The notes below the pieces were generated by a model that was not told where the DNA came from, made no database searches, and was given only the letters and a program-made list of their open reading frames with translations. A stretch of 5,987 nt of DNA. Source: Candidatus Desantisiibacteriota bacterium. Its GTDB lineage: Bacteria; JACRDZ01. The first letter of the stretch is position 1, and each line of letters starts with the position of its first letter. Below are positions 1 to 5,987 of this stretch, piece after piece. The translations under genes and the position numbers were made by a program. The stretch is from positions 1 to 5,987 of the forward strand of contig JACQWU010000081.1 of NCBI GenBank assembly GCA_016209155.1, in the 5' to 3' direction.

Positions 1-98
1 AATTGCCCAAAGTTATTTGCTCCCCAGGTAAAAAGCGCTCCATTTGATTTAATTGCTATTGTATGACTTGTACCGCTTGCAGTCTTTATCCATTCATA
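1..98 (-). repeat. First RCC1 repeat of a second propeller (runs off the window)
   Basis: Directly after Big_5 domain G the translation reads YEWIKTASGTSHTIAIKSNG and then ALFTWGANNFGQ. This matches the RCC1 repeat consensus and resembles blade 6 of the first propeller (AAIKSNGTLWAWG). It implies that another RCC1 array continues beyond base 1, since single repeats do not fold alone. Confidence 0.85.
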
Positions 99-2630
99 TC
101 CTTTAATTGAAAAATTCCATATATAATCATTAAATAAATTATTTCCTGTTTGAGCTTTAACATCTCTTTTAACTTCAGCAATATATATCATTGTTTCTTT
201 AAGAGCAGGATCCGGAATAAATGTTGCTGTAGTATCAGTAAAAATAAAACTACCGGGTACAATATTATTTTTAATATCTTTTAATATGAATGTATTCATA
301 TTTATGCTTGTTGTATCTATCCTTTCTGAAAACACAGCCGTAGCAGATATATTTACAGGTAATCCTTTTTCCCCGTTTACAGGATATGTTGATATCACCT
401 GCGGCAATGTACGGTGAGTGGTAAATGTCCATACAAAATTTATTCCCATATTATTCCCGGCAATGTCTTTTATCCCTGTAGTCAACACTGCTTTATACAT
501 TCTATTGAGTTCCAATGGATTTGCCGGTGTAAATACTGCTATTTTATTATTGTAATCTATTCTGCCTTCAGCCATCAGCCTTCCGCTTTCAGAGCTGCTT
601 TCCGAATAAAATGTATTTGTATTTATGCTTTGCTCATCCATTTCTTCAAAAAATTCTACTTTTATAATAGAATCAACAGAAACATTTTCTCCGTTTTGAG
701 CAGGGCTGATTGCTTTAATTACCGGAGGAATATTGTCATATTTTATTTCTATTGGTACGGTTCTTCCTATAGTTGTACCATCTCCTATTTGTCCATAACT
801 ATTATTCCCAAAAGCCCATAGCGTATTATCTTTTTTTAAGGCAAGAGTATACCCCTTGCCGCAGGATACTTCCGCCCAGTCATTATCAATCCCGAGTTGT
901 ACAGGAATATTTTTATTTATTTTAGTCCCGTCACCCAATTGCCCGTTGTCATTTAATCCCCATGCCCATAGTGTGCCATTCGATTTTATTGCTGCTGTGT
1001 GCGCCTCGCCGGCTGCTGCTTTTACCCAGTTTCCATCACTCCCAACCTGTATCGGAATATTTCTGTTTATAGTTGTTCCATCCCCCAATTGTCCATACTT
1101 ATTCCATCCAAAAGTCCATAGCGTGCCGTCTCCCTTTATTGCCGCTGTATGAAAGCCGCAGGATACATCCGCCCAATTATTATCAGTCCCAATTTGTTCG
1201 GGAATATTTTTATTTATAGTTGTTCCATCCACCAATTGCCCATCAAAATTATATCCCCATGTCCATAATGTGCCATTTGCTTTTATTCCTGCTGTATGAT
1301 TTCCGCTTCCGGATATTTTTATCCAGTCTCTGCCAATACCAATTTGTTTCGGTGAATATCTCCCTGTCCATGTACCATCACCCAATTGCCCGTACCCATT
1401 ATCCCCCCAGCCAAAGAGCGTACTGTCTTTTCTTATTGCCATTGTATGATATCTGCCGCCGGATACTTTTAACCATTTATTGGTACCTATCTTAGTTGGG
1501 GAATATCTATATGATGTTGTGCCGTCTCCTAATTGCCCGCTTTCATTATATCCCCAGCAAAAAAGCGTGCTGTCACCCAAAAGCGCAATTGTATGACTTC
1601 CGCCGCCTGATATGTTTATCCATTTATCTTTTCCTATCCGGGTAGGGAAATATCGCCACACAGTTGTCCCATCCCCTAACTGCCCTTCTGTATTTCTTCC
1701 AAAAGTCCATAAACTGCTGTCTGATAATATTCCTATACTATGCATCTGACCGCAGACCATTTTATTCCAGCCCGGGATAGTATAAAAATTCCATGTATAA
1801 TCTCCCTGGAGACTATTTCCTGATAAATCTTTTATATTACTTCTAAGAGTAGCAGAATAACTTTTGCCTTTTACCAGATCACTAAACGGAATAAATATAA
1901 TTGTCGTATCAGTATAATTAAATGTTCCTCTGATTAAATCATCATTATCATCTCTTAAAATAAATGTCTCGGAATTTATAGTTGTTGTATCCATATACTC
2001 GGAGAATCTAATTGTAATATTAGCACCCGGGATAATTTCCTTTTCCCCATCTTCCGGATTTGTGGATAAAATCTGAGGCGCTATTATATCCGGTGTGGTA
2101 AATCGCCAGATATAATCCTGCGCGAGCATATTCCCCGTCTGATCTTTTACTCCGGTTGTAATTGTAACCGTATATGTAGTATTGGTTTCCAATGGACTTG
2201 CCGGTGTAAACGTCACTATTCTATTATTAAAATTTATTCTGCCTTCTGCATTCTGCCCTCTGCCTTCCAAACCGCTTTCAATGTAAAACGTATTATTATT
2301 TATACTCGTACTATCAAGCGGTTCACTGAATACAGCGGTAATAATTGTGTTTATCGGTATCCTGCTTGCTCCATTATCCGGACTTACCAGCACAATTTCC
2401 GGCGCTATTGTATCTCTTGTCGCAAAATTCCATACATAATTTTCCTGTAATGTATTTCCTGATATATCCTTTACTCCCCGTGTAATCACTCCTGTATAGT
2501 TACTGTTATTTCTTAAATTTCTAACCGGTATAAATCCGGCTGTGCTGTCCGAATAATTCACACTGCCGCTTAATGTGTAATTCCCGTATTTTAAAATAAA
2601 GGTCCCTTTATTTATGCTTGAACTATCCAT
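1..2630 (-). CDS. Downstream segment: Big_5 domains and RCC1 propellers (3'-partial)
   Basis: I translated this frame codon by codon from 2630 to the window edge: 876 codons with no stop, leaving the window inside an RCC1 repeat. The first ATG belongs to the conserved Big_5 motif EVMDSSSIN and is internal; the codons before it, back to a stop at 2661-2663, are out of frame. Content in order: rest of Big_5 C (to 2418), Big_5 D (2414-2094), Big_5 E (2093-1779), seven RCC1 repeats (1769-735), Big_5 F (740-417), Big_5 G (416-105), and the first RCC1 repeat of another propeller (98-1). RCC1 propellers commonly act as protein-binding platforms, and Big_5 domains as spacers or adhesive modules in secreted proteins. 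The ligand here is unknown. There is no membrane segment or catalytic motif. Confidence 0.85.
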   Translation of the reverse strand, partial: MDSSSINKGTFILKYGNYTLSGSVNYSDSTAGFIPVRNLRNNSNYTGVITRGVKDISGNTLQENYVWNFATRDTIAPEIVLVSPDNGASRIPINTIITAVFSEPLDSTSINNNTFYIESGLEGRGQNAEGRINFNNRIVTFTPASPLETNTTYTVTITTGVKDQTGNMLAQDYIWRFTTPDIIAPQILSTNPEDGEKEIIPGANITIRFSEYMDTTTINSETFILRDDNDDLIRGTFNYTDTTIIFIPFSDLVKGKSYSATLRSNIKDLSGNSLQGDYTWNFYTIPGWNKMVCGQMHSIGILSDSSLWTFGRNTEGQLGDGTTVWRYFPTRIGKDKWINISGGGSHTIALLGDSTLFCWGYNESGQLGDGTTSYRYSPTKIGTNKWLKVSGGRYHTMAIRKDSTLFGWGDNGYGQLGDGTWTGRYSPKQIGIGRDWIKISGSGNHTAGIKANGTLWTWGYNFDGQLVDGTTINKNIPEQIGTDNNWADVSCGFHTAAIKGDGTLWTFGWNKYGQLGDGTTINRNIPIQVGSDGNWVKAAAGEAHTAAIKSNGTLWAWGLNDNGQLGDGTKINKNIPVQLGIDNDWAEVSCGKGYTLALKKDNTLWAFGNNSYGQIGDGTTIGRTVPIEIKYDNIPPVIKAISPAQNGENVSVDSIIKVEFFEEMDEQSINTNTFYSESSSESGRLMAEGRIDYNNKIAVFTPANPLELNRMYKAVLTTGIKDIAGNNMGINFVWTFTTHRTLPQVISTYPVNGEKGLPVNISATAVFSERIDTTSINMNTFILKDIKNNIVPGSFIFTDTTATFIPDPALKETMIYIAEVKRDVKAQTGNNLFNDYIWNFSIKGYEWIKTASGTSHTIAIKSNGALFTWGANNFGQ
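105..740 (-). repeat. Two Big_5 domains F and G after the propeller
   Basis: F (740-417) opens NIPPVIKAISPAQNGENV, has EEMDEQSINTNTF and closes GIKDIAGNNMGINFVWTFTT; it is type a (GRIDYNN). G (416-105) opens LPQVISTYPVNGEKG, has SERIDTTSINMNTFILKD and closes DVKAQTGNNLFNDYIWNFSI; it is type b (GSFIFTDTTATFIP). F is close to domain D at DNA level: 507-568 and 2185-2246 align without gaps, including the start of the heptanucleotide array, so this pair looks like a duplicate of D-E. Confidence 0.85.
562..603. repeat. Degenerate 7-bp tandem array (six units) in Big_5 domain F
   Basis: Plus-strand units: CTGCCTT, CAGCCAT, CAGCCTT, CCGCTTT, CAGAGCT, GCTTTCC. The array is 42 bp long, so it keeps the frame. 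It encodes ESSSESGRLMAEGR between the strands NTFYS and IDYNN. The last two units are weak matches. Confidence 0.65.
735..1769 (-). repeat. Seven RCC1 repeats forming a complete beta-propeller
   Basis: Repeats begin at the Trp codons at 1769, 1622, 1475, 1325, 1175, 1028 and 878, each 48-50 codons. Consensus: W-x-x-[IV]-[SA]-x-G-x-x-H-T-x-A-[IL]-x-x-[DN]-G-T-L-[WF]-x-W-G-x-N-x-x-G-Q-L-G-D-G-T-T. Seven blades is the number in canonical RCC1 propellers, so this is a full closed ring. Repeats 1-3 share an R-Y-[FS]-P-x-x-I-G tail; repeats 4-6 share I-N-[KR]-N-I-P, pointing to two rounds of duplication. Repeat 4 has QLVDGTT in place of QLGDGTT, and repeat 5 lacks one residue in SCGFHT. Confidence 0.93.
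2239..2280. repeat. 7-bp tandem array (six units) in Big_5 domain D
   Basis: Plus-strand units: CTGCCTT, CTGCATT, CTGCCCT, CTGCCTT, then two degenerate units, CCAAACC and GCTTTCA. The first four differ from CTGCCTT by at most one base. It is 42 bp and in frame, encoding ESGLEGRGQNAEGR between NTFYI and INFNN, the same position and length as the array in domain F. Confidence 0.8.
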
Positions 2631-2824
2631 TACCTCTGAAATTTTATTTTTATTTCCGTATCAAGCGGAGTATTATTAACCCCGTTAACAGGGATAGAAG
2701 AAACAACCTGCGGCAGTGTTGTATCAAACAGTATTGGATCTGATACTTCTTCTGTAGTAAATGTCCACGCATAATTATTTCGTATTGCATTCCCTTCCAA
2801 ATCTTTCACTCCGGTAGTAACCAC
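2630..2824 (-). CDS. Short frameshifted fragment: end of Big_5 domain B and start of domain C
   Basis: The fragment starts at an internal GTG and ends at a stop created by a one-base loss. Its sequence is clearly Big_5: the domain-closing GVKDLEGNAIRNNYAWTFTT, then the next domain's LPQVVSSIPVNG and TPLDTEIKIKF. The same frame carries recognisable domain B sequence upstream of the GTG back to about 2900 (GNITYNNKIAVCTP), so the coding stretch is longer than the start-to-stop frame. It reads FQR-stop where all the other Big_5 domains have FSE or a close variant followed by a methionine- or leucine-aspartate pair. This is a bridge between two frameshifts, not an independent small gene. Confidence 0.6.
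   Translation of the reverse strand: MVTTGVKDLEGNAIRNNYAWTFTTEEVSDPILFDTTLPQVVSSIPVNGVNNTPLDTEIKIKFQR
2639..2641 (-). other. Frame break 3: probable one-base loss in a homopolymer (coding-strand T run)
   Basis: The coding strand reads ttt cag agg taa. Domains A and B have ttt tca at the same place, so one T is missing. Adding it gives KFSEVMDSSSIN. The change cancels frame break 2, so the frame before 2900 and after 2640 is the same. Confidence 0.75.
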
Positions 2825-2885
2825 TGCTGTATATGTTGTACTTGGTTCTAATATATTTACCGGTGTACATACCGCTATTTTATTA

Positions 2886-4523
2886 TTATATGTTATATTC
2901 CCCTGTATACTGTATACTGTCTACTGTCTCCTGTCTACTTATTTTAAATGTGGTCCTATTTATACTTGTACTATCCATTTCTTTTGAAAATGACACACTT
3001 ATAATTTTGTCCTGCTCAACACCTGATGCGCCATCCCCCGGATCAGTTGATACTATTCCCGGGATTATAGTCCCCGGCGCTGATGCTGTTGTAAAACTCC
3101 ATGTATAATCCTCTGCCATACCATTCCCCGCTAAATCCTTAACTCCGGCTGTTACTACCGCTTTATACGTTGTCCCAGGTGTAAGCAGACTTACCGGTGT
3201 AAATGTCGCCACTCTATTATTATATGAAATTATTCCATTTACACTTACACTTTCATATGCACTGACACTGACACTGTCACTGACACTCGAACTATCCATT
3301 TCCTCTGAAAATGTCACACTAATAATTTTATCCGGCGCAATCCTGACAGCCAAATTCTGCGGATCAGCAGTTATTATCTCCGGCAAAACAGTATCAATGA
3401 TTGGTTCCTGAAACGCGCTTTTTCTGTACCACATTACTTCATATCCCTGCATAATATATGACAGATCCAAATGTATATTTTGTATTTCATTTAAAAGACC
3501 GGGCTCTTCTTCAAGCTTTTCAATTTTCTTTATACAGTCAACTATATCATTTATACTTGTATCAATATCTTCTATACTGTTTTTCCCTCTATTTTTAATC
3601 AAATTTAATTTTTGTATAATATATTCTTTTTTATCGTATTCATCTGTCTCTAAATTTTCAACACTAAGTTCCGCCCTATCAATTATTTCATTAATATTTT
3701 CCTTAATCTCCATTTTTATTTCTGTTGTATTATAAACAAACCATTTGTCACCTGTGCGGTATTGCGTAAGCATCGTAAATAAATACGCGCCTTTTGCTTC
3801 CGGCAGGATATAACATTCATTTGTCTTTTTTATATCCGTACTATCCTGAACGCTGAAATTCCAGCGCAAATCACGAATCCCTGTCATCGTGCCATCCGTA
3901 CTTGTTAATTCCAGATTATCATCAAAATTTCCCCGCGCAATTAAATCACACGCTCTATCAGCTTTAATTTCCATGCTTAATGGTATCATCTCATACGGTT
4001 CTTCTTTTATTTTATCAGGTTCAAGATATTTTATTATCCTTTGCATAAGTAATTCGCTTTTTCTCCTGTTTTCTTCATCCAGATTATTCTCGGGTTCATA
4101 AGTAAGAATAACAGTCTTTCCTCTGCCATATTCATTTGTAACTATGGCCGGCCATATTTTTTCTTTTAATTTTTTATTATGAAATTCCAGTTCTGCTCTT
4201 GTTATTCCTTTTGTCGGATGCACTTTAAATATATCACTTGCAAGCTGCATTTCAATCCCGGGAGACCATGTAGTATCTGTAACTCTGAGCGCGAGATTTT
4301 CTATATCAGACTTATATCCGCCCGGATCAACTCCCAGAAGATCCTTAAAGAGTTTAGGATAAAAAGTATCGGGGTCTGTTTTTATAAATATTAATCCATC
4401 ACCCCTGTTAACGGCTTCTCCAAGTTCATACATACACTCTTTCCATTCTGAATTTTTAACAATCCTGCCGCATTTGTCACATTTCTTTTCATCCTTTTTT
4501 TGCGCGTTATCAAGCATGTACAT
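2886..4523 (-). CDS. Middle segment: amidotransferase-like fold, beta-sandwich, helical stalk and Big_5 domains
   Basis: This is an open frame of 545 codons. Its first ATG (MYMLDNAQKK) has no ribosome binding site and lies inside the Rossmann-like domain begun in the preceding frame, so it is not a genuine start. Residues 1-168 complete that domain (VNRGDGLIFIK, then AIVTNEYGRGKTVILTYE). Residues 180-272 form a beta-sandwich. Residues 274-360 are charged and helical. Residues 377-479 are a Big_5 domain (A), and 481-545 are the first half of a second (B). Translation stops at 2886 shortly after a heptanucleotide repeat, while the next frame continues domain B with GNITYNN and then a normal domain end. 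The stop is therefore caused by a one-base gain at 2900-2903. A CxxC pair (CDKCG, residues 15-18) is present without a clear second metal-binding pair. Confidence 0.8.
   Translation of the reverse strand: MYMLDNAQKKDEKKCDKCGRIVKNSEWKECMYELGEAVNRGDGLIFIKTDPDTFYPKLFKDLLGVDPGGYKSDIENLALRVTDTTWSPGIEMQLASDIFKVHPTKGITRAELEFHNKKLKEKIWPAIVTNEYGRGKTVILTYEPENNLDEENRRKSELLMQRIIKYLEPDKIKEEPYEMIPLSMEIKADRACDLIARGNFDDNLELTSTDGTMTGIRDLRWNFSVQDSTDIKKTNECYILPEAKGAYLFTMLTQYRTGDKWFVYNTTEIKMEIKENINEIIDRAELSVENLETDEYDKKEYIIQKLNLIKNRGKNSIEDIDTSINDIVDCIKKIEKLEEEPGLLNEIQNIHLDLSYIMQGYEVMWYRKSAFQEPIIDTVLPEIITADPQNLAVRIAPDKIISVTFSEEMDSSSVSDSVSVSAYESVSVNGIISYNNRVATFTPVSLLTPGTTYKAVVTAGVKDLAGNGMAEDYTWSFTTASAPGTIIPGIVSTDPGDGASGVEQDKIISVSFSKEMDSTSINRTTFKISRQETVDSIQYTGEYNI
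2900..2903 (-). other. Frame break 2: probable one-base gain in a G4 run (coding strand)
   Basis: Removing one G changes YTGEYNI-stop into YTGNITYNN, matching G-x-I-x-Y-N-N of the other type-a domains. It also gives the repeat loop 36 nt between T-F-x-x and G-x-I, exactly as in domains D and F. A change in heptanucleotide copy number is an alternative cause. Confidence 0.7.
2903..2937. repeat. 7-bp tandem array (five units) in Big_5 domain B
   Basis: Plus-strand units: CTGTATA, CTGTATA, CTGTCTA, CTGTCTC, CTGTCTA. In the coding direction the repeat is AGTAGAC, with variants. It lies in the same loop as the arrays in domains D and F but has a different unit sequence. It abuts the C4 run at 2900-2903 where the frame is lost. 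Confidence 0.85.
3242..3289. repeat. 6-bp tandem array (eight units) in Big_5 domain A
   Basis: Plus-strand units: CACTTA, CACTTT, CATATG, CACTGA, CACTGA, CACTGT, CACTGA, CACTCG. It is 48 bp and in frame, encoding a Ser-Val rich run (SVSDSVSVSAYESVSV). It replaces the usual S-I-N-x-x-T-F-x-[IL] strand of the domain as well as the loop that follows. Confidence 0.8.
3444..3704 (-). other. Charged helical, possibly coiled-coil stalk
   Basis: About 87 residues, rich in Glu, Lys, Asp and Ile, with almost no proline or glycine: KENINEIIDRAELSVENLET, a short break, then YIIQKLNLIKNRG and INDIVDCIKKIEKLEEE, ending HLDLSYIMQGYEVMWY. Hydrophobic residues recur at 3-4 residue spacing, as in a helical hairpin or coiled coil. 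It separates the N-terminal sandwich region from the Big_5 and propeller region. Confidence 0.5.
3708..3986 (-). other. Beta-sandwich domain, family not recognised
   Basis: Residues IPLSMEIKADRACDLIARG through CYILPEAKGAYLFTMLTQYR to WFVYNTTEIKMEI. The pattern of alternating hydrophobic strands, a conserved-looking WNFSVQD, and a G-x-Y-x-F-T strand suggests an Ig-like sandwich. It sits directly between the Rossmann-like domain and the helical stalk. Confidence 0.35.
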
Positions 4524-4615
4524 ATTGTGTATTTTGCATGCGTGCTGTCCAAAATTCCCGCTATTTTTCCCGAATCATACTTCGCGTCCAGCCCCAGATA
4601 GACCAATACATTTTT
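4020..4615 (-). other. Rossmann-like, amidotransferase/ThuA-like domain, interrupted by a frame break
   Basis: The first strand NVLVYLGLDA and helix SGKIAGILD lie in the upstream frame. The rest is in the next frame: YELGEAVNRGDGLIFIKTDP (helix, turn, strand), then WPAIVTNEYGRGKTVILTYEPEN (two strands) and a closing helix LLMQRIIKYLEP. This order matches class I glutamine amidotransferase-like or ThuA-like domains embedded in bacterial surface proteins. I see no catalytic Cys-His-Glu triad, so a structural role is more likely. The stretch between the first helix and MYMLDN looks too short for the fold, suggesting lost sequence at the frame break. Confidence 0.4.
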
Positions 4616-5987
4616 ATATTCTTTATTTATATTAGTATTCATACTTAATACAATTTCCGGCTGCGGTGGCGGAGGAGGTGTGGTATCAAGCGTAACTATT
4701 GCTGTCTCTGATACAAATCCGCTTGCGCCTGTCTGTGTATACGAAACAGAAGTAATTATATTCTCCCCTTCCTGCAATTTTAATAAATATTCAAATTTCC
4801 CTTCCGAATCCGCGTAAACAATTCCAACAAGTCTATTATTTTGATAAATTTTCACTCTGCTATAGGCCTCAGCTTCTCCCCGTACCCAGAAATATTCTTC
4901 ATTTGTTATATCCGTATCAAGCGCTATACTCGGCGCGCGCGGTATTGAAATACTCATCTGCCGGATATTATTATCCTCACAATATTCTCGAATAAAATTA
5001 TCCGGATCAACACTAATCTGTAATTGTATTTCTGCATTGTTTTGACCTGTAGGGGCTTGATTCATCAAGCCCGCCATCACCGCTAAATCAATTCTAAACT
5101 CAACACTGGCTTTGCTTCCATTTTCGATAAGTTCAGGGATAATTATTTCTCCGATTCTTCTTATTTCCTGTGGAGACGCAAAGCATTGCGTCTCTACTAC
5201 TATTCCCCTCGCCGGCAATTCCCTGTTTTTCTCCACCTCAACTTTTATTATCTTATAGCCATTCCCATATTCATCTATCTGCGTACTTCCCCATACAACA
5301 TTTTTTATTAATAAATCCGGCAGTTTAGTCCCATAATCAAAATACTCTTCCTGCTCACTTATAATACCGGATGAGCTCAATCTTGCCAGTATCTTATGCT
5401 TCCCCGGCAGGACAGTCGTCCCGCCTGTCAACCCCGGCTCTATTACGGTTGTATCAAGAATCATAACTCCGCTTGTATTTATACTTGCCTTTTTTATACT
5501 TGTAGTATCAAGTTTAATATTAAGTTCTCCCTGCTCATTTTCAAGCCCCCATATATACGTTTTTAATTCAACATTTTCTGTACCGTAAAAATATTCCCTG
5601 CGCTTAAGCTTAATTTCGCTTAAATTCATATTCCCGACTTCAAAATTCTGCATCCCGCCTGCCAGAAATTCATTGCTTACAGTATCCTGCATTAAATAGA
5701 ATAATTGATGTATCCCTGCTTCACCTGTATTCAAAACTCCATTTATGTTTATACTATTTTCACCTGCCGCGATTGTATATTCATTTGTATTAAACGGAAT
5801 GTTATTCATGGACGGACATATAATCCATGTAATACACTTAACCTGTACATTTTTTGAACTTTTTATATGTATACCGCCTTTTATCTCTTCACCGGGCTGA
5901 TATTTCTTTTTTTCAAGGCTGAAATACATCTGCTCAAGCTTTGTGCCTGATATGTCAAAAGCAGTACTGCCGGTTATCGTCTCATTC
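4391..5987 (-). CDS. Upstream segment: beta-sandwich, CARDB and Ig-like domains (5'-partial, frameshifted end)
   Basis: The frame is open to the window edge. Nineteen codons precede the first ATG at 5929 with no stop, ribosome binding site or other start, so this ATG (MYFSLEKKKYQPGEEI) is internal. Counting from it, residues 1-200 form two beta-rich domains, 203-329 a CARDB domain, 331-416 a bacterial Ig-like domain, 417-424 a proline-rich linker, and 439-470 the first beta-alpha unit of a Rossmann-like domain (NVLVYLGLDAKYDSGKIAGI). After about residue 470 the translation becomes lysine- and arginine-rich nonsense ending at 4391, while the other frame over the same DNA gives sensible protein. 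The last roughly 40 codons are therefore out of frame. The true product would continue into the 2886-4523 frame. Function is not recognised beyond an extracellular, adhesin-like architecture. Confidence 0.8.
   Translation of the reverse strand, partial: NETITGSTAFDISGTKLEQMYFSLEKKKYQPGEEIKGGIHIKSSKNVQVKCITWIICPSMNNIPFNTNEYTIAAGENSININGVLNTGEAGIHQLFYLMQDTVSNEFLAGGMQNFEVGNMNLSEIKLKRREYFYGTENVELKTYIWGLENEQGELNIKLDTTSIKKASINTSGVMILDTTVIEPGLTGGTTVLPGKHKILARLSSSGIISEQEEYFDYGTKLPDLLIKNVVWGSTQIDEYGNGYKIIKVEVEKNRELPARGIVVETQCFASPQEIRRIGEIIIPELIENGSKASVEFRIDLAVMAGLMNQAPTGQNNAEIQLQISVDPDNFIREYCEDNNIRQMSISIPRAPSIALDTDITNEEYFWVRGEAEAYSRVKIYQNNRLVGIVYADSEGKFEYLLKLQEGENIITSVSYTQTGASGFVSETAIVTLDTTPPPPPQPEIVLSMNTNINKEYKNVLVYLGLDAKYDSGKIAGILDSTHAKYTICTCLITRKKRMKRNVTNAAGLLKIQNGKSVCMNLEKPLTGVMD
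4523..4540 (-). other. Frame break 1 inside the Rossmann-like domain
   Basis: Coding sense passes from the frame ending THAKYTIC to the frame reading MYMLDNAQKK. The new frame has a stop only about 50 bases upstream, and the old frame is nonsense downstream, so the break is confined here. Sequence may be missing at this point. Confidence 0.65.
4682..4939 (-). other. Bacterial Ig-like domain followed by a proline linker
   Basis: Residues APSIALDTDITNEEYFWVRG, then VKIYQNNRLVGIVYADSEGKF, a LQEGENIITSVSYTQ strand and VTLDTTPP. This is the usual order of a cell-surface Ig-like repeat: opening strand, V.G.A turn, G-x-F strand, G-x-N-x-I strand, V-x-x-D-x-x-P-P end. A PPPPPQP linker (4681-4658) separates it from the Rossmann-like domain. 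Confidence 0.65.
5046..5072. repeat. In-frame palindromic element 2 in the CARDB domain
   Basis: The perfect 8-bp arms GGGCTTGA (5053-5060) and TCAAGCCC (5065-5072) flank the loop TTCA. The head CCTGTAGGGGC (5046-5056) shares the pattern CCTGTRGRGRC with element 1, in the same orientation. It is translated as GLMNQAPTG. Confidence 0.7.
5167..5197. repeat. In-frame palindromic element 1 in the CARDB domain
   Basis: The arms GTGGAGACGCAA (5170-5181) and TTGCGTCTCTAC (5186-5197) pair at 11 of 12 positions around the loop AGCA. The element begins with the head CCTGTGGAGAC, which matches element 2 at 5046. On the coding strand it is translated as VVETQCFASPQ without a stop or frame change. Confidence 0.75.
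5324..5987 (-). other. Two N-terminal beta-rich domains
   Basis: Alternating beta-strand sequence without recognised catalytic residues. The first domain contains KKKYQPGEEIKGGIHI, the strand-turn pattern of macroglobulin MG2-like or arrestin-like sandwiches (a proline-glycine turn before a hydrophobic strand). It ends near GGMQNFEVG (about 5636). The second runs through REYFYGTENVELKTYIWG to EEYFDYG (about 5330). A short imperfect palindrome at 5406-5425 falls in its loop. The family assignment is by eye and uncertain. Confidence 0.4.
5406..5425. repeat. Possible third imperfect palindrome in the N-terminal region
   Basis: GGCAGGAC (5406-5413) and GTCCCGCC (5418-5425) pair at 7 of 8 positions around AGTC. 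It is GC-rich against AT-rich surroundings and is translated in frame inside PGLTGGTTVLPG. It lacks the CCTGTRG head of the other two, so membership in the same family is doubtful. Confidence 0.35.

Follow-up and report, generated by a model that had tools for sequence, protein, structure and literature searches.

Organization of the giant gene and its tandem arrays

The window analysed here, 5987 bp in length, is an entire contig (C288) from the draft genome of an uncultured bacterium, which comprises 352 contigs and 3.08 Mb. Its minus strand carries a giant gene with seven Big_5 domains and an RCC1-like block, and the upstream part of the same gene encodes a Big_6 domain as well as a segment with homology to the CARDB region found in a paralog on contig C349. 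A search of the window protein against genome_contigs found no relative. The domains and the tandem arrays within them are as follows.

3087–3395, minus strand: Big_5 domain A (PF13205 match)
3260–3287, minus strand: hexamer array in the domain A loop, AGTGTC on the coding strand (TRF; lag-6 score 17)
2753–3065, minus strand: Big_5 domain B, split over two frames at its array (PF13205 pieces 2922–3065 and 2753–2920, in different frames)
2903–2939, minus strand: heptamer array in the domain B loop, TAGACAG/TATACAG on the coding strand (TRF; lag-7 score 22.5)
2418–2725, minus strand: Big_5 domain C, without an array, with a 1-bp shift near 2640 (AAATTTCAG) (PF13205 via a longer fragment)
2094–2414, minus strand: Big_5 domain D (PF13205 match; AlphaFold pLDDT 92)
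2237–2267, minus strand: heptamer array in the domain D loop, GGCAGAA on the coding strand (TRF; lag-7 score 14)
1779–2090, minus strand: Big_5 domain E, without an array (PF13205 match)
744–1778, minus strand, approximate edges: RCC1-like repeats separating domains E and F (PF00415/PF13540/PF25390)
417–737, minus strand: Big_5 domain F (PF13205 match)
560–590, minus strand: degenerate heptamer array in the domain F loop, GGCTGAA/GGCAGAA on the coding strand (lag-7 score 11.5; TRF 14-mer row 560–592)
108–410, minus strand: Big_5 domain G, without an array (PF13205 match)

Domains A, D, E, F and G matched PF13205 as whole domains above the curated Pfam cut-off, while B matched as two frame-split pieces and C through the longer fragment only. 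Arrays were detected with TRF and with an independent lag (periodicity) scan, and the chance level was set by 300 dinucleotide shuffles of the window, for which the 99th percentile of the best score was 10.5 at lag 6 and 11.0 at lag 7. Arrays A, B and D scored above all 300 shuffles. Array F is marginal when taken alone (11.5 against the 99% point of 11.0). Both methods therefore agree that the arrays proposed for domains A, B, D and F in the original prediction are real, with F borderline, and domains C, E and G, which it had classed as type b, indeed lack them. The spans given there for D (2239–2280) and F (562–603) extend ∼11–13 bp beyond the actual periodicity, and in A only 3260–3287 is strongly periodic, with an additional weaker 6-bp periodicity at 3233–3255. 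As had also been proposed, the arrays are not all copies of a single array: domain B repeats TAGACAG, domain A repeats the hexamer AGTGTC, and domains D and F repeat GGCAGAA or GGCTGAA.

The four arrays occupy one homologous loop

We aligned 39 Big_5 loops from this genome. All four window arrays lay between the motifs ‘NTFxI’ and ‘G-x-I-x-[YF]-N-N’, which bears out the claim that they share the loop preceding the N-N strand, and the length variation of Big_5 domains was mainly confined to that one loop. As the window holds no further lag-6 or lag-7 array with a score of 11 or more, every array of such strength in the window falls in this homologous loop.

A repeat was present in 11 of the 15 domains with the N-N signature (10 arrays and one palindrome) and in none of the 24 other domains, a count that is not an independent test because the N-N domains are related to each other. 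The N-N signature of the type-a domains is ruled out as the sole determinant by the four N-N domains that have no repeat, three of them in contig C47 and one in C349.

The AlphaFold model of domain D has a confident fold (mean pLDDT 92). The only stretch with a pLDDT below 50, residues 50–52, is inside the array-encoded loop between the strands at residues 43–47 and 58–63. In the model, the array loop is a low-confidence β-hairpin loop that is predicted to be flexible. Foldseek searches with this model returned the S-layer protein SbsC and LdtMt2, which confirms only an Ig-like fold.

The heptamers belong to a genome-wide repeat population

Repeats were then counted in a genome sample of 80 stretches totalling 771 kb. 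The contigs with the giant genes were picked by similarity to the window, so that these genes are over-sampled; this alters totals but not densities. There were 48 non-trivial 7-bp arrays, compared with between one and seven for each of lags 5, 6 and 8–12. At a stricter threshold, 28 lag-7 arrays remained and a dinucleotide shuffle gave none. Array density was highest in the giant paralogous genes, at 0.47/kb, lower in non-ORF DNA (0.21/kb) and very low in other ORFs (0.005/kb). Arrays of AGGCTGA, AAGACTG and AGCCTTC were found in non-ORF DNA too, so the unit family also concerns DNA outside genes. The heptamers are therefore part of a genome-wide population resembling short tandemly repeated repetitive (STRR) sequences, a likeness that the original prediction had drawn.

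The coding strand was purine-rich in 28 of the 29 in-gene arrays. The peptides that they encode accordingly contain no stops and are mostly charged, KAEGRRQ and EDRSQNSE being examples. Where a unit includes a stop, the in-frame occurrence is altered: CGT or CGA replaces TGA in both in-gene AGCAATG arrays, and array B reads GAG and TAT where the repeat would yield TAG.

Several of the heptamer arrays in non-ORF DNA stood as inverted pairs ∼15–65 bp apart that could form hairpins, an arrangement that was not seen among the in-gene arrays. Such sites were L070 (contig C40) 394–498, L097 (C330) 3656–3756, L130 (part of C290) 7281–7412, L143 2100–2232 and L023 (C233) 477–559. At L010 (C287) 8250–9046, 8-bp arrays (AGTTGGTG, TGACTCTC and TGAGTTGA) and a 6-bp array lie in one ORF of 3532 codons, and the habit thus extends beyond 7 bp. 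Among 290 genomes, AGAAGxC-type arrays were matched in 22 (with up to three mismatches), although a reversed control pattern also matches in some. In two other, unrelated genomes (L277 and L291), AGAAGxC arrays occur near position 1500 inside open frames of 658 and 868 codons.

GTAG palindromes within the same genes

The window gene also contains two palindromes of a different kind.

5049–5072, plus strand: GTAG-REP palindrome (GTAGGGGCTTGATTCATCAAGCCC), with the in-frame minus-strand translation GLMNQAPT; the homologous loop has heptamer arrays in C349 and C99
5173–5197, minus strand: GTAG-REP palindrome (GTAGAGACGCAATGCTTTGCGTCTC), read in frame as VETQCFASP; the homologous loop of C287 has the same family

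Assignment to the GTAG-REPs rests on the GTAG tag with a short perfect or near-perfect stem, on the many copies and on a RAYT gene in the genome. GTAG hairpins gave 81 matches in the 771 kb, some sites being counted on both strands, and the genome has six Y1_Tnp matches. At L009 (C349) 17838–18504, a RAYT-like Y1_Tnp gene (18020–18349) has GTAG palindromes on either side, the textbook REP-RAYT layout.

Different repeats fill the same loops in different paralogs

The flanks of every in-gene array were aligned with those of the paralogs. The Big_5 loop is filled by GGCAGAA/GGCTGAA, AGAAGAC, TAGACAG or the AGTGTC hexamer and, in C99, by a REP palindrome whose core (GTAGGGGCAGGTCTTGC) occurs six times in the 771-kb sample. 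Loops elsewhere in the giant proteins show the same mixture. In the ‘DGExxI...EKIYIEK’ loop, C285 and C45 carry heptamers, and C287 and C313 carry GTAG palindromes that differ from each other; the CARDB loop has the GTAG palindrome at 5049–5072 in the window and heptamers in C349 and C99; and the ‘RLYNP’ loop has AGCAATG in C349 and C313 and AGGCTGA/AGAAGAC in C285. The claim that the arrays are specific to type-a Big_5 domains is thus not borne out, since the homologous loops of other domains are filled likewise, some of them by GTAG palindromes. Genome G001, which belongs to a different family of this phylum, contains a CACGATT-type array; its loop aligns with the one that carries the arrays in C45 and C285.

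Co-location was evaluated with 2000 circular shifts, using automatically detected inserts only. We observed 20 coincidences, whereas the shifts averaged 5.0 and never gave more than 16. Outside Big_5 there were 12 coincidences (shift average 3.25, highest value 11), and at least five of these 12 differ in unit or kind. Some of the coinciding pairs have a common unit and may be inherited.

Some sister domains also share their arrays more closely than the surrounding sequence. In C287, a 31-bp array is 100% identical in four Big_5 domains (all six pairs), whereas its flanks show 63–76% identity overall and 55–73% at third codon positions; identical runs of 32–65 bp span the array. In C349, the near-identity of two domains begins shortly before the array and continues through the rest of the domain, whereas the sequence upstream of that point has diverged. 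From sequence comparison, these patterns suggest short-patch gene conversion or template switching, either of which would explain them.

Origin of the loop repeats

We consider it probable that dispersed short repeats repeatedly colonised permissive loops of the giant paralogous proteins. On this model, the window arrays would be members of a genome-wide set of dispersed repeats, consisting of 7-bp STRR-like arrays, a few 6- and 8-bp arrays and GTAG-REP palindromes, which may arise or insert at many places in the genome. Those surviving in genes are nearly all in presumably exposed loops of giant multi-domain paralogs (Big_5, RCC1, CARDB, MG2 and FG-GAP), where extra stop-free and mostly charged peptide would be tolerated. 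The same few loops are filled time after time by different repeats in different paralogs, and an existing repeat could spread to the corresponding loop of a sister domain, either through short-patch conversion or together with a duplicated domain. The arrays of one unit family in D, F, C287 and C349 may have a common origin, so that there were fewer independent events than there are arrays. What counts against colonisation is the higher density of arrays in the giant genes than in non-ORF DNA, an excess that would not be expected from simple tolerance by itself; the loops may gain from the repeats or may be favoured at the DNA level. We know of no mechanism for heptamer insertion.

A bolder version of this model, which we regard as tentative and rather less likely to hold than to fail, is that giant surface-type proteins of this phylum have ‘docking loops’ refilled by whichever short repeat spreads in the genome, with the fills moved between sister domains by short-patch conversion. 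Genome repeats would then provide new loop sequence by exchange rather than by slippage.

The original prediction had instead suggested loop diversification by slippage, a view that we extended to phase variation: as at contingency loci, slippage would alter copy number and so switch the protein on or off or diversify the loop. Array lengths do vary among homologous loops, and many bacteria have an excess of heptamer simple sequence repeats (SSRs), which have been tied to polymerase slippage (PMC4692102, PMC4679880). Furthermore, array B is exactly at a reading-frame switch, where losing one unit or gaining two would restore the frame. However, the window has further frame switches without arrays, near 2640 (AAATTTCAG) and near 4500, and rpoB of this assembly is also frameshifted (L175 1483–1535, in two frames, with conserved residues missing around the join). 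The switch at array B is therefore untrustworthy as evidence for phase variation, and assembly error or gene decay is as likely a source of the frame switches. Since steps of one or two heptamer units shift the frame, most slippage events would leave a truncated product of genes that encode up to 4746 aa; only three-unit steps (21 bp) keep the frame, the hexamer of A being exempt. Slippage is also disfavoured by the C287 arrays, which are the most conserved part of four sister domains, and by the presence in some of the same loops of GTAG palindromes, a kind of repeat that does not undergo slippage in the manner of tandem arrays. Diversification by slippage thus finds little support, and we judge a contingency-locus explanation unlikely.

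Two other explanations would place the cause in descent or in the DNA itself. A single ancestral array in an ancestral Big_5 domain, inherited through domain duplication with subsequent drift of the units, would account for the related units and similar 3′ ends in D, F, C287 and C349 (GGCAGAA, GGCTGAA and AGAAGAC) and for the N-N signature common to all array-bearing domains. But drift from AGAAGGC would not easily yield the TAGACAG units of B, the hexamer AGTGTC of A or the C99 palindrome, four N-N domains are without a repeat, and repeat kinds are mixed in the same way in loops of unrelated domains, which makes such an ancestry quite improbable. An insertion hot spot, whose target sequence or structure draws repeats to the loops, would fit the repeated hits of different repeats on one place and the excess density in giant genes over non-ORF DNA. 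Against this, the repeats sharing a site are as mechanistically unlike as tandem heptamers and REP palindromes, and an unsystematic comparison found no evident shared DNA motif in the loops of unrelated domains; we give this explanation very little weight. Overall, the loops resemble places where repeats found across the genome can land and be tolerated, and do not look like machinery built for slippage.

Comparison with known repeat systems

If colonisation is correct, the repeats provide a natural map of where a protein tolerates insertions and a chance to watch loop sequence arise from non-coding repeats. Tolerance, exchange and slippage can be directly tested against each other here. In a limited literature search, we found no description of unrelated kinds of repeat converging on the same homologous protein loops.

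The individual components have known counterparts. Heptanucleotide STRRs or long SSRs have been described in cyanobacteria (Calothrix and Nostoc), Xanthomonas (GGGAATC) and Beggiatoaceae (TAACTGA) (PMC4692102, PMC4679880). The arrays described here resemble these in their 7-bp units and many loci per genome, in being degenerate, with anything from two to many units, and in sometimes forming inverted pairs. The reported STRRs, however, are mostly intergenic with one main unit, whereas here several units occur in homologous loops of one paralog family. GTAG-REPs are GTAG-tagged palindromes found singly or as inverted pairs, some of them intragenic (PMC3733652). The present genome likewise has tagged palindromes and Y1_Tnp genes, one of which (C349:18020) is flanked by GTAG palindromes, but here the palindromes share loop positions with tandem arrays.

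Rickettsia palindromic elements, as cited in PMC3733652, are small in-frame repeats within genes likely encoding functional proteins. The similarity to the present case is the presence of small repeats in frame inside genes; the Rickettsia elements are palindromes in varied genes, whereas here tandem heptamers predominate and the repeats are restricted to one giant-protein family. Phase-variable SSR contingency loci, of Haemophilus and others, also have short tandem repeats in surface-type genes, and array B stands at a frame switch, but most of the arrays here are degenerate, which should slow slippage. While intragenic STRRs and REPs were already known individually, in this genome unrelated kinds of repeat converge on the same loops of several β-sandwich-type domains, and other genes are nearly free of them.
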